From contig NZ_CP107954.1 in assembly GCF_036067295.1 (NCBI RefSeq), positions 4,774,001 to 4,838,000 on the forward strand: a DNA stretch of 64,000 bases, given 5' to 3'. Source of the stretch: Kribbella sp. NBC_00382 (GTDB taxonomy: Bacteria; Actinomycetota; Actinomycetes; Propionibacteriales; Kribbellaceae). Both the position numbers and the translations under genes were made by a program. The first letter of the stretch is position 1. Each line of letters opens with the position of its first letter. Below are positions 1 through 64,000 of the stretch, piece after piece. Under the pieces are notes generated by a model. The model was not told the DNA's origin. It saw nothing but the letters and a program-made list of their open reading frames with translations, and made no database searches.

Positions 1-392
1 GCGGCGGCTTTCACACTCTCGATGGTCACGACGGTGCGCGCGTCGAGAACTTCCAGCGCCGCGAGGGCCACGCTGCGGTTCAGTTCGGTGCAGCGGAGTG
101 GGGTGGTCAAGACCACGATCGAGTACTGACCAAGGCCGGCCGCCGGGCCGAGAAGTTGATCGAGGCACCGAGTGGCACCCTGCAGGTCGACCACGACGCC
201 TCGCTGCACCGGCCGACAGCCATCGCCCGCGCCTGCCGGGGTGACCGTGGGTGCATCGACCAGCAGGCCACAGTCCGGCATCCACGCCCGGGTGCGGGCG
301 CTGCCCAGGTCGATCGCGATGCCGGACGATCGGCGGGTGGCTGACCATGCGCCGCGCCGCCGTTGCGGGAGCATCCTTGCCAGCGGTGTCAC
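1..392 (-). CDS. MreB-like actin-family ATPase, partial (3' end outside window)
   Basis: Reading leftwards from a GTG at 392, 130 codons stay open to the window edge. The N-terminal part follows MreB: a phosphate-1 motif GIAIDLGSARTRAW (about residues 24-37), then RPVQRGVVVDL matching the MreB stretch before helix 2, and a segment VVLTTPLRC...ESVKAAA matching MreB VLVCVP...EEPMAAA. It is more compact than MreB between these blocks, so it is a divergent paralogue rather than the main cell-shape MreB. Its GTG overlaps the TGA of the upstream TraR/DksA gene by four bases (GTGA), which indicates translational coupling. The gene sits in a stress-type locus with two TraR/DksA proteins and a universal stress protein, so a stress or dormancy role is inferred, not shown. 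An alternative start is the ATG seven codons in. Confidence 0.7.
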   Translation of the reverse strand, partial: MTPLARMLPQRRRGAWSATRRSSGIAIDLGSARTRAWMPDCGLLVDAPTVTPAGAGDGCRPVQRGVVVDLQGATRCLDQLLGPAAGLGQYSIVVLTTPLRCTELNRSVALAALEVLDARTVVTIESVKAA

Positions 393-763
393 GAGACTGT
401 CTCTTTGAGTTGGTGGCATGGGCCGCAGTAGCGGGCGTGCGGCAGGATGCGCAGTCTCTGCAGGGGAATGGGCTGGTCGCAGAGGTGGCAGTTGCCGTAG
501 TGGCCGGTGTCGATCCGGCCAAGCGCGGCGTCGACCTCGCTGAGGACCACTTTGGCGGCGGTCGCGAGCACGGTCAGTACCTCTACGCGGGCCATTGTGT
601 GCTCGTCGCGGGGCAGGTCGCCGTCGCTTGGCCAGACTTCTGCGAGGTTGTTCAGTTGCTCGCGACGGAACGTGCGCTCGTCAAGAAGGGCGGCCCGCAA
701 AGCCATCGCGTCATCGGGAGCCAGTTGCCCTTCGTCGATAGTGGCGAACGTGTAGCTCAACAC
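389..763 (-). CDS. TraR/DksA-family C4 zinc-finger protein
   Basis: This 124-residue protein has a helical, acidic N-terminal two-thirds and a C-terminal zinc finger with the four cysteines CHLC...CGPC (about residues 93-117), preceded by the family-typical phrase DTGHYGNC. DksA/TraR proteins insert into the RNA polymerase secondary channel and alter promoter choice; actinobacterial short versions are mostly uncharacterised. The GTG start at 763 follows a GAGGG-like ribosome site; TTG at 760 is an alternative. The stop overlaps the start of the MreB-like gene by four bases, and a second TraR/DksA protein lies 48 bases upstream in the same direction, so the three probably form one transcription unit. 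Confidence 0.85.
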   Translation of the reverse strand: MLSYTFATIDEGQLAPDDAMALRAALLDERTFRREQLNNLAEVWPSDGDLPRDEHTMARVEVLTVLATAAKVVLSEVDAALGRIDTGHYGNCHLCDQPIPLQRLRILPHARYCGPCHQLKETVS

Positions 764-811
764 ATCACACCCTCTACATAAGACTGATCATTCGGGCAGG
801 CGATCGACAGG

Positions 812-1123
812 TCAGGTAGCGCGCTGCTGGCAGCTGACGCAGTAGCGCACGTAGGGCAGGATCTCCAGCCGCTCGACCGGAATGCGACCGTCGCAGTCCA
901 GGCACGTGCCGTAGGAGCCGTCGGCGACGCGATCTTCGGCTGCGCCGATCTCGGTCAGCACCCGCCGGATGGCGGCCGTTTGAGCCGTCATGAGCTCCTT
1001 GTCGGCGACGGCCGCGCCGTCTTCGATCGCGCGCAACTGGGTGAGGCGCGAGCTGCGTTCGTGTCCCAGGCGCTGACGAGCCTCGTGCACGGTCATGTTC
1101 GGGGAGCGGGCCACGGTGGTCAC
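812..1123 (-). CDS. TraR/DksA-family C4 zinc-finger protein
   Basis: This 103-residue protein carries the DksA-type finger CLDC...CVSC near the C-terminus (about residues 78-99), with the characteristic ERLEILPYVRYC between the cysteine pairs. A coiled-coil-like N-terminal segment (about 10-65) precedes it, as in DksA/TraR proteins that act on RNA polymerase. It resembles the neighbouring protein at 389-763 in layout but differs in sequence, so it is an older paralogue. The start is a GTG at 1123; the in-frame ATG at 1096 is possible. The 227 bases upstream, up to the TetR gene, hold no gene I can support and probably contain the promoter of this leftward unit. Confidence 0.85.
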   Translation of the reverse strand: MTTVARSPNMTVHEARQRLGHERSSRLTQLRAIEDGAAVADKELMTAQTAAIRRVLTEIGAAEDRVADGSYGTCLDCDGRIPVERLEILPYVRYCVSCQQRAT

Positions 1124-1350
1124 TGAAGGTGCGTCCTCTCACGGACACGGAAGTGAAGGTCGATGCCGACGCGGCCGCGTGTTCGCTAGCCGTTGCCTCA
1201 GATGTGTGTCCTGCATCAACCATCCGCGACACGGCCCGTCACGACCATGGGGGCCAACACCCATTTATGGCCGAGCCCAGGCTGTGTCTCCCCTTGGCAG
1301 GAGCGGTTTCTGCGCCGGAACGGAGTCGCCGACGGCCGAGAGCTGTTGTA

Positions 1351-1938
1351 TCAGTGGGTTTGCGGGTCCGGTATCACTGCGGGAATCAGCAATTCGATCG
1401 CGCGATCCATCCACCCGTCGCGCGGCGAGCCGAATCTGAGGACCTCTGCAAGGTAGGTCCCGACCAGTACGCCGAGCACCGTGTCGGGGTCGGTGCGCGC
1501 CTGGAGCCGGCCCGCCTTGATGTCGACGGTCATCAGTTCGGCCAGCAAACTCAACCGCTCGGCCAGTCGTGCGCGGACAGCGGCGGTGAACTCGGGATCG
1601 CTGTTGGAGATGACCGCGGCGGTGGCGCCGGGGCCGAGTCGGTTCGCCAGGATGTCGCTGATCCTGTCGAGAACCCACCGCAGCTTCTCGTTGACCGGGA
1701 GATCGGGTGCCACGGGTGCCGGGTCGATCAGTTGCTTCAGGACCGCTTCCATCAGTTCGTGTCGGCTGCGATATCGACGGTAGATCGTCGTCCGGGCCAC
1801 GCCCGATCGGGCCGCGACCGAATCGATGCTCACCGCCTCGGGGCCCTTCGCGCGAAGCAACTCGCGGGCCGTTTGGAGGATCCGCTGGTCGGTCGACTCG
1901 AGGCGGGGCCGGCCGCGTCCCGATGTGCTCTGAGTCAT
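1351..1938 (-). CDS. TetR-family transcriptional regulator
   Basis: This is a one-domain repressor of about 195 residues with an N-terminal TetR helix-turn-helix: ILQTARELLRAKG, then VAARSGVARTTIYRRY as turn and recognition helix. The C-terminal part is an all-helical ligand domain of unknown specificity; its ...DPDTVLGVLVGTYLAEVL stretch resembles the TetR_C domain found near efflux and stress genes. I chose the ATG at 1938 because family similarity begins just after it; an ATG at 1968 would add ten residues with no similarity. A perfect palindrome at 1976-1994 lies immediately upstream, between this gene and the divergent membrane-protein/USP pair. The regulator therefore probably controls both itself and that pair. 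Confidence 0.88.
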   Translation of the reverse strand: MTQSTSGRGRPRLESTDQRILQTARELLRAKGPEAVSIDSVAARSGVARTTIYRRYRSRHELMEAVLKQLIDPAPVAPDLPVNEKLRWVLDRISDILANRLGPGATAAVISNSDPEFTAAVRARLAERLSLLAELMTVDIKAGRLQARTDPDTVLGVLVGTYLAEVLRFGSPRDGWMDRAIELLIPAVIPDPQTH

Positions 1939-1975
1939 GGGCCCAGTTTGCCGGGAATATCTCACCATCCAATTA

Positions 1976-1994
1976 CGCTACATCATGTGTAGCG
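1976..1994. promoter_or_regulatory. Probable TetR operator (7-5-7 palindrome)
   Basis: CGCTACA and TGTAGCG are exact inverted copies separated by TCATG. The site lies in the 89-base gap between the leftward TetR gene and the rightward gene at 2028, the usual place for an autoregulatory TetR operator. Flanking TTA and TAA partly extend the symmetry. Binding is inferred from position and symmetry only. Confidence 0.6.
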
Positions 1995-2027
1995 ATAAAT
2001 TGACACTGCCACACGAAGGGGAAGCAG

Positions 2028-2240
2028 ATGGTCAGCCTGGAGGCGTTGAGCGCAAGCGACAACATCCTTCTGATGATGCTCGGGGTGACGGTGTTCATCG
2101 TCACTGTCCGAGTCGTCGCGCGGGAGCACCGGATCAAGAGGCGAGCCTCAACCAGGCCGCCGGCGACTGTCTCCCGGTCGAAGCTCCACCGCCGATGGCT
2201 TCCAAGTGCGGATCCAACCGAACGACTACTGGAGGAGTAA
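2028..2240 (+). CDS. Small single-pass membrane protein
   Basis: This 70-residue protein has one hydrophobic helix at about residues 12-30 (NILLMMLGVTVFIVTVRVV), followed by a basic tail rich in arginine that should stay in the cytoplasm. No family is recognised. A GAAGGGGAAGCAG sequence just upstream is a strong ribosome site. Its TAA shares one base with the ATG of the universal stress protein (TAATG), so the two are co-translated. The palindrome at 1976-1994 suggests TetR control of the pair. It may anchor or assist the stress protein, but that is inference from coupling alone. Confidence 0.7.
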   Translation: MVSLEALSASDNILLMMLGVTVFIVTVRVVAREHRIKRRASTRPPATVSRSKLHRRWLPSADPTERLLEE

Positions 2241-2737
2241 TGGAAAAGATAGTGGTTGGCATCGACGGCAGTGAGCCGGCACAGCGAGGACTCGAGTGGG
2301 CTGTGGCGGAGGCCTCAGTGCGTGGCGCACGTCTCGTCGTGGTACATGCTTGGCAGCCGTCCGCCGCCGTGATGTCGCCGGTCGGCGCTACCCTGGCCGA
2401 CCCCGCCTCGCTCGCCGACTCAGCACGATCGACACTTGCCGATTCCGTAGCATCGGTAGACCAGACCGGCCTCGCGATCGCGCCTGAACAGGTGCTCGTC
2501 CAAGGCCCCGCTGCGCCGGCCCTGATCGACGCCGCGCGCGGCAGTTCGCTGCTCGTCGTCGGTTCACGCGGAAGAGGTGGCTTCACCGGGCTCCTGCTCG
2601 GCTCCGTCAGCCAGCAAATCGCTCAACATGCGACTGTGCCCGTAGTAATCGTTCCCCCGCTGATGACGAACTCTCAAGCGGAGGCATCCGATCACGACCG
2701 CGATTCCGCGAAGGTGGATCGCGCCCCGGCCCACTGA
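2240..2737 (+). CDS. Universal stress protein (UspA family)
   Basis: This 165-residue single-domain Usp protein starts MEKIVVGIDGSEPA, with the conserved VGIDGS strand-turn. The ATP-binding signature GSRGRGGFTGLLLGSVS (about residues 118-134) has the G-x2-G-x9-G-S pattern typical of ATP-binding members, followed by the usual VPVVIV end strand. The C-terminal 20 residues are a hydrophilic extension. Such proteins bind ATP in the cytoplasm and aid survival under starvation or hypoxia in actinobacteria. The ATG overlaps the stop of the small membrane protein. A longer reading that begins upstream in the same frame would run across that gene and is rejected. Confidence 0.92.
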   Translation: MEKIVVGIDGSEPAQRGLEWAVAEASVRGARLVVVHAWQPSAAVMSPVGATLADPASLADSARSTLADSVASVDQTGLAIAPEQVLVQGPAAPALIDAARGSSLLVVGSRGRGGFTGLLLGSVSQQIAQHATVPVVIVPPLMTNSQAEASDHDRDSAKVDRAPAH

Positions 2738-2998
2738 TACATCCACCTGCCGGGCAATGATCGAAACCGGCGGGATGAGGTCCTGGCCCCCACTCGCCAC
2801 ATCAGAACCCACCTCCCAAGCGAGATGTACTTCTTCTCGCGTGCTGCACTGAATGCACGCCGAAGCCATCATCCGCCGTGGCTTCAAGGTCGCGGTCGCC
2901 AAGATCGATCGGATCAGTTGAGCGCGATGGGCGCTGACAGCATCGAGATTGGGCGGTGCGGCACATGGCAGCTCGAGCTGGCCGATCGACCGCTTTCT

Positions 2999-3512
2999 GA
3001 GAGCCGGATACTTCGGCTTCGCGCGACCGATCCGCCCGAGACGCCGGCCCTCGGGGCGAAAGGTGCGGACTTCCAGGTCGGGAGGTTGACGCTGCGGATG
3101 CCGGCCTCGACGCCTTGCCGGCGAATGGCGGACACAACTCCTTCTGGAGCGAAGGGAAGTGGTCCGTGCAGCTCGTGTACTGGAAGACGATGGCGGAGGC
3201 GGCCGGCAAACCGATCGTGGTCTGGCAGATCCCGGTCGGCATGCGACAGAACAACACCCCGTACCACTATCAGGACGACAAGGTGGACTGGCTGTTCTCG
3301 CACCTGGACCGGGTCGCGAACGCCCATGTCGCGGCTCTGCTGTTCGGCCAGGGATCGGACAAATCGACCACGATCGAAACCGACGGCGGCAACCTGTTCG
3401 CGAAGACGATCGCCTACCGAAACCCCGGTGGCACGCGGCCCGCTACGTCTACGACCACCTCGCGCCAGAAGTCACTCGGGATAGCTCGGGCACCACCGAA
3501 ATGTTGCTCTAG
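2999..3512 (+). pseudogene. Decayed secreted or hydrolase-like gene remnant (several frameshifts)
   Basis: Protein-like sequence is spread over three frames. One frame gives RAGYFGFA near 3005, another gives ALGAKGADFQVGR near 3050, and the longest piece (from about 3085) gives AADAGLDALPANGGHNSFW... through WQIPVGMRQNNTPYHYQDDK and ETDGGNLFAKT near 3410. Each switch keeps a plausible polypeptide, so at least two frameshifts have broken one gene. The tryptophan- and asparagine-rich pieces look like an extracellular carbohydrate-active or cellulose-binding protein, but I cannot name the family. After 3430 another frame reads VYDHLAPEVTRDSSG to a stop at 3512, which may be a different gene tail. 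The whole interval 2741-3700 has no intact gene. Confidence 0.45.
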
Positions 3513-3709
3513 GCAAGTTTTCGGTCCATCGCACGAGCGTGTCAGGCTGATTGCGCCGCCGGACTGCTTGCCGCTCCGGGAGGGTCGCGCTCGGCGGGCG
3601 GCGTGGAACAGGGCCGGTCGCATCCTGACCGCCTCGCCCTCACCGCAGGCGAACATCGCCAACAACGGCATCGTGACAAAGTTGAGTCTCCGATGGCTTG
3701 ACTAGTTCA

Positions 3710-3868
3710 GTGAAAGAACCCGTCGCACTTCAGCTCGAAGCGCGCACCGCCGGCCATGCCCTGCTGCCCGGGCAGTCGGTCAACTGCCCGGGCAAGCTCC
3801 AATCCGACCGGCCCGAGAAGATCGGGCGCCAGTTCACCAAGGCAGCCAATGTTGCCCGGCGCAAGTAG
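3710..3868 (+). CDS. Possible small basic protein or gene fragment
   Basis: A GTG at 3710 opens a 52-codon frame ending in TAG at 3866-3868. The product is hydrophilic and basic toward the end (KIGRQFTKAANVARRK) and contains one cysteine. No family is recognised and no strong ribosome site is visible. It lies in the decayed stretch between the Usp gene and the integrase remnant, so it may be the tail of a lost gene. The rest of 3513-3980 holds nothing else I can support. Confidence 0.25.
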   Translation: MKEPVALQLEARTAGHALLPGQSVNCPGKLQSDRPEKIGRQFTKAANVARRK

Positions 3869-3980
3869 GTGGCATTACAACTCCACCCGCCACGCTGCAC
3901 TGCATCTCGCTGCAGGAATCGGCACTAATAGCGGCAGAGAACCTTGCTGATCCCGTCGCCGGTCGCGCCTGGCTGCTGAC

Positions 3981-4310
3981 TCAGCAGTAGACGTAGCGGG
4001 CGGCGACCTTGGTGACGTCGGTGCGGCCCCAGAGAACTCCGTACGACCATTCGCTGTCGCGGCCGGTTTGATTGACTTTCTGACCGTCATATACATAGCC
4101 CAAGCCGACACCGTACTTGACCTGGTAGAACATGATGGGCTGGCCCGGCTGCCCGTGAATGGTGCAGGTCACGTAGTCGACCGTGGCCGGCGCGGCCTCA
4201 GTGAGCGGGGTCGCATTGGCGACTCCTGCCGGCAGAAGCGCGACGGAGGCCAGGGCAGCTGCGGCAACGGCAGCGCGCCCAAGTGTCCGGGAAGTTTTCG
4301 ACCTATACAC
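3981..4310 (-). CDS. Small secreted protein, possibly SH3-like
   Basis: This 109-residue protein has a classic Sec signal: basic MYRSKTSRTLGR, hydrophobic AAVAAAALASVALL, and a probable cleavage after ANA near residue 33. The mature part of about 75 residues contains two cysteines, one early (YVTC) and one as the last residue, likely a disulfide. It is rich in aromatic beta-strand residues (VKYGVGLGYVYDG, GVLWGR), a pattern seen in small extracellular SH3b-like proteins of actinobacteria. No enzyme motif is visible. It is monocistronic within the decayed zone, and function is unknown. Confidence 0.7.
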   Translation of the reverse strand: MYRSKTSRTLGRAAVAAAALASVALLPAGVANATPLTEAAPATVDYVTCTIHGQPGQPIMFYQVKYGVGLGYVYDGQKVNQTGRDSEWSYGVLWGRTDVTKVAARYVYC

Positions 4311-4467
4311 GGGAACTCCTCAATTTGTTGGTGACAACGGACGAAGTCCATCGGCTCCACCGAAGCGGATCAACCCTTTCCAGCCCCATGGAATCGAGCC
4401 TTCGCGCGAGCCCGAAACAACGTGGGTGCGGCAGTCAAGCCGGAGCCACCAATCCCTGCGACTTGAG

Positions 4468-5289
4468 ATGCTCAGTGAAATCAGAGAGAACTGCTGGAGG
4501 TCGGAGTCGATAGCGGAGCAGCTTGAGATCGTGTACACCCGCGCTGGGGAGACCCTGCTCACGGGCACGCGGGTCAGTGATGGATTGCAGCGGGTACTGG
4601 GCGCCCGCCACTGGCGATGGGGCGGCTTCCTCAATGGATGGGAGATCACGTCGTCTCTCGAAAGGCAACTCAAGGTGGCTGCTGTGAAGGCCACCGCGGA
4701 TGCACTCAGGCGTCTGGGATACGCGGAGTCGGTGAGGAAGTGGCTGCGCCGGTTGGTCGAGTCCGAACGCGAGTGTTGGCGCGGCATCTGTGAGCAACTT
4801 GCGGCCAACGGAACGTCCTACTCGTCCGTGACCATCCGCAAGGGCGATTTGTTAAGGATCAGCGGTCGCTGGCACGAGGTCGTACGGGCGAAACGTCGTC
4901 AGTCCGTTGCTCGTTTGGGATTCGCCGGGCTTGCGGATGAGGCCTTCGCCCTTGATGCGGACGATGGTGTGGGTGATGTCGACGGTGCCTGCGTCGAGGT
5001 CGACTTGGGACCAGAGGACGGCGAGGGATTCGCTGATGCGGACGCCGGTGCCGAGCATGAAGGTGACCAGGTCGGCTTGGACGGCTGTTTCGTCGGTTTC
5101 CAGTTGCTTGCGGAGGAGCGTGATCTCCTCGGCGCTGATAGCTCGTGCGGGTTTCTTGGCTGTGTGTTCGATGCTTTCGACTTCGCGGACTGGGTTGACG
5201 GTGATGGCGCCGTAGCGGACGGCGAGTCGCATCGTGCCGGAGATGATGGCTCGGCAGGTTTGGCTGTTGGGGGGCGGCGTTCTTCTTGA
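4468..5289 (+). CDS. Truncated phage/plasmid-type gene fused to antisense integrase DNA
   Basis: From an ATG at 4468 to about 4890 the frame has natural composition: a helical segment with LKVAAVKATADALRRLGY and then RKGDLLRISGRWHEVVRA, which resembles short beta-barrel segments of actinophage and plasmid proteins. From about 4895 to the stop at 5289 the frame only runs antisense through the integrase gene, giving an Ala/Asp/Gly-rich shadow. So the authentic part is about 140 residues and the native 3' end is lost. The break coincides with the point where the convergent integrase also loses its native sequence, so one deletion probably truncated both genes. The start is uncertain because no good ribosome site is seen. 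Confidence 0.4.
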   Translation: MLSEIRENCWRSESIAEQLEIVYTRAGETLLTGTRVSDGLQRVLGARHWRWGGFLNGWEITSSLERQLKVAAVKATADALRRLGYAESVRKWLRRLVESERECWRGICEQLAANGTSYSSVTIRKGDLLRISGRWHEVVRAKRRQSVARLGFAGLADEAFALDADDGVGDVDGACVEVDLGPEDGEGFADADAGAEHEGDQVGLDGCFVGFQLLAEERDLLGADSSCGFLGCVFDAFDFADWVDGDGAVADGESHRAGDDGSAGLAVGGRRSS

Positions 5290-5713
5290 TCTTGGAGATC
5301 ACGGTGTCGACGCGGGGTGTGGTTGCTTCGCCGATGCGGAGTTCGCCGAGGGCGGGGCGGATGTGGTTCTTGATGGCACGCAGGTACGTGTTGAGGGAGG
5401 TGGGGGAGCGGGTTCCGTCGGCGATCTGATCCTTGAACTTGGTGATCCAGAGGTCGAGGAGGTGGTTGATCTTGTGCATGGCGGTGAGCTCAGCGCCATG
5501 GCCGGTCTTGGCGCGGTCCTGGAGTTTCTTGAGCAGGGCACGCTCGGCGGTGGTCGCGGTTTTGCCGTAGGCGGTCACGTCTCGGACTTGGCCGTCGTGG
5601 TCGCGGAAGTTGGTCTTCGCGCGGACGCTCGCGGGCTTGCCGTTGTCGTCGGTCTTCATGACCTTGGTGGAGATCCGTCCCCAGGAGCCGATGGGCAGCG
5701 GTGGTCTCGGCAT
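4852..5713 (-). pseudogene. Tyrosine recombinase (phage-type integrase), frameshifted and C-terminally truncated
   Basis: The N-terminal part (5713 to about 5275) has the AP2-like arm-binding start MPRPPLPIGSWGRIS and a SAM-like core-binding domain (LLDLWITKFKD...TYLRAIKNHIRPALG). At the G6 run 5269-5274 the frame breaks. Removing one base restores a continuous protein into MRLAVRYGAITVNPVREVE and the catalytic domain with the first active-site arginine in GTGVRISE. The protein then ends at 4852, soon after IRKPGESQTSNGLTT, so the H-x-x-R box and the nucleophilic tyrosine are missing. It cannot be an active recombinase. It lies on the 3' side of tRNA-Lys, the usual site for such elements, so it marks a decayed integrated element. 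Confidence 0.85.
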
Positions 5714-5955
5714 CTCAAGCCTCCAACCTGTTCGATGGTTGGCTGCTCAACGCCTGGCTCGGAGGAAGATCCAGCTCCGGGAGAATGAGGCGAAACGATG
5801 TGAGGTGACACACAGTCACGATCAGGTTAAGGCGTGGGGAAAAGCATGGGCATCCGCAGAGGAGGTCGGCGGAGGGTGCGGGGTCGGTCGCTGCCAGCTC
5901 AGTGAGGAGCGACGTCCGGCAAAGAGGGTCGTAAAAGGGTTGTGAACAACACAAA

Positions 5956-5989
5956 GGCCCGAGAACAGATTGCGATGTCTGCTCGGGCC
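5956..5989 (-). terminator. Rho-independent terminator of tRNA-Lys
   Basis: GGCCCGAG pairs with CTCGGGCC, with an inner CAGA/TCTG extension across a two-base bulge. On the minus strand the stem is followed by TTTGTGTTG. It lies directly downstream of the leftward tRNA-Lys. The rest of 5714-5955 shows no gene. Confidence 0.7.
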
Positions 5990-5996
5990 TCGATGT

Positions 5997-6072
<76 letters not shown>

Positions 6073-6140
6073 ATGTTCTGTTGTGCTTGCGAACGAAGAG
6101 GATCGTAGCAGGGGTTTTGGGTGGAAGTGAAATCGGTATG

Positions 6141-7694
6141 TCAGGGGCGGAGGTCGAGGACGGCCATGGCTGCGTTGTGGCCGGCGATGCCGCTGACGGC
6201 GCCGCCTCGGCGGGCGCCGGAGCCGCAGATGAGGAGGTTGGCCACGTCGGTTTCTACGCCCCAGCGGCCGGCCTGTGAGTCGTCCTCGGCCCAGGGCCAT
6301 TGGAGGTCGCCGTGGAAGATGTGGCCGCCGGGCATGCCGACGGATTCTTCGATGTCGACAGGGGTTTTGGCTTCGATGCAGAGGTTGCCGTCGGAGTCGC
6401 GGGCGATGCAGGGCTCCAGGGGCTCGGCCAGGTAGGACTCCAGGCCGGCCAGTACCCGGCGTACGGACTCGGAGCGGGCCATGTCGTTGTCGTCGGCAAA
6501 CAAGCGGGTGGGGAAGTGGACGCCGAAGACGGTGAGGGTTTGGTGGCCTGAGGCAACCAATTCGGGGCTGAGGATGGACGGGTCGGTGAGGGAGTGGCAG
6601 TAGACCTCTGAGGGCGGTACCGAGGGCAGTGAGCCGCCGGCCGCCGACTGGTACGCCGTCTCGAGCTGGCTGTAGTCCTCGTCGATGTGGAAGGTGCCCG
6701 CGAAGGCCCGCGTCGGGTCGTCGCCGGAGCGCAGTTGGGGGAGCCGGGAGAGCAGCAGGTTGATCTTGAGCTGCGACCCCTCGGGCTTCGCGGCGACCGG
6801 CTGACCACGAAGCCCGGCCAAAACAGTAGGAGCCACATTGGCGAGTACGTAGGAACAATCCACCGACCGCTCTCCGTCACCGCCCATCCAGGTCACGGCC
6901 CCGCGGGTGCCGTCGGCCTCCACCGACGTCACGGAGGCGTTCACGACGACAGAGGCGCCAGCACGCCGGGCAGCGTTGGCCAGTGCGTCCGTCACGGCGC
7001 CCATGCCGCCAACAGGCACGCGCCACTCGCCGGTGCCGTTGCCGATCAGGTGGTAGAGGAAGCAGCGGTTCTGGATCAGCGACTCGTCGTGCAGCCCGGC
7101 GAAGGTGCCGATCACCGCGTCGGTCGCCACCACGCCCCGTACGGTGTCGTCCGCGAAGCGCTGCTCCACGACCTCACCGAAGGGCCGCTCGACCAGCGCC
7201 TCCCACAGTGCGGGGTCCACCTGCTTGCGGAGCGCCGCAGCCGACGGGAGCGGCCCCAGCAGAGTCGGCGCGACCACACCGGCCAGCGACGCGACGGAGT
7301 CGTAGAAGGACGTCCAGGCCTCGTACTCCGAATCGCCACCAGTCAACGCCGCAAAGGAAGCCCGGGTCGAAGCCCCCTCCGGCCGCTCGACCATCAACCC
7401 CAGATCGCGCCCATCCCGGCGTACCGGCGTGTATGACGCCACCGACCGCGACCGGAGCTCCACCCCGAGTCCAAGGTCCGCCACGATCTTGTCGGGCAGC
7501 AGGCTGACCAGGTACGAGTACCGCGACAGCCGAGCATCTACGCCTGGGAACACCTGCTGGCTGACCGCTGCGCCGCCCGTATGCCCCTGCTGCTCGAGTA
7601 CGAGCGTGCTGAGCCCGGCACCGGCCAGGTACGAAGCCGCGACGAGGCCGTTGTGGCCACCGCCGACGATCACGACGTCGTAGAAGTTCTTCAT
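6141..7694 (-). CDS. FAD-dependent oxidoreductase, phytoene-desaturase/PYROXD2-like
   Basis: This 517-residue protein begins MKNFYDVVIVGGGHNGLVAA, a Rossmann FAD dinucleotide motif (GxGxxG form GGGHNG) followed by the acidic end of strand 2 (LVLEQQ). The C-terminal NLLICGSGARRGGAVSGIAGHNAA is the second FAD-contact region typical of CrtI/amine-oxidase-like proteins. There is no carotenoid gene nearby, so the substrate is unknown. The ATG at 7694 shares one base with the TGA of tenA (TGATG), making a two-gene operon. A longer in-frame reading upstream crosses tenA in the wrong frame and is rejected. Function in cofactor or amine metabolism is inferred from the partner only. Confidence 0.88.
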   Translation of the reverse strand: MKNFYDVVIVGGGHNGLVAASYLAGAGLSTLVLEQQGHTGGAAVSQQVFPGVDARLSRYSYLVSLLPDKIVADLGLGVELRSRSVASYTPVRRDGRDLGLMVERPEGASTRASFAALTGGDSEYEAWTSFYDSVASLAGVVAPTLLGPLPSAAALRKQVDPALWEALVERPFGEVVEQRFADDTVRGVVATDAVIGTFAGLHDESLIQNRCFLYHLIGNGTGEWRVPVGGMGAVTDALANAARRAGASVVVNASVTSVEADGTRGAVTWMGGDGERSVDCSYVLANVAPTVLAGLRGQPVAAKPEGSQLKINLLLSRLPQLRSGDDPTRAFAGTFHIDEDYSQLETAYQSAAGGSLPSVPPSEVYCHSLTDPSILSPELVASGHQTLTVFGVHFPTRLFADDNDMARSESVRRVLAGLESYLAEPLEPCIARDSDGNLCIEAKTPVDIEESVGMPGGHIFHGDLQWPWAEDDSQAGRWGVETDVANLLICGSGARRGGAVSGIAGHNAAMAVLDLRP

Positions 7695-8359
7695 CAGACC
7701 GGCCAATCCAGTTCGCGGTACGCGGCGTCCCAGAACATCCACTCGTACCTGGTGGTCGTGGAGAAGTGCCGGTGGCAACGGTCGCGTTCGCCCGGGCCCA
7801 CCTCGGCGCCGAGCCGGTCTGTCACCGCCAGTACAGACTCTACGACTGCATCGAACTCTTCGGACCCGTATGCCGCGATCCACTCGGCGTAGACCGGGTC
7901 CGGCGAGGAGTGCTTCAGCAGCTCCCGGCCGACCTCGCGATAGATCCAGTAGCAAGGCAGTACGGTCGCCACCGCCTCGGCGTACGTACCGGTCGCGCAG
8001 ACGGCGGTCAGATAGGACATGTACGCCGTAGTGGTAGGCCCGGACCCTGCGGAGTCGACGTCGGCGGAGGTGAGGCCCAGTGAGCCCAGGAGCGAGCTGT
8101 GGAGCTCCTGCTCGACCGCGATCGCGTCTGCGGCGTGCCGGGCGAACATGCTGACCGCGTCCTCGTCCACCGCCCGGGCGGCGACCAGGGCGAGTGCACG
8201 GGAGTACGAGCGCAGGTAGTGGCTGTCCTGCACGATGAAGTAGCGGAAGGCGCTGTGCGGCAGCGTGCCGTCGGTCAGCCCGGTGATGAAGGGGTGCCGG
8301 ACGATCCCGGCGTACACCTCGGCGGCACCGGATGCCCACAGCTCCTTGGAAAACGTCAT
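7694..8359 (-). CDS. tenA: TenA/thiaminase II family aminopyrimidine aminohydrolase
   Basis: The product has 221 residues, the usual TenA length, and is all-helical. Cys136 in VLPCYWIYREVG matches the catalytic cysteine of TenA, Asp45 in VQDSHYL matches the substrate-binding aspartate, and a late glutamate in RYEWMFWDAAY matches the general acid/base. TenA proteins release HMP from amino-HMP, or from thiamine, in thiamine salvage. I chose the ATG at 8359 because GAGGAG lies about seven bases before it; an earlier in-frame start at 8401 lacks this. It is the first gene of a leftward pair with the FAD oxidoreductase and is divergent from the aminotransferase gene, sharing a 94-base promoter gap. 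No thiamine riboswitch is apparent. Confidence 0.9.
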   Translation of the reverse strand: MTFSKELWASGAAEVYAGIVRHPFITGLTDGTLPHSAFRYFIVQDSHYLRSYSRALALVAARAVDEDAVSMFARHAADAIAVEQELHSSLLGSLGLTSADVDSAGSGPTTTAYMSYLTAVCATGTYAEAVATVLPCYWIYREVGRELLKHSSPDPVYAEWIAAYGSEEFDAVVESVLAVTDRLGAEVGPGERDRCHRHFSTTTRYEWMFWDAAYRELDWPV

Positions 8360-8453
8360 CCCCAGCTCCTCAAGCTCGACTGCCGCCGACCCTAGCCGCA
8401 CGCGTGTCAGGTCTTACACGACGAATGTCACTTACCGGCCTTACCCTGACGCA

Positions 8454-10196
8454 ATGACGACCCAGGGGGATCACTCGACCAGCGCCGCCGACACCCAGGT
8501 GGCGATGCCTCCGGACACCGCGTTGCTGAGCCGGATCCGGGCTTCGGTGATCGGTGACGACCAGGTGATGCCGGGTCCTTACGGGCCGCGCCGGGTCACG
8601 TACGCCGACTACACCGCGTCCGGCCGGGCGCTGGGCTTCCTCGAGGACTTCATCCGCGAGGAGGTGCTGCCCCGGTACGCGAACACGCACACCGAGTCGA
8701 GCGGTACCGGCCTGCAGACCACCCGGTTGCGTGAGGACGCCCGCAAGATCATCCACGACAGCGTCGGCGGTGACGACGAGACCGCGGTGATCTTCTGCGG
8801 CTCCGGCGCGACCGGCGCGATCGACAAGCTGATCGGCGTACTGGGGCTGCGCATCCCGGCCCAGCTGGATGACGAGTACCACCTGACCGACACGATCCCG
8901 CCGGAGCAGCGGCCGGTCGTCTTCATCGGCCCGTACGAGCACCACTCGAACGAGCTGCCCTGGCGCGAGTCGATCGCCGACGTGGTGGTGATCGGCCAGG
9001 ACCAGGACGGGCACATCGACATCCCGCAGCTGGAGAACCAGCTGGTGCGGTACGCGGATCGGCCGCTGAAGATCGGCTCGTTCTCAGCCGCCAGCAACGT
9101 CACCGGCATCGTCAGCAACACCCACCGGGTCTCCGCGCTGCTGCACCGACACGACGCCCTGTCGTTCTGGGACTTCGCCGCCGCAGCGCCGTACGTCGAG
9201 ATCGACATGTACGGCGGTCGCGATGCGGATCCGCTGGCCTACAAGGACGCGATCTTCCTCAGCCCGCACAAGTTCATCGGCGGACCCGGTACGCCGGGAG
9301 TGCTGGTGGCCCGTCGTGAGCTGCTGTGCAACCGCGTCCCCGACGTACCGGGTGGCGGCACCGTCGCCTTCGTGAACCCGACTGAGCATCGCTACCTGGA
9401 CGACCCGATCCACCGCGAGGAGGGCGGCACGCCGGCGATCATCGAGTCGATCCGGGCCGGCCTGGTCTTCCAGCTCAAGCAAGCGGTCGGCATCGAGGTC
9501 ATCCGGGCGCACGAGGATGCGTACCTGCGGCGCGCCGTCGAGGCCTGGCGTGACGAGCCGGCGATCGAGATCCTAGGCAACCTGGACGCCGAGCGGCTGT
9601 CGATCGTGTCGTTCGTGCTCAAGGCGCCGTCGGGCCGGTACCTGCACCACAACTTCGTCGTCGCGCTGCTGAACGACCTGTTCGGGATCCAATCCCGGGG
9701 CGGCTGTTCGTGCGCGGGCCCGTACGGACACACGCTGCTCGGCATCGACCTGGCGCGCTCGGCCGAGTTCGCTGAGGAGATCGTGCACGGCTGCGAAGGG
9801 ATCAAGCCCGGCTGGGTCCGGGTCAACTTCAACTACTTCATCTCCGAGGCGGTCTTCGAGTACGTCGTCGCCGCGGTGAAGCTGGTCGCCGAGGAGGGTT
9901 GGCGGCTACTGGGCGACTACCGCTTCAACCCGGCCACCGGGCTCTGGAAGCACTACCGCGGCCCGGTCGAGCCGCCCATGCGGCTGTCCCAGGTCGGGTA
10001 CGACGCCGACGGTCAGCTCCGGTATCCCCGCCACGACGACAAGGCTCCCGAGTCCGCCCTGGTCGGCTACCTGGCTGAGGCCCGTGCGCTGCTCTCGGCC
10101 TGTCAGCAGAAGGACCAGGAGACAGAGGCCAGCGTCAACGAGGACTTCGACCACCTCAGGTGGTTCGACCTCCCCGCTGGTTGCGTTACGAAGTAG
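8454..10196 (+). CDS. Class V aminotransferase / cysteine desulfurase-like PLP enzyme
   Basis: This is a 580-residue fold-type I PLP enzyme. The cofactor lysine is Lys273 in LSPHKFIGGPGTPG, the standard class V sequence. An upstream DFAAAAPYVEID supplies the PLP-binding aspartate, and GSGATGAIDKL forms the phosphate cup. A cysteine-rich loop SRGGCSCAGPYGH lies at about residue 415, in the region that carries the catalytic cysteine in desulfurases. The protein is longer than SufS/IscS (about 400) because of an extended C-terminal region with GLWKHYRGPVEPP. Substrate is unknown. I start at the ATG 8454; a longer frame upstream overlaps tenA and its promoter. The gene ends 11 bases inside the convergent gene at 10186. 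Confidence 0.85.
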   Translation: MTTQGDHSTSAADTQVAMPPDTALLSRIRASVIGDDQVMPGPYGPRRVTYADYTASGRALGFLEDFIREEVLPRYANTHTESSGTGLQTTRLREDARKIIHDSVGGDDETAVIFCGSGATGAIDKLIGVLGLRIPAQLDDEYHLTDTIPPEQRPVVFIGPYEHHSNELPWRESIADVVVIGQDQDGHIDIPQLENQLVRYADRPLKIGSFSAASNVTGIVSNTHRVSALLHRHDALSFWDFAAAAPYVEIDMYGGRDADPLAYKDAIFLSPHKFIGGPGTPGVLVARRELLCNRVPDVPGGGTVAFVNPTEHRYLDDPIHREEGGTPAIIESIRAGLVFQLKQAVGIEVIRAHEDAYLRRAVEAWRDEPAIEILGNLDAERLSIVSFVLKAPSGRYLHHNFVVALLNDLFGIQSRGGCSCAGPYGHTLLGIDLARSAEFAEEIVHGCEGIKPGWVRVNFNYFISEAVFEYVVAAVKLVAEEGWRLLGDYRFNPATGLWKHYRGPVEPPMRLSQVGYDADGQLRYPRHDDKAPESALVGYLAEARALLSACQQKDQETEASVNEDFDHLRWFDLPAGCVTK

Positions 10197-10671
10197 CGGT
10201 CCGCAGCGCCTGCTCGTACTCCCCGTCAGCGCCCATCGTCCACGGCACCCCGTTGAGGAGCAGGGGTCGCCCGGCGATGGGCGCTTTCGCCGTCGCCAGT
10301 ACGGAATCGGTCTTCAAGTGGCAGCCGCTGCGGTAGATCCGCTGGGTGACCCGTACTGCGATTGCCCCGCCGCCCTCGGCGTACGTGACCACCTGCGGCT
10401 CCTGCGCACATCCAGTTGGCGTAGCCACGATCAGTACGACCTGCTGTGGATTCCCTTTGACAGCCTGTACTTCGAGAACGCCGACCGCCACAGGTCGACG
10501 CGCGGCCGAAGGGCTCGAGACTGCTTGCGGCTCCGGCGCCGGCTTCTCCTCGGGTGCCGAGGACCCGAACACCTTCGACAACACGAACACGGTGAAGGCG
10601 AGCATCCCGACCAAGAAGGTCACCACGACGGCGATCCCGTACCCGAACCACGCACTGCCCGACGCTTTCAC
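10186..10671 (-). CDS. Single-pass membrane protein with extracellular domain, unknown
   Basis: The protein has about 161 residues. A short basic/aromatic start is followed by one strong transmembrane helix (GYGIAVVVTFLVGMLAFTVFVLSKVF, about residues 11-36), a Pro/Ala/Ser-rich linker with PAPEPQAVSSPSA, and a C-terminal beta-rich domain with two cysteines (PTGCAQ, RSGCHL) that could form a disulfide outside the cell. No known family is recognised. I use the GTG at 10671, which follows GGGAGG; a start at 10734 would add 21 residues. The 3' end overlaps the aminotransferase gene by 11 bases on the opposite strand. Confidence 0.65.
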   Translation of the reverse strand: MKASGSAWFGYGIAVVVTFLVGMLAFTVFVLSKVFGSSAPEEKPAPEPQAVSSPSAARRPVAVGVLEVQAVKGNPQQVVLIVATPTGCAQEPQVVTYAEGGGAIAVRVTQRIYRSGCHLKTDSVLATAKAPIAGRPLLLNGVPWTMGADGEYEQALRTATS

Positions 10672-10759
10672 GCCTTGGATCCTCCCATGGACACCGGGCA
10701 AAACGACGAAGGCGACCCGGCCCGTGAAGTACACGGAATCGGATCGCCTTCCTGCAAAG

Positions 10760-10833
10760 GGTGAGTAACGGGACTTGAACCCGCGGCCCCCTGGACCACA
10801 ACCAGGTGCTCTACCAGCTGAGCTATACCCACC
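10760..10833 (-). tRNA. tRNA-His (GTG)
   Basis: The minus strand forms a cloverleaf with acceptor GTGGGTA/TACTCAC and an extra 5' G paired with C73, the identity element of tRNA-His. The D-arm is AGCTCAGCTGGTAGAGCA, the anticodon loop TTGTGGT gives GTG, and the T-arm is CGGGTTCAAGTCCCG. CCA is not encoded after C73. Confidence 0.95.
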
Positions 10834-10883
10834 ATGTTTCAGCCGCCTGTATCAGCGCGACTGGAGAATCATAGCGATGAAGG

Positions 10884-11492
10884 TCAGGAACCAGAAATCG
10901 GGGTGCTGACCAACGACGCGGCCGCCTTCGCGGTTTCCGTGTCCGGGCCGGGCAGCGGGACGAAGACGGTCTGCCGGTAGTAGCGGAGCTCGGCGATCGA
11001 CTCGGTGATGTCGGCCAGCGCGCGGTGGTTGCCGTTCTTGGCCGGTGTCGCGTAGTACACCCGCGGGTACCAGCGGCGGACGAGTTCCTTGATCGAGCTG
11101 ACGTCGACGTTGCGGTAGTGCAGGTGGGACTCGACCTTGGGCATGTCGCGGACCAGGAAGGTGCGGTCGGTACCGACCGAGTTGCCGGCCAGCGCCGCCT
11201 TGCGCGGCTCCTTGACGTAGCCGGAGATGAAGTCGAGGACCTGCTGTTCGGCGTCGGCGAGCTCGATGCCGTTCGGCAGTTCGTCGAGCAGGCCGGAGCC
11301 GGTGTGCATGTCGCGGACGAAGTCGCCCATCTGCTCCAGCGCAGCCGGAGGTGGTGCGATCACCAGGTCGATCCCGTCTCCGAGCACGTTGAGTTCGTAG
11401 TCGGTGACGAGCACGGCGACCTCGATCAGGGCATCCTTTTCGAGATCGAGTCCGGTCATCTCACAGTCGATCCACACCAGCCGGTCGTTCAT
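10884..11492 (-). CDS. orn: Oligoribonuclease
   Basis: This 202-residue DEDDh exonuclease degrades 2-5 nt RNA oligomers and the linear pGpG made from cyclic-di-GMP. The start MNDRLVWIDCEMTGLD holds the first metal ligands (Asp9, Glu11). LAGNSVGTDRTFL contains the second aspartate block, and NGNHRALADITESI provides the H and last D. I chose ATG 11492; upstream GTG codons exist but lack similarity. It is a single gene, divergent from the large regulator, and tRNA-His follows it downstream. Confidence 0.97.
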   Translation of the reverse strand: MNDRLVWIDCEMTGLDLEKDALIEVAVLVTDYELNVLGDGIDLVIAPPPAALEQMGDFVRDMHTGSGLLDELPNGIELADAEQQVLDFISGYVKEPRKAALAGNSVGTDRTFLVRDMPKVESHLHYRNVDVSSIKELVRRWYPRVYYATPAKNGNHRALADITESIAELRYYRQTVFVPLPGPDTETAKAAASLVSTPISGS

Positions 11493-11648
11493 GGGCACCC
11501 ACCTTAGCCGTCCCAGGACCGCTGTCCCGCCGATACCGGGCAAACCTCCCGTAGAGATCCGGGCAACACTGTTGCGGCTGCGCTACTGACAGTGTTGTCC
11601 TGTTCTACGTACTCGGCGGAGTGCACACGGGGACACGGAGGTGGGGCT

Positions 11649-14600
11649 ATGGAGGGGACCGTCGCGCGGCCGCGGCTGACCAAGCTGCTCAGTGAGGGCG
11701 CTCGCCGCCGCTTGCTGACGGTGGTGGCCGATGCCGGGTTCGGCAAGTCCACTCTGCTCAGCGATTGGGCTGCTGAGCGTCCCTGCGCCTGGTACACCGT
11801 CCGCGCCGAGGACCGCTCGCTGGCTGCCATGGTCACCGGCCTGGTCGACGCGCTGCGCCGCCAGGTGCCGGCACTGTCCGCTGTGCTCGCCGCTGAGCTC
11901 CAGGGACCGCGCGGCCCCGACGCTGATGCCGAGCAGGGCACCAGAGCTCTCGCGTACGCCGCTTCGCTCGCCGATGCGCTCGAGCAGAACCTCAGTGGTG
12001 ACGTCGTGCTCGTGCTGGACGACCTGCATGAGCTCAACCCCGGTGACCCGGCAACTAAGTTGATCGAGGGGCTGGTGCGGGTGGCGCCGCCCTCACTGCA
12101 TCTCGTGGTCGCATCTCGGACGGCTATGCCCTTCGGGATCGATCGACTGCGTGGCAGAGGCCAGGTACTGGAGATCTACGCGACAGCACTGGCTTTCACC
12201 GTTCAGGAGACCCGCGCCGTGCTCGACGTAGTACTGGGCGAAGGGGCTGAGGAGCTTGCTGAGCCGTTGCAGGCCGCAGTACAGGGGTGGCCTGCTGCTG
12301 TGCGGCTGGCTGTCGAGGCGCTGCGGACAGTACCGGCCTCGGAGCGGCAGGGGCGGCTGCGGAGAGCCCTGCGGTCGGATGGACCGCTCTATGACTACCT
12401 GGCCGAAGAGGTCTTCGCAGCAGAGCCAGCATCGGTACGCCGGTTGGTTGCCGCGGTGGCCGTATTGCCCAGGTTCACCGCCGAGCTCTGCCAAGCGATA
12501 GGCCTCACGGAGAACGCGGAAACCCTGCAGCAGTTGCGTACTAGAGGTCTACTCGTCTCCGCCGGCGAGGTGGACGGCTACGAGCTCAACCCGCTCGTCC
12601 GGGACTTCGCCCTCGACAGGTTGTCAGCAGATGAGATCGGGATGGCCGAGCTGACACTGCAAGCAGGGCAGTGGTTCGAGTCCGTCGGAGACCAGCGAGA
12701 CGCTCTGGCCTGCTACCAGGCAGTGGATTCGGGCCACGTCGCACGGATGCTCACCCACCGCGGGCATGCCATGGTCAATGGCGGCATGGCGGAAACAGTG
12801 GTCGTAGCAGTCAGCTCGCTGCCGGACCAGCTACGGGATGCCGCGATGGATCAGCTGGAAGGTGAGGCACGGCAAGTACTCGGCGACTGGCAGGGCGCGG
12901 AGAGGTGCTTCGACCGGATCATCGAGCCCGAGGGAGAGATCCCCGTCGGCATCGCGTGGCGGCTCGGGCTGATCCATCATCTGCGCGGCAGAACCGATGT
13001 AGCGGTGGCGATGTACCGCAGGGGCCAGATCGACGGGCAGCACCCGGCGGACGAGGCGTTGTTGCAAGCATGGTGGGCTGGAGCGCACTGGCTGCGCGGC
13101 GAGTTCGACGAATGCCGGGAGCTCGTCGCAGCGGCGGAGATCTGCGCCAAGGTGTCCGCGGACGACCGTGCGATGGCCATCGTCCACACGGTGCTGGCGA
13201 TGCTGGCCGCTGTCGACAGCGACCCGCGCGGCAACGCGTCCCACTACCTGCGCGCCTTGGAGCATGCGGAGCGAGCAGGCGATCTCCTGCAGGCGATCCG
13301 GATCAGGGTCAACCGCGGATCACATCATGTTGCTGAAGGCGACTACACGTTGGGGCTCGACGAGCTGGAGATCGCACTGGAGCTGGCGGATCGCGCGGGC
13401 TTCGCCGTGTTCCGGGCACTCGCCCTCAACAACCGGGGCGAGGCGCTGCTGCGGCTCGGCAGGCTGGACGAGGCCATTGGCGAGCTGGAGGCGTCCCGAG
13501 CGCTCTACCAGAAGTTGGAGTCCAAGCGGGTGGCTCAGCCGCTTGCCGTGCTGGGCGAGGTCTACCGCGAGAGGGGGGACAGGGCGATGGCCAGAGCGTG
13601 CTACGAGGAAGCAATCGCGATGGCGGACGACACCAAGGACATGCAGTCGCTGGTACCGTCCCTGGCTGGTCTTGCCCGGGTGCTGGCGGTCGAGGAGCCC
13701 GAGCGGGCGGCGGAGCTGGCCGAGATCGCCAGGCAGGCCGTGGCCTACGGTCCGGTCCCTGGGCTGTCAGGTGCGCTCGTCGCGTTGGGCTGGGTGACTC
13801 TGCAGGCAGGCAACAAGGCGGACGCGGCGGCAGCTGCTGAAGAGTCGGCCGCGCTCTGCCGTCGGCGCCGTGACCGGGCCGGGCTGGCCGATGCGCTCGA
13901 GCTGTACGCGGCTGCTGACGGTGGCGAGGTACTGCACGAAGTACTGAACATCCGGCACGAGTTGGGCGATCCGCTGGGACAGGCACGTGCGGAGTTGATG
14001 CTGGCCCAGCGTACGCAGGGTGCTGAGGGGCGAGAGCTCGCATTGCGAGCCCACCAGCAGTTCCTGGCCGCGGGAGCTACTCGCTATGCGGCAGCGGCTC
14101 TGGCTGCTAGCCAGCAGACAGGGCCGGCTCCGGTGCGCATCGAGTGCCTGGGCGGCTTCCGTGTACTACGAGATGGCAAAGCCGTCCAGCTAGGCGAGTG
14201 GCCGTCCAAGAAGGCCCGCGACCTCCTCAAGATCCTGGTAGCCCGCCGATGCCGCCCTGTCGCCCGCGTACAGCTACTGGACCTGCTCTGGCCGGACCAA
14301 GGCGAATCAGTCGCATCGCCGAGACTGTCCGTCGCACTGTCGACCGTGCGCTCCGTACTGGACCCAGAGAAGCGCTACCCGCCCGACCGCTTCGTAGGCG
14401 CCGACCGCGCGACCATCTGGCTCGACGGCGACCAGACCTCGGTAGATGTCGAAGGCTTCCTCCACGACGCCCGGTCCGGCCTGGATGGCAACAGCATGCC
14501 CCTCCTGCGCGCGGCTGAGGCGGGGTACAGCGGGGACTTCCTCGAGGAGGACGTGTACGCCGACTGGGCCGCCGGGATGCGTGAAGAGGCCAGGGCGCTC

Positions 14601-14870
14601 TATGTCCGGGTGGCTCGGGTGCTGGCCGAGCGGGGGAAGGGCGACCCCGATGCGGCCGCCGGGTACCTGCTGCGGATCCTCCAGCGCGACCAGTACGACG
14701 AGCGGGCTCACCTGGGCCTAGTGACCGCCTTCCAGGCGAGCGGAGCCCATGGAGAGGCCAGGCGGGCGTACCGGACCTACATCCAGCGGATGGCCGAGCT
14801 AGAGGTCGAACCAGCCCCCTACCCGGCGGTGCCCGCGCGGGTTGCTGCGTCGGCCTTTAAGGCTGTCTGA
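11649..14870 (+). CDS. Large STAND-type transcriptional regulator with C-terminal BTAD/SARP output
   Basis: The protein has 1073 residues. It opens with a P-loop NTPase (Walker A VVADAGFGKSTLL, about 25-37; Walker B VVLVLDDLHEL, about 115), like MalT/LuxR-type STAND regulators. The middle (about 350-800) consists of TPR-like helical repeats such as ALALNNRGEALLRLGRLDEAIGELE. The C-terminus is an OmpR-type winged helix (RIECLGGFRVLRDGKAV...ARDLLKILVA) followed by a BTAD domain, as in SARP activators. This reversed order, with output domain at the end, is a known variant. The ATG at 11649 follows GGAGGTGGGGCT. No secondary-metabolite genes are adjacent, so the target is unknown. Nucleotide-dependent activation is inferred from the family. 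Confidence 0.9.
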   Translation: MEGTVARPRLTKLLSEGARRRLLTVVADAGFGKSTLLSDWAAERPCAWYTVRAEDRSLAAMVTGLVDALRRQVPALSAVLAAELQGPRGPDADAEQGTRALAYAASLADALEQNLSGDVVLVLDDLHELNPGDPATKLIEGLVRVAPPSLHLVVASRTAMPFGIDRLRGRGQVLEIYATALAFTVQETRAVLDVVLGEGAEELAEPLQAAVQGWPAAVRLAVEALRTVPASERQGRLRRALRSDGPLYDYLAEEVFAAEPASVRRLVAAVAVLPRFTAELCQAIGLTENAETLQQLRTRGLLVSAGEVDGYELNPLVRDFALDRLSADEIGMAELTLQAGQWFESVGDQRDALACYQAVDSGHVARMLTHRGHAMVNGGMAETVVVAVSSLPDQLRDAAMDQLEGEARQVLGDWQGAERCFDRIIEPEGEIPVGIAWRLGLIHHLRGRTDVAVAMYRRGQIDGQHPADEALLQAWWAGAHWLRGEFDECRELVAAAEICAKVSADDRAMAIVHTVLAMLAAVDSDPRGNASHYLRALEHAERAGDLLQAIRIRVNRGSHHVAEGDYTLGLDELEIALELADRAGFAVFRALALNNRGEALLRLGRLDEAIGELEASRALYQKLESKRVAQPLAVLGEVYRERGDRAMARACYEEAIAMADDTKDMQSLVPSLAGLARVLAVEEPERAAELAEIARQAVAYGPVPGLSGALVALGWVTLQAGNKADAAAAAEESAALCRRRRDRAGLADALELYAAADGGEVLHEVLNIRHELGDPLGQARAELMLAQRTQGAEGRELALRAHQQFLAAGATRYAAAALAASQQTGPAPVRIECLGGFRVLRDGKAVQLGEWPSKKARDLLKILVARRCRPVARVQLLDLLWPDQGESVASPRLSVALSTVRSVLDPEKRYPPDRFVGADRATIWLDGDQTSVDVEGFLHDARSGLDGNSMPLLRAAEAGYSGDFLEEDVYADWAAGMREEARALYVRVARVLAERGKGDPDAAAGYLLRILQRDQYDERAHLGLVTAFQASGAHGEARRAYRTYIQRMAELEVEPAPYPAVPARVAASAFKAV

Positions 14871-14893
14871 AGGTTCGTCCGCACCATCTACTC

Positions 14894-15262
14894 ATGGCAG
14901 CTCCGGTACACAATGCGGACGTGACCTGCGAGTTCGGGGTCGCAGGCGACGAGCAGCACGGCTTCCACTCGGGCCGTGACTACCGCGCGGCCCCCGGTAC
15001 GCCGATCAGGGCCACTATGGCCGGGGTCGTTGTCCGGGTGTCGGCTGATCAGGTCGTGGTCGAGTCGAATGCCATCTGGCATCTCTACGACCATCTGGCC
15101 GGGCCGGAGGTACGCCAGGGCGACACGGTGGAGACAGGGGATCGCCTTGGCGTGGCTGCCGGCCCACACCTGCATTACGAGGAGCGCGTCACGCCGTACG
15201 GGACCGGTGATCACCGGAACCCACGGTTCGACCTGCATCCGAACACCAGGCTTCGGGCGTAA
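14894..15262 (+). CDS. LytM/M23-like peptidase domain protein without signal peptide
   Basis: This 122-residue protein is almost entirely one M23 fold. HSGRDYRAAPGTPIRATMAGVV contains the first zinc ligands (His and Asp of HxGxD), and PHLHYEERV contains the HxH pair. M23 enzymes cut peptidoglycan cross-bridges, but here no signal peptide or transmembrane segment is present, and the domain starts almost at the N-terminus. It could be exported in another way, act intracellularly, or come from a phage. It begins 23 bases after the BTAD regulator and could be co-transcribed. The start ATG 14894 is the only reasonable one in frame. Confidence 0.75.
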   Translation: MAAPVHNADVTCEFGVAGDEQHGFHSGRDYRAAPGTPIRATMAGVVVRVSADQVVVESNAIWHLYDHLAGPEVRQGDTVETGDRLGVAAGPHLHYEERVTPYGTGDHRNPRFDLHPNTRLRA

Positions 15263-15290
15263 CGGGAGGGAATCAAGGGAGGGGCAGCGA

Positions 15291-15842
15291 ATGGTGATGT
15301 CGAGCGGGCCGGCCGTGGAGGGAGCAGCCGAGCCGCTCGGCACTACCGTTAGCGGAATGATCGCTACCAGGTTCGCCACTGACCGGCTGGCCATGCTGCC
15401 GTTGCGGGTCGAGTACGCCGTGGCGATGGCTCCTGTGCTTGCGGATCCGGGGCTGTACACATTCACCGGTGGTGAGCCACCGACGGCCAAGGCGCTCGAC
15501 GAGCGGTACCGGCGGCAGGTGGCGGGTCCGGGGCGTCCGGGGGAGTCGTGGCTCAACTGGGTGATCAGCGCCACGCAGTACGACGAGCTGGTCGGCTACG
15601 TGCAGGCCACCGTGCTCGGTGACGAGGCGGAGATCGCCTGGGTGCTGGGGACGGCCTGGCAAGGCCAGGGCTATGCCAAGGAGGCCGCCGTCGGTCTCGT
15701 CGCCTGGCTGAAGGGTCATGGGGCGAGCCGGATCATCGCTCACGTTCACCCCGACCACACCGCCTCCGCAGGGGTCGCCTCCGCCGCGGGCCTCCACCGA
15801 ACCGATCAGGTGGACGACGGCGAAAACCTCTGGGTCAGCTAA
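15291..15842 (+). CDS. GNAT-family N-acetyltransferase
   Basis: This 183-residue GNAT has the acetyl-CoA pyrophosphate-binding motif A in AWVLGTAWQGQGYAKEAA (Q-x-x-G-x-A/G form) and the later HPDHTASAGVASAAGL segment usual for RimJ/RimL-like members that acetylate amino groups of proteins or small molecules. The ATG at 15291 has GGGAGG about seven bases upstream. The ATG at 15357 would start directly at the fold, so the first 22 residues may be a mis-assigned leader. It follows the M23-like gene by 28 bases and is closed by a strong hairpin at 15851. Confidence 0.88.
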   Translation: MVMSSGPAVEGAAEPLGTTVSGMIATRFATDRLAMLPLRVEYAVAMAPVLADPGLYTFTGGEPPTAKALDERYRRQVAGPGRPGESWLNWVISATQYDELVGYVQATVLGDEAEIAWVLGTAWQGQGYAKEAAVGLVAWLKGHGASRIIAHVHPDHTASAGVASAAGLHRTDQVDDGENLWVS

Positions 15843-15850
15843 CAAAGAAC

Positions 15851-15878
15851 GAGCCCGGCCGAAGAATCGGCCGGGCTC
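15851..15878. terminator. Bidirectional hairpin terminator
   Basis: Twelve bases GAGCCCGGCCGA pair perfectly with TCGGCCGGGCTC around an AGAA loop. It lies between the convergent GNAT gene and the cold-shock gene and can serve both. Confidence 0.75.
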
Positions 15879-15892
15879 GCTCAAGCGGTGGT

Positions 15893-16096
15893 TCAGACCG
15901 GGCGGACGTTCTCCGCCTGCGGGCCCTTCGGGCCCTGGGTCAGGTCGAACTCGACCTTCTGGTTCTCATCGAGCGAACGGTAGCCGTCCGCCGCGATCGC
16001 CGAGTAGTGCACGAAGACGTCGGCGCCGCCACCGTCCTGAGAAATGAAGCCGAAGCCCTTTTCACCGTTGAACCACTTCACTGTTCCGCTGGCCAT
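15893..16096 (-). CDS. csp: Cold-shock protein (CspA family)
   Basis: This 67-residue single OB-fold protein starts [19 protein letters not shown], with RNP1 (KGFGFI) and RNP2 (DVFVHY) both intact. It binds single-stranded RNA and DNA and acts as an RNA chaperone. The upstream leader of about 100 bases (16097-16197) is unusually free of genes, as in other csp genes whose 5' leaders regulate translation. The gene is followed by the terminator at 15851-15878. Confidence 0.97.
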
Positions 16097-16197
16097 GATC
16101 TGCTCCTTGTGTGGGGCGGGTAACAGGTCCCGACGGTCGTCGGTCCCCTGGTTGCCGAACGAGCCCTCCCACACCGGACCGAGGCCCAGAAATGAGA

Positions 16198-16231
16198 AAA
16201 CGCCCTGCGGATCACAAATCCGCGGGCGTTT
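16198..16231 (-). terminator. Terminator of the MFS transporter gene
   Basis: AAACGCC-TGCGGAT pairs with ATCCGC-GGCGTTT around a short loop, with one bulge. On the minus strand it ends in GCGTTTTCTCATTT. It lies downstream of the leftward MFS gene and upstream of csp. Confidence 0.65.
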
Positions 16232-16320
16232 CAAAAACGAACGGGGAACTGCAAAACTGCAACCGTCAGAAACGGTAGCACACCGTGGCCGCGCGCACCC
16301 GACATGGCCACCCGGCAATT

Positions 16321-17724
16321 TCACCAGGATCCGCGATGGTCCGGCACGAGCAGGGTGAACGGGATGATCAGTAGCAGTACCGCGGCGAAGACGACGAAGC
16401 TGTGCGCCTGGGCAAGTCCGCCGTTGCCGGCGTGGGCAAGCAGGGTGGTCGTCACGGAGACCGCGACGATCCCGCCCGACTGACGGAACATGCCGCGCAA
16501 TCCGGCGATCGCCGAGATCTGATCGGGAGCAAGTTGCAAACTCGCGTTGTTGGAGGCGGGGATCGACAGGCCCATCCCGACGCCGGTGATCCCCGCGGCG
16601 AGAGCCAGCCATCCGTACGGCGTAAGGCCGTGTGGTGCCAGCGCCATCACAGTCATCCCGCCCGCGACCAGCAGGAAGCCACCGATCATGGGTGCTCGAT
16701 AGCCCGTACGCCGGAGCGCGAACACGGCCAGCCCGGCGACGCAGATCATCCCGACGGCTCTTGCCGTGAGCAACGTCCCGGCCTGCAGCGGCTGGATGCC
16801 GTACCGCGATTCGGCGTACAGGGGTACCAGCGCGCCGAAGCCCAGGACGGCCGCGCCGAAGAGGAAGTTGATCGCGTTCATCGCGCCGAAGCCGCGGCCG
16901 CGGAGCAGGGTGATCGGGATGAACGGCGCCGCGTTCCGGTTCGCGTGCCGGACGAAGAGGAAACCGAGGGTGACCGCTATCACCTCGGCGGCGATGAACA
17001 GCGGATCCGTTACCGAAGCTCCGCTACTGCCCAGCGAGGTGATCCCGTACATCCCGAACAGGATCGTCAACGCCAGCAGGGCCGCGCCGGCGGTATCGAC
17101 GCGACCGGCCGGTTTGGGCGTGCTGCGAGGGATGAAGCGGGCCCCGAGCGCGATCAGCAGCACGCCGATCGGCACGTTGACGATGAAGATCTCCCGCCAG
17201 GACCAGTACGTGACGATGACGCCGCCGATGATCGGGCCGAGGATGCCGCCGATCGGGAAGATCGAGGTGAACATGCCGATCGCCCGGTCCCGCTCGCGGC
17301 CGAACTGCTCGGCGACGATGCCGGTCGCGGTCGGCATGAACGCGCCGCCGCCGATCGCCTGGAAGGCGCGGAAGACGACCAGCAGGTAGATGTTGTCGGC
17401 CAGGCTGCAGCACAGCGAGGCGACTGTGAACAGCACCGCGGCGCCGAGGAAGACCCGTTTACGCCCGAACTGGTCACCGAGCCGGCCGGCCAGCGGCATC
17501 ACGATGATCTGGCCGAGGGCGTAGATGGTGATCGTCCAGCCGCTCCAGTTCAGCTCCGCGTGCAGGTCGCCGCGGATGGCGTTGAGCGCGGTCGCCACTA
17601 TGGTCTGATCGATCGAGACCATCAACAGGGCGATCGCGACGATGCCGAAGACCAGCCGCCGGTGGGCCAGCGGTTCGTCCGCGGCCGGGTCGGCGGTCAG
17701 CTCTGCTGAACTCGACGGTTCCAT
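16321..17724 (-). CDS. DHA2-type MFS multidrug transporter
   Basis: This 467-residue membrane protein has about 14 hydrophobic helices, the DHA2 layout. The loop 2-3 MFS signature is [14 protein letters not shown], the helix-1 segment ends in [16 protein letters not shown] (motif D1 of the family), and the antiporter motif C is visible as [13 protein letters not shown]. It should export drugs or cationic compounds in exchange for protons. It is divergent from a MarR gene with a palindrome in the 59-base gap, the classic arrangement of a MarR-repressed efflux pump. The start is ATG 17724. Confidence 0.93.
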
Positions 17725-17744
17725 CGATGAACAGACTACATTGC

Positions 17745-17758
17745 TTGCCAGCAGGCAA
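17745..17758. promoter_or_regulatory. Probable MarR operator
   Basis: TTGCC and GGCAA are exact inverted copies around AGCA, extended by ATTG and AATA outside. The site lies midway between the divergent MFS and MarR genes. Confidence 0.5.
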
Positions 17759-17783
17759 TAAAGGCCGAAAAGAGATCCCTGAG

Positions 17784-18218
17784 ATGACCGACACCGAGAC
17801 GTTGAGCAAGCTCCGCGGCGTGATCTCCCGGCTCGCCCGCGAGCTCAACGCCACGGCCACCGCCGAGGGACTGACCCCGACCCAGGCCTCGGTGCTCGGC
17901 CTGATCGCCTTCCGCGGCCCACTGGGCCTGACCGAGCTGGCTCAGCTCGAGGGCCTCAATCCGACGATGCTGTCCCGCGTGGTCGGCAAACTGACCGAAC
18001 TCGGCCTGATCCAGCGCGACCCCAACCCCGACGACCTCCGCGCCATCCGCGTCGAAGCCACCGACGCCGGCCGCCACCTCCACGAACGGGTCAAACTCCT
18101 CCGCACCGAAGCCATCGGCACCTGCCTCGACCAGCTCCCGGCGGACACAGCGAAGACCATCATCGATGCGCTCCCCGCCCTGGATGAGCTAGCCCAGGCG
18201 ATGCGCGCCTCGCACTAG
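17784..18218 (+). CDS. MarR-family transcriptional regulator
   Basis: This 144-residue winged-helix protein has the MarR recognition segment GLTELAQLEGLNPTMLSRVVGKL followed by the wing LIQRDPNPDDLRAIRVEAT. It is divergent from the DHA2 transporter gene and probably represses it until a ligand binds. I chose ATG 17784, where the protein begins MTDTETLSKLRG; a longer reading to 17727 would cover the operator. Its last 30 bases overlap the 3' end of the convergent kinase gene. Confidence 0.9.
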   Translation: MTDTETLSKLRGVISRLARELNATATAEGLTPTQASVLGLIAFRGPLGLTELAQLEGLNPTMLSRVVGKLTELGLIQRDPNPDDLRAIRVEATDAGRHLHERVKLLRTEAIGTCLDQLPADTAKTIIDALPALDELAQAMRASH

Positions 18219-18977
18219 TTCCTGTACTTCGTACTGGTCAGGTGTCAGCGAGACGGTGAGGGCGCAACCCGATCGGCCGCATTCACAGGCAAAGTCGTAA
18301 GGCTGCTGTGGCTGGCCGATATCGGCGAGCCAGAGGCGGATCTGACGGCTGGCCGCGAGGTTCTCGATGCGGCGTTGCCGACTCAGCTCCTCGCCGGCTG
18401 TGAGTCGCGGCTGCGGACCTAGTCCCGTTCTGACCGCTGTCGTGATCGCTGCCCAGTCGGCGTCCGCGGGGACCTCGATCAAGGGCTGCCCGAACTGCGA
18501 TGTCTCCTGCCGCACGCGGTCGGCAAGGAGCGCATCGCGGGCAAGCAAGCCTTCGAGGCGAGCGCGTCCCCGGGGATCCTCGACGCGAGCAAGCCGTGCC
18601 TCCCGCGCCCGCCGCGTCTGCTCGGCGTCCGGCATCAGCCACACCGCGGCTCGCACCCCATCGGCAACCATCGACGGATATAGCTGCGGCCCTTCAACCA
18701 ACGCCGGTACTCCGCCCAGCCCACGCCCCCGCACATCCTCGACGACCAGCTCCAGCCGCAACCGCCCGATCCGTACGAACGCGTCGGCCGCAACCTCCGC
18801 CCCCTCGGCCAGGTCCTCCTCGAGCGACCGCTGCGCCGGCATCCGCCCCACATGGTCGTAGGTCCACAGATCCACCGGATGCAACGGCAGATCCAGCTCC
18901 CTCGCCAGCCGCCGCGCAATCGTCGACTTCCCAGCCCCCGGCGCCCCACCGATCCAGATCATCCCCGGCCAACTCAT
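18189..18977 (-). CDS. P-loop kinase-like protein (AAA_33 type)
   Basis: The protein has about 262 residues. Near the start [20 protein letters not shown] is a Walker A motif of the small nucleoside/aminoglycoside-kinase class. [20 protein letters not shown] is the lid-like arginine segment. The last 80 residues form a separate part with a probable zinc-binding [14 protein letters not shown], also found in other actinobacterial proteins of unknown role. The substrate is unknown. ATG 18977 follows AGGATGAGG; upstream ATG 18986 and GTG 18998 are alternatives. The 3' end overlaps the MarR gene on the other strand. Confidence 0.8.
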
Positions 18978-19017
18978 GCGCCTCATCCTGACATCCACCA
19001 GGTGCTTTGATGGCCGC

Positions 19018-19826
19018 GTGGACTTCGAAGTACGAACGGCACCGTTTCGCCGCGAGCTGCTGGCCCTCTGCTATCGGATGTCCGGGTCCAACCACGATGC
19101 CGAGGACCTGCTGCAGGAGACGATGATCCGCGCCTGGCGGGCCTTCGACCGGTACGACGAGACGCGCGCCTCGCTGCGCACCTGGCTCTACCGGATCGCC
19201 ACGAACACCTGCCTCACCGAACCCTCCGGCTCGCACTCATCGCCGCGCTGCAGTTCCTCCCGGCCAAGCAGCGCGCAGTACTGATCCTGCGCGACGTCCT
19301 CGCCTGGTCCGCGGCCGAAACCGCCGGCATGCTCGAGTTGAGCACAGCGTCGGTGAACAGTGTTCTGCAGCGAGCGCGAGCGAAGCTCAAGGAGACAGGT
19401 CTGGCGGAGGAGGACCTCCTCGAGCCCGACGACCCCAAGTGCGTCGACTTCCTCAACCGGTACATCGAAGCCTTCGAGCGCGCCGACGTCGCGGCCTTCA
19501 CGGACCTGCTGACCGAGGATGTCCTGCTGGAGATGCCGCCGTTCTACAACTGGTTCCGCGGCCGGGAGTACCGCCTGCGGTTCGTCGCGCGGGTCTTCAA
19601 GCTCCGCGGTACCGACTGGAAGGTCCACACGATCGCGGCGAACGGCCAGCCCGGGCCTCCTCCCCCCATCGACAGCCCGAGTCGTCCACCCCCACCGGCT
19701 GACCGAGCGGTCCAGACCCAGGTGGGTCCGAAGTCGCATGCCCTGCCAGGCGCCTCCGGACCCACCTGCCTCCACCTCACTTCCGGTATCGCCCCAGCCT
19801 CCGCCCCCACACATTTCGGTGGTTAA
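19018..19826 (+). pseudogene. ECF sigma factor of the SigJ/ECF41 type, internally deleted and frameshifted
   Basis: The first frame (GTG 19018) gives intact region 2: [14 protein letters not shown], then [20 protein letters not shown] and [13 protein letters not shown]. It then runs into a stop at 19284. Another frame picks up at about 19210 with [21 protein letters not shown] and a complete region 4 helix-turn-helix (SAAETAGMLELSTASVNSVLQRARA), followed by the start of the SnoaL-like domain typical of ECF41 (NRYIEAFERADVAAFTDLL). The roughly 60-70 residues that normally separate regions 2 and 4 are missing. After IAANGQPG near 19650 the sequence turns into proline-rich nonsense, so the end of the SnoaL domain is lost too. 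The gene is dead as a sigma factor. Confidence 0.8.
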
Positions 19827-19900
19827 CCCCTCACCTTGTGGGTTGCCACCCCCGAACCCGGGGTGACAACCCACAAGGTGAGGGGTTAACCACCGAAATG
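19812..19900. repeat. Perfect 34-bp inverted repeat (long hairpin)
   Basis: Bases 19812-19845 and 19867-19900 are exact inverted copies. The 21-base spacer adds a further CACCCC/GGGGTG stem with one mismatch, so the whole 89 bp can fold as nearly one hairpin. It separates the sigma-factor pseudogene from the EamA gene. It could be a strong terminator, a MITE or REP-like element, or a structured RNA. I see no coding capacity. Confidence 0.85.
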
Positions 19901-19937
19901 GGGGACGGGGGACGGGGGCGATGGGGGATTGGGACGA

Positions 19938-19976
19938 GTAGACGGTGTCTACCTCGATGGTGTAGACACTGTCTAC
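19938..19976 (+). promoter_or_regulatory. Two tandem palindromic operators before the EamA gene
   Basis: GTAGAC-GGT-GTCTAC (19938-19952) and GTAGAC-ACT-GTCTAC (19962-19976) are identical 6-3-6 palindromes whose centres are 24 bp apart. The second ends three bases before the ATG at 19980, so the transcript is probably leaderless or very short. A repressor bound here would block initiation. The regulator is not identified; no adjacent regulator gene exists. Confidence 0.65.
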
Positions 19977-19979
19977 GTG

Positions 19980-20792
19980 ATGGTTCTGGGGATTCTCACG
20001 GTGGCGGCGTTGTGTCATGCCGGGTGGAATTTGTTGATGAAGAGGTCGGGGGAGCAGGGGCCGCAATTCGTTTGGTTGTGTGCGGTCATTGCTGCGCCGG
20101 CGTCTGTGGGGCTGCTGGTGTGGGCCGGGGTGCAGGGGGAGTTGGCGAGGAGTTGGCCGGCTGGGGTGGTGAGCATGGTGTTGCACACCGTGTACTCGGT
20201 GGTGTTGCAGTGGGCTTATAAGAACGGCGACTTCAACGTTGTGTACTCCGTCAGCCGGGGGACGACCCCCGTCATCGTCACCCTCGCCGCCATCCCGTGG
20301 ATCGGGAGGCCGTCCCCGCAGGCGTGGTGTGGTGTCGCGGCGGTCCTCATCGGTGTGATGGTGATGGATCGCGTCGCCTCCAGCCGCGGAAGCGTCCCAG
20401 GACTGGCCGTGGCGGCCTGCAGTGCTGCCTACACGCTCTGGGACGGGTATGCGATCGCCTCACTCGGTGCGAGTGTGCTGCCGTATCTGGCGGTGACCAA
20501 TGTCGGCCAGCTACTGGTACTGAGCCTGGTCCTCGGTCCGCGCCGCCGCCTGGATCTCAAGGCCTGGCGGCGGGCCTTGCCGATCGCGGTTCTGACGCCG
20601 GCGAGTTACGGGCTGGTGCTCGTGGCGATGTCGCTCTCGCCGGTCAGCACGGTGGCGGTAGGGCGGACGCTTAACGTTGCCGTGGGCAATCTTCTGGGAG
20701 TTGTCGTACTCCGGGAACGCCTCACCCTCGTCACCCTGGCCGGCCTGGCCGCGGTGCTGGGCGGCGTCCTCCTCGTCTCGATGGGAACCTGA
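19980..20792 (+). CDS. EamA/DMT-family transporter
   Basis: This membrane protein of about 270 residues has ten hydrophobic helices arranged as two EamA halves. The first contains HAGWNLLMKRSG and the second ends with RTLNVAVGNLLGVVVLRERLT, the typical glutamate-containing DMT signature. DMT exporters move metabolites or amino acids out of the cell. The start is set at ATG 19980 (GTG 19977 possible), because upstream sequence contains the operators. The stop TGA shares its last base with the ATG of the hydrolase gene, so the two are coupled. Confidence 0.88.
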   Translation: MVLGILTVAALCHAGWNLLMKRSGEQGPQFVWLCAVIAAPASVGLLVWAGVQGELARSWPAGVVSMVLHTVYSVVLQWAYKNGDFNVVYSVSRGTTPVIVTLAAIPWIGRPSPQAWCGVAAVLIGVMVMDRVASSRGSVPGLAVAACSAAYTLWDGYAIASLGASVLPYLAVTNVGQLLVLSLVLGPRRRLDLKAWRRALPIAVLTPASYGLVLVAMSLSPVSTVAVGRTLNVAVGNLLGVVVLRERLTLVTLAGLAAVLGGVLLVSMGT

Positions 20793-21433
20793 TGAAACAC
20801 CTCGTCTGCCTGCACGCCGCCGGAAGCAGCCCGGCCACCTGGGACCACCTCAAGCCTGCCCTGGTCGGCCTCGGCTATCGCGTGCACACGCCTACGCTGC
20901 TGGGACATGGGAGTGCCGAGCGGCGTACGGCGTACCCGCTGGATGCCTTCGCGGACCACGTGCTGAAGGAAATCGACGGCCGGTTCACCCTGATCGGGGC
21001 CTCGCTAGGCGCTTTCGTAGCGACCCTGATCGCTCAACGCGAGCCGGACCGGATCGACCGACTGGTACTAGAGGAGCTGCCCGTACCGCGACGGACCAGC
21101 GACGACGACCCACCAAGCAACAAACGCGGTACCGGCCTGGTACTACGAGCAATGGGCCTCCTCAACCGCGGCCGCTTCGACCCGGCGATGCTCCGCCAAA
21201 TCGTCGCCGAGCTCCACAAGCCCCGCCCGCAATGGTGGGCCGCCCTACCGACGATCACCGCCCCCACACTCCTGCTCGCAGGCGGAACCACAAGCCACCT
21301 CGACCAGAGCCGCTTCGCACTCGTCGCCAAGGAGCTGCCGGCCTCGACCGTCACCACGATCGAGGCAGGCCACCGAATCCACTCCAAGGCGCCGGACCGA
21401 TGGCTGGCCGCGGTCTCGCCCTTCATCGGTTAG
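20792..21433 (+). CDS. Alpha/beta-fold hydrolase
   Basis: This 213-residue compact alpha/beta hydrolase has an oxyanion region LVCLHAAGSSPATW, nucleophile elbow LIGASLGAFVA (Ser in GASLGA), and late catalytic histidine in IEAGHRIHSKAPDRW. The acid is probably the aspartate or glutamate before it. Substrate is unknown. It is translationally coupled to the EamA exporter, so it may process the exported compound or its precursor; that is inference. Its end is adjacent to the convergent GH35 gene, with no gap. Confidence 0.88.
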   Translation: MKHLVCLHAAGSSPATWDHLKPALVGLGYRVHTPTLLGHGSAERRTAYPLDAFADHVLKEIDGRFTLIGASLGAFVATLIAQREPDRIDRLVLEELPVPRRTSDDDPPSNKRGTGLVLRAMGLLNRGRFDPAMLRQIVAELHKPRPQWWAALPTITAPTLLLAGGTTSHLDQSRFALVAKELPASTVTTIEAGHRIHSKAPDRWLAAVSPFIG

Positions 21434-23149
21434 CTACAGCTCAAGCGGGCCGAGCAATGCGCCGGCCGTGAACTCCGCGGTCCGGGAAGCCATCGTGTCG
21501 AGCTCAAGGACAACCAGTTCGTTCGCCCCACGAAGAACGACAGGCCCAGGTACGTACAGCGTGTGCTGAGGCCCGCGATGCCAGTACCGCCCCAGACAGA
21601 AGCCGTTCACCCACGCAAACCCCTTGCCCCAGGCATCGGTCTTGAGGAAGTGGTCGACCGGCCCGTCGGCCTCGAAGCTCGCTCGCCAGGCGGTCGGCCC
21701 TGGAACCAGGCCACCACCACCGACGGCCGCGGGGACAGCGTCGAGATCGATGACGCAGGTCTCCCAGTCGGTCAGCGGTGTCGAGTCCAGCAGGACCCCA
21801 CCAACCAGCCCCTTCGGTTCGCCGATCCGCGGACCGTAGTTGACCCGCCCCTGATCCTCGACCACCAGCTCCAGCCGCCCGCGACCATGCGGAAGGAGGA
21901 TCGCCCGGTCATGGTTCTCGCGTTCCAGAACGCCGACCGGCTGCCCGTCGAGCAACACGTGGGCCCGATCACGGACCTCACCAACCGAGAGCAGCGCGGG
22001 CCCGTCGACGGCGATCTCGGTCCGATAGATCGCGAGCCGGGCACCTAGCTCGTCCAGGGTCGGCAGCGACGCATGCGGCGTCCAGTTCCGTCGAACGGAA
22101 ACCGGGTCGCCCAGTGGTACCGAGAACTCCGGCGCCGGCTCGACCGCATCCAGTGCGAGAGGCGGTACCGGCGCATAGCGCGAGATCACTTCCCGGAAGG
22201 CGTGGTACTTCGCGGTGAAGTTGCCCGCCTCGTCCAGCGGCGCGTCGTAGTCGTACGACGTGACCGTCGGCCGATAGACCCCTTTGTCATTGGCCCCATT
22301 GGTGAGGCCGAAGTTCGTACCGCCATGGAACATGTACACGTTGACCGACGCCCCTGCCGCCAGCAATGTGTCCAGCTCGGCCGCTGCCTCAGAGACCGAA
22401 GTCGTGTGATGTGGACCGCCCCAGTGGTCGAACCATCCGTCCCAGAACTCCATGCACATCAACGGCCCCGTCGGCTGATGCGCCCGCAACGTCCGCAGCC
22501 TCTCGGTACTACGGGAGCCGAACGACCCAGTACGCAGCACACCGTCCAGCCCGCCGGCCGCGAGCATCTCGTCCACCGGCTGATCCACGGTCACCAGTGG
22601 CACCGTGATCCCGCCCTGGCCGATCAGGTCCGCGACCGCCTTCAGGTAAACCTGGTCATCCCCGAAGGCGCCGTACTCGTTCTCGACCTGGACGAGCAGC
22701 ACCGGGCCACCGTGATGGACCTGCAGCGGCTCCACGATGCGCAGTACCTGCTCCAGGTACTGCGCGATCGCGGCCATGAACTGCTTCTCGTACCGGCGAA
22801 CCCCCACGCCCGACTCCCGGAAGAGCCAGGCGGGGAGGCCACCGTTGTCCCACTCCGCGCAGATGTACGGACCCGGGCGGACGATCGCGTACATCCCGGC
22901 ATCGGCCACCAACCGCAGGAACCGCGCCAGGTCGAGGATCCCCGAGGTGTCGAAGACCCCCGGCCGCGGGCTGTGCGCGTTCCACGGCACGTAGGTGTCG
23001 ATGGTGTTGAGTCCCATCAGGCGGGCCTTCTCGATCCGGTCCGCCCAGGAGTCCGGGTGGACGCGGAAGTAGTGCAGGGCGCCGGACAGGATCCGGAACG
23101 GCGCACCGTCGAGGAGGAAATCGGACTCACCGATCGTGAAGTCGGACAT
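21434..23149 (-). CDS. Beta-galactosidase, glycoside hydrolase family 35
   Basis: This 571-residue intracellular enzyme has a TIM barrel in the first 330 residues. LSGALHYFRVHPDSW, the invariant YVPWNAH and RPGPYICAEWDNGG are GH35 hallmarks. The proton donor is Glu158 in VQVENEYGAFG and the nucleophile is Glu234 in MCMEFWDGWFDHWGG. The C-terminal part holds beta-sandwich domains with GFAWVNGFCLGRYW. No signal peptide is present, so it acts on imported galactosides. It is the last gene of the leftward sugar operon, 30 bases after the binding-protein gene. LacI control via the operators at 27686-27733 is inferred. Confidence 0.95.
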   Translation of the reverse strand: MSDFTIGESDFLLDGAPFRILSGALHYFRVHPDSWADRIEKARLMGLNTIDTYVPWNAHSPRPGVFDTSGILDLARFLRLVADAGMYAIVRPGPYICAEWDNGGLPAWLFRESGVGVRRYEKQFMAAIAQYLEQVLRIVEPLQVHHGGPVLLVQVENEYGAFGDDQVYLKAVADLIGQGGITVPLVTVDQPVDEMLAAGGLDGVLRTGSFGSRSTERLRTLRAHQPTGPLMCMEFWDGWFDHWGGPHHTTSVSEAAAELDTLLAAGASVNVYMFHGGTNFGLTNGANDKGVYRPTVTSYDYDAPLDEAGNFTAKYHAFREVISRYAPVPPLALDAVEPAPEFSVPLGDPVSVRRNWTPHASLPTLDELGARLAIYRTEIAVDGPALLSVGEVRDRAHVLLDGQPVGVLERENHDRAILLPHGRGRLELVVEDQGRVNYGPRIGEPKGLVGGVLLDSTPLTDWETCVIDLDAVPAAVGGGGLVPGPTAWRASFEADGPVDHFLKTDAWGKGFAWVNGFCLGRYWHRGPQHTLYVPGPVVLRGANELVVLELDTMASRTAEFTAGALLGPLEL

Positions 23150-23179
23150 GGATCCCTTTCTGCGCGGGAAACGTGGAGG

Positions 23180-24517
23180 TCAGCCGTTGGTCTGGAAGCC
23201 CTGCTGGTTGCCGTAGCTCACCAGCGCGTCCTGCCAGGCCTTGAGCGCCGGGTTCAGGTCGGACTTGCTCTGGTACGCCTTGCCGACGGTGTCGCCGAAG
23301 ATGCTGTTCGCGTAGAGCTGGAACGGCAGGTAGCTCCAGTCCTTCACGACCGAGTCGGCCGCGCCGGTGAGTACCTGGTTGATCTTCTGCCCACCGAAGT
23401 ACGCGCTCGGCTTGTCGACGAAGGCGGGATCCTTGAGGTCGGCAACGGTCGACGGGAAGCCGCCGCTGGCCAGGAACGGCTTCACGCCGTTGTCATGGTT
23501 GAGCCATTTGACGAAGCCGGCCGCCAGCGCCGGGTTCGCGCTCTGCTTGAGGACCGACTGGGTGCTGCCGCCGTTCTCCGCGGTGGCCGGCTGTCCGTCG
23601 TACGTCGGGAGCGGCGCGACCGCCCACTTGCCCGCACCACCCTTGACCGACGATTCGAGCACGCCCGGCATCCAGGCGCCGACCGCTAGCGAGGCGATCG
23701 TGCCGTCGCCGAGCGCCTTGAACCACTCGTCCGACCAGCCCGGAATGCTCGCCACCAGACCGCCCTCGACGAGTTGGTTCCAGACCCCCGTCCACTTCTG
23801 GGTACCGGCGTCCGCGAGGTTGATCGTGACGGCTTTCCCATTGGTGCTGAAGGGCTTGCCGCCGGCCTGCCAGATCATGCTGGTCGCGAAGCCGGCGTCA
23901 CCGGTGTCGTTGGTGAGGAACTTCTTGGGGTCGGCGGCGTGCAGCTTCTTCGCGGCCGCGACGTACTCGTCCCAGGTCTTCGGCACGGTGATGCCGTACT
24001 TGCCGAAGACCTCCTTGTTGTAGAAGAGGGCCATCGGGCCCGAGTCCTGCGGCAGGCCGAAGAGTCCGTCGCCGGCGTGGACCGCGTTCCAGGTCGACGG
24101 CGTGTAGGCGGACTGGAGGCTGTCGAACCCGTACTGGCGCAGGTCGACCAGCGAGCCCGGCAGGGCGAACTGCGGCAGCGCCTGGTACTCGATCTGAGCG
24201 ACGTCCGGCGCGCCCGAGCCGGCCTTGATCACGTTCTGCAGCTTGGTGTACTGGTCGTTTCCGGTCCCGGCGTTGACGTAGTTCACCTTGACGTTCGGAT
24301 ACTCCTTCTCGAACGCCTTCACCTGAGCCTCGGCGGACGGCGTCCAGCTCCAGTAGGTGATGGTCCCGCCCTTCTCGAGCGCGGCCTTGACGGCGTCCGC
24401 CGAACCCGAAGGCTGACTGCCGGCGCCGGTGGTGTCCGATCCACCGCACGCGGCAAGCAGAAGCGACGCGGCCGCAACCGCTGCCGTGGCTACAACGAGC
24501 CGATGACTGGTCCTCAT
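23180..24517 (-). CDS. Sugar ABC transporter substrate-binding lipoprotein
   Basis: This 445-residue protein has a lipoprotein signal ending LLAAC with Cys24 as the lipidation site, then a Ser/Gly-rich linker. The body is a cluster B/D sugar-binding protein: ITYWSWTPSAEAQVKAFEKEYPNVKVNYV, later PGWSDEWFKALGDGTIASLAVGAWMPG, and a C-terminal KSDLNPALKAWQDAL. It delivers oligosaccharides to the two permeases at 25940-27669. No ATPase gene is in the operon, so a shared MsiK-like ATPase elsewhere is expected, as in other actinobacteria. The ATG follows GGAAGCAAC; the gap to the GH5 gene is 11 bases. Confidence 0.95.
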   Translation of the reverse strand: MRTSHRLVVATAAVAAASLLLAACGGSDTTGAGSQPSGSADAVKAALEKGGTITYWSWTPSAEAQVKAFEKEYPNVKVNYVNAGTGNDQYTKLQNVIKAGSGAPDVAQIEYQALPQFALPGSLVDLRQYGFDSLQSAYTPSTWNAVHAGDGLFGLPQDSGPMALFYNKEVFGKYGITVPKTWDEYVAAAKKLHAADPKKFLTNDTGDAGFATSMIWQAGGKPFSTNGKAVTINLADAGTQKWTGVWNQLVEGGLVASIPGWSDEWFKALGDGTIASLAVGAWMPGVLESSVKGGAGKWAVAPLPTYDGQPATAENGGSTQSVLKQSANPALAAGFVKWLNHDNGVKPFLASGGFPSTVADLKDPAFVDKPSAYFGGQKINQVLTGAADSVVKDWSYLPFQLYANSIFGDTVGKAYQSKSDLNPALKAWQDALVSYGNQQGFQTNG

Positions 24518-24528
24518 GTTGCTTCCCT

Positions 24529-26802
<2,274 letters not shown>

Positions 26803-26806
<4 letters not shown>

Positions 26807-27669
26807 AGCGCCTCCCGGGATCCGCGCAGCTGGACGACGTAGGCGATCACCGCGGTGATGACGCCCATCACGATCGCGACAGTCGCTGAGTAGTTGAACT
26901 GCTGGCCCGCGAAGGACAGGTTGTAGGCGTACATGTTCGGGGTGAAGTAGGTGGTGATCACGTTCGGTGCCAGCGTGCGCAGGATGTTCGGTTCGTTGAA
27001 CAGCTGGAAGCTGCCGATGATCGAGAAGATGGTGGCGATCACGATCGCGCCGCGCAGCGCCGGCAGCTTGACCGCCCGGATCGTCCGCAGGGCGCCGGCG
27101 CCGTCGATCGCAGCCGCCTCGTACAACTCCTCCGGCACGGTGCGCAGGGCCGAGTAGAAGATCAGCATGTTGTAGCCGACGAACTCCCAGGTGACGATGT
27201 TCGCGATCGACGGCAGCATCCACTTCCCGCTGAGCGGCTGGATCGCGGTGGTGCCGAGCAGGTCGTTGAGGTCGGCGGCCAGCCCGAAGTTGTTGCCGTA
27301 GATGAAGCCCCACATCAAGACGGCGACCACGCCCGGTACGGCGTACGGGAGGAAGATCACCACCCGGAAGAAGCTCGCGCCGTGCAGCCGGGCGCTGTCG
27401 ATGGCGAGCGCGGCCAGCAGCGCGAGGATGAGCATCACCGGTACCTGGACGACCAGGAACAGCCCCACTCGCAGGAACGCCTCCCAGAGCTTCGAGTCCT
27501 GGATCGCGTCGACGTAGTTGTCGAGCCCGACGAACACGCTGCCGCCGAAGAACGCCTGGTCGCGGAACAGACTCAGGTAGATCGCGTAGCCGATCGGCGC
27601 CAGGAAGGTCAGCGCGAACACGACGAGGAACGGCCCGACGAACAGCCATCCCCTGGACTCTCGGTGCAT
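26803..27669 (-). CDS. Carbohydrate ABC transporter permease (MalF-type)
   Basis: This 288-residue protein has six membrane helices, a periplasmic-side loop with SLFRDQAFFGGSVFVGLDNY and the EAA loop LYEAAAIDGAGALRTIRAVKLPALRG. It is the first gene of the leftward sugar operon. Two copies of a LacI-type operator lie just upstream, between this gene and the divergent lacI-type gene. Its ATG is 16 bases from the first operator. Confidence 0.95.
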
Positions 27670-27685
27670 CTGCCCACAGCCTCCA

Positions 27686-27733
27686 TGTTTACGTCAACAT
27701 TTCTGGCCAGAAGCTAACGTGTTTACGTCAACA
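27686..27733. promoter_or_regulatory. Two identical LacI-type operators
   Basis: TGTTTACGTCAACA occurs at 27686-27699 and again at 27720-27733. Each is a near-palindrome around ACGT, as LacI/GalR proteins recognise. The copies are 34 bp apart, between the divergent sugar operon and its regulator, and should control both. Confidence 0.8.
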
Positions 27734-27770
27734 TGTCTATAGTTCGGCGGAGACCACCGAGGGGGACGCG

Positions 27771-28805
27771 ATGACTACAGACGAGACGCCGGTACGCCGC
27801 CGGCGTGGACCGTCGATGGCCGACGTCGCGCAACTGGCCGGTGTCTCGGGCCAGACGGTGTCGCGGGTCGCGAACGGCCGGCGCAACGTCGACGCCGCCA
27901 CCCGGGACCGGGTGCTGGCCGCGATGCGCCAACTCGGCTACCGCCCGAACAGCGCGGCGCGTGCGCTGCGCAACGGGCAGTTCCGCAGCATCGGCGTGAT
28001 CGCTTTCGAGCTGTCCAGCTTCGGCAACACGCGGACGCTGGACGCGATCGCCGCGGCGGCTACGTCCAGCGGTTACGCCGTGAACCTGATTCCGGTGCTG
28101 GACGGTACCCCGCGCGACTTGTCGGGTGCCTTCGACCGGCTCGGTGAGCAGGCGGTGGACGGGGTCATCATCCTGATCGAGGCGCACCGGCTCGACGAGG
28201 CCGATGTCCAGATGCCCGACGGGATGCCGGTCGTGGTGATCGACTCGAACGCCGATCTCGACTACCCGGTCGTCGACACCGACCAGGCCCAGGGCTCCCG
28301 GCTGGCGACCGAGCACCTGCTCGAACTCGGGCACCGAACGGTCTGGCATCTCGGTGGTCCGGAGGACTCCTACGCCGCCTCGCGCCGGCTGCGATCGTGG
28401 CGACAGACCCTGACCGACCACGGCTGCCCGGTACCGCCCGTGCTGACCGGTGACTGGTCGGCCGGCTCCGGGTACGAGGCCGGCCGCAAGCTCGCTGCCG
28501 ACCCTGAGGTCACCGCAGTCTTCGCGGCCAACGACCAGATGGCCCTCGGCCTGCTGCGAGCTCTGCACGAGGCCGGCCGGGCAGTTCCCGGCGATGTCAG
28601 CGTGGTGGGCTTCGACGACATGGAGGAAGCCGCCCAGTTCTGGCCGCCGCTGACGACGATCCGGCAGTTCTTCCCCGAGGTCGCCCGTCGCAGCGTCGAC
28701 GCCCTGATCGAAGGGATCCGGACCGGCGAGCACCACCACCAGCCCGTTGCTGTCGGCACCGAACTGGTGGTGCGGGCCAGTACGGCGCCACCTCGACGCC
28801 GGTGA
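27771..28805 (+). CDS. LacI-family transcriptional regulator of the sugar operon
   Basis: This 344-residue regulator has an N-terminal LacI headpiece (MADVAQLAGVSGQTVSRVANGRRNV, with hinge RPNSAARALRNG) and a periplasmic-binding-protein-like effector domain (IGVIAFELSSFGN... to VVGFDDMEEAAQFWPPLTTI). It probably represses the divergent permease/GH5/GH35 operon and itself until an imported sugar binds. The identity of the inducer is unknown. The ATG is 37 bases after the second operator, with GGGGGACGCG upstream as ribosome site. Confidence 0.95.
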   Translation: MTTDETPVRRRRGPSMADVAQLAGVSGQTVSRVANGRRNVDAATRDRVLAAMRQLGYRPNSAARALRNGQFRSIGVIAFELSSFGNTRTLDAIAAAATSSGYAVNLIPVLDGTPRDLSGAFDRLGEQAVDGVIILIEAHRLDEADVQMPDGMPVVVIDSNADLDYPVVDTDQAQGSRLATEHLLELGHRTVWHLGGPEDSYAASRRLRSWRQTLTDHGCPVPPVLTGDWSAGSGYEAGRKLAADPEVTAVFAANDQMALGLLRALHEAGRAVPGDVSVVGFDDMEEAAQFWPPLTTIRQFFPEVARRSVDALIEGIRTGEHHHQPVAVGTELVVRASTAPPRRR

Positions 28806-28831
28806 CCGACAGAGGCCGCCGAAATGCGGGG

Positions 28832-29593
28832 TTAGGCGGTAGTGCGGCGCCGGCGGGTCTGGGCTTTGGTGGGGGATGACGGGGGCTCGTCGGGGGCGGC
28901 GCCGGCTTGGAGGTCGTGGTAGGCCTTGCGCGTGTGTTCCGTGTGTTCGCGCATGATCTGGGCGGCCTTGTCCTCGTCGCCGTCGGCGATCGCCTTGACC
29001 AGGCGGGTGTGTTCGCGCCAGGAGGCCGCGCCGCGGACGGGGGCTACGGGGGTGTAGTACCAGCGGACGCGGCGGTCGACCTGGCCGGCGAAGTCGACCA
29101 GGAAGCGGTTGCCGGACATCTCGGTGATCAGGGTGTGCAGTTCGGCGTTGGTGCGGACGGCGCCGTCGATGTCGCCGGCCTCCTGGAGATTCGCGCCGAC
29201 CTTGCAGAGGTCCCGGAGCTTGGCCACCGCATCCTTGTCGGGATTCCGCGCAGCCAGCCGCGCGGACTCGGACTCGAGCGCGGCGCGGGCGGCCAGCAAC
29301 TGGTCCACCTCGTCCTCAGCGGGGACATGCACCATCGCGCCGAAACCGGGCCGCAGATCCACCCAGCCCTCGTTGCTGAGCCGCTGCAGCGCCTCGCGCA
29401 CCGGCTGGCGCGAGACACCGAGCATGCCGGCCAGTTCGACCTCGACCAGGTGCCGGCCACGCTCCAGCGTGCCGTCGATGATCATCTCGGTGAGGGCCTC
29501 GTAGACCGACTCCCGCAGCGGCGTCGGCCGCTTGACGTGCCGGACGCCAGGGGAGTCGGAGTTGGCTTCCGGGCCCGAACTGGTTGTCGCCAT
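28832..29593 (-). CDS. GntR-family (FadR/FCD subfamily) transcriptional regulator
   Basis: This 253-residue protein has an N-terminal winged helix (LRESVYEALTEMIIDGTLERG, then LGVSRQPVREALQRLSNEGWV) and an all-helical FCD domain with metal-binding positions in ...LHTLITEMSGN and WREHTRLVKAIADGD. Such proteins sense small carboxylic acids. I chose ATG 29593, which follows GGGGAAGGAC; an earlier in-frame start at 29632 would lie in the operator. The 39-bp palindrome upstream argues for autoregulation. The C-terminus is Lys/Arg-rich (TKAQTRRRRTTA). Confidence 0.92.
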   Translation of the reverse strand: MATTSSGPEANSDSPGVRHVKRPTPLRESVYEALTEMIIDGTLERGRHLVEVELAGMLGVSRQPVREALQRLSNEGWVDLRPGFGAMVHVPAEDEVDQLLAARAALESESARLAARNPDKDAVAKLRDLCKVGANLQEAGDIDGAVRTNAELHTLITEMSGNRFLVDFAGQVDRRVRWYYTPVAPVRGAASWREHTRLVKAIADGDEDKAAQIMREHTEHTRKAYHDLQAGAAPDEPPSSPTKAQTRRRRTTA

Positions 29594-29622
29594 GAGGTCC
29601 TTCCCCGCCGGTGATGAAGAAG

Positions 29623-29661
29623 CGTAGTGCACTTGGTAGACAGTCTGCCAAGTGCACTACG
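29623..29661. promoter_or_regulatory. 39-bp palindrome, probable GntR operator
   Basis: Two 19-bp arms centred on one base match at 18 of 19 positions; the core reads TTGGTAGAC-A-GTCTGCCAA. It lies 30 bp upstream of the gntR-type start and about 55 bp from the convergent end of the AKR gene. The length is enough for two stacked FadR-type dimers. Confidence 0.75.
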
Positions 29662-29716
29662 CCCTGTCAGTGGGCCCTGCAGGGTGCGGCCGAGTGGGGT
29701 TAGTTCCTGGTGCGGG

Positions 29717-30643
29717 TTAGTCGGAGGGGATGGCGTCGAGGGTGGCCAGCTCGGAGGGGGTGAGGTGGATGGACCCAGCGGCGACGTTCTCCATCAGGTG
29801 GGTGGGGTTGCCGGTGCCGGGGATCGCTAGGACGTGGGGGCCTTTGGCCAGCGTCCAGGCGATGCGGATCTGAGCGGGCGTCGCGTTGTGGTCAGCGGCG
29901 ATCGCGGCGACCGGGTCGGAGTGGGCTACTCCGCCTTGCTCGCGGCCGGTGGCGGTGACGGCGAAGAACGGTACGAACGCGATTCCCTGCGCGCCACACA
30001 TCTCCAGCATGGCGTCGTTGACGCGGCCGAAGCCGACGCCGTAGCGGTTCTGCACGGCGACCACCGGCGCGATCTCCTGCGCCTGGGCAAGGTGTTCGAC
30101 CCGTATGTTCGACAGGCCGAGGTGCTTGATCAGACCGGCCGCCCGCAACTCGGCCAGTACGCCGAAATGCTCCGCGACCGAATCGAGTCCGGCCTGTCGG
30201 AGGTACACCAGGTCGAGCGTCTCGAGCCCGAGTTGGTGCAGATCGTGTTCGACCAGCGCGCGGAGTTGGTCAGGCCGGGCCAGCCCGTGCTCCGTCGGCC
30301 CGACCTTGGTGGCGATGACGAGCTCGTCGGAGTACGGGGCCAGCGCGCGCCGGACCGCGTCGTTGGCCCACTCGAGACTGTCGAAGCCGTGCTGCTCGCC
30401 GGCTCGCCCGACGGAGGGGTAGAAGCCGGCCGTGTCGAGGTGATTGACGCCGAGGGTGACGGCCTGCCGCAACAACTCGATCGCCTGGTCGGCGCTGCTG
30501 CCGAGGCGCTTGGTGCCGAAGCCGATCCGGTTGACGGCCTGCTCGCCGAGCCGCCAAGCTCCCGCCTGATTCGGAGACTTGCGCTCTGCTTCATCAGATG
30601 CTATGGTTGAGCTTAGATCTGTGTTCACATCTGTTCTATGCAT
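29717..30643 (-). CDS. Aldo/keto reductase
   Basis: This 308-residue (beta/alpha)8 NADPH oxidoreductase has the AKR catalytic set Asp and Tyr in NHLDTAGFYPSV and Lys in VIATKVG. The usual active-site histidine is replaced: LVYLRQAG has arginine where most have YLHR, as in the YdbC-like branch. AIPGTGNPTHLMENVAA near the end binds the cofactor phosphate. Substrate is unknown. The start at 30643 lies in a locally AT-rich leader; later starts would cut the first few variable residues only. It may be regulated by the neighbouring GntR protein. Confidence 0.9.
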   Translation of the reverse strand: MHRTDVNTDLSSTIASDEAERKSPNQAGAWRLGEQAVNRIGFGTKRLGSSADQAIELLRQAVTLGVNHLDTAGFYPSVGRAGEQHGFDSLEWANDAVRRALAPYSDELVIATKVGPTEHGLARPDQLRALVEHDLHQLGLETLDLVYLRQAGLDSVAEHFGVLAELRAAGLIKHLGLSNIRVEHLAQAQEIAPVVAVQNRYGVGFGRVNDAMLEMCGAQGIAFVPFFAVTATGREQGGVAHSDPVAAIAADHNATPAQIRIAWTLAKGPHVLAIPGTGNPTHLMENVAAGSIHLTPSELATLDAIPSD

Positions 30644-30766
30644 GTGGATAGGATAAGGCTCCGTTCACTTCCGGTCTAGTGCCGTTGAGGGTTCGGGGCC
30701 TGTTTTTTCTTCGGTGGGCGATGGAAACCAGGCGCCACTCGCCCCTCTGCGTGGGATTGTTCCTCC

Positions 30767-31111
30767 ATGAATTCGGAGATGGTCGCGGCCGACCCTGGCC
30801 GCCACATGCTCAGTACCTATCGGCACGGCTGGGACGCACAGGGACAGGCCGTCCAGGCGCCGGTCGACTTCCTCGAGCAGGTCGCCGGCTCGCGTGAGTC
30901 GCTGCAGCCGCCGCAGGACGAGGACGCGGCCCGTACGGTCGAGCTGGGCGGTACCGAAGTACTGGTCGCCGCATCCCTGCTCCGGGAGCTGTCCGCGCGC
31001 CTGCGCCACGAGGCCGCCCGTGGTCTGATCAGCCCGGACGCCGAGCAGCTCGCCGCGCTGTCCGACGACCTCGTCGAGCGTTTCTACACCGCCGCCGGCC
31101 TGCGCGGCTGA
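30767..31111 (+). CDS. Small helical protein, first gene of a five-gene cassette, unknown
   Basis: This 114-residue protein is hydrophilic and mostly helical: PVDFLEQVAGSRESLQ, LLRELSARLRHEAARGLI and LAALSDDLVERFYTAAGL. No domain is recognised and there is no signal peptide or membrane segment. It lies 26 bases before the glycosyltransferase gene, and all downstream genes overlap, so it belongs to that unit and may be a regulatory or adaptor subunit. The opposite strand also has an open frame here, but composition and operon order favour the plus strand. Confidence 0.7.
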   Translation: MNSEMVAADPGRHMLSTYRHGWDAQGQAVQAPVDFLEQVAGSRESLQPPQDEDAARTVELGGTEVLVAASLLRELSARLRHEAARGLISPDAEQLAALSDDLVERFYTAAGLRG

Positions 31112-31137
31112 CCGAGATCACCGGAGGAACGAAAAGC

Positions 31138-32472
31138 ATGTCCGATCCCTTCGAGGGACTGCCGAACACTGGTCGCCCGCTGCGCGTACTGGCTCTCGCT
31201 GACAAGTGGTACGGCGGTGGGCCGTTCGCGGTGAACCGTGAGGTCGCCCAGTCGCTGGCCAGGATGGGCCACCAGGTCACCGCCCGGGTCACCACGCCGA
31301 CCGACCCGCACCCGCTGGTCGACATCCAGGTGCTCAAGCCGGTTCCCGGTATCAGCGACACCCGTGCGCAGCTGCTGCGAGCCGACGGCCTGCCGCCGGA
31401 TATCGACGTGATCCTCGGCCACGGGCGGTTCTCCGGTGGCGCGGCGGGCTACCTGCGCGACAACTTCTACCCGAACGCCAAGGTCATCCACTTCATGCAT
31501 GTCACGGCCGACGAGATGGACCGCGGCCGCGGCAACCCGCAGCAGTCCAACGAGCACACCATCACCGAGCGGGCCATCGTCGAGCGGGCCGACCTGGTGG
31601 TCGGCGTCGGGCCGCTGCTGACCGAGGAGGGCCGCCGGCTGGCGCGGATGTGCGAGAAGCCGCCGCCGGTCGTCGAGCTGAAGCCCGGCATGGTGATGGA
31701 GTCCCCGGCCGTTCATGACCCGAACCAGCGGATGAAGAACCTGCTGGTCTTCACTCGTACCGACGACCCGCTGAAGGGCGCCGACATCGCAGCGCGGGCG
31801 GCGGCCGAGTTGCGGGCCCGGGGACTGCAGGTGCAGCTGACAATGCTCGGCGCGCGGTCGGCCGAAGTACCGGAGCAGGAGCGGGCGCTGTCCGACATCG
31901 CCGGGTTCCCGGTCCGGGTGCGCGGCTATACCAAGGACATGAGCGTCATGGCCGCCGAGATCCGGGGTGCGGACCTCGCCATGCACACGGCCCGCTGGGG
32001 TGACTACGAGCTCGCACCGCTCGAGGTGGCCGGCTACCGGGTGCCAGTGATCGTCGGCAACCACACAGGCGTCGGTATGGACCTCAGCGACCCGAACAGC
32101 GTGCCGCAGGGCATCGGTGACGCGGCCGTCGTCGACACCACCGGGCTGTCCCAGGACCAGTACCACCTGGCCTTCGCGGACAAGGCGGAGTGGCACCTGC
32201 GCAACCCGGACGAGTCGAAGGCCTCTGCCAACCGGCTCGGCGACTACTTCGAGCAGAACCGGAGCTGGGACCACGGCACGGCTGGGCTGGTCAAGGAGAT
32301 GGAAAAGCACGGCATGATGCCGGAGCCTGAGCCTGGCCAGCCGATCAAGGGCCCGGCCGACATGAGCCGCTTCCTCGGTACCGGTGGCGCGGTCGATTCG
32401 TCGAAGGGTGACGGTGCCCGGGACAAGCCGGCGACCGTCACGTCCATCGGCCGGCCGACCCTGGAGCGTTGA
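31138..32472 (+). CDS. GT4-like glycosyltransferase
   Basis: This 444-residue protein begins with a GT-B N-terminal fold: RVLALADKWYGGGPFAVNREVAQSLA, a glycine-rich acceptor loop. The C-terminal half has LLVFTRTDDPLKGADIAARAA (the start of the nucleotide-sugar domain) and HTARWGDYELAPLEVAGYRVPVIV, where the ELAPLE segment corresponds to the E-x7-E motif of GT4 enzymes. The end is a hydrophilic tail. It has no membrane segment, so it is cytoplasmic. No sugar-nucleotide synthesis genes are nearby, which makes ordinary surface-glycan assembly unlikely. The TGA shares one base with the ATG of the next gene. Confidence 0.82.
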   Translation: MSDPFEGLPNTGRPLRVLALADKWYGGGPFAVNREVAQSLARMGHQVTARVTTPTDPHPLVDIQVLKPVPGISDTRAQLLRADGLPPDIDVILGHGRFSGGAAGYLRDNFYPNAKVIHFMHVTADEMDRGRGNPQQSNEHTITERAIVERADLVVGVGPLLTEEGRRLARMCEKPPPVVELKPGMVMESPAVHDPNQRMKNLLVFTRTDDPLKGADIAARAAAELRARGLQVQLTMLGARSAEVPEQERALSDIAGFPVRVRGYTKDMSVMAAEIRGADLAMHTARWGDYELAPLEVAGYRVPVIVGNHTGVGMDLSDPNSVPQGIGDAAVVDTTGLSQDQYHLAFADKAEWHLRNPDESKASANRLGDYFEQNRSWDHGTAGLVKEMEKHGMMPEPEPGQPIKGPADMSRFLGTGGAVDSSKGDGARDKPATVTSIGRPTLER

Positions 32473-33845
32473 TGGCGGGCCGCCCATGGGTGCTGGTCGA
32501 CATCGACGGGGTGCTGAACCCGGAGAAGAACCAGGCCGAGCGGGGCTTCACGCCGTACCGGCTGAAGGGTGAGGAGTATCTGGTCTGGCTGCATCCCGAG
32601 CACGGGCGGATGCTGAACGAGCTGGATCGCGAGGGGCTGGTCGACCTCCGCTGGGGGACCACCTGGAACGATGCGGCCAACCGGATGGTCGGTCCGGCGA
32701 TCGGTCTCGACCGGCGCTGGGAGTTCGTCAACATCGACCGGGCTGCGGCTGGGCCGGTGCGGTTCGGCCACAACTGGAAGGCGGTCAGCGTTCGGGAGGG
32801 GGTCGGCGACGAGGCGTTCGCCTGGCTCGACGACGCGATCACTGAGCCGGATCGGTTGTGGGCCGAGGATCGGGTGCTCGACGAGGGCATCCCGACGCTG
32901 CTGATGCCGATCGATCGGAACGTCGGCATGCAGGCCGCGCATCTGGATGAGGTGCGGCATTGGGCTCGGAGTGTGTCCGAGCCGTCGCCGGTCAGTGCTG
33001 AGCAGTTGCTCCGGCGTACGCCGGACCTCGCGGCCGACCCTGTCGCGGTGGAACGGGCGGAGTGGCTGGCCCGGACGGTGGCGGCTTTGCCGGATACGGT
33101 TGCTGCTGGCAACGGGTCGTTGAGTCGTAGTGAGTTGGCGTTGTCTGTCTGGGATCGGACGGCGCATGCGGTCACTGCGGAGTACAAGGCTTCTGATGGT
33201 TCGGGCAAGCCTGTGGACGACTTTGTGCGGCAGTCTCTGCGGCGGTATGTCCGTGGGCAGGGTGATGCGGCGGTGGCGTGGGCGGATCGGGCGGCGCTTC
33301 GTGCTTCGACTCCGCATGCTGGGCATGTGAGGCCGGTGGGTGCGCATGAGCATCGGTTGGTGTTGCCGGCCTCGCCTGGTCGCGAGCACGGGTACCAGGT
33401 ACAGGCGTTGATCGACTCAGCTGCTGCGGTGATCGGTACGAATCCTGACTGGCAGCGGGTGCAGAAGTCCGTACAGGTTGGTGCTGATGGGCCGACGATG
33501 CTGGTCAACTTGCGGGCCGACCGCAAGACCACGTCGACCGGGCTGACCCTTGCCTTCGGCAACGCTGGGGCTGTTGAGCGTCCGTACGAAGACTTGTTGC
33601 GCGGTGGGCCGGAGGCAGCGCTCGAGGCTGTGCGGACGGCGACCGACTACGAGATCGAGCCGCTCGAACAGGTCAAGCACGTCGAGCAAGCAGAGGGTTT
33701 GCGTCTTTCGCCGCTGACCGACCCGGCGTTGCTGCCGCCGGGAGCGGCCCGGCCTGGAACTACCCTGCCGCAGGGGACGCGAGCAGAGAACAGCCGCTGG
33801 ACCGGCACGACCGGCCGGCAGAAGACGACGAGGACGATGGAATGA
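32472..33845 (+). CDS. HAD-like protein of the Swiss-Army-Knife RNA-repair type, with unknown C-terminal region
   Basis: The protein has 457 residues. The N-terminus WVLVDIDGVLNP holds HAD motif I (both aspartates); LVWLHPEHGRMLNEL and LRWGTTWNDAAN follow the pattern of HAD domains found in Swiss-Army-Knife RNA-repair proteins. A lysine-containing motif III may be NWKAVSV, and a late acidic motif is LDDAIT. The remaining 280 residues show no known domain; they contain helical DFVRQSLRRYVRGQGDAAVAWADR and a beta-rich segment. HAD enzymes of this type are thought to remove phosphates from nucleic acid ends. It overlaps both neighbours by one to four bases. Confidence 0.7.
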   Translation: MAGRPWVLVDIDGVLNPEKNQAERGFTPYRLKGEEYLVWLHPEHGRMLNELDREGLVDLRWGTTWNDAANRMVGPAIGLDRRWEFVNIDRAAAGPVRFGHNWKAVSVREGVGDEAFAWLDDAITEPDRLWAEDRVLDEGIPTLLMPIDRNVGMQAAHLDEVRHWARSVSEPSPVSAEQLLRRTPDLAADPVAVERAEWLARTVAALPDTVAAGNGSLSRSELALSVWDRTAHAVTAEYKASDGSGKPVDDFVRQSLRRYVRGQGDAAVAWADRAALRASTPHAGHVRPVGAHEHRLVLPASPGREHGYQVQALIDSAAAVIGTNPDWQRVQKSVQVGADGPTMLVNLRADRKTTSTGLTLAFGNAGAVERPYEDLLRGGPEAALEAVRTATDYEIEPLEQVKHVEQAEGLRLSPLTDPALLPPGAARPGTTLPQGTRAENSRWTGTTGRQKTTRTME

Positions 33846-34555
33846 CTTTCGACCAGCCTGAGCGCAAGAGCCTGGCGCAGCAGTCGGTAGACGACTGGGA
33901 AGCGCTGCGTAGCGTGGGGGAGCTGTTCCCTGGCACCCCACTGGGTGACAGCGCTTCGCAGTTGCCCGCCTGGCCGGAGAACCTCCAGGGCACGCCTGTG
34001 GTGCTTGTTGAGGGCGCCGCGGACGCAGCACTGTACAAGGCGTTGGCTGCTGCTCGGGAACTTGCGCTGGTCGTCACTGACGACGTTGCCGCTGCTCGCG
34101 CATCACTGAACGAGTTGGGGCGCCAGGACGTCAAGGTAGCAGCGGAGGCTTCAGCGGTTGCTGACGTACCCGGTGAGGGGCCGGTGCGCTGGATCGGGGC
34201 TGGGCGAAACACCAGCCCGCTGGCGAGCCTGCTGGACTCGGAGGTCGCCGGGCGACTGCGGGTCACCCAGTTGCAGGTCGACGGGGGTGCGGGGCCGGTA
34301 CTGGAGGCTGCAGCGGCTGGGCGGTTGAAGCTGGATCTTGTCAGCCCCAACCCGGACGATGGAGAGCTTGGGCCGGCAGTGGTGGTCGCTGCTGCGCTTG
34401 CGCTGCCATTCGTCGACTTCAGGCAGGTACCGGTCGGCGTGGACGGCCATGGCCGGTTCCAGCCGCAGCAGGGCGGTGTCGTCCTGTGGTGGGGCGTGAG
34501 TACCGAGGCTGGGGCGCTGCAGGCCTGGCTGGACCGAGTTGACGGCGGTAGGTGA
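33842..34555 (+). CDS. Uncharacterised cassette protein
   Basis: This 237-residue protein, alanine- and valine-rich but soluble, has TPVVLVEGAADAALYKALAA, vaguely like the first strand and acidic residue of a TOPRIM or Rossmann unit, then AVVVAAALALPFVDF. No conserved catalytic set is obvious. ATGA overlap with the HAD gene and GTGA overlap with the next gene show it is translated as part of the same unit. I would not assign a function. Confidence 0.65.
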   Translation: MTFDQPERKSLAQQSVDDWEALRSVGELFPGTPLGDSASQLPAWPENLQGTPVVLVEGAADAALYKALAAARELALVVTDDVAAARASLNELGRQDVKVAAEASAVADVPGEGPVRWIGAGRNTSPLASLLDSEVAGRLRVTQLQVDGGAGPVLEAAAAGRLKLDLVSPNPDDGELGPAVVVAAALALPFVDFRQVPVGVDGHGRFQPQQGGVVLWWGVSTEAGALQAWLDRVDGGR

Positions 34556-35856
34556 CCGTGGCCATCGAACAAGAGCTGCCACCGCTGGCGGCCATCAGTG
34601 ACGCGTACGGGCTGAAGGACAAGGCCGACCGGGATGCGGTCGAGCGGATCTACAACGCCTTCCGCGCCCACCACGCACGCTTCGTCACCTCGATCGCCCG
34701 CGACATGCTGCGCGACCTTCGCCAGGAGGTGGCGGCCAACCCGCACACCCGGGTGGTCTTCCTCGGCCGGGACGGCTACAGCCTCGCCGTGGCGGCCCGG
34801 ACACTCGATCCCGAGTTCTTCTCGGCGCACTGCCATGACGCTGTCCTGTCCCGGGCGGTCGCGGAGGCCGCAGTACAGGACCTGGAGCAGAACGGTGGGA
34901 AGTCCTTCCCCGACATCGCCGGGTACCGGGAGAACACGGCCAGTGTGTCGGCAGAGGACGTCTCCGGGTCGTATCAGCAGCTCACCCGGTACCTGCGTGG
35001 CGCCGGCGTCCCGGTCGGTACGCCGGGCAGCCGGGTCGTACTGATGGACAGCTGTCTCAAGGGGACCGTGCAGGAGCTCCTGTCGTCGGCATACCCGGAG
35101 ACGAAGTTCGAGGGCCGGTACATGTTCTACGACGGCATCGCGTCGGACCCGCACCCGGGGACGAAGCGGGGCTACGTGCTGCACCGTGACGATGGCATCG
35201 GCGGCGGCATGAAGGAGCTGCCGCGGGACCCGTCCCTGACGTTCGCCAGCCTCGCGGCCATCCGGACGATCGAGAACTCGCTGCAGGGGCCGCTGAGCAG
35301 TCCGAAGGCTCTCGACGAGTCAGGCCCGGTGCAGCGCCGCCTCACCGAGGAGCAGGACCGTACCTTCGGCTGCAACCCGGTACTGGTCGATCCGCCGTAC
35401 CTGAACCCGGCCGTCCGCGAGGCGTGCAAGGTGGCCGGCCTGCGGGCCGTGATGGACGCGGCAGCCGACGTACGGGACGGGGCACCGCTGGACACCGAGG
35501 CGGTGCAGCAGCAGTTCACCAACGACGTCCGTGCCTGGCTCACCCACGCCCCGGGCCAGGACCCCGAGCTGAAGGTCCTCCTGGACAGCTTCGTCCACCG
35601 CGACGACCACCGAATGGTCCGCCAGGTCGACAAGATGCTCCACGAGAGCTCCCTGACCCCAGAGGCCCACCACCAGGTCTGGCAAAGCTTCGAGGTAGCC
35701 CAAACCCTCCAGGAGAAGCAGGCCGTACTAGCAAACGTCCAGGTCCTGACCCAGCAACCCAAGCCACAAACCGCCGCCGACACCTCTGCGTCCCAGCAAG
35801 CCACCCAGCAGGCCGACCGCAGTCGCCGCCCAGGCCAGTCCTTCGAGGTCGGCTGA
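34552..35856 (+). CDS. FLGRDG-type HAD-like protein, last gene of the cassette
   Basis: This 434-residue protein has HTRVVFLGRDGYSLAVAARTL (about residues 64-84), followed by SRVVLMDSCLKGTVQELL. The pair FLxRDG plus D-x-G/C-x-x-G-T-x-Q is seen in HAD-related proteins of polysaccharide clusters of many bacteria. The C-terminal third is helical and charged, ending in a Gln-rich tail (QQATQQADRSRRPGQ). It starts with a GTG overlapping the previous stop by four bases. Whether it is a phosphatase, a phosphotransferase or a non-catalytic partner is unknown. The leftward tRNA-Arg lies 57 bases downstream. Confidence 0.68.
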   Translation: MTVAIEQELPPLAAISDAYGLKDKADRDAVERIYNAFRAHHARFVTSIARDMLRDLRQEVAANPHTRVVFLGRDGYSLAVAARTLDPEFFSAHCHDAVLSRAVAEAAVQDLEQNGGKSFPDIAGYRENTASVSAEDVSGSYQQLTRYLRGAGVPVGTPGSRVVLMDSCLKGTVQELLSSAYPETKFEGRYMFYDGIASDPHPGTKRGYVLHRDDGIGGGMKELPRDPSLTFASLAAIRTIENSLQGPLSSPKALDESGPVQRRLTEEQDRTFGCNPVLVDPPYLNPAVREACKVAGLRAVMDAAADVRDGAPLDTEAVQQQFTNDVRAWLTHAPGQDPELKVLLDSFVHRDDHRMVRQVDKMLHESSLTPEAHHQVWQSFEVAQTLQEKQAVLANVQVLTQQPKPQTAADTSASQQATQQADRSRRPGQSFEVG

Positions 35857-35913
35857 GCCCTCGACGTCGGCTGAGCCGGGCCGCCCGATCGACGCCTGAC
35901 CAGCGGGTCCAGG

Positions 35914-35990
<77 letters not shown>

Positions 35991-36207
35991 TCGGCCGGAT
36001 CGGTGCCCGGCACGGATCAGAGTCTCTCAGATGGGGGGCCGATCATGCTCGTGGGTTCCTCCGGCGAGGCGGGTGCGGCGTACCGGCTGCCGGGTCGTCG
36101 CCGGACTCCGGCTCGGGCTACTACGAAGTACAGGGTTGTCGTTCCATCCCGGTAACGCCGAGTGGCCGGTCCTGCCGTGTGGAGGGCTCTACAACTAGGC
36201 TGCCTGC

Positions 36208-37866
36208 ATGAGTTACCCCTCAGGAGGCCCGCCCGAGTCGCCGCAACCCGCGGTGGAGGCTGTCGGCGCGCCCGGTTCGACCGGCACGCAGCAACCGGAG
36301 CCCAACCGGCTCGGTACCCACCCGGTGCCCGGTCAGCGGCGGAACCAGAGCATCCTGATCGGGGTCGTCGTCGCGGTCGCCTTCGCGATCGCCGGGCTGG
36401 GCATCTTCGCGATCGTGGCGAAGTCGACCGGCGCCAGCGGGTTCATGTGGGGCCTGGTCTTCGCGTTCATCCCGGTGGTACCGGTGATCGCCCTGTACCT
36501 GTGGCTGGACCGTTACGAACCGGAGCCGGCCAAGTACATCCTGACCGCGCTGTGCTGGGGTGCGTTCATCGCGACCCTGGCGGCCATCTTCATCAACACC
36601 CAGGCGTCCGAGTGGCTGCACGAGACCGGCAGCGGTGGCAGCCGGGCCGCGGTGTTCGTGGCGCCGCCGGTGGAGGAGTTCGCCAAGGGCTCGATCATCG
36701 CGTTGCTGGCGCTGCTGCGGCGCAAGGAGTTCGACGGGATCATCGACGCGCTCGTGTACGCCGGCATGGTCGGCGTCGGCTTCGCCTTCACCGAGAACAT
36801 CCTGTACTACGGCCGGCTGTTCCATCAGCTGTCCGAGGAGTCGGGCAGCGACGCAGGCCTGCGCGGGACGTTCTTCCTGTTCGTGTTCCGCGGCGGGATC
36901 TCGCCGTTCGCGCATCCACTCTTCACGTCGTTCACCGCGATCGGCATCGGGATCGCCGTGCGGCATCGCAGTACCGTCGTGCGGTACCTGGCCCCGATCG
37001 TGGGCTATCTCGCCGCGGTGCTCGCGCACGCGTCCTGGAACGGCGGGGCGAGCCTGTCCGGTGGCGGCGGCTTCCTGATCGTCTACCTGTTCCTGATGTT
37101 CCCGATCTTCATCGCGATGTTCATCTTCGCGCTGGTGATGAGGTCGCGGGAGGGGCAGATGATTGCCTCCCGGCTGTACGACTACGTGCGGTTCGGCTGG
37201 CTGGCGCCGCAGGACGTGCCGCTGATCGCGACGCTGCGCGGGCGCAAGGCGCTCCGGCAGAACGCCAAGCGGTACGGTCCGCAGGCGGCTGCCGCGGCCA
37301 AGGCGTTCCAGCAGAACGCGACCGAGCTGGCCTACCTGCGAGACAAGATCGTCCGCCAGGTGATCGGGCCGGACGCGCTGGTGACGGAGAAGGAGTTGCT
37401 CGACGAGCTCCGGGAGCGTCGGCCGAGTGTGCCGTTCCCGCCGATGCCGGCGTTTGCGCAGGCGGTTCCGCAGTACCGGGGAGCGCCGCAGGGGTATCCG
37501 GTCGGTGTGCCACAGGGTGGGCCGCAGGGGCCGGCGGGTGCGCCGTACCCGGGCAGTGGTGCTCCGGGGCCTCAGTACCCGGCCGGTGGGCCGCAAGGCT
37601 CGCAGTACCCGGGTGGTGGGCCGCAGGGCTCGCAGCAGCCGGCTGGTGGGCCGCAAGGGCAGCAGTACCCGGGTGGCGGAGCGCAGGGCGCGCCGTACCC
37701 TGGAGGGCCGGGATATCCACCGGGACAGGCGGGTTATCCACCGCCTCAGCCGGGGTATCCCTCCGGGCAGCCCGGCTACTCAGCGGGCCAGCCTGGTTAC
37801 CCACCGGGACCCCCTGGACCGTCCGGAACGCCGGGAGGATACGGTCCCTATCCACCGTCGCAGTGA
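36208..37866 (+). CDS. PrsW-family intramembrane metalloprotease with Pro/Gly-rich tail
   Basis: The protein has 552 residues. After a Pro-rich 45-residue N-terminus come about eight membrane helices. The PrsW motifs are present: VAPPVEEFAKG (EExxK), GFAFTENILYYG (FxxxEN), AHPLFTSFTAIG (H) and LAHASWNGG (H), the probable metal ligands. Family members cleave anti-sigma factors or other membrane proteins. The cytoplasmic part after the membrane domain has RQNAKRYGPQAAAAAKAFQQ, then a 140-residue tail of repeated PQGSQYPGGG-like and GYPPGQ-like units, expected to be disordered. No anti-sigma gene is adjacent. Promoter and other signals in 35991-36207 are not clear. Confidence 0.9.
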   Translation: MSYPSGGPPESPQPAVEAVGAPGSTGTQQPEPNRLGTHPVPGQRRNQSILIGVVVAVAFAIAGLGIFAIVAKSTGASGFMWGLVFAFIPVVPVIALYLWLDRYEPEPAKYILTALCWGAFIATLAAIFINTQASEWLHETGSGGSRAAVFVAPPVEEFAKGSIIALLALLRRKEFDGIIDALVYAGMVGVGFAFTENILYYGRLFHQLSEESGSDAGLRGTFFLFVFRGGISPFAHPLFTSFTAIGIGIAVRHRSTVVRYLAPIVGYLAAVLAHASWNGGASLSGGGGFLIVYLFLMFPIFIAMFIFALVMRSREGQMIASRLYDYVRFGWLAPQDVPLIATLRGRKALRQNAKRYGPQAAAAAKAFQQNATELAYLRDKIVRQVIGPDALVTEKELLDELRERRPSVPFPPMPAFAQAVPQYRGAPQGYPVGVPQGGPQGPAGAPYPGSGAPGPQYPAGGPQGSQYPGGGPQGSQQPAGGPQGQQYPGGGAQGAPYPGGPGYPPGQAGYPPPQPGYPSGQPGYSAGQPGYPPGPPGPSGTPGGYGPYPPSQ

Positions 37867-37956
37867 CTGCCGCCCGTCCACGCCGCCAAACGGGGATGAA
37901 GATGACTTTGCTTCTGCGCTGTCCGACCGGGCACTCTGTGCTCGTGGGCGGTAGCC

Positions 37957-40900
37957 GTGGCTGACACCAGGCCAGCTGGTGAGGGTTCGGAGCGTTCGGG
38001 AGAGCCGAAGGTTCCGGCCCAGGATCAGCCTGTCTCCGAACTGGCCCGGCTGATCGCCGAATCCGATGCCAAAGGCAAAGGTTTCTGGCGCCGCCGCAAA
38101 CGCAAGTCCGCCGGTACGACCGCCGCGCCGACCCTCCAGGCCGAGCCCCCGGCGCCCGCCGCCACAAAGTCCTCCACGGCATCGGCTCCCGAGCAACCGC
38201 CGGCCAACCAGCCGCCGGCCGACGAATCGACGCCCGAGAACCCAACGACCGACGAATCGACGGCCGCGAACCCGACGGCCGACGAACTGGCGGTCGACAA
38301 GCCGACGGCCGACGCTGCGACAGGCGCTGAGCCCGGGTCCGAGAAGGCCGAAGGCGACAAGGTCACCGATCCCGCCGCCGACAAGCCCGCGGACGCCCCC
38401 GCCGACCTGACGACCGAGAAGTCCGCCGATCCCGCAACCGACGCCCCAACCGAAGCTGACGCGCCGACCGAAGCTGTCGATTCGACGACCGAACCTGTCG
38501 AGTCGACGGACGCACAGCCGACCAACGGCGTAATGGCGACCGACGATGCACAGGCGACGGACGGCGTACGGGCGACCGATGGAGTACGGGCGACCGACGG
38601 CGATCAGCCGGCCGCGGAGAAGCCGGCCGACGACCAGCCGGCAACCCAGCCGCCATCCGAGGTACCGACAACCGACGTATCCGCCGCCTCGTCCCCTGAG
38701 GAACCCACCGATGCACACCAGTCTGCCGACCCCGAGCCCGCTACCGCGGTGACCCTGACGGCAGAGCAAGAGGCCTCCCGCCCCAAGGTTGGCATCGTCT
38801 ACGAGCCGGATGAGTCAGCCGAAGGCTTCCCCCTCGAATACGGCGACATCATTATCGGCCTGCCCAAACAACCAGGCGCCCCCGAAGACCCCGCAGCCCT
38901 CCACGCCGAAGCAGAAGCCGAACTAGCCGCAGTCACCGCCGCCGAAGCCGAAGCAGACCCCGAGATCGACTCCCACTCGACCGAGCCTGTAGCCGAGTCC
39001 GAAGCTGCCCCAGAAGCGGAAGCCGAAGCTGGCCCCGAGTCGGAGGCCGAAGCTGCCCCCGAGTCGGAAGCCGAAGCCGACCCCCAGCCGGAAGCCGAAG
39101 GTGGCCCCGAGGCGGACGCCGAGTCCAAGCAGGATGCCGAAGCGGCCGACCCATCTCCGGCCGACCAGCCGTCCGACGCATCCCCGGTCGAGCCCGCCTC
39201 CGACGAGGCCGCCGGCGCCGACTCCGACGGGCCGGACTCCATGTCCGACTCCACCGAGCCCGACTCCGAGGTACCCGGCGAGCGCGAGCCCGCAGCCGAC
39301 GGCGCGGCTGGGCAGAACGCCGAAGCTGCCGACGAGCCTTCGCCCGAGTCCGACGCCGAGGCTCCCACCGAGACCGACGCTGCCGCCGACCAGGATGGTC
39401 CAGCTAAGGCAGACGACGAGCCTGAACAGGACGCTGAACCCGCCGACGAGCCTTCGCCCGAGTCCGACGCCGAGATTCCCACCGAGACCGACGCTGCCGG
39501 CGACAACGCCGCCGAGGCCAGCGCGACGTCAGGTGCTGTAGAAGAAGACTCGGAGTCCACCGGCGAGGCGGACACCGAGGGCGAGCCGACCGCTGAAGCT
39601 GAGGCGGAACCGACCACCGAGGCCGACGCCGACGCTAGTGCCGTCACCGGCTCCAGCGCGCAGACCGAGAACGCCTCCGACACCACGGCCGATGGCGACG
39701 CCACCACCGACCCGGAGGCCAACTCCGACGCTGAGACCGGCCCGGACGGCGATACCGACGCTGGTACCGACGCCGATGCTGGTGCGGACGCCATCGTCGG
39801 CGCGAGTGCTGCGGCTGACGCCAGCTCCGAGGGTGACGCCAGCTCCGAAGGCGACGCTGCCAACGCCGACTCCGTACCCGACGCTGACTCCGACGCCACC
39901 GCCGAATCGGGGGACGGAGCGGACTCTGGTGCCGCCGCTGACTCCGAGGGCGCTGACTCCGCCGCCGATTCCGACGCCGCCGAGTCCGGTGCCGGCGTTA
40001 CGGATGCGGTGGAGGCGCGGGAGAAGTCTGCGGAGGAGGTGGCTACTGAGCAGGCGGCTATGGCCTTGATTACCGCGTTGATGAAGTTGCGCGGCGCCTT
40101 GGCTGCTAGTCGGTTGCCTATTGATGTGGTGGGGGCTGATGAGGCTCGCCAGCAGCAGAAGGCGATGTTGGATCAGCTTGATGACTATGTGCTGCCGCGA
40201 CTGGTGCAGCTCGAGGCGCCGGTACTGGCAGTGGTCGGCGGTTCGACCGGTGCCGGCAAGTCGACGCTTGTCAACAGTTTGATCGGGCAGGTCGTCAGCG
40301 AGCCCGGCGTACTGCGGCCGACCACCCGCTCCCCAGTCCTGATCCACCACCCGGCCGACGCCGACTGGTTCACCAACGACCGGGTACTGCCGGACATGGC
40401 GCGCTCCAGCGGTGACAGCCCGGGTGGGATGGAGGATCCCGGGCAGATCCGCTTGGTTGCCGCCGACACCATTCCGCAGGGCCTGGCCATCCTCGACGCG
40501 CCCGACATCGACTCGGTCGTCGAGGCCAACCGTGACCTCGCCACTCAGTTGCTGGCGGCTGCCGACCTCTGGCTGTTCGTCACCACCGCCGCCCGGTACG
40601 CCGATGCGGTCCCGTGGGAGTTCCTGCAGAGCGCCTCGGATCGCAGTACTGCGGTAGCCGTCGTCCTCGACCGCGCCCCCGCAGACACGATCGACGACAT
40701 CACTGGCCACCTGGCCCAGATGCTCCTCGAACGCGGACTCGGCGACTCGCCGCTGTTCAGCATCAAGGAGACCGTTGTCGACGGCAACGGAATGCTGGCC
40801 AGCGATGTAGTTGCCTCGATCAAGGACTGGCTGATCGACCTCGCCGCCGACGCCGAGGCGCGATCGGCCGTCGTACGGCGAACTCTGCAAGGCGCCGTCA

Positions 40901-41754
40901 CCGCGATGACCAAGAAGACGCCCCCGTTCGCCAAGGCCGTCAGGGCACAGGCCGACACACTCGTCGATCTGCGGTCGACCGCGGAAACGGCGTACGACCA
41001 AGCCGTCAAGGACATCGCCAAGGCGACCCAGGACGGCACCATGATGCGCGGCGAGGTGCTTGCCCGCTGGCAGGAGTTCGTCGGTACCGGCGAGCTGCTC
41101 AAGGGTCTGCAGACCAACGTCGGCCGCCTCCGCGACAAGGTCCGTACTGCGGTAGTCGGCGACCCACCGCCGACGCGTGACCTCAAGGACGCCGTCGAGT
41201 CGGGCCTGGAGTCCCTGCTGCGTGAGCACGCTGCGGCGGCTGCCGAGCGCGCCGAAGCGGCGTGGCAGTCGACGGCTCCTGGTCGCCAACTGCTCGCGGC
41301 CGGCGATCCCGCGATGGGTGGGATGTCCGAGGAGTTCCCGGCCGCGGCGGGTCTCGCAGTACGCGAGTGGCAGGAGTCCGTGTTCGAGCTGATTCGCGAA
41401 GAGGGCGCCGACAAGCGCAGCACGGCGCGGATCCTTGCCTATGGCGTCAATGGGCTCGGGCTGGCCCTGATGGTCACCGTCTTCGCCAGCGCTGCGGCAG
41501 TACCGGCCGGCGCGAAGGCCGCGACCGGAACCGGTACCGCCGTCGTCGGGCAGAAGTTGCTGGCGGCAGTCTTCGGCGAAGAGGCGGTCCGCGGCCTGGC
41601 CGCCAGGGCGCGGGACGACCTTGACGCTAGAGTTCATGCTTTGATGGATGCGGAATTCGCCCGCTACCTGGCTGTGCTCGACCAGCATCCGGTCGATCCC
41701 GATGCACCCAGGCAATTGACGGAGGCCGCGCGCGCGGTGGAGGACTGCACGTGA
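37957..41754 (+). CDS. Dynamin-like GTPase with giant acidic N-terminal region
   Basis: The protein has 1265 residues from the GTG at 37957. Residues about 60-685 are low-complexity, rich in Asp, Glu, Ala, Pro, Ser and Thr, with short repeats (DGVRATDGVRATDG; DEPSPESDAEAP twice) and almost no basic residues. The last 570 residues form the GTPase: P-loop VVGGSTGAGKSTLVNSLIG, switch region RPTTRSPVLIH, G3-like LAILDAPDIDS and G4-like VVLDRAPAD. A helical stalk and a hydrophobic pair (GLGLALMVTVFASAAAVPAGAK) near the end fit membrane association. It overlaps the next GTPase gene by four bases; such pairs resemble dynamin-like partners in actinobacteria. Septum or membrane remodelling is inferred. 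Confidence 0.82.
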   Translation: MADTRPAGEGSERSGEPKVPAQDQPVSELARLIAESDAKGKGFWRRRKRKSAGTTAAPTLQAEPPAPAATKSSTASAPEQPPANQPPADESTPENPTTDESTAANPTADELAVDKPTADAATGAEPGSEKAEGDKVTDPAADKPADAPADLTTEKSADPATDAPTEADAPTEAVDSTTEPVESTDAQPTNGVMATDDAQATDGVRATDGVRATDGDQPAAEKPADDQPATQPPSEVPTTDVSAASSPEEPTDAHQSADPEPATAVTLTAEQEASRPKVGIVYEPDESAEGFPLEYGDIIIGLPKQPGAPEDPAALHAEAEAELAAVTAAEAEADPEIDSHSTEPVAESEAAPEAEAEAGPESEAEAAPESEAEADPQPEAEGGPEADAESKQDAEAADPSPADQPSDASPVEPASDEAAGADSDGPDSMSDSTEPDSEVPGEREPAADGAAGQNAEAADEPSPESDAEAPTETDAAADQDGPAKADDEPEQDAEPADEPSPESDAEIPTETDAAGDNAAEASATSGAVEEDSESTGEADTEGEPTAEAEAEPTTEADADASAVTGSSAQTENASDTTADGDATTDPEANSDAETGPDGDTDAGTDADAGADAIVGASAAADASSEGDASSEGDAANADSVPDADSDATAESGDGADSGAAADSEGADSAADSDAAESGAGVTDAVEAREKSAEEVATEQAAMALITALMKLRGALAASRLPIDVVGADEARQQQKAMLDQLDDYVLPRLVQLEAPVLAVVGGSTGAGKSTLVNSLIGQVVSEPGVLRPTTRSPVLIHHPADADWFTNDRVLPDMARSSGDSPGGMEDPGQIRLVAADTIPQGLAILDAPDIDSVVEANRDLATQLLAAADLWLFVTTAARYADAVPWEFLQSASDRSTAVAVVLDRAPADTIDDITGHLAQMLLERGLGDSPLFSIKETVVDGNGMLASDVVASIKDWLIDLAADAEARSAVVRRTLQGAVTAMTKKTPPFAKAVRAQADTLVDLRSTAETAYDQAVKDIAKATQDGTMMRGEVLARWQEFVGTGELLKGLQTNVGRLRDKVRTAVVGDPPPTRDLKDAVESGLESLLREHAAAAAERAEAAWQSTAPGRQLLAAGDPAMGGMSEEFPAAAGLAVREWQESVFELIREEGADKRSTARILAYGVNGLGLALMVTVFASAAAVPAGAKAATGTGTAVVGQKLLAAVFGEEAVRGLAARARDDLDARVHALMDAEFARYLAVLDQHPVDPDAPRQLTEAARAVEDCT

Positions 41755-43415
41755 CGGGAACTGTGGATACGGTCAAGGGCCTCGCGAGGGGCGCTACCGA
41801 TGTCCTGACGAAGATCGAGGCAGTCGAGGACGCCGCCGCGGCCGGCCGGGGACGGCTGGACCAGGTGGTCCTGAGTGAGGCTTCGCAGATCGTGGACCGG
41901 GCCAGTCAGCGGCTCAGGATGTCCGGCGATCTGACAGTCGTGGCCCTGGCCGGCGCGACCGGTTCGGGCAAGTCGTCGCTGTTCAACGCGCTGACCGGGC
42001 TGGACCTGGCCGCGATCGGGACCCGGCGGCCGACCAGCTCGATGCCGCTGGCCTGTGTGTGGGGCGAGGAGCCCGCCGGTGAGCTACTGAACTGGCTGGG
42101 CATCCCACGCCGGCACCAGGTGCAGCACCGCAGCTCGCTCGAGGACGCGCACTCCGAGGACCTCGACGGGCTGGTCCTGCTGGACCTGCCTGACCACGAT
42201 TCCACCGAGGTCGAGCACCGGCTCATCGTCGACCGGCTGGTCGAGCTGGTCGACGTACTGGTGTGGGTGGTCGATCCGCAGAAGTACGCCGATGCTGCGC
42301 TGCACAACCGGTACATCAAGCCGTTCGCCTCGCACTCGTCGGTGATGGTGTTCGCGTTGAACCACGCCGACAAGCTCACCGACGCCCAGCGCGAGAGCTG
42401 CCTCGCCGACCTCACCCGGCTGCTCAAGTCGGACGGCCTGAAGAACCCGCAGCTCGTGGCGACCTCTGCCATGAGCGGCGACGGACTGGACGACCTGCGC
42501 GACCTGCTGGTCAAGCGGGTCAGCGCGAAGCGGGCTGCACGCGAGCGACTGGCTGCAGACGTGGACCGCGTTGCGGACCGGATGGCTAGCCAGTGCGGCA
42601 ACGCCAAGACGCCGGAGATCGCCCAGGCGGACATCACTGAGCTAGTGGACGCACTGTCGGACGCTAGCGGCCTACCGGTTGTTGTCGAGGCAGTACGCCG
42701 GTCCTACCTGCAGCGGGCGACTGCTGCGACCGGGTGGCCGGTCACCAAGTGGCTTGCTCGCTTCCGGCCGGATCCCTTGCGGCGCTTGCATCTGGACCAG
42801 GTGCCGCGTCAACAGGGCAAGGCGTTGCGGAAGTCGGCCTCCAACGAGGTGTCGATCGCCCGCTCTTCGTTGCCCGCGGCAACGCCGGTGCAGCGCGCCC
42901 GGATGGACACTGCCGTCCGCACGATCACCAACAAGGCCGCAGCCGGGCTGTCCCGCCCCTGGGCCGATTCAGTCCGTACTGCGATCCGCCGGCGCGAGGA
43001 GTCCCTCGGCGACGAGCTGGACCAGGCAGTGGCTCGTACTGACCTCGGCGCGAACAACAACCCGGGCTGGTGGGCGGCTGCGCGGTTCCTGCAGTGGCTA
43101 CTGGTCCTGGTTGCGCTGGGCGGGGCCGTGTGGCTGGTGCTCGCCGCCTTCCTCGACGACCTGACGCTGCCTGAGTGGCAGGGCATCCCGTACGCGACGA
43201 TGATGCTGGTTGGCGGGGCGATCCTTGGGATCGGTCTAGCGATCGCCTGCCGCCTCTTCGCCACCAGCGGCGCCAACCGTCGGGCTCGCCTGGTAGCCAA
43301 GGCGCTCCGCACCGAGCTGGAGAAGGTTGCTGACAGCCACGTTGTCGCCCCGGCTCGCGAGGAGCTCGACGCCTACACCGTCTGCCGCGACAAGCTGGCC
43401 ATCGCCCGCGGCTAG
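41751..43415 (+). CDS. Second dynamin-like/YfjP-type GTPase with C-terminal membrane anchor
   Basis: This 554-residue GTPase has clear G motifs: G1 LAGATGSGKSSLFNAL, G2-like threonine in RRPTSS, G3 DLPDHDS and G4 FALNHADKL. A helical middle follows, and then two transmembrane helices (FLQWLLVLVALGGAVWLVLAAFL and ATMMLVGGAILGIGLAIACRLF) with a short helical C-terminus. It starts with GTG inside the stop of the preceding GTPase gene. The two proteins probably work as a heteromeric pair at the membrane, as known for actinobacterial dynamin-like pairs; this role is inferred from order and domain content. Confidence 0.85.
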   Translation: MTGTVDTVKGLARGATDVLTKIEAVEDAAAAGRGRLDQVVLSEASQIVDRASQRLRMSGDLTVVALAGATGSGKSSLFNALTGLDLAAIGTRRPTSSMPLACVWGEEPAGELLNWLGIPRRHQVQHRSSLEDAHSEDLDGLVLLDLPDHDSTEVEHRLIVDRLVELVDVLVWVVDPQKYADAALHNRYIKPFASHSSVMVFALNHADKLTDAQRESCLADLTRLLKSDGLKNPQLVATSAMSGDGLDDLRDLLVKRVSAKRAARERLAADVDRVADRMASQCGNAKTPEIAQADITELVDALSDASGLPVVVEAVRRSYLQRATAATGWPVTKWLARFRPDPLRRLHLDQVPRQQGKALRKSASNEVSIARSSLPAATPVQRARMDTAVRTITNKAAAGLSRPWADSVRTAIRRREESLGDELDQAVARTDLGANNNPGWWAAARFLQWLLVLVALGGAVWLVLAAFLDDLTLPEWQGIPYATMMLVGGAILGIGLAIACRLFATSGANRRARLVAKALRTELEKVADSHVVAPAREELDAYTVCRDKLAIARG

Positions 43416-43485
43416 TTCCCCGGGCTCTAGCTAAGCCGGCCAAGCGCGCTAGTCGATGCGGTTGGCCGGCGTCCCGTAGTACGGG

Positions 43486-44109
43486 TCAGAGGTAGTCGTC
43501 TGCCGAGGAGCCTGGGGCGAACTGGTTGGCCGAGGCCTCGACCGCGGCGCGCAGTTCTTCCTCGGAGACCAGGCTGGACTCGCGCAGTGCCTTGGTCCAG
43601 GCGTGGATGGACGCCGTGTTGAACGCGATGACCTCGGGGGAGTTGGCCATCTCCTGCGGATCGTGGTGCTCCTGGAGTTGGCCCTCGACGTATAGGGCGA
43701 GTCCAAGCAAGGCGCCGTCCCAGCCGGGGCCGACATGGAGCGCTCCGCTGGCGCCGCCGAAGTCGGCCGGTACGGAGTGGTCCATCTGGAGGTCGGTGGT
43801 CTCGCCGTTCTGGCTCAGGCTGATCTCGACCAGGCTGGCCGGGCCACCGAAGTTGACCTTGAAACGCTGTGGTGGTTCGCATTCGAGGATCTCGCCGCCC
43901 GCGTTGCCCTCCAGCTGGAAGCTGCCGCCGACCTTCAGCTCGCCGGTGATCGGCATCAGCCAGCGGCGGATCCGGTCGGGGTCGGTCAGCGCGTCCCAGA
44001 CCTCCTCGACCTCTGCCCGATAGGAACGCCGGAGCACCACGCGGACCTCTTCGCCGGTCTGCTGCACCTGGCGCTGGATCGCGGCGATGTGCTCGAGGAT
44101 GTCGATCAC
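43486..44109 (-). CDS. SRPBCC/AHSA1-like protein
   Basis: This 207-residue Bet v 1-fold protein begins with a helix (ILEHIAAIQRQVQQ) and then VVLRRSYRAEVEEVWDALTDPDRIRRWLMPITGELKVGGSFQL, the typical AHSA1 start. A C-terminal helical extension (HAWTKALRESSLVSEEELRAAVEASANQ) goes beyond the usual 150 residues. Such proteins bind hydrophobic ligands. The GTG at 44109 is preceded by GAGAGGGCAAACCA. An in-frame reading upstream to 45168 crosses the SSB gene and is rejected. The gene converges on the GTPase gene and diverges from ssb. Confidence 0.85.
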   Translation of the reverse strand: MIDILEHIAAIQRQVQQTGEEVRVVLRRSYRAEVEEVWDALTDPDRIRRWLMPITGELKVGGSFQLEGNAGGEILECEPPQRFKVNFGGPASLVEISLSQNGETTDLQMDHSVPADFGGASGALHVGPGWDGALLGLALYVEGQLQEHHDPQEMANSPEVIAFNTASIHAWTKALRESSLVSEEELRAAVEASANQFAPGSSADDYL

Positions 44110-44286
44110 TGGTTTGCCCTCTCGATGGTGGTCCTGCGGGTTGCACCAGAGTGCCGGGGTTGGCTTATATAAGTCAAGCCTGAAATAGAGTTTTCCCCAG
44201 GCTGGAAAGTCGTTCCTGGAATCGGGGCGTTGGCGGGCACCTTCTCTGATGACAGCACAGATGCGACCCCGAGGAAGGCGGAGGAC

Positions 44287-44754
44287 ATGAGCATCAGCGA
44301 GACCTATGTGGCAGTGCAGGGGTGGATCGGCAGCGACATCCGGTACCGGGAGGTGTCCGAGGGAGTGCCGGTGGTGACGTTCCGGCTGGCCACCACACCG
44401 CGCCAGTTCGACCGAGCCTCCGGCGGCTGGATCGACCGCCCGACGAACTGGTTCACTGTGGAGTGCTGGCGAGCGCTGGCGACAAACGTCAAGCAGTCGA
44501 TGGACCGCGGCCACCCGGTGGTGATCACCGGCCGCTTCCGCACCAACGAATGGCAGGACGAGGAAGGCGCCCCCAGATCCAAACTGGTCCTGGAAGCCTT
44601 CGGCGTCGGGCACGACCTCTCCCGAGGCACGTCCACCTTCACCAAAACCCCACCCCGGCCTCAACTCCAAGAACTCCCACCCCTCGACCAAGACGGCCCA
44701 TCGCCCCTCGACGCGCCTCCGGCTGACGCAGCGCCCGAATCCCAAGCCGCCTGA
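44287..44754 (+). CDS. Single-stranded DNA-binding protein (SSB) paralogue
   Basis: This 155-residue OB-fold protein has SISETYVAVQGWIGSDIRYREV and NWFTVECWRALATNVKQSM, the SSB core, and VVITGRFRTNEWQDEEG. The C-terminal tail is Pro/Asp-rich but ends QAA rather than the DDDIPF-like acidic tip that recruits partner proteins. It is a second SSB rather than the replicative one, since no rpsF or rpsR is adjacent. The ATG has GGAGG eight bases upstream; a longer frame from 44230 lacks such a site. Confidence 0.88.
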   Translation: MSISETYVAVQGWIGSDIRYREVSEGVPVVTFRLATTPRQFDRASGGWIDRPTNWFTVECWRALATNVKQSMDRGHPVVITGRFRTNEWQDEEGAPRSKLVLEAFGVGHDLSRGTSTFTKTPPRPQLQELPPLDQDGPSPLDAPPADAAPESQAA

Positions 44755-45056
44755 CCCCAGACGTCGCTCGGCTCGGGCTGCTCGATCCGTACCCGCTCGA
44801 TCCATACCTGCTCGACCGTGGAGCGGTCGCGTGGCTGCTCGTGTGCCCGCGAGCAGGCATGCGGATGGGCTGGGGCAGGTCGGGCTGGGGGGTGCACCTG
44901 TCCCCAGACAAGATGTAGTGACGTAAGGAAGTAAGTGGGTGCCCGGCGGCCGGCGAGCCGGGCATGCAGTTCGGGCCGCCGGCGTCGCAGAGTTGGAGGT
45001 ACTCCTGCTCTGCGAGGCGGTCGTTGTGTCCGGTTCAGAACCTGATGGGAGTCTTG
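44755..45056. other. Gene-free stretch with a short tandem repeat
   Basis: The 302-base gap between the SSB and peptidase E genes has no supported gene. At 44780-44818 a 15-bp unit (GCTCGATCCGTACCC, then GCTCGATCCATACCT, then a partial copy) repeats about 2.6 times. The rest is G/C-rich without a convincing hairpin. The promoter of the peptidase gene should lie in the last 100 bases. Confidence 0.6.
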
Positions 45057-45773
45057 ATGGTCGATTCGCAGATTCTTGTGATGGGTGGTGGCGGTTTCTC
45101 CATGGAGCCGGACAACCCGTTGCTCGACGACTACCTGCTCTCGCTGGCGCCGGCGGGCCGCAAGCCACGGGTCTGTTTCGTACCGACGGCCAGCGGCGAC
45201 TCCGACGGTTACAGCGAACGGTTCCGCGACGCCTTCGGTCCGGACCGGGCCGAAGCGACGGTGCTGTCCCTCTTCAACCGCACCGTCGCCGACCTCGACG
45301 CCTTCGTCCTGCAGCAAGACATCATCTACGTCGGCGGCGGCAACACCGCGAACCTCCTTGCGGTCTGGCGAGTGCACGGCCTCGACGTCGCGCTCACCAA
45401 GGCCTATCGGGAAGGCGTAGTCATGGCAGGCATCAGCGCCGGCATGAACTGCTGGTTCGAAGCCTCGGTCACCGACTCGTTCGGCACCAACGGCCTAGCC
45501 CCGCTACCCGACGGCCTCGGCCTGCTCCCCGGCAGCGCCTGCCCCCACTACGACGGCGAAGCCCTCAGACGCGGCACCTACCTCGACCTCATCCAGAACG
45601 GCTTCCCCACCGGCTACGCCGCCGAAGACGGCGCAGCCCTCCACTTCACCAACGGCGAACTCACCACAGTAGTTGCCTCACGCCCCCAAGCCACCGCCTA
45701 CAAACTAACCCAAGGCCCCACAGCGCCAACCGAACAACCCCTACCCACCAGATACCTAGGCACCCCCGCATAA
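45057..45773 (+). CDS. Peptidase E-like protein (S51 family)
   Basis: This 238-residue class I glutamine-amidotransferase-like protein has the catalytic serine in MAGISAGMNCWF, the nucleophile elbow of S51 enzymes, and the oxyanion turn in IIYVGGGNTANLL. The late CPHYDGE segment matches the family's histidine region. S51 enzymes hydrolyse dipeptides with N-terminal Asp, or cyanophycin-derived peptides. I chose ATG 45057, which is preceded by GGGAG; earlier in-frame starts would add a cysteine- and arginine-rich leader with no similarity. The end is followed by 1.5 kb without genes. Confidence 0.88.
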   Translation: MVDSQILVMGGGGFSMEPDNPLLDDYLLSLAPAGRKPRVCFVPTASGDSDGYSERFRDAFGPDRAEATVLSLFNRTVADLDAFVLQQDIIYVGGGNTANLLAVWRVHGLDVALTKAYREGVVMAGISAGMNCWFEASVTDSFGTNGLAPLPDGLGLLPGSACPHYDGEALRRGTYLDLIQNGFPTGYAAEDGAALHFTNGELTTVVASRPQATAYKLTQGPTAPTEQPLPTRYLGTPA

Positions 45774-46109
45774 CCAGACCACCCACACCCGCCAAGAACC
45801 CTCGGCGTCTGGAGACCCCACCCCAGAAGACGGCCTACTCGCGACGAACGACAAAGCACCCCGACAACAGCCCGGCGAAGGCCGCGCCGGTCGCCAGCCG
45901 CCCAAAACCGCCGCTCACCCTCCAGTGACCGAGGCTCCCGAAGCCCGCCCACCTGCATGCCCGACCGGCACCCACCCCAACCCCCTAGCGGCCAGCCGAC
46001 CGCCGACCTACCCACATAAGGTCCACTGCTCCGGCTCCGGCTCCCGCACCCGCACCCGCACCCGCACCCACTGACCCCCAGCGGCTCCAACTACCCGCGG
46101 CCTCGGCGT
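45774..46109. other. C-rich gene-free flank with hexanucleotide microsatellite
   Basis: No supported gene. The plus strand is strongly C-rich (CCACCC, CCCCACCCC), as though the coding bias had vanished. At about 46029-46070 GGCTCC is repeated twice and CGCACC about four times. Open frames on the minus strand translate only as Gly/Ala or Arg repeats and are not believed. Confidence 0.6.
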
Positions 46110-47060
46110 ACCTGGTTCGCTGGGCCTTGGGCCCGGGGTTCCTCAGCACTCCGTCGCTGAATGCTCGACGGATCCGAGCAGCCGCGAGGTCGCCGTACCG
46201 GAGCACCTCGAAGCACGAGGGTGTCGCAGTATCTCCAAGTCCGGAGCACCCGGCATCCCGGAGCACCCGACTATCCGCGAGCTCGGCCTACCGGCCTACC
46301 GGCCTACCGAGCCCAGCGTTCGCAGTACCGCCGGGCACGAATGCCGCCTACCGCTGTGCCGGAGTACTCCCCGGCATAGGCGACTAGCCGCCAGCTCGGC
46401 GTGCCGGAGTACCTACGGGCCCGGATGCCGCAGTACCTCCACGTCGGACTACTCGCTTTACCTTGCTTGCTTCGGCGCCGGTATGCCAACGCGCTCCAGG
46501 CCCGTCGTCGGAAGCGCCTCCGTGCCGGAGTACCTGGCATCCACACGGGAGTTCCCGCCATCCCGGAGTACCCGTTACGTCGGTGGATCGCAGTACCCAC
46601 GCCGGCCTACCGACTCGGCGCGAGATCGGTATGCCGGAGTAGCCGACGACCCGCGAGTTCGACGTACCGGGGCTAGCGTTTGCAGTACCGCCGTGCGAAG
46701 TACCGAGTGGCCGTGGAGTTCTGCTCATCGCAGTACCTCCACGTCGGACTTGCCAGCTAGCTACGAAGGCGGCATGTCGGAGTACGAGAGGGCTGGCGTC
46801 TGCAGTACCTCCGTGGCCGAGTGCCTGGGATTCCCGCCGGACTCGAGTGCCCGTGAGCTGGGGTACCGGCGTACCGCGCCCGGCGGTCGCAGGAACTCCG
46901 TGGTGGAGTCGCCGATGTAGCTGGAGTGGCCGATGTGCCTGAGTGGGCGCGAGTCCGGCGTACGTCTGAGATCTGGTGTCGCAGTAGCTTCGTGTCCGCG
47001 TGTGCGGCATCGCCGAATAACCGCGAGGCTGGCGTATCTGAGTCTCCGAGCACTCGTGAG
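46110..47060. repeat. Degenerate interspersed repeat array (CGGAGTACC / CGCAGTACCTCC)
   Basis: Two short motifs recur through about 950 bp. CGCAGTACC-type copies start near 46226, 46321, 46429, 46588, 46681, 46729, 46801, 46888 and 46980; CCGGAGTACC-type copies lie near 46239, 46358, 46404, 46526, 46563 and 46633, with degenerate ones elsewhere. CGCAGTACCTCCACGTCGGACT occurs twice exactly (46429 and 46729). A third phrase, GCGAGCTCGGCGTRCC, often precedes the second motif. Spacings are irregular, about 48-160 bp. No frame on either strand gives a believable protein. It could be decayed tandem DNA or a structured-RNA region. Confidence 0.7.
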
Positions 47061-47084
47061 CCGTACGTAACCAGTTGATCGAGC

Positions 47085-47265
47085 CGGCGGTCCCAGTGTC
47101 TCCGTGGGACGTGGGTGGCTTGTGGGGTGGGCGCGGACTCGTAGTGGGTCTGTGTCGGGTGGCGGCGAGGTTGGTGGAGTTGGGTGGCGGGTGGGTTCTT
47201 GGAGGGGGAGTGGGGTGGGGGTGGTGCCGGATTGGGGTTGGGTGGGGGTGGGGACATAGGCTCTG
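47085..47265 (+). other. G-rich tract upstream of ettA with G-quadruplex potential
   Basis: From about 47100 to the ettA start the plus strand is dominated by G and T runs: GGAGGGGGAGTGGGGTGGGGG near 47200 and GGGGTTGGGTGGGGGTGGGG near 47233 each contain four or more G3+ runs with short loops. If transcribed as a leader it could fold into G-quadruplex RNA just before the ettA ribosome-binding region. No gene is present. Confidence 0.6.
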
Positions 47266-47269
47266 GGGT

Positions 47270-48952
<1,683 letters not shown>

Positions 48953-48960
48953 CATCGCCT

Positions 48961-48996
48961 CAGAAGCCCCCTCACCGCTCGGTGAGGGGGCTTCTG
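48961..48996 (+). terminator. Terminator of ettA
   Basis: CAGAAGCCCCCTCACC pairs perfectly with GGTGAGGGGGCTTCTG around GCTC. It lies nine bases after the ettA stop and before the SDR gene. Confidence 0.85.
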
Positions 48997-49077
48997 CGTT
49001 GGCCGACGCGCGGCCGGGCAACGGGCGGTCGCGTTGGCCGGCAGCTGGTTGACCTTGTTCGGAGGTTGGATGCTGGT

Positions 49078-49839
49078 ATGAACGCACCCACACCTCGGAC
49101 TGCTGTCGTCACTGGTGCCGCGAGTGGCATCGGTGAAGGGATTGCCTTGCATCTGGCCGGGCTCGGGCACCGGGTTGCCGTCGTCGATCGGGACGGTGAG
49201 GGAGCCACTCGGGTCGCCGCGGACATCGAGGCGGTTGGCGGGCGAGCGCTGGCAATCACGGCGGATGTCAGTGACGAGCATCAGGTGGAGCTGGCTGTGG
49301 CAACGGCGGCCACCGAGCTAGGGGAGATCGGCATCCTGGTGAACAACGCTGGGTTCGTCCGCAACGTGATGCTGGCCGACATGGCCACCGCGGATTGGGA
49401 CGACGTCGTCGGCACTCACCAGCGAGGCGCCTTCCTGTTTACCCGGGCGGTTGTGGCAGGGATGAAGCGGCAGGGGTGGGGGCGGATCGTCAACATCTCG
49501 AGCATCTCTGCGCTCGGGGGGCTGAAGCGTGCCAGCTACGTGTCGGCGAAGGCGGGGATCGAAGGGTTCACGAAGGCCGTTGCGCACGAGTTGGCTGCTG
49601 ACGGGATCACCGCGAACGCGATCGGGCCGGGCGTGGTCGTCACCGGGATGACGGCAGCCGGCGCGAAGGAGGCCGGCCGGACGCTGGACGAGCACGTCGC
49701 AGTGCTCGGACAGGGAGTCGCTGTGGGCCGGGTCGGTACGCCGTACGACATCGCGCGGGCCGTTGCGTTCTTCACCGACGATGAGGCCGACTTCATCACC
49801 GGGCAGGTCCTGTACGTGTCCGGCACCCCACACGGCTGA
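49078..49839 (+). CDS. Short-chain dehydrogenase/reductase (FabG-like)
   Basis: This 253-residue SDR has cofactor motif TGAASGIGEGIA, NNAGF, serine in NISSISALGG and the Tyr/Lys pair in SYVSAKAGIEGF. DRDGEG after strand 2 begins with Asp, suggesting NAD(H) preference. Similar enzymes reduce 3-oxoacyl groups or oxidise small alcohols; the substrate is unknown. ATG 49078 is chosen as the first start after the ettA terminator. The gene is monocistronic and convergent with the MarR gene. Confidence 0.9.
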   Translation: MNAPTPRTAVVTGAASGIGEGIALHLAGLGHRVAVVDRDGEGATRVAADIEAVGGRALAITADVSDEHQVELAVATAATELGEIGILVNNAGFVRNVMLADMATADWDDVVGTHQRGAFLFTRAVVAGMKRQGWGRIVNISSISALGGLKRASYVSAKAGIEGFTKAVAHELAADGITANAIGPGVVVTGMTAAGAKEAGRTLDEHVAVLGQGVAVGRVGTPYDIARAVAFFTDDEADFITGQVLYVSGTPHG

Positions 49840-49892
49840 CCTTCAGGCGCCGGCCGCGACCCCGACGGCTGCGCCAGGCGAGGCGCTGATCC

Positions 49893-50342
49893 TCAGGCGT
49901 CGTTCAGGGGCTGGGCGTTCGCGATGGCGTCGGCGAGGAAGGTGGAGATCACCCGGAGCTCGTCGTCCGAGCGGGCGGCCAGGACGGACTGCATGCGGCG
50001 GCCCTGTTCGGCGTACAGGGGGGCGAGCTTTTCCTGGATTGCCTCGAAGGAGGGGGTGACCAGGACTTTGCGGCGGTCGTGGGGGTCGGGCTGGCGGGTG
50101 ATCAAGCCGATGGACTCCAAGCGGTCGATGACGCCGGTGACGGTGCCTGAGGTGAGGCCGGTGTGTTCCGAGAGTTGCCGCGGGGTCAGCGGGCCGTAGG
50201 ACTGCAGCAGGGTCATGAACTGGGAGTCGCTGCCGCCCAGGCCGACCTTGGCGGAGACGGTGTGGTTGAACAGGATCACGTCCGCGATGAAGCGGATCAT
50301 CCGCTCCTGCAGCTCGGCGGCCAGCTCTTCCCGGGTACTCAT
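49893..50342 (-). CDS. MarR-family regulator, divergent from a flavin monooxygenase
   Basis: This 149-residue winged-helix protein has LTPRQLSEHTGLTSGTVTGVIDRLESIGLI as recognition helix and RQPDPHDRRKVLVTP as wing, the standard MarR pattern. It is divergent from the FAD monooxygenase gene with a 50-bp palindromic region between. It probably represses that gene until an aromatic or drug ligand binds. I chose ATG 50342; a start at 50372 would run into the operator. Confidence 0.92.
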   Translation of the reverse strand: MSTREELAAELQERMIRFIADVILFNHTVSAKVGLGGSDSQFMTLLQSYGPLTPRQLSEHTGLTSGTVTGVIDRLESIGLITRQPDPHDRRKVLVTPSFEAIQEKLAPLYAEQGRRMQSVLAARSDDELRVISTFLADAIANAQPLNDA

Positions 50343-50375
50343 CACAGACCTCCACGACGACTGGGCTTGCATTTC

Positions 50376-50425
50376 TCTCGGATCTCCAAGATACTCGGAT
50401 TACCGAGATACTTGTAGATCCGAGA
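50376..50425. promoter_or_regulatory. Nested palindromic operator region between MarR and monooxygenase genes
   Basis: The outer arms TCTCGGATCT and AGATCCGAGA are exact inverted copies; with CCAAG/CTTGT the arms extend to about 15 bp with one mismatch. An inner CTCGG-ATTA-CCGAG palindrome sits at the centre. Two or more MarR dimers could bind. Confidence 0.7.
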
Positions 50426-50448
50426 CAATCGTAGTGGAGGAGTGACCG

Positions 50449-51810
50449 ATGAAGGTGTTGGTGATCGGCGGCGGGACCGGCGGGCTGGCGCTCGCCCATG
50501 GGCTGAAGCGGGCGGGCATCGAGGTGCGCGTGTTCGAGCGCGACGTACTCCGGACCGACGGCCTGCACGGCTACCGGGTCGGGATCGACCCCGACGGCAG
50601 CCGGGCGCTCAGCGTGCTGCTGCCCCAGGAGCTCTTCGACACCTTCGTCGCCACGAAGGCCCGCGACCCGAAGTACTTCAACATGGTCACCGAGGACCTC
50701 AACGAGGTGCTCTCGATGGAGCTGCCGCCGGTGACCGATCCGATCGAGAGCGAGAAGTCGATCAGCCGGATGACGTTGCGGCAGGTGCTGCTGACCGGGC
50801 TGGAGGACGTGGTTGAGTTCGGCAAGGAGTTCGTCCGGTTCGAGCAGCAGGGCGACGTCGTCACGGCGTACTTCGCCGACGGCTCGTCGGAGACCGGTGA
50901 TCTGCTGGTGGCCGCGGACGGTTCGGGCTCCCGGGTACGCCGGCAGTACCTGCCGCAGGCGAAGACCGAGCCGACCGGGATCATCGCGCTGGCCGGCAAG
51001 CTGCCGATCACCGAGGAAAGCGCGAAACTCGTCTCGCCCAAGGTGTTCGAGGGCATCACGATGGTGCAGGCGCCGCGTGGATTCGGCTGCATCCTGCACG
51101 TGATGGAGTTCCAGTGGGATCGCGACGGCAAGGTCAAGGAGGGGATCGGGGGCAACACCGAGGACCTGATCCGCCGGTGGCCGGGACTGCAGTTCGACAA
51201 CACCCGCGACTACATCAACTGGGGTCTGTGGGCGTCGGCCGACAAGCTGCCGGCGAACGTCATGGACCTGCGTGGCCAGGAGCTGATCGACGTCGCGGTG
51301 AAGGTGACGCCCGGCTGGAGCCCGAAGCTGCGGCGGCTGTTCGAGCTGACCGATCCGGGCACCTGCTTCCCGGTGAACATCTGGACCTCGGTGCCGCTCG
51401 ACCCGTGGCCGACCACCAATGTGACGCTGCTGGGTGACGCGATTCACACGATGACGCCGGGACGCGGGGTCGGGGCCAATACGGCACTGCGCGACGCGCT
51501 GCAGCTGTGCAAGAAGCTGATCGAGGTCCGCGATGGTCGCGCCGAGTTGATCCCGGCGATCAGCGAGTACGAGAAGGCGATGATCGAGTACGGCTTCGAC
51601 GCGGTGCTGAAGTCACGGGCCCAGATGACGTCGGCCGACCCGATGCACAAGCCGGTCATCGGCCGGGTGATGCTGGCGGGCATGCGTACTGCGATGCGCG
51701 CCGTCAACCACCTGCCCCCGGTGAAGCGCCGGATGCGCGAGTCGATGCTCGCCTACCGTGGCGCCGACCGCGACGAGGCCGCCTTCGAGATCACCCCAGC
51801 CGCGAGCTGA
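50449..51810 (+). CDS. FAD-dependent monooxygenase (PHBH/TetX-like)
   Basis: This 453-residue flavoprotein starts MKVLVIGGGTGGLALAHGLKRAGIEVRVFERD with the GxGxxG dinucleotide fold. DLLVAADGSGSRVRR is the DG motif and TLLGDAIHTMTPGRGVGANTALRDA is the GD motif of class A aromatic hydroxylases. Such enzymes hydroxylate aromatic rings or inactivate tetracycline- and rifamycin-like drugs. It is divergent from its probable MarR repressor. ATG 50449 follows GTGGAGGAGTGACCG, a strong ribosome site. Confidence 0.92.
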   Translation: MKVLVIGGGTGGLALAHGLKRAGIEVRVFERDVLRTDGLHGYRVGIDPDGSRALSVLLPQELFDTFVATKARDPKYFNMVTEDLNEVLSMELPPVTDPIESEKSISRMTLRQVLLTGLEDVVEFGKEFVRFEQQGDVVTAYFADGSSETGDLLVAADGSGSRVRRQYLPQAKTEPTGIIALAGKLPITEESAKLVSPKVFEGITMVQAPRGFGCILHVMEFQWDRDGKVKEGIGGNTEDLIRRWPGLQFDNTRDYINWGLWASADKLPANVMDLRGQELIDVAVKVTPGWSPKLRRLFELTDPGTCFPVNIWTSVPLDPWPTTNVTLLGDAIHTMTPGRGVGANTALRDALQLCKKLIEVRDGRAELIPAISEYEKAMIEYGFDAVLKSRAQMTSADPMHKPVIGRVMLAGMRTAMRAVNHLPPVKRRMRESMLAYRGADRDEAAFEITPAAS

Positions 51811-51855
51811 CCAGGCCCCAGATCACGTCAGCTGCGAGCTGACCGCGGCTCGCGA

Positions 51856-52509
51856 TCAGCTCAGGCGCGAATTGACCGCGGACAGCCACGCGTCGGCGAG
51901 GACCCGCTGGCCGGCGTAGGTCGGATGGATGCCGTCCCAGATCCAGTGCTCGGCCGGCGCCCGCAGTACGGCGGCGTCGAAAGCGGCCTGGTTGGGCACG
52001 AAGATCGCGTCGAAGGCGTCCGCCAGATCTCGCACGATCGCGGCGCGCAGGGCAACGGCGGCGGCCCATTCCTCGTGAAGGTCCGGGCTCGTCGGTAGGT
52101 AGAACGGCTCGCCCAGCACCAGAAGCGCGTCCGGCAGCGCAGTACGGGTGCGATCGATCAGCATCCTGTACTCCGCTCCGAAGGCGGAAGCCTCCTGCGG
52201 CTTCCTCTTGATCGCCTCGTCCGCGTCGTTGGCCCCGACGAGGATGCTCAGCACGTCCGGCCGCAGGTCGAGCGCATCAACCTGCCATCGGGCGGCAAGG
52301 GCCGCAACCGTGTCGCCGCTGACCCCGCGGTTCACGAATTGCCAGTCCCGATCCGGCTCGTCAGCAGCTGCCGACGACGCGATCAGGAACGGGTAGGAGT
52401 GGCCGAGGATGTGGTTCGGGTCCTCGGTGTCGCCGCGGCCCCCGTGGGTGATCGAGTCGCCTTGGAAGACGACCAGAGCACCCGTCGGGAAGCCCGGGGT
52501 GGTTCTCAG
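51856..52509 (-). CDS. SGNH/GDSL hydrolase, apparently CTG-initiated
   Basis: The SGNH blocks are all present: VVFQGDSITHGG (block I Ser), GVSGDTVAALAARW (block II Gly), LVGANDADEAI (block III, GxND) and WDGIHPTYAGQ (block V, DxxH). The family removes acyl or acetyl groups from small esters or sugars. No ATG, GTG or TTG occurs in frame between the stop region of the upstream MarR gene and block I. A CTG at 52509 overlaps the MarR TGA as CTGA, the same geometry as GTGA and ATGA couplings here. I therefore start at CTG, giving 217 residues; a sequence error or a shorter protein cannot be excluded. Confidence 0.75.
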   Translation of the reverse strand: MRTTPGFPTGALVVFQGDSITHGGRGDTEDPNHILGHSYPFLIASSAAADEPDRDWQFVNRGVSGDTVAALAARWQVDALDLRPDVLSILVGANDADEAIKRKPQEASAFGAEYRMLIDRTRTALPDALLVLGEPFYLPTSPDLHEEWAAAVALRAAIVRDLADAFDAIFVPNQAAFDAAVLRAPAEHWIWDGIHPTYAGQRVLADAWLSAVNSRLS

Positions 52510-52970
52510 CGCTGCCCGACGTGTTCGGAGACGGCGTCGAAGATCCGGCCGAGGGCCGCGAAGTCCTCGGGGGAGACCAGGTCGACGAGGTTCTCCCGGA
52601 CGCCCTCCACATGGAACGGCGCGGCGTGCTCCAGGAGGGAGAAGCCGGCGTCGGTGAGCTCGGCCCAGACGCCCCGCTTGTCGCTCTTGCAGGAGGTGCG
52701 GCGGACCAGCTCGGCTGCCTCGAGGCGGCCGACCGTGTGGGTCAGGCGGGACCGGCTCTGGTGCAGCCGGTCGGCCAGCTCGGCCATCCGGAGGCGGCGC
52801 TCGGGCGCCTCGGAGAGACGTACCAGGATCTCGTAGTCGTTGATGCCAAGGCCGAACTGTCGGAGATCGTCGTCGAGTTTGGCCATCAGGCGTGCAGTGC
52901 CCAGCAGGTAGGCACGCCACGCCACCTGCTGCTCGGAGTCAAGCCACCGGGTCCCAGTCGTCATCGTCAC
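52506..52970 (-). CDS. MarR-family regulator, divergent from yceI
   Basis: This 154-residue MarR protein has DYEILVRLSEAPERRLRMAELADRLHQSRSRLTHTVGRLEAAELVRRT as winged helix and a cysteine close to the wing (SCKSDKRG), which could act as a redox sensor as in OhrR-like members, though it is single here. It diverges from the YceI gene and its stop overlaps the SGNH gene start by four bases. The start may be 52970 or the ATG six bases later. Confidence 0.92.
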   Translation of the reverse strand: MTMTTGTRWLDSEQQVAWRAYLLGTARLMAKLDDDLRQFGLGINDYEILVRLSEAPERRLRMAELADRLHQSRSRLTHTVGRLEAAELVRRTSCKSDKRGVWAELTDAGFSLLEHAAPFHVEGVRENLVDLVSPEDFAALGRIFDAVSEHVGQR

Positions 52971-52994
52971 CCGATCAGTGTACCGGGAATGTAA

Positions 52995-53048
52995 TTGACT
53001 TTTAAACAGTTCCTATCTACTGTCGACGCCGTTGGTTGAAGTTTTAAC
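52995..53048. promoter_or_regulatory. Paired AT-rich repeats in the MarR/yceI gap
   Basis: TTGACTTTTAAAC (52995-53007) and TTGAAGTTTTAAC (53036-53048) are related direct repeats, 41 bp apart, in an otherwise GC-rich genome. They are plausible MarR sites or promoter elements for the divergent MarR and yceI genes. The evidence is similarity and position only. Confidence 0.4.
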
Positions 53049-53103
53049 GAACCTCACGGCAGCGTCGCCCCCGAACCTGTCTTTCCGTATGAAAGGGACC
53101 CCC

Positions 53104-53661
53104 ATGACCACCACCGCCACGACCACGATTCCCGGCCTCGTTTCCGGAACCTACGCCCTCGACGTCGCGCACTCGGAGATCGGCTTCACCGTCCGTCACC
53201 TGATGACCAAGGTTCGCGGCACCTTCCAGGAGTTCAGCGGCGAGATCATCGTCAAGGACTCGCTCGAGGAGTCGACCGCCAACGTCGCGGTCGAGCTGGC
53301 CTCCGTGCACACCCGGAGCGAGCAGCGCGACGGGCACCTGCGCTCGGGCGACTTCTTCGACGCCGAGAACAGCCCGAAGATGACGTTCGTCAGCACCGGC
53401 ATCAAGCCCGAGGGTGACGACTACATCCTGGCCGGCGAGCTGACCATCAAGGACGTCACCAAGCCGATCGAGTTCGCCGTCGAGTTCCTCGGCGTGGAGC
53501 AGAACGCGTACGGCCAGACCATCATCGGCTTCGAGGGCTCGACCTCGATCAGCCGCAAGGACTGGGGCATCGACTTCAACGTCCCGCTGGAGGGCGGCAA
53601 GCTCCTCATCGGCGACAAGGTCGACATCCACCTCGACGTCCAGGCTGCCCTGCAGGCCTGA
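53104..53661 (+). CDS. YceI-family protein
   Basis: This 185-residue lipocalin-like barrel has the YceI pattern GTYALDVAHSEIGFTVRHLMTKVRGTF, then SGDFFDAENSPKMTFVS and ISRKDWGIDFNVPLEGG. YceI proteins bind polyisoprenoid lipids; this one has no signal peptide, so it is cytoplasmic, as in other actinobacterial copies. ATG 53104 follows GAAAGGGA. It is divergent from the MarR gene and probably repressed by it. A hairpin terminator follows 12 bases downstream. Confidence 0.95.
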   Translation: MTTTATTTIPGLVSGTYALDVAHSEIGFTVRHLMTKVRGTFQEFSGEIIVKDSLEESTANVAVELASVHTRSEQRDGHLRSGDFFDAENSPKMTFVSTGIKPEGDDYILAGELTIKDVTKPIEFAVEFLGVEQNAYGQTIIGFEGSTSISRKDWGIDFNVPLEGGKLLIGDKVDIHLDVQAALQA

Positions 53662-53673
53662 CCTGTACTACGG

Positions 53674-53708
53674 AACGCCCCGCACCTCCCCTGAGGCTGC
53701 GGGGCGTT
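53674..53708. terminator. Bidirectional terminator between yceI and the TetR gene
   Basis: AACGCCCCGCA pairs with TGCGGGGCGTT, with an inner CCTC/GAGG pairing. It serves the convergent yceI and tetR-type genes. Confidence 0.8.
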
Positions 53709-53709
53709 G

Positions 53710-54312
53710 CTATGCCTGGACCATGCGGAGGGCGAGGTCGGCGTACGTCGCGCCGAGGGCCTCGGGGGAAGCGCGGCGGGTGGGGTCGTACCAGCGGGCC
53801 ACGTCGATCGACAACGACAGGACGGCCAGTGTGGTGCCGGGGAGATCTGGGACTGCGAAGGTGCCGTCGGTGACGCCGTCGGAGAGGACTGTCTCGATCA
53901 GGGACGAGATGGAGCGGCGGATGGCGGCTACCTCGGTGAAGTGTTCGGGGGAGAGGGCTGCCAGTTCGTACTGGACCACGCGGGCGATCGTGTGGTGCTC
54001 GGCGTGCCAGGCGGTGAAGGCGGCGACCATGGCGCGCAAGCGGTCCGCAGGAGTGTCGGCGGTGTTGGCAGCGGTCAGGATCTCCAGCGCGGCGCGGTGA
54101 CCGTACAGGCTGATCTCGAAGAGCAGGCGTTCCTTCGACGGGTAGTGCACGTAGAGCGCCGCGGGGGACATGCCGGCCCGGGACGCGATGTCGCGCGTTG
54201 TCGTGGCCTGGAAGCCGCGCTCGGCGAAGGCGTCGATGGCGCCGGTGAGCAGCCGGCGGGCGGCTGCGGGCTGGACGTGCTCCCAGACGAGGGGGCTGGT
54301 GACTGCGGACAC
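53710..54312 (-). CDS. TetR-family regulator of the acyl-CoA operon
   Basis: This protein of about 200 residues has AARRLLTGAIDAFAERGFQATTTRDIASRAGMSPAALYVHYPSKERLL, a clear TetR DNA-binding domain. The C-terminal domain resembles TetR_C_33-type proteins found beside acyl-CoA dehydrogenase genes. I chose GTG 54312, where the protein begins VSAVTSPLVWEHV; extending upstream would cross the palindrome at 54340. It is divergent from acyl-CoA dehydrogenase, thiolase and SDR genes and probably represses them until an acyl-CoA binds. Confidence 0.9.
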   Translation of the reverse strand: MSAVTSPLVWEHVQPAAARRLLTGAIDAFAERGFQATTTRDIASRAGMSPAALYVHYPSKERLLFEISLYGHRAALEILTAANTADTPADRLRAMVAAFTAWHAEHHTIARVVQYELAALSPEHFTEVAAIRRSISSLIETVLSDGVTDGTFAVPDLPGTTLAVLSLSIDVARWYDPTRRASPEALGATYADLALRMVQA

Positions 54313-54339
54313 GTTGACACCATGCCCTAAGTTCGCGAA

Positions 54340-54357
54340 GCTAAGCAAGCGCTTAGC
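54340..54357. promoter_or_regulatory. Operator palindrome for the acyl-CoA operon
   Basis: GCTAAGC and GCTTAGC are exact inverted copies around AAGC; the core AAGCAAGCGCTTA resembles sites of lipid-sensing TetR proteins of actinobacteria. It lies between the divergent tetR-type and acyl-CoA dehydrogenase genes. Confidence 0.75.
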
Positions 54358-54413
54358 CACCAGCTGGCGACGCCAAGCAAGCGTGACCAGGCACACATCT
54401 CGGGAGGACAGCG

Positions 54414-55559
54414 ATGGAACGGATCATCTTCAACGAGGACCACCACGCCTTCCGGGCCAGCGCCAAGGAGTACTGCGACCGCTCGCTGGTGCCGCGGATG
54501 GAGCAGTTCCTCGAGGAGAAGACGATCGAGCGGGCCGCCTGGCTCGAGGCCGGCAAGCAGGGCTTCCTCGGCCTCGACGTACCGGAGGAGTACGGCGGTT
54601 CGAGCGTCGGCGACTACCGGTTCAACCAGGTGTTCGCCGAGGAGGTGTCGAAGGTCTCGGCCTCGCTGTCGAGTTGTTTCGGCATCCACTACGACTGCGC
54701 CGCGCCGTACTTCGTCGACCTCGGGACCGAGGAGCAGAAGCAGCGCTGGCTGCCGAAGTTCTGCTCCGGCGAGGCGATCGCCGCGATCGGGATGACCGAG
54801 CCGTCCGGCGGCTCCGACCTGGCCGCGCTGAAGACGACCGCGAAGAAGGCCGACGGCGGCTGGGTGCTGAACGGGTCGAAGACCTTCATCACCAACGGCG
54901 ACATGGCCGACCTCGTCATCGTCGCCGCCCGGACCACGCCGGAGAAGGGCGCGAAGGGCATCACGCTGTTCGTGGTCGAGGAGGGCATGGAGGGGTTCGC
55001 CCGCGGCCGCAAGCTCGACAAGGTCGGGCAGACCGAGTCCGGTACGTCCGAGCTGTTCTTCGAGGACCTCTTCGTCCCGGATGAGAACGTACTCGGCCAG
55101 CTCGACCGCGGTTTCATCCACATGATGGAGCGGCTGGCCCAGGAGCGGATCGGCGCCGCGGTGTCGAACATCGCGCACGCCACCCAGATCCTGGACGAGA
55201 CGATCGAGTACGTGAAGCAGCGCAAGGCGTTCGGCCAGCCGGTCGGCTCCTTCCAGTACAACAAGTTCCTGATCGCCGAGCTCGTCACCAAGGCCGAGGT
55301 GACCCAGGCCTACGTCGACAACGCGGTGGTCGCGCACGACGAGTACCGGCTCTCCGCTGTGGACGCCGCCAAGGCGAAGTGGTGGAGTGCACAGGTACAG
55401 AACGAGATCCTCGACGCCTGCGTCCAGCTGCACGGCGGCTACGGCTACATGAACGAGTACCGGGTCGCCCGCGCCTGGCGGGATGCGCGCGTCACCAAGA
55501 TCTGGGCCGGCTCGAACGAGATCATGAAGGAACTCATCGGCCGCGATCTGGGCCTGTAG
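54414..55559 (+). CDS. Acyl-CoA dehydrogenase
   Basis: This 381-residue flavoprotein has AAIGMTEPSGGSDLAAL (FAD and substrate loop), KTFITNGDMADL and the C-terminal LHGGYGYMNEYRVARAWRDAR. The segment near the end reads IWAGSNEIM, lacking the glutamate of medium-chain enzymes; instead ILDETIEYVKQRKAFGQ has glutamate in helix G, as in long-chain and isovaleryl-CoA dehydrogenases. It catalyses alpha,beta-dehydrogenation in beta-oxidation. ATG 54414 follows GGAGGACAGCG. The thiolase gene starts 16 bases downstream. Confidence 0.95.
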   Translation: MERIIFNEDHHAFRASAKEYCDRSLVPRMEQFLEEKTIERAAWLEAGKQGFLGLDVPEEYGGSSVGDYRFNQVFAEEVSKVSASLSSCFGIHYDCAAPYFVDLGTEEQKQRWLPKFCSGEAIAAIGMTEPSGGSDLAALKTTAKKADGGWVLNGSKTFITNGDMADLVIVAARTTPEKGAKGITLFVVEEGMEGFARGRKLDKVGQTESGTSELFFEDLFVPDENVLGQLDRGFIHMMERLAQERIGAAVSNIAHATQILDETIEYVKQRKAFGQPVGSFQYNKFLIAELVTKAEVTQAYVDNAVVAHDEYRLSAVDAAKAKWWSAQVQNEILDACVQLHGGYGYMNEYRVARAWRDARVTKIWAGSNEIMKELIGRDLGL

Positions 55560-55575
55560 AAAGGGACTCCGGAAA

Positions 55576-56795
<1,220 letters not shown>

Positions 56796-56796
<1 letters not shown>

Positions 56797-57551
56797 TGAG
56801 CCTCAAGGGCAAGACGGCGATCGTCACCGGTGCCTCCCGCGGCATCGGGCTGGCGATCGCCAAGCGGCTGGTGGCCGATGGCGCTCATGTGGTCATCACC
56901 GGCCGCAAGCAGGACGCGCTGAACGAGGCGGTCGCCGACCTGGGTGGCCGCGACTACGCCTTGGCCGTGGCAGGCAACGCTGCCGACGGTGAGCACCGGG
57001 CGAGCGTGGTGGCCGCTGCGGTCGCGACGTACGGGTCGGTGGATCTGCTGGTCAACAACACCGGCATCAACCCGATCTACGGCTCGCTGCTCGACGTGGA
57101 CAGCGCGGTGGCGGCCAAGATGGTCGACACGAACGTGCTGGCGACCATTGCGTGGGTCAAGGCTTGCAGTGATGCGTGGATGCGCGCCCACGGGGGCTCG
57201 GTGGTCAACCTGTCCTCGGTGGCCGGCCTCTCGCCCTCGCCGGGCATCGGCTGGTACGGCGCCACGAAGGCGATGCTGTCGCGGGTGACGGCTGAGCTCG
57301 CGGTGGAGCTGGCACCGTTGATTCGGGTCAACGCCGTCGCTCCGGCGGTGATCAAGACCAGGTTCGCCGGCGCCCTCTACGAAGGCCGCGAGGACAAGGT
57401 CGCAGCGGCGTACCCGATGAAGCGCCTGGGCACGCCGGAGGACGTCGCGTCCCTGGTCTGGTTCCTGCTCTCCGACGAAGCCTCCTGGATCACCGGCCAA
57501 ACCATCACCATCGACGGCGGCCTCACCCTCAACGGCGGCATCACCGGCTGA
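56796..57551 (+). CDS. Short-chain dehydrogenase/reductase in acyl-CoA operon
   Basis: This 251-residue SDR has [21 protein letters not shown], serine in [12 protein letters not shown] and the Tyr/Lys pair in WYGATKAML, ending with [15 protein letters not shown]. It probably oxidises a 3-hydroxyacyl-CoA in the same pathway as the two genes before it. TGATG overlap with the thiolase gene fixes the start. It ends six bases from the convergent cupin gene. Confidence 0.93.
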
Positions 57552-57557
57552 CCTGTA

Positions 57558-57956
57558 CTACGAGACGCCGTACTCCGCGTCCGTGACGTGCTCGCCCCAC
57601 TCCGACTCGGGGACGTCCGGCTCACCGGCTTCCCAGATCGCCGTGTGGACCATGAAGTTGTCCGGCGAACCACCGTGCCAGTGCCACTCGCCCGGCGGCG
57701 TGTAGATCACGTCGCCCGGGCGGATCGTGGTGACCTCGCCACCACGCGCCTGGATCAGCCCGACCCCGTCGGTGACGTGCAGCGTCTGGCCCTGCGCGTG
57801 CTTGTGCCAGGCAGTGCGAGCACCAGGGGCGAAGCGGACCGTGTTGACCCGCACCCGGGACGGCTCCTCACCGCGGATGATCACGTCGAACCAGACGTCG
57901 CCGGTGAACATCTCGGCAGGTCCCTTGGTGCTCGGCGTCTTGGGTAGCAGTTGCAC
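57558..57956 (-). CDS. Cupin-domain protein
   Basis: This 132-residue single cupin has metal-binding motif 1 in PGARTAWHKHAQGQTLHV (H-x-H and a Gln where others have Glu) and motif 2 in PGEWHWHGG. Such small cupins are often carboxymuconolactone-like or quercetinase-like enzymes or ligand sensors. The GTG at 57956 follows AGGAGTAATCA. It follows the XRE regulator gene by three bases and is co-transcribed with it. Confidence 0.9.
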   Translation of the reverse strand: MQLLPKTPSTKGPAEMFTGDVWFDVIIRGEEPSRVRVNTVRFAPGARTAWHKHAQGQTLHVTDGVGLIQARGGEVTTIRPGDVIYTPPGEWHWHGGSPDNFMVHTAIWEAGEPDVPESEWGEHVTDAEYGVS

Positions 57957-57959
57957 TGA

Positions 57960-58826
57960 TTACTCCTTGCTGAGGGCAACGGGTTCGGTGGCGGCCCAGC
58001 TGGCGAGCAGCTTGAGCGCGTCCGCGGTCGGCGTACCGGGGGCCGCGGTGTAGACGAGCAGAGTCAGGCCGGGGGAGGACGGGAACTCCATCGCCTCGAA
58101 GTCGAGGTCGAGGGCGCCGACCACCGGGTGGTGCAGTTGCTTCTTGCCGGTGCGGTGGAAGCGGACGTTGTGGGCGGCCCAGCGGGTCCGGAAGATCTCA
58201 CTGCGGGTGGAGAGTTCGCCGATCAGCTCGGTCAGCGCCTTGTCGTGGGGATTGCGGCCAGCGGCTGAGCGCAGGATGGCTGCGATGTCGTCAGCAGTGC
58301 GATCCCAATGGGGGAAGAAGTCCTTGGACGCCGGGTCGAGGTAGACGAAGCGTGCGGTGTTGGCCGGTCGCCGGGAGTCGGCCAGCATCGGTGCGTACAG
58401 GGCCAGTGCCAGCTTGTTGGCGGCGAGCAGGTCGTGCCGGTCGTTGCGGATCCAGGCAGGTGCGTCGGTGATCGCGTCCAGGATCTGCTGGATGGCAGGC
58501 TTCACACCCTGCGCCGTACTACGCCTGCGCCGGGCGGGCGTCGCCTCGCTCTCGCGGGCTAGGGCGAACAGGTGGGCTTGCTCGGCCTCGTCGAGTTGCA
58601 GGGCTCGGGCTACCGCCTCCAGCACGCTCTCGGAGGCTCCGCTGAGGTTTCCGCGCTCCAGCCGGATGTAGTAGTCCACGGACACTCCCGCGAGCAGGGC
58701 GACCTCTTCCCGGCGCAGTCCCTTCACCCGGCGGTTGCCGCCGTACGCCGGGAGCCCGGCGCGCTCTGGGGTGATCCGCGCACGCCGGGAGCTGAGGAAC
58801 TCCCGGATCTCGGCTCTGTGGTCCAT
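57960..58826 (-). CDS. XRE-family regulator with MmyB-like ligand-binding domain
   Basis: This 288-residue protein has an N-terminal helix-turn-helix (RRVKGLRREEVALLAGVSVDYYIRLERG) and a C-terminal MmyB-like domain (WIRNDRHDLLAANKLALALYAP; RTRWAAHNVRFHRTGKKQLHHPVVG; LDLDFEAMEFPSSPGLTLLVYTA), which binds fatty-acid-like ligands. This class is frequent in actinobacteria and often sits beside the oxidoreductase it controls, here probably the cupin and the divergent alcohol dehydrogenase. ATG 58826 follows GGAGGGC; upstream in-frame codons are not supported. Confidence 0.92.
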   Translation of the reverse strand: MDHRAEIREFLSSRRARITPERAGLPAYGGNRRVKGLRREEVALLAGVSVDYYIRLERGNLSGASESVLEAVARALQLDEAEQAHLFALARESEATPARRRRSTAQGVKPAIQQILDAITDAPAWIRNDRHDLLAANKLALALYAPMLADSRRPANTARFVYLDPASKDFFPHWDRTADDIAAILRSAAGRNPHDKALTELIGELSTRSEIFRTRWAAHNVRFHRTGKKQLHHPVVGALDLDFEAMEFPSSPGLTLLVYTAAPGTPTADALKLLASWAATEPVALSKE

Positions 58827-58950
58827 GCCCTCCACGCTACTTCGCCGCTCTGTTGTGAAGGAGGTACTGGCGTTACCTGGAACGACAGTCACTCCCCGCG
58901 GGGTCGCTGAGCGCCTTCACTGGAGTCATCAACCCCCTTGAGAGGAAGCA

Positions 58951-59988
58951 ATGCGAGCCACTTACCTGTACGGCGCCGGCGACGTCCGCGTGATCGACGT
59001 ACCGGACCCGAGCATCCAGCAACCCACCGACGCCGTCCTGCGCGTCGTCCGCTCCTGCGTCTGCGGGAGCGATCTCCACCCGTACCACGGCGCCCCGGTC
59101 CCAGCTGGTGGTAAGCCGATGGGCCACGAGTTCATCGGAGTCGTCGAGGACATCGGCAGCGAGGTCTCGACCGTCAAGCCAGGTGATCTCGTCATCACGC
59201 CGTTCGCCTGGTCGGACGGGACCTGCGACTTCTGCCGTGAGGGACTCCAGACGTCCTGCCGGCATGGCGGCTTCTGGGGTAGCAATGGCATCGGCGGTTT
59301 GCAGGCCGAGGCGGTCCGTGTACCACTGGCGGACGGGACTCTGGTGAAGGTACCGGTCGATGAGGACTCTGAGCTGTTGCCGTCTCTGCTCACTCTGTCC
59401 GATGTGTACGGCACCGGCTACCACGCGGCTTTGAAGGGCCGCGTCAATGAGCGGACGTCGGTGACTGTGGTTGGCGACGGCGCAGTTGGCCTGATGGCCG
59501 TCTTGTCGGCTCGCCAGCTGGGAGCCGAGCGGATCATCCTGATGGGCCGGCACAAGGAGCGTACGGATCTCGGGGTCGAGTTCGGTGCGACTGAGGTTGT
59601 CGCCGAGCGGGGTGATGAGGGGATCGCGACAGTGCGCGAGTTGACCGGTGGCGACGGCACTCACGTGGTGATCGACGCGGTCGGGTTCCGGGAGGCGTAC
59701 GACCAGGCGCTTGGGGTGGTGCGCGCCGGTGGGGTGATCAGCCGGGTCGGCGTTCCGCAGTACGCCGAGGCGCCGGTGGGGTTCGGCGACTTCTTCGTCC
59801 CCAACATCACCCTCACCGGCGGTGCTGCGCCGGCCCGTGCGTACATCGAGCGGCTGCTCCCGGACGTACTCGCCGGCAAGGTTGCCCCCGGCAAGGTCTT
59901 CGACCAGACGGTCACCCTGGAAGACATCCCGGCCGGCTACCGCGCGATGGACGAGCGGACCGCCCTGAAGGTCATCGTCCGCCCGTGA
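58951..59988 (+). CDS. Zinc-dependent alcohol dehydrogenase (MDR family)
   Basis: This 345-residue enzyme has the catalytic zinc site in SCVCGSDLHPYHG and GHEFIGVVEDIG, a structural-zinc loop with three cysteines (CDFCREGLQTSC; the usual first cysteine is replaced), and the NAD(P) site VVGDGAVGLMAVL. After strand 2 it has MGRHKERTDL, basic residues that favour NADP. Substrate is unknown. It is divergent from the XRE/cupin pair and may be its target. ATG 58951 follows GAGAGGAAGCA. Confidence 0.93.
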   Translation: MRATYLYGAGDVRVIDVPDPSIQQPTDAVLRVVRSCVCGSDLHPYHGAPVPAGGKPMGHEFIGVVEDIGSEVSTVKPGDLVITPFAWSDGTCDFCREGLQTSCRHGGFWGSNGIGGLQAEAVRVPLADGTLVKVPVDEDSELLPSLLTLSDVYGTGYHAALKGRVNERTSVTVVGDGAVGLMAVLSARQLGAERIILMGRHKERTDLGVEFGATEVVAERGDEGIATVRELTGGDGTHVVIDAVGFREAYDQALGVVRAGGVISRVGVPQYAEAPVGFGDFFVPNITLTGGAAPARAYIERLLPDVLAGKVAPGKVFDQTVTLEDIPAGYRAMDERTALKVIVRP

Positions 59989-59991
59989 TCA

Positions 59992-60013
59992 CCCGGCCGA
60001 CCTACCGGCCGGG
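59992..60013. terminator. Hairpin terminator between the dehydrogenase and the small secreted gene
   Basis: CCCGGCCG pairs with CGGCCGGG around ACCTAC. It lies between two convergent genes. Confidence 0.6.
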
Positions 60014-60018
60014 ACCGG

Positions 60019-60452
60019 TCACGAGGGGAAGACCCGCAGTGAATTGAGGTCCTTCTTGGCGAGGGTCAGCAGGTCATAGGACCGCAGGATCACCCGGACC
60101 GAGGAGGCGCCGCCGGCAACGTTGGCCGGCACGGCGACAGCCTCGGTCCCGTCAGCGTCACAAGTTTTCACCGATGAGCTGTAGGCGGAATCGTTCATCT
60201 GGTGGCCGCGTGAGTTGAGCGCCACAACTGAGATGAAGCGGCAGTCGGTCTTGCTTACTGACCTGATCGAGAAACGGGCCACTACGCTGCGGCCATAGAA
60301 GGTCACGGTGCCCACCGCATAGGTGTTTCCGTACCTCACCTCGAACGGACCCGTCGGATACGCGGTGACGGCCGCTGGCTGGAAACTGGCGCGGTCAGAC
60401 AGGCCAGTCCGGCCACAAGAGCCACCCCGGCGGCAACAGACCTTCTGATCAT
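60019..60452 (-). pseudogene. Frameshifted paralogue of the small secreted protein at 62813-63247
   Basis: From the ATG at 60452 the frame reads MIRRSVAAGVALVAGLACLTAPVSSQ, the same signal peptide as in the intact copy, but then goes out of frame. The mature part (AAVTAYPTGPFEVRYGNTYAVGTVTFYG... to LRVFPS) continues in another frame from about 60378 to the stop at 60019. Adding one G after the Gln codon restores the whole protein, so a single-base deletion at the signal-peptide junction inactivated it. The mature sequences of the two copies still align along the whole length. The upstream 95 bases are also nearly the same in both copies. Confidence 0.8.
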
Positions 60453-60529
60453 CTTCGAGACCCTTCATCGTCGTACCCGGAACTTCAGCCGTCACAGCCT
60501 GCAGCAGCGGGCGGCACGACAGAAGCCTT

Positions 60530-60545
60530 TTGCAGGTACTTGCAA
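60530..60545 (-). promoter_or_regulatory. Palindrome upstream of the frameshifted paralogue
   Basis: TTGCAGGTACTTGCAA has exact TTGCA/TGCAA arms around GGTACT. The same 16 bases occur at 63325-63340, in the matching position upstream of the intact paralogue, so it belongs to the duplicated promoter region. Confidence 0.45.
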
Positions 60546-60567
60546 CGAGGGGGCTTCGTGGTGCGGC

Positions 60568-61131
60568 TCAGGGCTGGCGGCCCTGCCAGGCTGCTAGGCG
60601 GTCGTACGGGGAGGCGTCTGCGGGGACTTCGACCACCGGGCCGAAGGGGATGTGGCCGCCTCGCGGCTCAGCAGGTAGGAACTGCTGGGAGAGCGGTAGG
60701 CAGTAGGTGGCGATGGCGTCGTCGAGGAGGTCGGTGCGGCCGGTCGCCTTCGCCAGGTCCCAGGCGTGGGTGGCCAATTCGCTTGTGTAGGAGGCGATTG
60801 CGGCGGCGCCGGGGATGGTGCCCCAGGGGACTGTGCAGGTCATGGTGAGGACGGCTGGGTTGGAAAGTGTTTCGTCGACGGCGGCTCGGCGTTCCTTCCA
60901 TTCCGCGGCGAAGTCTTTGATGCCGGGCGTCACGGTCGGGATCGACAGCGGGTTGTTGCCGGTCAGGGCGAGGTCGATCCGGGCGATGACGGTCATCAGG
61001 TGGCCGAGCAGGGTCTCTACGTCGTACTCCGGGCAGGGGGTCGGCAAGGCCAGGTCGTCGGCGCCGATGGTGTCGATCATCGCCTGGGTCTGGTCCAGGG
61101 CGCGGGCGAGCATCGGGCGTGGGTCCGTCAC
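60568..61131 (-). CDS. TIGR03086-type mycothiol-dependent DinB-like metal-binding protein
   Basis: This 187-residue four-helix protein has LPTPCPEYDVETLLGHLMTVIARID near the start, with the conserved P-C-x-x-W/Y-x-V pattern and the first histidine, and ELATHAWDLAKATGR further on with the second metal-binding His. These proteins use mycothiol or detoxify electrophiles in actinobacteria. It is divergent from the WYL regulator gene, with a 74-base shared gap, and is probably controlled by it. The ATG is 61131. Confidence 0.9.
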   Translation of the reverse strand: MTDPRPMLARALDQTQAMIDTIGADDLALPTPCPEYDVETLLGHLMTVIARIDLALTGNNPLSIPTVTPGIKDFAAEWKERRAAVDETLSNPAVLTMTCTVPWGTIPGAAAIASYTSELATHAWDLAKATGRTDLLDDAIATYCLPLSQQFLPAEPRGGHIPFGPVVEVPADASPYDRLAAWQGRQP

Positions 61132-61205
61132 GGTTCCTCCAGTGATTGAGTGCTGGTTCCACTCTCGGTGCTGATCTATGACATCTGCTGTCTTATATTC
61201 GGAGC

Positions 61206-62186
61206 ATGAGAGCCGACCGGTTGCTGCAGATCATCCTGTTGCTGCAACGGCATCCGCGGTTGAGCGCGCGTGAGCTGGCCGAGCGGCTAGAGGTGTCGAC
61301 GCGGACGGTGATGCGCGACATGGAGGCGTTGTCGGCGGCCGGCGTACCGGTCTATACGGAGCGCGGGCGCAACGGTGGATGTGTGCTGCTGCCCGGTTAT
61401 CGCGCCGATGTGAGCAGTCTGACGCCGCGGGAGGCGCAGGCGTTGTTTGCCTGGAGTGGCAGGGCATCGCTGTCGGCCGAGCTCGGGCTGCATGACGCAC
61501 TGCAGTCCGCGATGGGCAAGCTGTCCTCTGCGCTGCCACTGCAGTTGCAGGACGATGCGGATGCGCTGTCCGATGCCATAGTCGTCGACCGGCGCCGGTG
61601 GTTCGCTGACGCCGAGGACACCGGTGCACTGCCGGTACTACGCCAAGCCGTGGTCACCCGCCGCCGAGTAGCCATCCGCTACGCCTCTGCGAGCGAGGGC
61701 CGGGCAGTACGCCGTACCGTCGACCCCTGGGGCCTGGTCGAGCAGGCCGGCCGCTGGTACTTGGTGGCAGCTCATCGCGGCGTCTCCCGGATGTACCGGG
61801 TGTCACGCGTCGAGCAGGTCGACGTACTGGACGAAGCAGCCGTGAGGCCGGAAAACCTTGACCTGCAAGAGGAATGGGACCGCCTGCGGTCAGGGCTGGA
61901 GCGAACCCTCCCGGCTCGCGGTGTCTACGTACTGCTCCGGGTGCGACCGGATCGGGCGGAGCAGGTCAGGCGCATCTCCGCGTCCATGCTGGCGAGGGGC
62001 GAGCACGCGCACGACGTACCGGCCGAGGGTGACGAGTGGGTGCGAATGTCGATGCGCTTCCGCATTCGGGAGGCCGCGTGCGGGATCCTGCTCGGCTTCG
62101 GCGATGTGGTGGAGGTGCTCGAACCCCTTGACCTCCGCGACGAACTCCTGCGGCTCGCGCACGCAGTGGTCGAGGTCTACAGCTGA
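61206..62186 (+). CDS. WYL-domain transcriptional regulator (YafY-like)
   Basis: This 326-residue protein has an N-terminal DeoR-type winged helix (RLLQIILLLQRHPRLSARELAERLEVSTRTVMRDMEALSAAGVPVY), a WYL domain (VAIRYASASEGRAVRRTVDPWGLVEQAGRWYLVAAHRG) and a C-terminal WCX extension ending in LEPLDLRDELLRLAHAVVEVYS. WYL proteins sense nucleic acid or nucleotide ligands. It is divergent from the DinB-like gene. Its 3' end overlaps the convergent gene at 62177 by ten bases. Confidence 0.95.
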   Translation: MRADRLLQIILLLQRHPRLSARELAERLEVSTRTVMRDMEALSAAGVPVYTERGRNGGCVLLPGYRADVSSLTPREAQALFAWSGRASLSAELGLHDALQSAMGKLSSALPLQLQDDADALSDAIVVDRRRWFADAEDTGALPVLRQAVVTRRRVAIRYASASEGRAVRRTVDPWGLVEQAGRWYLVAAHRGVSRMYRVSRVEQVDVLDEAAVRPENLDLQEEWDRLRSGLERTLPARGVYVLLRVRPDRAEQVRRISASMLARGEHAHDVPAEGDEWVRMSMRFRIREAACGILLGFGDVVEVLEPLDLRDELLRLAHAVVEVYS

Positions 62187-62710
62187 GCGCGGGTGCCGGA
62201 GAAGCGTTGTCGGACGAAGATGCGACCGTCGGCGTCCTCGTCCTCATTGCGCCATTGGAAGCTCGTCTCGGTGATGTCCGTGAAGATCCACCGCGTTTTG
62301 GCCGCATCCGAGTCCCGAGCCTCGAGCGTGATGCTCCCCGGCCCGGCATGCCCGATGAAGGTCTTCACCAGCGCAGCCCTCGGCCCCATCCACGTGGATC
62401 GGAAGGCGTCCAGCTCAGGATCGTAGATGCGGATGCTGAGCCCCCACTCGCCGTCGTCCGGCGAGGTCCGAACAGCCCGGCTCGGCGTGATCCAGACGTC
62501 GGCCACTGCGCTCCCATCGAGCGCCCACGCGAAATGCCACTCACCCTTCGTCTCCCGGGTCAGCTGTCCCTCGTCGTCGTACCAGGTGACGTCCAGGTCC
62601 CAGCTGCCGATCAACGGCGCATACGGCTGGAACGCCTGCTCGAACTCGGGCCGCGGCGCATCAGAGACGAACAATCCTGCCAGCAGCAAAGCCGGTGACA
62701 CTCCTGTCAT
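62177..62710 (-). CDS. DUF1579-like beta-rich protein
   Basis: This 177-residue protein has an N-terminal FEQAFQPYAPLIGSWDLDVTWYDDEG, then EWHFAWALDGSAVADVW, and alternating strands to the end (WIFTDITETSFQWRNEDEDADG). This resembles DUF1579 or lipocalin-like ligand-binding barrels. The first 15 residues are mildly hydrophobic but not a convincing signal. It converges on the WYL gene. No catalytic residues are evident. Confidence 0.75.
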   Translation of the reverse strand: MTGVSPALLLAGLFVSDAPRPEFEQAFQPYAPLIGSWDLDVTWYDDEGQLTRETKGEWHFAWALDGSAVADVWITPSRAVRTSPDDGEWGLSIRIYDPELDAFRSTWMGPRAALVKTFIGHAGPGSITLEARDSDAAKTRWIFTDITETSFQWRNEDEDADGRIFVRQRFSGTRAQL

Positions 62711-62812
62711 CCCGGCAGGCTACAACAGCTACTCAACCGTGGAAAGGACGAACGTGCGGAGCCGGCAGCAGTTCGGGGAGTCTGCCGCCGGCGACCTGCC
62801 GACCGGGACCGG

Positions 62813-63247
62813 TCAGGAGGGGAAGACCCGCTGCGAAACGATGAACTTGATGGCACCGGTCACCGAGTTGTAGGCCATCAGATTCACCCGGACCGAGGCT
62901 GCGCCGCCGGCAACGTTTGCCGGCACCTCGACAGCCCAAGGCAGGTCTTCGCCACAGACGACCGGGGATTCGTCGACGGCTGTGGCGTCGATCTGGTGGC
63001 CTTGTGGGTTGAGTGCCTCGACCCGCACGAAACGGCAGTCACCCGGATCCACCGACCGGACCGAGGTGTAGGCCGTTACGCCGCGATTGAAGAAGGTCAC
63101 GGTGCCCACCGCATAGGTGTTCCCGTGCCTCACCTCGAACGGAGCCGTCGGGTATGCGGCGACGGTCGCCTGGCTGGACAGCGGAGCGGCCAGGCAGACC
63201 AACCCGGCCGCGGTGGCCACCCCAGCGGAAACAGACCTTCTGATCAT
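62813..63247 (-). CDS. Small secreted protein, intact copy of a duplicated pair
   Basis: This 144-residue protein has a signal peptide MIRRSVSAGVATAAGLVCLAAPLSSQA with cleavage near residue 27, then a mature beta-rich domain (AYPTAPFEVRHGNTYAVGTVTFFN... VRVNLMAYNSVTGAIKFIVSQRVFPS) with two cysteines (GDCRFV, VVCGED), probably a disulfide. No family is recognised. It has a frameshifted relative at 60019-60452, and the duplicated block includes about 95 bases upstream and some 20 bases downstream. The two copies are direct repeats, 2.8 kb apart. Confidence 0.85.
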   Translation of the reverse strand: MIRRSVSAGVATAAGLVCLAAPLSSQATVAAYPTAPFEVRHGNTYAVGTVTFFNRGVTAYTSVRSVDPGDCRFVRVEALNPQGHQIDATAVDESPVVCGEDLPWAVEVPANVAGGAASVRVNLMAYNSVTGAIKFIVSQRVFPS

Positions 63248-63324
63248 GGTGGAGACCCTTCGTCGACGTACCCGGAACTTCAGCCGTCACAGCCTGCAGG
63301 AGCGGGCGGCACGACAGAAGCTTT

Positions 63325-63340
63325 TTGCAGGTACTTGCAA
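63325..63340 (-). promoter_or_regulatory. Palindrome upstream of the intact secreted protein
   Basis: TTGCAGGTACTTGCAA, identical to 60530-60545, lies about 80 bases before the start of the intact copy. Its presence in both promoters is explained by duplication and may also reflect a kept regulatory site. Confidence 0.45.
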
Positions 63341-63355
63341 CGACTCGGCGGAGGG

Positions 63356-64000
63356 CTACTCGGCGGTGGAAAGGATGTGCGAGCGGAGCCGGGCGGTGGC
63401 GAGGGTCAAGCCGATCACGACGACGGCGGCGAGCAGGATGATGCCGATCGGGAGTTTGACGGCGGCCTTGACGTGCGGGGCGTCGCTGAGGTTCTGGATG
63501 ACGGCCAGGGACCATTGCTGCACACTGAGGGCCTTGGCGCCGCCGACGTACTGGCCCATCACGCCTTCCCACAGGAGCGCGTAGATCAGGCCGATCGTGA
63601 CCGCGTTGCCCGACATCACCGACAGGGCGATGAAGATGGCGGTGTACGCGATCCCGGCCACCAGGGAACCGATGCCGAAGGCAACGGCTGTTGTGGGGTC
63701 GTGGAGGTCGAGGATGAGGCCGGCCACCACCATCGGGACCGCGGCCAGGACCAGGATGACGCCGATCGCGACCAGTGCCTTGGTGATGATGATCGTGGAG
63801 CGCTTGATCGGCTTGCTGAGCAGGTAGACGATCGAGCCGTCGTCGATCTCGGACGCGAGCGCGCCGGTCGCCGCGAGCAGCGAGACCAGCGGCACGATCA
63901 CGGCCAGCCCGAACATCTGCAGCAGCGCAGTACTGAAGTCGGCGGTGTCGTCGACGGTCAGCGCCAGCAGCACGCAGAGCGCGAGCAGGGCGCCGGGCAG
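63356..64000 (-). CDS. ABC-2 type transporter permease, partial (5' end outside window)
   Basis: The last 214 codons of a membrane protein enter from the right edge. They show five or six hydrophobic helices, with MFGLAVIVPLVSLLAATGALASEIDDGSIVYLLSKPIKRSTIIITKALVA, the hallmark of ABC-2 permeases of the YhfU/NosY-like type. The ATPase partner is expected beyond the window. The end ATARLRSHILSTAE is a short cytoplasmic tail. Substrate is unknown. Confidence 0.88.
   Translation of the reverse strand: MPGALLALCVLLALTVDDTADFSTALLQMFGLAVIVPLVSLLAATGALASEIDDGSIVYLLSKPIKRSTIIITKALVAIGVILVLAAVPMVVAGLILDLHDPTTAVAFGIGSLVAGIAYTAIFIALSVMSGNAVTIGLIYALLWEGVMGQYVGGAKALSVQQWSLAVIQNLSDAPHVKAAVKLPIGIILLAAVVVIGLTLATARLRSHILSTAE

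Follow-up and report, generated by a model that had tools for sequence, protein, structure and literature searches.

What do five tightly packed genes beside a tRNA-Arg gene, among them a glycosyltransferase homolog and a HAD-domain protein, accomplish together in Kribbella sp. NBC_00382? The reading that we consider probable is that they form a mobile, cytoplasmic module for two-step O-ribosylation that also attaches a further sugar and includes a partner that binds ribosides without catalysis. In the window (the whole stretch of 64,000 nucleotides analyzed here), the relevant features are:

g1, 30767..31111, + strand: small protein of 114 amino acids without a family match ("helical" in the first-pass annotation)
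g2, 31138..32472, + strand: GT4 glycosyltransferase homolog (Pfam PF20706, GT4-conflict)
g3, 32472..33845, + strand: HAD domain at the N-terminus (residues about 1-170) and a C-terminal region without assignment
g4, 33842..34555, + strand: nucleoside-hydrolase (IUNH) homolog without catalytic motifs
g5, 34552..35856, + strand: predicted PRTase-fold protein with a GTG start, proposed to be a PRPP-dependent ribofuranosyltransferase (gPRT/CriT-like)
tRNA-Arg (TCT), 35914..35990, - strand: slot border 57 bases beyond g5, with its 3' end towards the cassette
aldo/keto reductase (Pfam PF00248), 29717..30643, - strand: opposite slot border

Conservation and probable mobility of the cassette

The first-pass annotation, made from the sequence alone, described five coupled, overlapping genes bordered by tRNA-Arg, and both points hold: the spacings from g1 to g5 are +26, -1, -4, and -4 bases, with g3 starting at an ATG, 3 bases after the TTG of the listed open reading frame. 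The motifs it quoted (VDIDGVLNP, WGTTWNDAAN, and FLGRDG) are likewise present. Complete five-gene sets, identical in order and strand, were found in 4 Micromonospora genomes, where the spacings are 84-141, -4 or +29, -4, and -4 to +5 (with gene starts set in this analysis). The cassette copies form a single clade in both the g4 and g5 trees (support of 100/99 and 100/100, respectively), and dN/dS is below 1 for every within-genus pair of cassette genes tested. The five genes are therefore a real, coupled set rather than a chance association. One further genome (G014) contains g3-g4-g5; a cassette-type g2 was not found there at E values up to 1e-30, and g1 is missing as well, so that either g2 is not obligatory or this copy is a remnant.

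The cassette looks like a unit that moves between genomes. Its distribution is patchy, and cassette genes lie at unrelated sites in G000, G001, and G014. Here it occupies a variable tRNA-Arg slot: the tRNA and PrsW genes occur together in all 10 same-genus genomes fetched, with the other flank variable; in G004, the aldo/keto reductase lies near the tRNA and the cassette is absent, and in G026, the same slot holds a zeta-toxin gene. In Micromonospora, all four cassettes adjoin a TraG-like coupling gene and DUF4913, and a NUDIX gene follows g5 in each; no tra genes were found by three cassettes of the window's genus (the window, L020, and L022).

Predicted ribosyltransferase fold of g5

The best AF2 model of g5 (pLDDT 69.4, pTM 0.69; the other four 55.2-39.2, from an input alignment of 5 rows) matched ribofuranosyltransferase structures in its top three VIA-align comparisons: Bcs3 8a0c_B (Z 18.5, 298 residues aligned, rmsd 6.0), Bcs3 8a0m_A (Z 18.4, 264 aligned, rmsd 4.4), and 7shg_B of T. 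composti (Z 17.6, 271 aligned, rmsd 4.2), followed by PRTases (PyrR, Z 8.0). On this model, g5 is predicted to combine a PRTase-like catalytic core and extra helical bundles, as in gPRT/CriT. The resemblance to this enzyme class is one of fold only: neither Bcs3 nor 7shg was reached from g5 by any sequence profile, and a sequence search of the PDB at E values up to 10 returned only a sortase (E 0.77). The earlier description of the FLGRDG protein as HAD-like is contradicted by this predicted fold match.

The PRPP-site residues of CriT, as described in PMC10299916, comprise S-R-D in loop 1, S-R in loop 2, and an acidic residue followed by T in loop 3. The proposed counterparts in g5 are:

loop 1, FLGRDG (R73, D74), 34759..34776, + strand: CriT R679/D680
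loop 2, S100-R101, 34849..34854, + strand: CriT S707/R708
loop 3, D166..T172, 35047..35067, + strand: CriT E818..T825 (5-phosphate loop)

These equivalences were set by the order and spacing of the motifs, not by superposition, with 27 residues from D74 to R101 in g5 and 28 from D680 to R708 in CriT. In the 15-row alignment, S100-R101, D166, and G171 are invariant, and G72-G75 (90% or more) and T172 are nearly so. The position of CriT R712 is occupied by E105 in g5.

The HAD domain of g3

The first-pass annotation assigned g3 to the SAK-type HAD domains. The domain is present, and the Micromonospora ortholog in L046 scores above the Pfam cut-off of 27.5 bits for HAD_SAK_2 (PF18143; 31.4 bits), but the window protein itself falls below it (21.2 bits). 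D10xD12, T63/T64, K103, and D120/D121, which we read as HAD motifs I-IV, are invariant in 7 rows. The best AF2 model (pLDDT 66.3; others 51.1-39.4; input alignment of 3 rows) resembles MDP-1 (Z 10.2) and Scp1 (Z 9.9); the phosphatase domains of CrpP and the T. composti enzyme are absent among the matches listed for this model, which include MDP-1, Scp1, and others. Thus modeled, g3 has a predicted HAD fold with its motif residues intact.

A nucleoside hydrolase homolog without active-site motifs

The first-pass annotation could not place two of the five proteins. One of them, g4, is homologous throughout its length to inosine-uridine nucleoside hydrolases: comparison of its profile with that of motif-intact hydrolase partners by hhalign gave a probability of 99.9 and an E value of 5.7e-36. 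In the window's genus, it is about 100 residues shorter than PF01156 hydrolases (237 vs about 330-345), and a PF01156 match is absent for the copies of the window, L046, L072, and L073. Unlike those enzymes, g4 lacks the catalytic motifs. DTDxGGDxDD and EHN are found in none of the 6 distinct cassette copies, whereas hydrolases beside g5 relatives outside cassettes have them in 20 of 21 and 21 of 21 cases, respectively. Of 24 g5-family loci without a cassette, 21 also carry a hydrolase gene, and in L030, the hydrolase is fused to the g5-family protein; PRTase-fold transferases paired with nucleoside hydrolases, whether active or dead, thereby make up a family with a testable partnership. At the QHD site, His is replaced in all six copies and Asp in four, being retained in L073 and L074; in alignments, the Micromonospora copies retain only the first Asp of DTD. 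The motif loss falls in one shared clade, and g4 gives a clear example of an enzyme that has apparently become a non-catalytic partner.

The small protein g1 and the glycosyltransferase homolog g2

The other protein, g1, is still without a family match, with zero hits in Pfam, NCBIfam, PADLOC, and PHROG searches. Its orthologs in one same-genus locus and 4 Micromonospora loci are 46-67% identical, and the invariant residues of the 6-row alignment include Ser16, Thr17, and Ser42.

The claim of a cytoplasmic GT4-type glycosyltransferase is borne out at the level of homology. By Pfam, g2 is a full-length member of GT4-conflict (PF20706; 305 bits, E 1e-90, positions 1-385 of 385, above cut-off), compared with at most 71.9 bits for 10 other matches in the host genome, and it exceeds the cut-offs of three further GT4 models. 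It keeps R207 and K213. The E-x7-E motif is common among active GT4 enzymes, although it says nothing on homology; it is intact in all four Micromonospora copies (EDFGLAPLE), but the two copies from the window's genus (the window and G001) have Gly in place of the first Glu (GDYELAPLE). Because of this loss, the activity of g2 is uncertain, and we classify it as a GT4 homolog.

Proposed pathway and comparison with known systems

In the proposed pathway, g5 would transfer 5-phosphoribosyl, presumably from PRPP, to a hydroxyl of an acceptor, and the HAD domain of g3 would then remove the 5-phosphate from the attached ribose. The g2 protein would add a further sugar, ahead of or following ribose, g4 would serve as a riboside-binding, non-catalytic partner of g5, and g1, a small protein, may have an accessory role or possibly be the acceptor itself. 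A bolder version, a mobile system that ribosylates a protein or metabolite, in which g1 is the acceptor decorated by g2, g5, and g3, g4 is a nucleoside hydrolase converted to a ribose-holding transferase subunit, and the mark either protects the carrier element or arms it against invaders, strikes us as rather improbable.

The closest precedent in composition is Campylobacter jejuni Cj1432, described in PMC12096443 as a GT4 enzyme, a HAD phosphatase, and a PRPP-dependent ribosyltransferase in one chain. The three activities proposed here follow the same order (g2, g3, g5). However, Cj1432 is described there as a single capsule-building polypeptide, whereas the cassette consists of separate coupled genes, has no capsule locus seen near it, and adds the nucleoside hydrolase homolog and g1. 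The H. influenzae type b enzyme Bcs3 (CriT/CrpP) is comparable in the predicted fold of g5 (as is 7shg), the presence of a HAD partner, and the order of the proposed PRPP-site motifs; CrpP, according to PMC10299916, retains only the first Asp of DxD, whereas g3 retains both. The Klebsiella O4/O7 gPRT and PRP follow the two-step logic proposed here, transfer and then dephosphorylation, but, as described in PMC11231755 and PMC11127046, are two-domain enzymes of O-antigen synthesis.

PRPP-dependent O-ribosylation has been elucidated for capsules and O antigens of bacteria. If the proposed pathway is correct, the cassette would be a mobile, compact version outside recognizable glycan loci, and would hint at ribosylated molecules not yet sought.

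Alternative roles

The first-pass annotation suggested a nucleic-acid, nucleotide, or small-molecule pathway, or a stress or defense module, and this interpretation is partly supported: modification of a small molecule or macromolecule is supported, nucleic-acid repair has no decisive support, and defense is possible. Neither of the two findings that the annotation named as refuting it was observed, as the five genes stay together in other genomes and the ten Micromonospora flank genes scanned contain no polysaccharide or antibiotic cluster. In the defense scenario, which appears unlikely, an invader or host target would be glycosylated and ribosylated under phage or plasmid attack, with g1 or g4 as sensor; this being a role for the same O-ribosylation chemistry, its odds overlap with those of the preferred explanation. 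GT4 domains have been proposed as effectors in several conflict systems (PMC8195603), and g2 belongs to the GT4-conflict family; the model of this family, however, matches in 14 of 14 control genomes, so that the name proves little alone. The patchy distribution, the conjugation genes by the Micromonospora cassettes, and the zeta-toxin gene in the G026 slot are consistent with conflict, as are L078 and L051, where a g5 relative is joined to an ADP-ribosyltransferase or a Scabin-like/Gln_amidase domain, and a distant relative adjoining a BTAD/NB-ARC/TPR (STAND-type) regulator gene (L049). Against this, none of the five proteins has a PADLOC match (2023 library), no STAND-type or other conflict partner was seen in the scanned window neighbors or cassette flanks, and g2 has no recognized fused domain.

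The same chemistry might instead yield a soluble ribose-bearing glycoside in a specialized-metabolite pathway, again a somewhat unlikely role. In butirosin (BtrL/BtrP) and neomycin-type ribosylation, a GT4 enzyme, a PRPP-dependent transferase, and a phosphatase act on a small pseudo-oligosaccharide. The weak match of g2 to MshA (21.7 bits vs a cut-off of 462.5) fits a small-molecule GT4, and the NUDIX gene of the Micromonospora loci is compatible with such a pathway. Yet the unit has only five genes, and neither aminoglycoside nor cyclitol/aminotransferase genes were found among the neighbors scanned.

A role in decorating surface or wall glycans is suggested by the characterized fold relatives of g5 described above, which are capsule or O-antigen enzymes, and by an ABC ATPase gene (the only one among the ten Micromonospora flank genes scanned at three loci) and a gene for a 621-residue protein without a Pfam match, which lie past the NUDIX gene on the opposite strand in L046. 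We consider this quite improbable. As the first-pass annotation noted, surface-glycan genes are missing nearby: genes for a polymerase, flippase, exporter, or nucleotide-sugar enzyme are absent from the ten window neighbors scanned, whose only sugar genes are a sugar-importer permease and binding protein, and no polysaccharide or antibiotic cluster was seen in the Micromonospora flanks. The unrelated cassette sites and the vicinity of tra genes also argue against it.

RNA or nucleotide repair has very little probability, even though HAD_SAK_2 is the closest Pfam model for g3 and a gene about 1 kb upstream of g3 in G014 matches PTP-SAK (E 4.6e-7): none of the five proteins has a recognized domain of the ligase, kinase, nuclease, or RNA-binding type, and g3 matches in 33 of 61 Micromonospora genomes cover mostly the HAD part, with the full-length protein in only 4. 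Nucleoside salvage, in which an active g4 would supply g5, is the least credible role, given the motif loss in every distinct cassette copy, despite the homology of g4 and the motif-intact partners elsewhere.

Layout and composition of the cassette

The first-pass annotation had placed five overlapping or closely spaced open reading frames correctly; the gaps between them are 26, -1, -4 and -4 bases. The window corresponds to positions 4,774,001-4,838,000 on one contig of 8.49 Mb, and the features discussed here are:

30767-35856, forward strand: the five-gene cassette, comprising g1 (small protein), g2 (GT4 glycosyltransferase homologue), g3 (HAD protein), g4 (nucleoside-hydrolase homologue) and g5 (predicted PRTase-fold protein)
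37957-43415: a pair of large adjoining genes that follow a PrsW gene downstream, with products of 1265 and 550 aa, the 550-aa one matching Dynamin_N (E 2.4e-7)

The G+C content of the cassette is similar to that of its surroundings. GC3 is lower in the second half of g3 (0.71) and in g4 (0.75) than in the remainder (0.86-0.90), and is 0.72 in the adjoining reductase gene. An RNA family search at the locus returned nothing besides the tRNA, the leader structure is not unusual (z 0.17), and no sigma-70-like promoter was found. Terminator-like sites are more numerous than expected (5 observed vs 1.5), none of them clearly positioned for the operon.

Predicted fold and candidate PRPP site of g5

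No convincing family was found for g5 in Pfam, NCBIfam, PADLOC or PHROGs, a PDB sequence search was not useful either, and sequence searches from g5 did not reach Bcs3 of Haemophilus influenzae type b or the structure 7shg; g5 is placed by its fold match alone. The AlphaFold model, built from a 5-row alignment (pLDDT 69.4, pTM 0.69; the other four models, 55.2-39.2), matches the Bcs3 structures 8a0c_B (Z 18.5, 298 residues, rmsd 6.0) and 8a0m_A (Z 18.4, 264 residues, rmsd 4.4), as well as the T. composti ribofuranosyltransferase 7shg_B (Z 17.6, 271 residues, rmsd 4.2). After these ribofuranosyltransferases, the score drops to Z 8.0 for the next structure, the PRTase PyrR. With Foldseek alone, the E values of these structures ranged from 3e-3 to 0.18 and never fell below 0.001.

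The aligned Bcs3 region, 631-1022, lies inside the CriT domain, which is described as transferring ribose-5-phosphate from PRPP, with S678-R679-D680, S707-R708 and E818..T825 as its PRPP residues (PMC10299916). By order and spacing only, G72-R73-D74, S100-R101 and D166..T172 of g5 are plausible equivalents: the D-to-R distance is 28 in CriT vs 27 in g5, and the acid-to-T distance 7 vs 6. The position of CriT R712 is occupied by E105 in g5.

Relationship of g4 to nucleoside hydrolases

The first link of g4 to a nucleoside hydrolase came from tblastn (Kribbella locus L021, E 2.7e-4). When a profile of six g4 proteins from cassettes was compared with one of seven hydrolases, the probability was 99.9 (E 5.7e-36), and a profile mixing the two groups retrieves solved ribonucleoside hydrolases; Pfam by itself does not identify g4 of the cassettes. 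g4 also matches an OLD-like TOPRIM model weakly (E 0.2); this was discarded because the g4 copy in the Kribbella genome G014 does not conserve the Glu of the VEG motif.

A nucleoside hydrolase is present in 21 of the 24 non-cassette loci of the g5 family (none was seen in L049, L050 and L079); in L030 it is fused to the g5-family domain in one protein, and two of the loci with hydrolase are on plasmids. Motifs were scored as present wherever the pattern occurred within the matching open frames. By this measure, the 21 non-cassette hydrolases carry DTDxGGDxDD in 20 cases (all except L031) and both EHN and QHD in every case. DTDxGGDxDD and EHN were found by pattern search in none of the eight cassette g4 rows, six of them distinct (L075 repeats L074, and L076 repeats L072). 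A QHD string in three of these rows (L073, L074, L075) sits elsewhere in the protein; at the aligned QHD place, His is replaced in 6/6 and Asp in 4/6. The Micromonospora copies retain the first Asp of DTD. In trees, cassette g4 and cassette g5 each form one clade (100/99 and 100/100, respectively), which fits a single ancestral loss of the g4 motifs. No g3-type or g1-type matches were found in the 24 non-cassette loci, and one weak g2-type match (L047, 1.8e-13) was detected.

Relatives of g5 outside the cassette occur in several further arrangements:

L021, L023-L035 (Kribbella): g5-family gene that overlaps, adjoins or is fused with a nucleoside hydrolase retaining its motifs, in many genomes near ABC transporter and TetR genes; copies in L028, L033, L034 and L035 are broken
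L078:1-4308: Nocardia seriolae open frame combining a g5-like domain with ADP-ribosyltransferase-type domains and followed 2-2.5 kb downstream by a hydrolase gene
L051:9131-13981 (genome G297): g5-like pieces within one large open frame that also contains Scabin-like and Gln_amidase domains, adjoining a nucleoside hydrolase
L049:7207-13311 (genome G171): distant g5 relative adjoining a BTAD/NB-ARC/TPR regulator gene and also near an HTH/IrrE-type gene, with no hydrolase

Conservation of g2 and g3

The HAD motif residues of the N-terminal domain of g3 are invariant across seven rows. When the g3 model (3 rows, pLDDT 66.3) is compared with known structures, MDP-1 (Z 10.2) and Scp1 (Z 9.9) align to it inside residues 1-207. 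Neither the C-terminal half of g3 nor g1 was placed in a family. Against HAD_SAK_2, g3 of the window falls below the cut-off and its orthologue in the Micromonospora cassette L046 above it.

The g2 protein is a full-length match to the GT4-conflict model (305 bits). This model also matches in 14/14 control genomes, and the window's genome has 10 further matches to it, with up to 71.9 bits, so that the score counts and the name does not. R207 and K213 of g2 are conserved; in E-x7-E, the two Kribbella copies have Gly in place of the first Glu, which the four Micromonospora copies all keep.

Distribution of the cassette

A g5 query matches 17 of 58 genomes (the window's own included), all of Kribbella. 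Among these 17, the window and two others, G014 and G001, have cassette genes in the stretches fetched: g3-g4-g5 in G014, and g1-g2 with shortened g3 and g5 and no g4 in G001. The shortened g3 and g5 of G001 (L022:15000-16507) look as if a deletion had fused them, by decay or assembly error. The g3 profile (E up to 1e-20) matches in 13/38 Kribbella genomes. In three of the 13 (the window's genome, G014 and, shortened, G001) the match runs on past the HAD part to cover most of g3; the other matches span about the first 170-215 positions.

In a class-wide sample, the g5 profile matches 7/394 genomes including the window's own, and one of the seven, Micromonospora genome G245, has all five genes in order. 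Within Micromonospora, 4/61 genomes match over most of g3, and the five genes are complete in all four. At E up to 1e-40, the g3 profile matches 1/150 genomes of the family of G245 (G245 itself) and 1/396 of the phylum (the window's genome). Rare copies may be missed because these samples score few best first-look candidates per genome (4 in the class-wide g5 and phylum g3 samples, 11 in the family sample). A genome-contig scan with a single-protein query gave no match, and one with an alignment query gave at least five loci. This brings the known cassettes to five complete ones, spread over two genera, and two partial.

Protein identity between the window and Micromonospora is 46-53% for g1, 61-62% for g2, 53-54% for g3, 43-45% for g4 and 53-54% for g5. 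For all within-genus pairs dN/dS is below 1: 0.05-0.25 for g2, 0.23-0.32 for g3, 0.22-0.24 for g5, 0.33-0.59 for g1, and 0.12 (dS near-saturated) and 0.39-0.63 for g4. Relatives of g5 were found neither in phage records (tblastn) nor in viral contigs (pattern-based search), those of g2 were not found in viral contigs, and tblastn gave no plasmid match for g4; for g3 there are 37 matching plasmid records, in each of which the match covers no more than 80% of the protein.

Genomic setting

The tRNA-Arg and PrsW genes occur together in 10/10 Kribbella genomes fetched, from 36 others with the gene; the opposite side is variable, with the aldo/keto reductase present in 3 of those 10 stretches. In G004 the reductase lies 472 bases from tRNA-Arg with no cassette between, and the slot is occupied by a zeta-toxin gene in G026 (L083:7282-8454) and by a 358-residue protein without Pfam match in G036. 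A search for a repeat of the tRNA end that could serve as attachment site came up empty (best, 17 bases at 88%) and so gives no evidence of integration by site-specific recombination at tRNA-Arg. The cassette genes of G014 and G001 have unrelated surroundings; in G014, the expected place of g1 and g2 immediately before g3 is taken by GrpB, RidA-type (Ribonuc_L-PSP) and PTP-SAK-like genes (L020:12152-13473).

All four Micromonospora loci have a TraG/TraD-like coupling gene and DUF4913 upstream of the cassette; relative to L046, the other three are 92-96% identical in the coupling protein and 80-90% in DUF4913. Relatives of the coupling protein are encoded on L036 (47%) and L077 (36%), both with g5-hydrolase pairs, and were not found in L037, in the window, or in L020 and L022, the partial cassettes of G014 and G001. 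A NUDIX hydrolase gene directly follows g5 in the four Micromonospora cassettes (L046:10334-10876); none was detected in the window or in L020 and L022.

Possible functions

Known ribofuranosyltransferases are described as acting in two steps, a gPRT domain adding ribose-5-phosphate from PRPP and a HAD domain removing the phosphate (PMC11127046, PMC11231755); Cj1432 of Campylobacter is reported to be a single polypeptide with GT4, HAD phosphatase and ribosyltransferase parts (PMC12096443). By predicted type, g2, g3 and g5 correspond to these three parts in the Cj1432 order, but as separate coupled genes. We therefore read the cassette as a putative cytoplasmic ribosylation unit, in which g4 would be a non-catalytic riboside-binding partner of g5. 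The strongest objections are the single good g5 model with no sequence link to known enzymes, the g3 HAD not being demonstrated as nearest to CrpP, the phosphatase of Bcs3, the changed GT4 motif of g2, and G014 being without any cassette-type g2. Literature searches on GT4-conflict, HAD_SAK_2, butirosin/ribostamycin ribosylation, and a nucleoside hydrolase as pseudoenzyme with PRPP found nothing relevant.

A role in biological conflict is suggested by the membership of g2 in the GT4-conflict family (PMC8195603), the patchy spread of the cassette, the conjugation genes, the toxin-type domains in frames with g5 relatives (L078, L051) and the STAND-type regulator beside another (L049); a defence library search of the cassette proteins gave no match. 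Glycosyltransferase and HAD domains are mentioned for conflict systems in PMC7159879. A specialised metabolite as the product is equally open. The odds of both overlap with those of ribosylation, because they are roles for the same chemistry. Decoration of a surface glycan is less likely, since the machinery is lacking among the neighbours scanned, and RNA repair, which is unlikely, draws on the HAD family name of g3 and the PTP-SAK-like gene near g3 in G014.
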